Part shown: piece after piece, positions 1 to 10,778 of the stretch
Numbering within the stretch: the stretch's first letter is position 1
Layout of the letters: the number at the start of each line of letters is the position of its first letter
Assembly (NCBI GenBank): GCA_016793415.1
Contig: JAEUMC010000378.1
Location: 1 to 10,778 of the forward strand
From: Devosia sp.
GTDB lineage: Bacteria; Pseudomonadota; Alphaproteobacteria; Rhizobiales; Devosiaceae
Length of the DNA: 10,778 bases
Direction of reading: 5' to 3'
Made by a program: the position numbers and the translations under genes
Notes under the pieces: model-generated
Seen by the model: only the letters and a program-made list of their open reading frames with translations
Told to the model about the DNA's origin: nothing
Database searches by the model: none

Positions 1-455
1 CGCGCGCCGCCTATGCCGACGGCAAGTGCGACGCCTACACCGCCGATCGTTCGGCTCTTGCCGCCGAGCGCGCCGAGCTCGGCAACCCGGACGAGCATGT
101 CATCCTCAAGGACGTCATTTCCAAGGAGCCGCTTGGCCCGGTGGTGCGGGACAGCGATCCGCAATGGACGGCGCTCGTCCGCTGGACCCTGTTCGGGCTG
201 ATCGATGCCGAAGAGCAGGGGCTCGATGCCGCATCGATGGCCGGGGCCGGGGCCGAGGCGGCCAGGACAATGGGAGCTCCGGCGGTAAAGCTCGGCCTCT
301 CCGAGGATTGGCTGGTGAAGACGGTGGCCGCCGTCGGCAACTACGGCGAAATCTTCGAGCGCAACCTCGGCGAAGCGACCCCGATGCAGCTCGGACGCGG
401 CGTCAACGCCCTCTGGACCCAGGGTGGGATCCTCTATGCACCGCCCATGCCCTGA
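1..455 (+). CDS. aapJ: General L-amino acid ABC transporter substrate-binding protein, AapJ-like (3' part only)
   Basis: This is the C-terminal part (about 150 residues, frame starting at base 3, stop TGA 453-455) of a periplasmic solute-binding protein of the family that feeds polar amino-acid ABC importers. AapJ proteins are about 340 residues, so more than half lies left of the window. Residues typical of AapJ are visible in order: a CDAYTADRSAL stretch, NPDEHVIL, ISKEPLGPVVR, QWTALVRWT, VGNYGEIFERN, RGVNALW and a closing GGILYAPP. This run resembles AapJ specifically rather than other SBP_bac_3 proteins. The next gene is not aapQ, the permease usually found downstream, but a cell-wall L,D-transpeptidase that overlaps it by 20 nt, so this may be an orphan or relocated binding-protein gene. 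Family call is firm; the substrate is inferred from the family. Confidence 0.88.
   Translation, partial: RAAYADGKCDAYTADRSALAAERAELGNPDEHVILKDVISKEPLGPVVRDSDPQWTALVRWTLFGLIDAEEQGLDAASMAGAGAEAARTMGAPAVKLGLSEDWLVKTVAAVGNYGEIFERNLGEATPMQLGRGVNALWTQGGILYAPPMP
421..428 (+). promoter_or_regulatory. Ribosome binding site of the L,D-transpeptidase gene
   Basis: AGGGTGGG sits 7 nt upstream of the ATG at 436, inside the end of the aapJ-like frame. It favours ATG 436 over an in-frame GTG at 424, which has no purine-rich stretch at the right distance. The placement suggests coupling of translation to the upstream gene. Confidence 0.55.
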
Positions 456-2082
456 CCCAATCCGCAGCCTGCTGATCGCGCTGCTGGCGCTGTTCTTCGT
501 TGCGCCGGCTCTGGCGCAGGACCGGGTCGATCTGTCGCCGCGCGATCTGGCGGTGGTCCGCATCAATATCATCGACCTCCTCGCCAACGAGCCCCGGCTG
601 CCGCTGCCGATCAAGCAGCGTCGCGATGTGCTGCGGACCTATTATGAGGAGCAGAGCGGCGACCTGCTCTGGCTCAACAGTGCCCGTGCCGGCGCCATGG
701 TCTCGCGGCTCACCAATGCCACAGATGATGGGCTCAACCCCGACGATTACCCCGGGCAGCAGCTTGCTGGCCTGATGGCCGCCGCCGGCGAGACCGACAA
801 GCGCAGCCTCGCCATCATCGAACTCTACTTCTCGGCGGCGTTCCTCGAGTATGCCTCGGACCTCAAGGTCGGTCGGTTCCTGCCTAACAAGATCGACCCC
901 AACTTCTTCCTCACCCCACGCAGCATCGATGAGGCCGCGGCGCTGGCCGGGGTCGCCAAGGTCGCCGATGTCGAAACGGTGCTGCATGCGTGGGAGCCGC
1001 AGAACGCCGAGTACCAGGCGTTGCGCAAGGCGCTCGACGACTATCATGCGCTGGCGGTGCTCGGCGGCTGGGGCAAGGTACCTCTCGGTGACACGCTGAA
1101 GCCGGGGATGACCGATCCGCGCATCCCGGCGCTGCGGGCCCGTCTCGCCGTCACCGACGGCGCCGCGGCCACGGCACCAGGCGAGCCCGAGTTCTACGAC
1201 GAGGCGCTGGTCGAGGCGGTGAAGCACTTTCAGGCGCGCCACGGCCTCGACGTCGACGGCGTCGTCGGGCCGGCCTCGTTGGTGGCCATGAACGTGCCGA
1301 TCGAGGACCGGATCGAATCGATCGATTTCGCCATGGAGCGCTGGCGCTGGATGCCGGACGACCTCGGCCGGCAATACATCATCGTCAACATCGCCGGCTT
1401 CGAGCTGCGCCGTGTCGCCGACGGCGAGATCAAGGAGAAGATGGCGGTGGTGGTGGGCAAGCCCTATAGCCGCACACCGGTGTTCAGCGACGCCATCCGC
1501 TACCTCGAGTTCAACCCGTACTGGAACGTGCCGGCCGGGCTTGCCGCCAAGGAAGAACTGCCCAAGCTGCAGAGTAACCCGGCGGCAGTCGCTGCCGCCG
1601 GCTTCGAAGCGGTGCGCGGCAAGGATGTCTACGACGTCAGGCAGGTGGATTGGGCGCAGGTGACGCCGAGCCGCTTCCCGTTCCAGCTGCGCCAGAAACC
1701 GGGCACCAACAATGCGCTGGGCCGGGTGAAGTTCATGTTCCCCAACGCCCACGACGTCTATCTGCACGACACGCCGTCACGCAGTCTGTTCGGTCGCGCC
1801 GAGCGCGCCTTCAGCCACGGCTGCATCCGCCTGTCGCGCCCGCTCGAGCTGGCGGATCAGGTGCTGGCGGCCGGCGGTGTCGAGGGGTGGTCGGACCAGC
1901 GCATCGATTCCGTCGTGGCGTCGCTGAAGAACACCGTGGTGAACCTCAAGACGCCGCTGCCGGTGCACATCACTTACCTTACGGCCTGGGTCGAGGCCGA
2001 CGGCGTGCACTTCAGCTCGGACATCTACGGCCACGACGAAAAGCTGCTGGCGGCGCTGGACGGCAAGTCGCTGGCCTGGTGA
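436..2082 (+). CDS. Murein L,D-transpeptidase, YcbB/LdtD-like, exported
   Basis: The product (548 residues from ATG 436) is a large L,D-transpeptidase that should form 3-3 cross-links in peptidoglycan, or attach proteins to it, in the periplasm. Residues 1-28 form a Sec signal: a short basic stretch, the hydrophobic run LLIALLALFFVA, then an APALAQ cleavage site. A long N-terminal helical region follows. A peptidoglycan-binding type 1 domain lies near residues 250-287 (EAVKHFQARHGLDVDGVVGP). The YkuD catalytic domain spans roughly 313-490, with LHDTPS followed by the signature SHGCIRL at 460-466, so Cys463 is the predicted nucleophile and His461 its neighbour. Length and order match YcbB (about 600 residues), not the short ErfK/YbiS enzymes. 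It overlaps the aapJ-like gene by 20 nt and probably shares its transcript. The GTG at 424 would add only four residues. Confidence 0.93.
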   Translation: MHRPCPDPIRSLLIALLALFFVAPALAQDRVDLSPRDLAVVRINIIDLLANEPRLPLPIKQRRDVLRTYYEEQSGDLLWLNSARAGAMVSRLTNATDDGLNPDDYPGQQLAGLMAAAGETDKRSLAIIELYFSAAFLEYASDLKVGRFLPNKIDPNFFLTPRSIDEAAALAGVAKVADVETVLHAWEPQNAEYQALRKALDDYHALAVLGGWGKVPLGDTLKPGMTDPRIPALRARLAVTDGAAATAPGEPEFYDEALVEAVKHFQARHGLDVDGVVGPASLVAMNVPIEDRIESIDFAMERWRWMPDDLGRQYIIVNIAGFELRRVADGEIKEKMAVVVGKPYSRTPVFSDAIRYLEFNPYWNVPAGLAAKEELPKLQSNPAAVAAAGFEAVRGKDVYDVRQVDWAQVTPSRFPFQLRQKPGTNNALGRVKFMFPNAHDVYLHDTPSRSLFGRAERAFSHGCIRLSRPLELADQVLAAGGVEGWSDQRIDSVVASLKNTVVNLKTPLPVHITYLTAWVEADGVHFSSDIYGHDEKLLAALDGKSLAW

Positions 2083-2156
2083 CGCGGGCGGCTTGCAAAC
2101 GGGCAGAGCGCGAGCAGTCGCTCACGCCGGGCAATCGCAAATCTGAAGGAGAAGAT

Positions 2157-2232
2157 TGGCTCCGCGGCTTGGACTCGAACCAAGGACCATTCGATTAACA
2201 GTCGAATGCTCTACCAACTGAGCTACCGCGGA
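2157..2232 (-). tRNA. tRNA-Asn (anticodon GTT)
   Basis: The minus strand folds into a complete 76-nt cloverleaf including encoded CCA. The acceptor arms TCCGCGG and CCGCGGA pair over 7 bp, with G as discriminator. The D arm is GCTC/GAGC, the anticodon stem is TTCGA/TCGAA around loop CTGTTAA, and the T arm is CTTGG/CCAAG around TTCGAAT. Loop positions 34-36 read GTT, which decodes AAC/AAU. It lies convergent to the L,D-transpeptidase gene and downstream of mobA on the same strand, with its own likely promoter. Confidence 0.97.
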
Positions 2233-2261
2233 ACACGTGCCCTCTTGCGAAGGCAGCGCCC

Positions 2262-2290
2262 GTGTAGCGGTTTTGATTTCCTTTGCCAAG
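2262..2290 (-). promoter_or_regulatory. Sigma-70 type promoter of tRNA-Asn
   Basis: On the minus strand CTTGGC (2290-2285) and CTACAC (2267-2262) are separated by exactly 17 nt. This is close to the alphaproteobacterial housekeeping pattern CTTGAC-N17-CTATAT. The -10 element ends 29 nt before the mature tRNA 5' end, leaving room for a leader of about 20 nt. It lies in the short spacer after the mobA stop, so the tRNA need not depend on read-through. Confidence 0.6.
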
Positions 2291-2313
2291 CCCGAATTTC
2301 CGATCTGGAAATC

Positions 2314-2955
2314 TCAGCGCCGAACAACCCCATCCGCAGTGGCTCGCTGTCGCAGATTATCCAGCTCTTCCGGGGTGTTGACGTTGGCAAACGGATCACC
2401 GGCGGCGCTGTGCGGCCATTCGACGATGGCTCCGCCGACCGCCGCGCACAACGATTTCAGGCTCCGCGGCGCAGTGCCGGTTTGCACCTGGTCGGGCAGG
2501 TCGCGGAATCGCGCCACGCGCCAGATGGCGTTGGTGGGGTAGGGCTGTCCATCATAGGCGGCGATCGCTGCAGGAGCCTCTCCAAGACCATCGACAAGTC
2601 GGGTCGCGAAATCGGAGGGCAGGAACGGCGTGTCCACCGCGACGCTGATCAGCAACTCGGGCGGCTCGGCCAGGGTGTTGATGTGGGCGATTGCGCCGGC
2701 GAACCCCGCCAGCGGCCCGGCATAATCACCATCGAGGTCGGGCACCGCGGTCATGCCCGCGGCAAGGTGCAGTGCAGCCGGCTCGATTCGCCCGTGCGCC
2801 ACCAGCAGGGGCGTACAGCCTTCGAGCCGCACAGCGACGCGCTCCAGCAGCCGCACGCCACCAACCATCAGTTCGGACTTGATCACCCCACCCAGCCGTT
2901 CGCCGCGCCCGCCCGCGAGGATCAGGCCGGCGGTCGAGTGTTGATTCTGTGCCAT
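2314..2955 (-). CDS. mobA: Molybdenum cofactor guanylyltransferase, MobA-like
   Basis: This 213-residue cytoplasmic nucleotidyltransferase probably transfers GMP from GTP to Mo-molybdopterin, making the guanine-dinucleotide cofactor used by DMSO-reductase-family enzymes. Visible motifs are the nucleotide-binding loop LILAGGRGERLGG with a lysine (residues 11-26), DGDYAGPLAG (74-83), the metal-binding stretch VAVDTPFLP (105-113, Asp108), and FANVNTPEEL near the C-terminus (189-198). All sit where MobA has them, and E. coli MobA is of similar length (about 195). The loop departs from the usual RMGG by reading RLGG. No mobB, moeA or molybdoenzyme gene is adjacent, so it stands alone here, divergent from the outer-membrane protein gene. 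No clear Shine-Dalgarno precedes the ATG at 2955. A related NTP transferase with another acceptor cannot be excluded. Confidence 0.85.
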   Translation of the reverse strand: MAQNQHSTAGLILAGGRGERLGGVIKSELMVGGVRLLERVAVRLEGCTPLLVAHGRIEPAALHLAAGMTAVPDLDGDYAGPLAGFAGAIAHINTLAEPPELLISVAVDTPFLPSDFATRLVDGLGEAPAAIAAYDGQPYPTNAIWRVARFRDLPDQVQTGTAPRSLKSLCAAVGGAIVEWPHSAAGDPFANVNTPEELDNLRQRATADGVVRR

Positions 2956-2982
2956 AGCAGACTGCTCTACCGCCTTGGTGAT

Positions 2983-3011
2983 CTTGACAAATCCCCCGCC
3001 GCCATAGAGGA
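2983..3011 (+). promoter_or_regulatory. Possible promoter -35 region of the outer-membrane protein gene
   Basis: CTTGAC (2983-2988, within CTTGACAA) matches the alphaproteobacterial -35 consensus and lies about 60 nt upstream of the ATG at 3047. No good -10 hexamer follows at 17 nt; the nearest A/T-containing candidate, around CATAGAG (3003-3009), gives a shorter spacing. Only the -35 half is convincing. The 91-nt divergent spacer (2956-3046) must also hold the mobA promoter, and the same bases read TTGTCA on the other strand. Confidence 0.3.
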
Positions 3012-3046
3012 GCGGCGATGGGGGGCTTCGGTTTACTGGAGTCTAT

Positions 3047-3676
3047 ATGACTACGCGTATCTTTGCCGCCCTGGCGTTTGCCGGGCTGCTCACCGGCACC
3101 GCCAGCGCTGCCGATCTTTATGTCCCGACGCCCGACCAGGCCATCGTCACCGCCAGCCGCGACTGGACCGGCTTCTACATCGGCGTCAACGCCGGCTATG
3201 CCGACTTCGACGCGGCGCATGGTGGCGACGACACCGATCTCGCCACCCTCAACGGTTGGCAGGGTGGCGTCCAGGCTGGCTACAATGCCCAGTTCGATTC
3301 CATCGTCCTGGGCGTCGAAGCCGACCTCTCAGCGGCTGGCATCATCGAAGGCAACGATACCGACCATTGGGACGCGGATGACGGTATCAACGGTTTGGCT
3401 ACGCTTCGTGGCCGCCTCGGCTTCGCCGTGGGCGACCTGCTGCTCTATGGCACGGCAGGTCTGGCGGCGGCCAACCTTGATGTCGACAGCGAGAGCCAGA
3501 CCATCACCGGTTGGGTCGCCGGTGTGGGCGCCGAATACATGGTCACCGAGACCGTCTCGCTGAAGGCGGAGTACCTCTACACCAACTTCGGCACCGTCGA
3601 AGTCGACGGTTACGGCGGCGACGAGTTCAACATCGACGGCTCGGCCGTCCGCCTCGGCGTCAACTTCCACTTCTGA
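3047..3676 (+). CDS. Outer-membrane beta-barrel protein, Omp25/RopB-like porin family
   Basis: The 209-residue precursor has a Sec signal peptide of about 21 residues (basic MTTR start, hydrophobic AALAFAGLL, cleavage after ASA, mature start ADLY). The mature part carries the DWTGFYIGVNAGY motif (39-51) typical of small porins of Rhizobiales and Brucella. Alternating amphipathic strands separated by Asp/Gly-rich loops follow, and the chain ends in NFHF, with the C-terminal Phe expected for recognition by the BAM complex. Repeated phrases such as GVQAGYNAQF, GVEADLS, LRGRLGF, GVGAEYMV and LKAEYLYTNFG are strands of an eight-stranded barrel. Such proteins are abundant structural proteins of the outer membrane; a specific transport role is not implied. 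TGGAG lies 5 nt before the ATG. The gene stands alone between a divergent mobA and a hairpin terminator. Confidence 0.9.
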   Translation: MTTRIFAALAFAGLLTGTASAADLYVPTPDQAIVTASRDWTGFYIGVNAGYADFDAAHGGDDTDLATLNGWQGGVQAGYNAQFDSIVLGVEADLSAAGIIEGNDTDHWDADDGINGLATLRGRLGFAVGDLLLYGTAGLAAANLDVDSESQTITGWVAGVGAEYMVTETVSLKAEYLYTNFGTVEVDGYGGDEFNIDGSAVRLGVNFHF

Positions 3677-3692
3677 TCGCCAGCAGCGATCG

Positions 3693-3718
3693 GCCGGGCC
3701 CCGCACGCGGGACCCGGC
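3693..3718. terminator. GC-rich hairpin between convergent genes
   Basis: GCCGGGCCCC (3693-3702) can pair with GGGACCCGGC (3709-3718) through 9 of 10 positions around a 6-nt loop. A smaller hairpin GATCGC/GCGATC (3675-3680 and 3686-3691) precedes it, overlapping the stop codon of the outer-membrane protein gene. The position between two converging stops (3676 and 3735) fits a shared bidirectional terminator. Neither side has a T-tract, so a classic intrinsic terminator is only partly supported. Confidence 0.5.
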
Positions 3719-3732
3719 AACTGGTCGCACAC

Positions 3733-4815
3733 TCAGCGCCCAAAGTACTCGCGATAATCGGTGTCGTAGCCGAAGTAGCGCGGCCCGACGAGGTCGATGC
3801 CGGCTGGCGTCAGCCATTGCGGGTTGGATGGCATGGCCAGCGCCTTCAGCCTGAGGCCATAGCGCAGCGCGTCGGCGGTGACCGGCAGCCCCGACTCGGC
3901 ATCGAGCACGGTGATCAGGTCGGGCGTCGTAACGATAATCTCGCCATCCCGCTCGGCCATCAGGAACTCGTTCTGGAAATCCAGCCGGAAGCTGTGGCCC
4001 TTCCACTCCTCGACGCCCTCGAAGCGGGCGGTGCCGCGGGCGAAGCCGCCGACGGTGCGGCGCTCGATATCCTTGATGCGGCCGTGGAAAATCACGTCGG
4101 CATCGAGCTTGTCGACGATGGCGTTGACCGGATCGACGTGGCCGGCCTTGGCCTCGCGCAGGGTGCGGCCCAGTTCCGAACAAAGCGTCAGCGTGCCGCG
4201 CACGATCGCCTTCTTCGCCACGGCGCCCGACATCGAGTAGAAGGCGAGCAGCGCCGAGCCGCCCATTTCCACCGTCGCGGCGCGGGCGAGCCGCTCGGTC
4301 CAGGCATTGCTGACCGTCTCCAGCACCAGCGAGTTGCCCTTGTCGTCGCACAGCACCATCGGTGTCGCCGAAACGCCGTGCATGGTGAAGGTCACCATCT
4401 GCAATTCGGGATAGGCGCGCCCCATGCCGTCGCCATCGACCAGCGGCAGGCCGGCCATCGCCGCCACCACGAACGGCGTGGTGGAGTTGACCCCGCCCGC
4501 CTCGCCGCAGAGCACCGCATCGATCTTGCGACCCAGCAGCTGCTCGAGGGCCCGGAAGGCGTTGATCAGTTCCTCGCCCTGCGGCAGTTTTTCGGTCATC
4601 ACCGTGGGCGCGCCCATCATGCAGACGGGGACGACCAGCGCATCGTCGGGCAGCTCGTCGATATCGACGAGGTTCACCGGTCCATACTGCTTGATCGCCT
4701 GCTGGGCCATCAGCTTGCCGACATAGGGATCGCCGCCGCCGCCGGTTCCGAGGATGGCGCCGCCGGTGGCGATGTCTTCCATGTCCTCGGCGTGGATGGT
4801 GCGAAGAAACTTCAT
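3733..4815 (-). CDS. DUF917 (S-methyl thiohydantoin desulfurase-like) family protein, copy 1 (distal)
   Basis: This 360-residue predicted cytoplasmic protein covers the full length of the DUF917 family (PF06032; as I recall Pfam now names it after an S-methyl-thiohydantoin desulfurase). Hallmarks are GTGGGGDPY (23-31), EAGGVN (105-110), AGLPLVDGDGMGRAYPELQM (121-140), then VRGTLT, VGGFARG, QNEFL, PDLI, LRYGLR and a terminal VGPRYFGYD. No signal peptide or membrane segment is seen. It is the last gene of the operon and collinear with the DUF917 gene before it, from which it probably arose by duplication. Its start follows that gene by a 17-nt gap and has its own AAGGAA site 7 nt before the ATG. 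It has four cysteines (including Cys65 and Cys103) against one in the other copy. The substrate is not known; a role with hydantoin- or thiohydantoin-like rings is inferred from the family name and the adjacent HyuA-like gene. Confidence 0.88.
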   Translation of the reverse strand: MKFLRTIHAEDMEDIATGGAILGTGGGGDPYVGKLMAQQAIKQYGPVNLVDIDELPDDALVVPVCMMGAPTVMTEKLPQGEELINAFRALEQLLGRKIDAVLCGEAGGVNSTTPFVVAAMAGLPLVDGDGMGRAYPELQMVTFTMHGVSATPMVLCDDKGNSLVLETVSNAWTERLARAATVEMGGSALLAFYSMSGAVAKKAIVRGTLTLCSELGRTLREAKAGHVDPVNAIVDKLDADVIFHGRIKDIERRTVGGFARGTARFEGVEEWKGHSFRLDFQNEFLMAERDGEIIVTTPDLITVLDAESGLPVTADALRYGLRLKALAMPSNPQWLTPAGIDLVGPRYFGYDTDYREYFGR

Positions 4816-4832
4816 GATGTGGTTCCTTTGCC

Positions 4833-5936
4833 TCAGACCGCGATGGGCTGGGGCTGCAACGGGTTGAAGGTAAGTTCGGGATAACCGAAGGCCGTTGGAC
4901 CGACGATTTCCAGCGCCCTGGGCGTCTTCATCAGGTCATGCACGGGCAGCCCGATCACCGCGATGCGCTGGCCGTAGCGCAGCACTTCAGTGGTGATAGG
5001 CTCCCCCGTGTCGAGCTCGAGGTTGATGATCAGATCGGGCACCATGATCACCGGCACCTCGTCGACCCAGAGCACGAGATTCTCGTTCTGGATGGCGATG
5101 CGCGCCTCCGAGCCCACCCAGTCGCCGACCCCGGTGAGATGCGCATGGCCGCGAGCGAAGCCGCCCACCAGTTCGCGCCTGATATCGGTGACCTTGCCGG
5201 TGAAGAACAGCTTGCCGCCGGTCGAGGCGACGACCCGTTCCACCACGTTCTGCCGCTTCTGACGCGCGTCGAGTACGGTTTGGCCGATGGTGAGTGCCTG
5301 CGTCACCGTGCCGGGCACTGCGGCGCGGCGCACGAATTCCATCGACATCGGCGCAATAGCGAGGCCGGCGGCGGCGCCCATGTTCACCGCAACACCGCGC
5401 GCAAAAGTCTCGAGCCAGAACATGTCGATCACTTCCTTGAAGACGACGACATTGCCTTTCTCGTCGGCGATGGCCGCCGGAGCGGCCTTGGCGCCATAGA
5501 TGAAGAAGGTGGTCATCTGCACTTCAGGGAAAGCCCGGCCCATGCCGTCGCCGTCGATTACCGGCAGCCCCGCATAGGCCGCGGCGATCACCGGTTCGAG
5601 CGCGTTGGAGCCGCCGATTTCGGCCGAGATGGTGGCCGAGATCTTCACTCCGGCAGCCTCTTCCACCGCGCGCATGGCGCGAAAACACTCGCCGCCTTCC
5701 TCGATCTTTTCGACGCCAACCACCGGCGCGCCGATGCCGCCGACTTCGCCGACCCACGCATCATCGGGCAGGGCGTCGAGGGGCAGCACGCGGACCTCGG
5801 CGCCCTTGCGGATCAGCTCTCGCGCGCGGAGCATGCCGACATAGGGGTTGCCACCGCCGCCGGTGCCGAGCAGCGCGGCGCCGATCGACAATGGCAACAG
5901 ATCGCTCTCCTTGAGCAGGTAGCCCTTAGCCGACAT
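4833..5936 (-). CDS. DUF917 (S-methyl thiohydantoin desulfurase-like) family protein, copy 2 (proximal)
   Basis: A 367-residue member of the same family as its downstream neighbour, with all the same blocks at almost the same positions: GTGGGGNPY (24-32), EIGGSN (106-111), AGLPVIDGDGMGRAFPEVQM (122-141), then VPGTVT, VGGFARG, QNENL, PDLI, LRYGQR and VGPTAFGYP. The open frame runs upstream to 6170, but everything before residue 1 here lies inside the HyuA-like gene in another frame and has no family similarity. ATG 5936 is the start because GGGTGA precedes it by 5 nt and the conserved domain begins about 20 residues later. It overlaps the end of the HyuA-like gene by 11 nt, implying coupled translation. 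It differs from copy 1 in the glycine-rich loop (Asn for Asp) and around the EIGG motif. It may form a mixed complex with copy 1 or act on a related intermediate; both ideas are inference. Confidence 0.88.
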   Translation of the reverse strand: MSAKGYLLKESDLLPLSIGAALLGTGGGGNPYVGMLRARELIRKGAEVRVLPLDALPDDAWVGEVGGIGAPVVGVEKIEEGGECFRAMRAVEEAAGVKISATISAEIGGSNALEPVIAAAYAGLPVIDGDGMGRAFPEVQMTTFFIYGAKAAPAAIADEKGNVVVFKEVIDMFWLETFARGVAVNMGAAAGLAIAPMSMEFVRRAAVPGTVTQALTIGQTVLDARQKRQNVVERVVASTGGKLFFTGKVTDIRRELVGGFARGHAHLTGVGDWVGSEARIAIQNENLVLWVDEVPVIMVPDLIINLELDTGEPITTEVLRYGQRIAVIGLPVHDLMKTPRALEIVGPTAFGYPELTFNPLQPQPIAV

Positions 5937-7473
5937 GTAGTTCACCCACTGCCTTGACGCGGACGCGCGTGGCGTTGCCCGGCAGGTAGGCGAGCGGCAC
6001 GTCCTCGACATCGACGATCTCGATCGACGAGCGGAGCGCACCGGCCGAGACGGCAGCCTCCGTGGCACGGTCCTTGGCGTCGGCCAGGGCCTGGTCGCGG
6101 CCGATCTCGGCCAGCGCATAGACCCGGTCGACCTCGCCCGAAACCTGCGCAATGGCGGCGCCGACCGCATTGGCCACGGCGAAGTGGTTTGGCTTGATCA
6201 CCTCGAGCCCACCGATCGGTCCGTCGACAAGGATCGAGCCGCCGCCCACTACGATGACCGGCAGCGGTTCGGGCGACAGGCGCGAGCGTTCGACGCAATC
6301 TTCCAGCATCGACATGATCCTCGCCTGGGTGCTCGCGATGAACGCGGGCGTCAGGTGGGCGACCTTGGATTTGTCGCCCAGCTCGTAGCGCCCTGAGGCG
6401 ACGACGACGTCGGAGGTGGTGAGGGTCTTGCCCCCGAAGATCAGCGCCTCGGTGACGATGCGGTAGCCGACCGAGGTCGGGCCGACCTTGATGGCGCCGC
6501 CGGTTTCGACAACGTGCGAACCACCTCCGAGGCCGATCGAGAACACGTCCGGCATCCGGAAGTTGGTTCGCACGCCGCCGACTTCCACGGCCACGGTGGC
6601 TTGGCGCGGGAATCCCTTGTGCAGCGAGCCGACATCGGAGGTGGTGCCGCCGATATCGACGACGATGGCGTCCGCGACCCCGGAGAGGAAAGCTGCGCCG
6701 CGCATCGAGTTGGTCGGACCCGAGGCGAAAGTCAGCACCGGGAATTTCTCGGCGAACGCTGCATCCATCAGCGTGCCGTCGTTCTGCGTCAGGTAGAAGC
6801 GGCCCTTGATCCCCGTTTCGGTGATCGCCTTGCGGAAGGCTTCGATGACGTGGCGGGACAGGTCACGCAGGCAGGCGTTCATGATCGCCGCGTTCTCGCG
6901 CTCGAGCAGGCCGATGCGGCCGATGTCGCTCGAGAGCGTAATGTGCACGCCGGGCAGCGCCTTGGCGAAGATCTCGCCAGCCTGCTTCTCGAACTCGCCG
7001 GTCACCGGCGAGAACACCGAGGTGATGGCGATGGTGTTGATGCCCTTGGCCTTGATGTCCTCAGCAATGCCGAGCAGTTCGGCTTCGTCGAGCGGCGAGA
7101 TCACCCGGCCGTCGAATTCGTTACCGCCATGTGCGAGGTAGCCGGTGCCGCCGATCGCTGCCTTCAGATCCTCGGGCCAATCGACCATCGGGGGCAGGGA
7201 AGCGGTGGCGGGAAGGCCGAGCCGCACGGCGGCAGTCTTGGCGAGATCGCGTCGCTGCACCACGGCGTTGGTGAAGTGGGTGGTGCCGATCATCACCACG
7301 TCGATGGCCGAAGCCTCCATCTTCGAGGCTTCGAGCACCGCTTTCAGCGCGTTGACCACGCCGGTCATCACGTCGGCGGTCGTCGCGGCCTTGACGCCGG
7401 CAATGACGGTCGCGCCGTCCATGACCACCGCGTCGGTATTGGTTCCGCCCACGTCGATGCCAATTCTGATCAT
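5926..7473 (-). CDS. Hydantoinase/oxoprolinase family protein, HyuA-like ATPase
   Basis: The 515-residue product has the two ASKHA-fold halves of the hydantoinase A / N-methylhydantoinase A family (PF05378 then PF01968), which use ATP to activate cyclic amides such as hydantoins and 5-oxoproline. Visible motifs are the phosphate-1 loop DVGGTNTD (7-14), GTTHFTNAVVQR (63-74), ERENAA (191-196), TQNDG (229-233), ASGPTNSMRGAAFL (250-263), the second phosphate motif VVDIGGTTSDVG (271-282), IGLGGGS (313-319) and VVGGGS (408-413). It stops where HyuA-type proteins (near 700 residues) continue into a C-terminal domain, which fits the short subtype found beside DUF917 genes. No HyuB (PF02538) partner is present. 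The ATG overlaps the stop of the DppF-like gene (ATGA) and is preceded by AAGGA at 7 nt. It is predicted to be cytoplasmic; the exact substrate is unknown. Confidence 0.9.
   Translation of the reverse strand: MIRIGIDVGGTNTDAVVMDGATVIAGVKAATTADVMTGVVNALKAVLEASKMEASAIDVVMIGTTHFTNAVVQRRDLAKTAAVRLGLPATASLPPMVDWPEDLKAAIGGTGYLAHGGNEFDGRVISPLDEAELLGIAEDIKAKGINTIAITSVFSPVTGEFEKQAGEIFAKALPGVHITLSSDIGRIGLLERENAAIMNACLRDLSRHVIEAFRKAITETGIKGRFYLTQNDGTLMDAAFAEKFPVLTFASGPTNSMRGAAFLSGVADAIVVDIGGTTSDVGSLHKGFPRQATVAVEVGGVRTNFRMPDVFSIGLGGGSHVVETGGAIKVGPTSVGYRIVTEALIFGGKTLTTSDVVVASGRYELGDKSKVAHLTPAFIASTQARIMSMLEDCVERSRLSPEPLPVIVVGGGSILVDGPIGGLEVIKPNHFAVANAVGAAIAQVSGEVDRVYALAEIGRDQALADAKDRATEAAVSAGALRSSIEIVDVEDVPLAYLPGNATRVRVKAVGELHVG
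5942..5947 (-). promoter_or_regulatory. Ribosome binding site of DUF917 copy 2
   Basis: GGGTGA on the minus strand ends 5 nt before ATG 5936 and lies inside the last codons of the HyuA-like gene. It supports ATG 5936 over the much longer upstream open frame. Confidence 0.5.
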
Positions 7474-8354
7474 TTTTCTGTCCTTTGGGAGACTGCTGCG
7501 CGGAGCGCGATGAGTTGTTCTGCCGTCGGGATTTCCCCGTCGATCAGTGGAATCTTTGGCCGCATCGCTTCTTCCTCGGCCGAGATCACCGGCACCGAGG
7601 CGAGAAGCAGGCGGGTGTAATCGTGCTGCGGCGCCTCGAACACCGACGCCGTGGGGCCGGTTTCGACGATCTTGCCGAGATAGAGCACCCCTACCGTGTC
7701 GGCGAAGTTCCGCATCAGGCTGAGGTCGTGCGAGATGAAGAGGTAAGTGAGCCCGAGCTGGCGACCGAGATCGACCAGGAGGTCCATGACCCGGGCCTGC
7801 ACCGAGACGTCGAGGGCCGAGGTCGGCTCGTCGAGGATCAGCAGTTGCGGCGCCACGGCCAGCGCGCGGGCGATGGCGACGCGCTGCTTCTGGCCGCCCG
7901 ACAGCTCATGCGGGTAGCGCAGCGCAAAATCCGCCGGCAGCTGCACCATCTCGAGCAGCTCGGCGATCCGCCGCTTGTGCTCGCCGACCGGCGTCCCGTG
8001 CGCGGCCAGCGGCACGGCGATCGACTGCCCCACGGTGCGACGCGGGTTCAGCGACGAGCCGGGGTTCTGGAACACCATCTGCACCTTGCGGCCATAGGCC
8101 CGCGTGCCGGTCTCGCCGATGATGCTGTGGCCATCGAGCCGGATATCGCCGCTGCTCGGTTTGGCAAGCCCCATGATCATCCGCGCGATGGTCGATTTGC
8201 CCGAACCGCTCTCGCCCGCAAGGCCATAGACCTTGCCCCTCGGAATCGAGAACGACACGTCGTCGACGGCGCGCACATCGCCGGTCTTGCGACCGAAACC
8301 GTTGCGGACCGGGAACAGCTTGGTGAGCCCGGCGATTTCCAGCATCGCGCTCAT
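7470..8354 (-). CDS. Peptide/nickel-type ABC transporter ATPase, DppF/OppF-like
   Basis: This 294-residue cytoplasmic ATPase is one of the two nucleotide-binding subunits of the importer. Its motifs are complete: Walker A GESGSGKST (47-55), Q-loop Gln96, signature LSGGQKQR (151-158), Walker B LLILDEPTSALD (171-182) and switch His209 in SHD. The sequence NPGSSLNPRRTVGQ after the Q-loop and the APQHDYTRLLLASVP tail are typical of the OppF/DppF branch, which is somewhat longer than this protein. The start ATG overlaps the stop of the DppD-like gene (ATGA), and its own stop overlaps the start of the HyuA-like gene, which ties the transporter physically to the catabolic genes. The transported substrate cannot be read from an ATPase. 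Confidence 0.94.
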   Translation of the reverse strand: MSAMLEIAGLTKLFPVRNGFGRKTGDVRAVDDVSFSIPRGKVYGLAGESGSGKSTIARMIMGLAKPSSGDIRLDGHSIIGETGTRAYGRKVQMVFQNPGSSLNPRRTVGQSIAVPLAAHGTPVGEHKRRIAELLEMVQLPADFALRYPHELSGGQKQRVAIARALAVAPQLLILDEPTSALDVSVQARVMDLLVDLGRQLGLTYLFISHDLSLMRNFADTVGVLYLGKIVETGPTASVFEAPQHDYTRLLLASVPVISAEEEAMRPKIPLIDGEIPTAEQLIALRAAVSQRTEK

Positions 8355-9196
8355 GCTGCCGCTCCGGCCTTGCCGAAGCCGCTGCCGCCGGTCAGCCGTG
8401 GCACGGCAGCGATCAGTGCCTTGGTGTAGTCGTCTCGCGGCGCCTCGAAGAGTTCGGCGGTCGGCCGGTGCTCGACCACTACGCCCTTGTTCATCACGTA
8501 GACGTAGTTCGAGGTTTCGCGCACCACGCCGAGGTTATGGGTGATCATCAGCAGGGCGAGGCCACGCTCTTCGACAAGGTCCTTGAGCAGCTTCAGGATC
8601 TGCGCCTGCGTGGTGACGTCGAGCGCCGTGCCGGGCTCGTCGGCGATCAGCAGCCTGGGTTCGCTCAAGAGCGCCATGGCGATCAGCACGCGTTGCCGCA
8701 TGCCGCCCGACAGCATGATCGGGTAGGAGCTGGCAACCCGCTCGGGGTCGCGCATCCGCACCTGGCCGAGCACTTCATACACCCGCGCCATCCGCGCCTT
8801 GCGGTCGCGGCTGCGGCCGAGGCGACGGTCGGCATATTTGAGGATAGTGCCCATCTGGTCGGCAATGGTGAAGACCGGGTTGAGCGAACTCATCGGGTCC
8901 TGGAACACCATCGACATGGCGGTGCCGCGCAGCTTCAGCCGCTCGCGGTCCGGCATCGTCAGCAGGTCGCGGCCATCATAGAAGATCTCGCCGCCGGTGA
9001 CCTTGGCCGGCGGGGTGCGCAGCAGCCCCATGATGGCCCGCATCGTCACCGTCTTGCCCGAGCCGCTCTCCCCCACCAGCGCGATCTGCGAGCGGGCCGG
9101 CACGTCGAGCGACACGCCCTTCAGCACGGAGTTGGTCTGGCCGTAGGTGGTGAACTGCACGCTGAGATTGCGCACCGAGAGCAGGGCGTCGGCCAT
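8351..9196 (-). CDS. Peptide/nickel-type ABC transporter ATPase, DppD/OppD-like
   Basis: The second ATPase subunit has 281 residues from ATG 9196. It shows Walker A GESGSGKT (42-49), Q-loop Gln99 within MVFQDPMSSLNP, signature LSGGMRQR (162-169), Walker B with Asp186-Glu187, and switch His220. The methionine in the signature and the RGTAMSMVFQDP phrase are typical of the DppD/OppD branch. After the Walker B glutamate it reads DEPGTALD where most relatives have DEPTTALD. The frame stays open to 10096, but that extension is a shadow of the dppC-like gene. ATG 9196 is chosen because AGGAGGTG precedes it and it overlaps the upstream stop by one base (TGATG). The tail is shorter than E. coli DppD (327). 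Confidence 0.93.
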   Translation of the reverse strand: MADALLSVRNLSVQFTTYGQTNSVLKGVSLDVPARSQIALVGESGSGKTVTMRAIMGLLRTPPAKVTGGEIFYDGRDLLTMPDRERLKLRGTAMSMVFQDPMSSLNPVFTIADQMGTILKYADRRLGRSRDRKARMARVYEVLGQVRMRDPERVASSYPIMLSGGMRQRVLIAMALLSEPRLLIADEPGTALDVTTQAQILKLLKDLVEERGLALLMITHNLGVVRETSNYVYVMNKGVVVEHRPTAELFEAPRDDYTKALIAAVPRLTGGSGFGKAGAAA

Positions 9197-10083
9197 CAGC
9201 GCACCTCCTGCACGTCGAACAGGTCGCGCAGGCCATCGCCCAGCAGGTTGAAGCCGAGCGCCACGATGAGGATGGCGAAGCCCGGCAGCACCGATTCCCA
9301 CCAGTAATCGGGCAGGAACGCCGAACCCGAGGCGACCATGGTGCCGAGGTCCGGGGTAGGGGGCTGGATACCGAGCCCGAGAAAGCTCAGCGAGGCGCCA
9401 ACGAGGATGACGAAGCCCGCATCCAGCGAAGTCTTGACCGCCAGCGCCGAAACGCAGTTGGGCAGGATTTCGCGGAACAGGATGTGGAACTTGCTGGCGC
9501 CCAGCGTCTCGGCCGCCTCGACGAACTCCTGCGTGCGCAACTGCCGGGTGATCGAGTAGATCAGCCGCGTGTGCCAGGTCCACCACAGCGCGGCGATCGC
9601 CAGCATCGAGTTGATCAGGTCGGGCGACAGCACCGCGGCGACGGCCAGCGCCATCACCAGCGGCGGGATGGCGAGGGCGATGTCGGTCAGGCGCATGATG
9701 ACCACCTCGACCCAGCCGCCGAAATAGCCCGCCAGGAGGCCCAGCGTCGTCCCCACCGGGATGGCGATGCCGAGCACCACCAGCGCCAGCAGCAGCGAGA
9801 TCCTGAGCCCGAAGATCACCCGGGTGAAGATGTCGCGCCCGACATTGTCGGTGCCGAACCAGTACTCCGCCGAAGGCGGCAGATGCCGGGCCCGGAAATT
9901 GACCACGGCGCCGACATGCTCGGGATGCGGCGTGATCCAGGGCGCCAGCAGCGCTGCGAGGATGGCGAGAATGACGATCGCCGCGCCGATCACCGCCGTC
10001 GGGTTGCGCGAGAAGCGATACCAGTTCTGGTAGGCGTTGGAGAGCCGGCGCGGCGGCGTGGTGGGGATGGTTTCGCTGCTCAT
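9196..10083 (-). CDS. Peptide/nickel-type ABC transporter permease, DppC/OppC-like
   Basis: The 295-residue inner-membrane permease begins with a cytoplasmic tail and the OppC N-terminal region (a first membrane segment near 30-48, then the periplasmic stretch ending in EYWFGTDNVGRDIFTRVIFG, a hallmark of this subfamily). The transport domain has about five further membrane segments. The EAA loop that contacts the ATPases is at 187-209 (FVEAAETLGASKFHILFREI), followed by SFLGLGIQPPTPDLGTMV and a C-terminal LGDGLRDLFD, both family signatures. The start at 10083 overlaps the upstream permease stop by one base (TGATG) and has GGGAG 6 nt upstream. The frame is open to 10722, but that upstream part is a shadow of the dppB-like gene. 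The importer appears intact, so it was probably kept for active uptake. Confidence 0.94.
   Translation of the reverse strand: MSSETIPTTPPRRLSNAYQNWYRFSRNPTAVIGAAIVILAILAALLAPWITPHPEHVGAVVNFRARHLPPSAEYWFGTDNVGRDIFTRVIFGLRISLLLALVVLGIAIPVGTTLGLLAGYFGGWVEVVIMRLTDIALAIPPLVMALAVAAVLSPDLINSMLAIAALWWTWHTRLIYSITRQLRTQEFVEAAETLGASKFHILFREILPNCVSALAVKTSLDAGFVILVGASLSFLGLGIQPPTPDLGTMVASGSAFLPDYWWESVLPGFAILIVALGFNLLGDGLRDLFDVQEVR
9202..9209 (-). promoter_or_regulatory. Strong ribosome binding site of the DppD-like ATPase gene
   Basis: AGGAGGTG, nearly the full anti-Shine-Dalgarno complement, lies 5 nt before ATG 9196 and inside the last codons of the dppC-like gene. It fixes the start of a frame that is otherwise open for another 900 bases. 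Confidence 0.75.
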
Positions 10084-10778
10084 CAGCGGCTCCCACGGAT
10101 GCGGACGCGGGGGTCGACGAAGCCGACCAGCACGTCGATGAGCAGATTGACCAGGACGAAGAACACGCCCGAGACCATCACCACGCCCATCACCGCGTTG
10201 AGATCCTTCTGCAGGATCGTGCGGATGCCATAGGCCGCCATGCCCGGCCAGGCGAACACCAGTTCGACGACGAAGGCGTTGCCGATCAGCGAGGCGAACT
10301 CGAGCCCGAGGATGGTCAGTGGCGGCACGAAGCTGGGGCGCAGCATGTACTTGAACACCCGGATCGGTTCCGGCACGCCGAAGGCACGGCTCGCCTCGAT
10401 GTAATCCTGGCTCGCCACATCGATCATCGACGAGCGGGTGATGCGGGCAATCTGCCCCATGGTGGCGAGTGCCAGGGCGATGGCAGGCAGCAGCAGGTAG
10501 CGCAGCGCCTCGCCGAATACGTCGAGGCGGCCGGCCAGCAGCGAGTCGACGGTCAGTAGGCCAGTGATGCTGGCGACGAATTCCATGTCGTGCGGCAACC
10601 GCCCGGTGGTCGGCAGGATATGCAGCACGTAGCCGGCAAGGATCTGCAGCAGCAGCGCTGCAAAGAAACTCGGGGTAACGGCGGAAAAGATGGCCAGCAC
10701 GCGGACCAGCGTATCGGGCCACTTGTCCTTCCAGCGCGCCGCCGCCACGCCCAGCGGCACGCCGAGCACGAAGGCGAT
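10083..10778 (-). CDS. Peptide/nickel-type ABC transporter permease, DppB/OppB-like (N-terminus outside window)
   Basis: The last 231 residues of the first permease of the importer are present; the frame continues unbroken to the right edge. The GTG near 10769 lies inside a membrane segment (IAFVLGVPLGV) and is not a start. Full-length DppB is about 310-340 residues, so roughly a quarter is missing. The EAA loop reads YIEASRAFGVPEPIRVFKYMLRPS, preceded by LPAIALALATMGQIARITRSSM and followed by LGLEFASLIGNAFVVELVFAWPGMAAYGI, all typical DppB phrases. It ends in VDPRVRIRGSR, as in many rhizobial relatives. A periplasmic binding-protein gene and the operon promoter are expected further right; neither can be seen here. 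Confidence 0.93.
   Translation of the reverse strand: MAFVLGVPLGVAAARWKDKWPDTLVRVLAIFSAVTPSFFAALLLQILAGYVLHILPTTGRLPHDMEFVASITGLLTVDSLLAGRLDVFGEALRYLLLPAIALALATMGQIARITRSSMIDVASQDYIEASRAFGVPEPIRVFKYMLRPSFVPPLTILGLEFASLIGNAFVVELVFAWPGMAAYGIRTILQKDLNAVMGVVMVSGVFFVLVNLLIDVLVGFVDPRVRIRGSR

Follow-up and report, generated by a model that had tools for sequence, protein, structure and literature searches.

Organization of the operon

What is the function of an operon that joins a Dpp-type importer to a HyuA-like ATPase and two DUF917 proteins? The operon lies in a MAG of Devosia sp., a soil bacterium, on contig C75, the whole of which (10,778 nt) was analysed and is referred to below as the window. 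Open reading frames together with Pfam domains bear out the sequence-only reading of seven adjoining genes on the minus strand. DUF917a (3733..4815, 360 aa; S-Me-THD_N/C), the putative hydrolytic partner of HyuA, and its paralogue DUF917b (4833..5936, 367 aa; Pfam scores of 192 and 208 bits) adjoin a short HyuA-like ASKHA ATPase of 515 aa (5926..7473), also assigned by Pfam. Next to it are a DppF/OppF-type ATP-binding protein (7470..8354; ABC_tran and oligo_HPY), a DppD-type ATP-binding protein (8351..9196; ABC_tran, with its ATG at 9196), a DppC-type permease (9196..10083; BPD_transp_1 and OppC_N) and a DppB-type permease (10083..10778; BPD_transp_1) whose 5' end is truncated by the end of the contig. 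The close spacing described earlier is also correct, with overlaps of 1, 1, 4, 4 and 11 nt and one gap of 17 nt (4816-4832).

A scan limited to sigma-70-like promoters finds none within 3500-10778, where 0.7 are expected, and the two terminator-like sites in this interval (3.1 expected by chance) both fall within dppB. The unit is also present across Rhizobiales and, with a rearranged order, in Rhodobacterales, and its carriers include MAGs labelled Deinococci. Identical gene order is found in many genomes, which excludes a chance arrangement, and the earlier view that transporter and enzyme genes form a single unit is upheld by this conservation.

The importer and its binding protein

A search to the right of position 10778, advised by the sequence-only reading as a means of finding the binding protein and regulator, led to contig C118 of the same MAG, which carries the missing 5' half of the operon, with genes for both a binding protein and a LuxR-type regulator. 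The binding-protein fragment on C118 is 98% identical to a Devosia orthologue belonging to SBP_bac_5 (family 5), and with it the two permeases and two ATPases of the operon make up a Dpp/Opp-type importer set with a family-5 binding protein. Among the matches listed, no NCBIfam transporter model reaches its cut-off, dipeptide-type models matching below it. It is likely that the LuxR protein governs the operon. We considered whether the substrate could be read from the PDB relatives of the orthologous binding protein, of which the top sequence match is AgaA (129 bits), presumably an agropinic-acid binder; however, AapF is barely behind at 118 bits, and this lead is too small for such an assignment.

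In related loci the type of importer varies around a constant HyuA-DUF917 pair. A Dpp importer accompanies the pair in the window and in L129, L133 and L135-L138, an NCS1 permease in L102, L103, L130 and L131, and another ABC set, tentatively ribose-type, in L043 and L044; a TonB receptor adjoins the pair in L132 and L134.

A short HyuA in an operon without HyuB

The ATP-dependent hydantoinase/lactamase family includes N-methylhydantoinase, 5-oxoprolinase and the caprolactamase CapAB; its HyuB-type subunit has an Asp-His-Asp-His metal site, and carboxylation is also known within the HyuA superfamily. The operon's HyuA shares with this family the ASKHA fold and both phosphate motifs, P1 being present in 96 of 97 short HyuA rows and P2 in all 97, and its structural model has the fold of CapA and N-methylhydantoinase. 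In contrast to the classical HyuA of about 690 aa it has only about 515, and as the model aligns to residues 6-614 of the 691-residue CapA chain (range ends only), the short HyuA apparently lacks its classical counterpart's final domain. Residues D11 and D295 of CapA, whose mutation is reported to reduce product formation sharply (PMC8453981), have D7 and D273 as their motif counterparts in the short HyuA. The R/KERiDsxG segment, reported to lie where the alpha subunit faces HyuB (PMC5214803), is non-discriminating when sought as a loose pattern, being found in none of 97 short HyuA and in only one of 20 long HyuA.

The two phosphate motifs of the short HyuA and its CapA/N-methylhydantoinase fold lead naturally to the view that it activates a cyclic amide with ATP. 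To this extent the earlier proposal, of an importer coupled to ATP activation of a cyclic amide by HyuA, fits the motifs and the fold; its other part, thiohydantoin or ergothioneine desulfuration, does not survive the comparisons given below. Whereas the classical system works with HyuB, frames and Pfam reveal no HyuB in the operon, where DUF917 is the partner, and by tblastn a same-strand HyuB within 6.5 kb is found in just one of 80 related loci.

HyuA and DUF917 as neighbours and fusion partners

In 78 of these 80 loci DUF917 lies behind HyuA on the same strand, at most 300 nt away; the set was ranked by similarity to the window's HyuA (all at least 60% identical) and is thereby biased to orthologues. 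In the two exceptions the contig stops 0 and 20 nt past HyuA. These counts come from tblastn, since gene calling left L105 and L124 nearly empty. A survey of 397 Pseudomonadota genomes, in which at most nine candidates were scored per genome so that misses are possible, places the short HyuA in 13 genomes, the window's own included, and a strong DUF917 (>170 bits) in all 13, compared with one of the 384 genomes without the short HyuA (Fisher 1.7e-23; weak matches of 48 and 20.5 bits scored as absent). At loci with a weaker DUF917, no short HyuA occurs in the 14 fetched (of 15, with G143 left out).

The two domains also occur as a single chain. Sixty of 79 over-long DUF917 proteins match HyuA too, and 45 are fusions spanning both halves, with HyuA first in every case. 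Their sources are fungi, the amoeba Naegleria and the alga Coccomyxa, some being metagenomic, and the names listed for them are hydantoinase/oxoprolinase or DUF917 protein only. They retain E75, D129, R133, R178, N282 and E283 in 45/45 and E105, N110, M131 and R252 in 44/45, with E137 and Q139 variable. The fusions have the same two domains as the operon pair, in one chain instead of separate proteins, and most of the signature residues. Given these eukaryotic fusions, the short HyuA and DUF917 are probably one little-known machine that opens stable ring-shaped amides. HyuA-DUF917 as a single enzyme is not described in the available parts of the open-licence DUF917 literature (PMC11055893, PMC12915319, PMC9503626), although a permease, DUF917 and a hydantoinase of C. 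difficile have consecutive locus tags (PMC12915319).

The DUF917 proteins and their conserved residues

Both DUF917a and DUF917b pass PF06032 and PF20906 (192-219 bits against a gathering score of 27); they are 40% identical, DUF917b keeping the same invariant residues, and we infer that they form a mixed dimer. Structure comparison gives a sole match to the DUF917 fold, 2o3i, annotated as hypothetical. The absence of a HyuB-type chain from the fold matches listed (Foldseek, VIA-align) proves nothing. No His or Cys is conserved in 95% of the 62 DUF917 rows.

The Ert-pathway desulfurases (NF058529, NF058532) belong, like the operon's proteins, to the DUF917 (S-Me-THD) family. In the desulfurase clade, which comprises seven rows (L151 and L154 were scored, both above cut-off), E105, N110, D129, M131, E137, Q139, R252 and Q281 are substituted in 7/7 rows, including E105Q, N110S, D129V, M131D and R252V throughout, and E75 is substituted in at least six. 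Common to desulfurases and HyuA partners are R133, M140, E174, R178, N282 and E283. A more distant row apart from these seven, L149, has Glu at 105 as in HyuA partners and departs from them at 75, 110, 129, 131 and 252. Five lone DUF917 proteins without HyuA retain E105 and E137, and four of them D129, so that none of the three marks out a HyuA partner; it is E75, N110, M131 and R252 that separate HyuA partners from both desulfurases and lone proteins. In the DUF917 tree, which like the residue table excludes the wrongly called L148 frame, the Ert-side rows form one separate group (100/100).

Alternative explanations

Could DUF917 nevertheless desulfurise thiohydantoins, like its relatives in the curated Ert pathway, and so act in thiohydantoin or ergothioneine breakdown? 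Family membership is shared, the NCBIfam desulfurase models do match at 86-130 bits, and nine of 19 Devosia genomes have a desulfurase above cut-off, all nine of them with the short HyuA. However, DUF917a and DUF917b score only 117 and 86 bits with NF058529 (thiohydantoin desulfurase, cut-off 440) and 130 and 98 bits with NF058532 (S-methyl-thiohydantoin desulfurase, cut-off 450), and genuine Ert genes are found elsewhere in the same MAG, where contig C560 carries a desulfurase (581 bits, cut-off 440), ErtD (674 bits, cut-off 600, its frame truncated by the contig end) and ErtE (586 bits, cut-off 520). Moreover, six of 15 Devosia genomes with the short HyuA, some of them incomplete, have no desulfurase above cut-off, and the Ert-side group differs at most conserved residues. 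Scores, the C560 genes, residues, Devosia distribution and tree together lead us to reject the ergothioneine route, and we regard this explanation as very improbable. No mention of thiohydantoin desulfurase was found in the open-licence literature searched. It is also improbable that HyuA works with a HyuB encoded elsewhere, as a classical HyuA/HyuB enzyme, and that DUF917 is an accessory. Full-length HyuA frames do occur elsewhere in the window's genome and in related genomes, and L043, L044 and L132 carry canonical genes for HyuA and HyuB at a distance of a few kb from the pair, and L133 a HyuB-like stretch, but the existence of HyuA-DUF917 fusions, the scarcity of HyuB near the pair and a short HyuA that apparently lacks the last domain argue against it.

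Two further proposals, for diketopiperazines and lactam opines, are choices of substrate inside our preferred explanation rather than opposites of it. Near the pair are PucR-type regulators (3/80 loci; Pfam in L101), a polysaccharide-deacetylase-fold protein that we take to be PuuE-like (L097, L100), an Asp/Glu/hydantoin racemase (L107) and AroM (L133 and L137 by Pfam; L136 and L140 by similarity), cyclic-amide company that speaks for the preferred explanation. Import of cyclic dipeptides by Dpp and their opening by HyuA-DUF917 would agree with the AroM or racemase-like genes at L107, L133, L136, L137, L140 and L141, and with the reported enrichment of DUF917, hydantoin racemases, AroM and Dpp/Opp-type transporters in cyclodipeptide oxidase clusters (PMC11055893), but apart from the unit no cluster of neighbouring genes recurs in more than nine loci, and we consider this substrate rather unlikely. 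Catabolism of a lactam opine or other plant-derived lactam seems doubtful to a greater degree: AgaA is the top match of the binding protein, an Asparaginase_2 gene follows the pair in L135, and the pTiEU6 Ti-plasmid region combines, like the operon, ABC importer genes with a HyuA-type ring opener close by, there beside an asparaginase gene, although that region, unlike the operon, has HyuB and its role with lactam opines is its authors' proposal (PMC6733357). Against it are the near equality of AapF with AgaA and the range of carriers, from Rhodobacterales to MAGs labelled Deinococci.

A proposed mechanism and its meaning

With the gene order and its conservation, the binding protein and regulator, the HyuA fold and ATP motifs, the pairing and fusion, and the non-desulfurase residue signature in hand, we lean towards an ATP-dependent cyclic amide hydrolase system made of the importer and the short HyuA/DUF917, with DUF917 replacing HyuB. 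A small cyclic amide would enter through a Dpp-type ABC transporter reserved for it and served by a family-5 binding protein of its own, under the control of the LuxR-type regulator whose gene adjoins the importer. The short HyuA would use ATP to phosphorylate the ring's amide carbonyl, as proposed for CapA and HyuA, and the activated ring would be hydrolysed by DUF917 (the a/b pair in Devosia) in HyuB's place. The pairing and fusion suggest that DUF917 is the hydrolytic half; it could also bind substrate, regulate HyuA or carry out another reaction on the activated intermediate. Candidate substrates are rings that resemble a hydantoin, an imide, a lactam or a diketopiperazine.

More tentatively, the short HyuA and DUF917 may constitute a second type of ATP-dependent hydrolase for cyclic amides, present as separate subunits in bacteria and as a fused chain in the eukaryotes named above, in which the metal-dependent HyuB is replaced by the orphan-fold DUF917 with an acidic/Arg site (E75, E105, N110, D129 and R252), the desulfurases being a HyuA-independent branch with another site.

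What is new is that, on our best reading, the 515-aa HyuA and DUF917 act jointly as a single enzyme. The curated functions of DUF917 in its NCBIfam matches, two desulfurases, do not cover the HyuA-partner branch, and these genes should be annotated neither as desulfurases nor as plain hydantoinases. The importer's binding protein provides a handle for finding the substrate by screening. The pairing offers a reason for HyuA standing without HyuB, and adjacency, co-occurrence and fusion with HyuA suggest a concrete and testable role for a family that spans bacteria to fungi.

Operon structure and upstream genes

The sequence-only reading had described seven minus-strand genes at 3733–10778 in the order permease, permease, ATPase, ATPase, HyuA-like, DUF917 and DUF917, and re-derived gene frames confirm this arrangement, with overlaps of 1, 1, 4, 4 and 11 nt and one gap of 17 nt. 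By Pfam, the products are two BPD permeases, two ABC ATPases, one hydantoinase/oxoprolinase and two S-Me-THD (DUF917) proteins. A scan for sigma-70-like promoters found none in 3500–10778, and the two terminator-like sites in this interval, fewer than expected by chance, both lie within dppB. A gene for an outer-membrane beta-barrel protein (3047–3676, plus strand) converges on the operon end; the window also encodes a MobA-like nucleotidyltransferase (2314–2955, minus strand) and an ordinary L,D-transpeptidase with YkuD and peptidoglycan-binding domains (424–2082, plus strand), all by Pfam.

The window is a complete 10,778-nt contig (C75) of a 4.64 Mb MAG of 82.5% completeness, and the closest named relatives of its HyuA in a sequence search are from Devosia. 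A binding protein and a regulator, which the sequence-only reading proposed to look for beyond the right end of the window, were both located on another contig of this MAG, C118. Searching the MAG with the binding protein of the orthologous Devosia locus L047 (SBP_bac_5 by Pfam) identified a stretch at the edge of C118 corresponding to residues 1–205 and 98% identical. Upstream of it and co-oriented, a LuxR-type regulator shares 88% identity with its L047 counterpart, which Pfam assigns to GerE/LuxR. The arrangement is unbroken in L034 (genome G011; HyuA 99% identical), which has LuxR, binding protein, DppB, C, D, F, HyuA, DUF917b and DUF917a.

Conservation of the HyuA–DUF917 unit

We examined the neighbourhoods of the best 80 of 319 relatives found in genome_contigs, every HyuA being at least 60% identical. 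By tblastn, DUF917 follows HyuA within 300 nt on the same strand at 78 of these loci, and at the remaining two the contigs stop 0 and 20 nt past HyuA. There are two DUF917 genes at 72 loci, three at one, one at five and none at two. Within 6.5 kb, DppB, DppC and a binding protein are all present at 66 loci, LuxR at 59 and HyuB at one (tblastn), these neighbour counts being lowered by contig ends; no neighbour cluster outside the unit is common to more than nine of the 80. At several loci from Rhodobacterales, L110 and L114 among them, the binding-protein gene comes after DUF917a, and L110 has a single 565-aa ATPase in place of two. Carriers include Rhizobium, Mesorhizobium, Pleomorphomonas, Ensifer, Rhodobacterales and Komagataeibacter; one MAG each carries the label Deinococci, Anaerolineae, Actinomycetota or archaeon, and these cases may reflect faulty binning. 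The operon is a real, conserved and self-contained uptake unit, and is probably catabolic.

At one locus, L105, the Dpp set is 38–48% identical (tblastn) and oriented opposite to the HyuA–DUF917 genes, an arrangement that may reflect repeated recruitment of the importer. At L135 and L138 two HyuA–DUF917 pairs surround one binding protein, followed at L135 by an Asparaginase_2 gene. Another Devosia genome (G002, C45:28353–30509) has a second DUF917a/b pair with a HyuA tail.

Across 397 Pseudomonadota genomes, PF06032 matches in 26, strongly (>170 bits) in 14 and only more weakly in 12. Short HyuA, detected with a profile of its last 152 residues (A3, counted above 120 bits), is present in 13, all belonging to the 14 with strong DUF917; weak A3 matches in G394 (48 bits, 110-aa frame) and G336 (20.5 bits) were scored absent, and as at most nine candidates were scored per genome in either scan, some occurrences may have been missed. 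In G338, the fourteenth strong genome, the DUF917 frame is just 236 aa long and A3 found no short HyuA. Fisher's exact test for the association, the window's own genome included, gives 1.7e-23. The two genes are adjacent in 12 of 13 fetched strong loci (L129–L141; L139 is that of G338), as in the window, and short HyuA was found in none of 14 fetched loci with weaker DUF917 (L142–L155).

The two proteins also occur as fusions. Our search, limited to over-long proteins and to the best 7,997 candidates by shared words, yielded 79 over-long DUF917 proteins, 60 of which also match the window HyuA. In 45 the match spans 450 or more residues of HyuA and 300 or more of DUF917, always with HyuA first; source names include Aspergillus, Penicillium, Colletotrichum, Mycena, Naegleria and Coccomyxa, and some are metagenomic. 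Precomputed Pfam domains also join DUF917 to an NCS1 permease (P0142, P0144), to HyuA and NCS1 together (P0138), to SBP_bac_5 (P0132, P0134) and to an Asp/Glu racemase (P0133), but these joins come from individual protein predictions, most of them metagenomic, and could be artefacts, a doubt that does not extend to the 45 HyuA–DUF917 fusions as a group. A predicted 813-aa protein (P0051, nine contigs) combines an ABC ATPase domain with a HyuA domain, the DppF and HyuA genes sharing one frame; it is a putative fusion or an artefact.

Comparison with desulfurases

Desulfuration by the window DUF917 proteins, raised in the sequence-only reading, is unsupported. DUF917a and DUF917b score 117 and 86 bits against the NCBIfam thiohydantoin desulfurase model (cut-off 440), and 130 and 98 bits against the S-methyl-thiohydantoin desulfurase model (cut-off 450). 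The MAG has its own desulfurase on contig C560 (L154:2–3612), where an ergothioneine-type run encodes three proteins that exceed their curated cut-offs: ErtD, truncated at the contig end, with 674 bits against 600; ErtE, with 586 against 520; and thiohydantoin desulfurase, with 581 against 440. Among 19 Devosia genomes, short HyuA is present in 15 and an over-cut-off desulfurase in nine; all nine also have short HyuA, and six have short HyuA without such a desulfurase. In a tree of 75 DUF917 rows, the eight Ert-side rows form one group (support 100/100), and the 62 HyuA-partner rows need two changes because five long-branched lone DUF917 rows fall among them.

Residues E75, E105, N110, D129, M131, E137, Q139, R252, Q281 and D299 are invariant across these 62 rows, some nearly identical. 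In desulfurase-clade rows, E105, N110, D129, M131, E137, Q139, R252 and Q281 are replaced in seven of seven and E75 in at least six; the two sets of rows share R133, E174, R178, N282 and E283. All five lone DUF917 rows have E105 and E137, and four of the five have D129, so these three are not HyuA-specific. The 45 fusions all keep E75 and D129; 44 keep E105, N110, M131 and R252, 26 keep Q281, eight E137 and seven Q139. Given conservation in the lone and fused proteins, the marks of HyuA partners are best put, from sequence comparison, as E75, N110, M131 and R252.

Proposed mechanism and substrate

In the model we propose, the substrate would be imported, HyuA would activate it with ATP, and DUF917 would then hydrolyse the ring. 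The proposed substrate class is based on genes found in company of HyuA–DUF917 loci, namely cytosine/purine/uracil/allantoin-family permeases, PucR-type regulators, a deacetylase-fold protein, a racemase and AroM. Diketopiperazines are a serious candidate, since a cyclodipeptide oxidase survey (PMC11055893) reportedly groups DUF917 with hydantoin racemase, AroM and Dpp/Opp-type genes. As transporters vary between loci, substrates may differ too. The chief finding is the HyuA–DUF917 unit, a probable alternative to HyuA/HyuB with this putative function.
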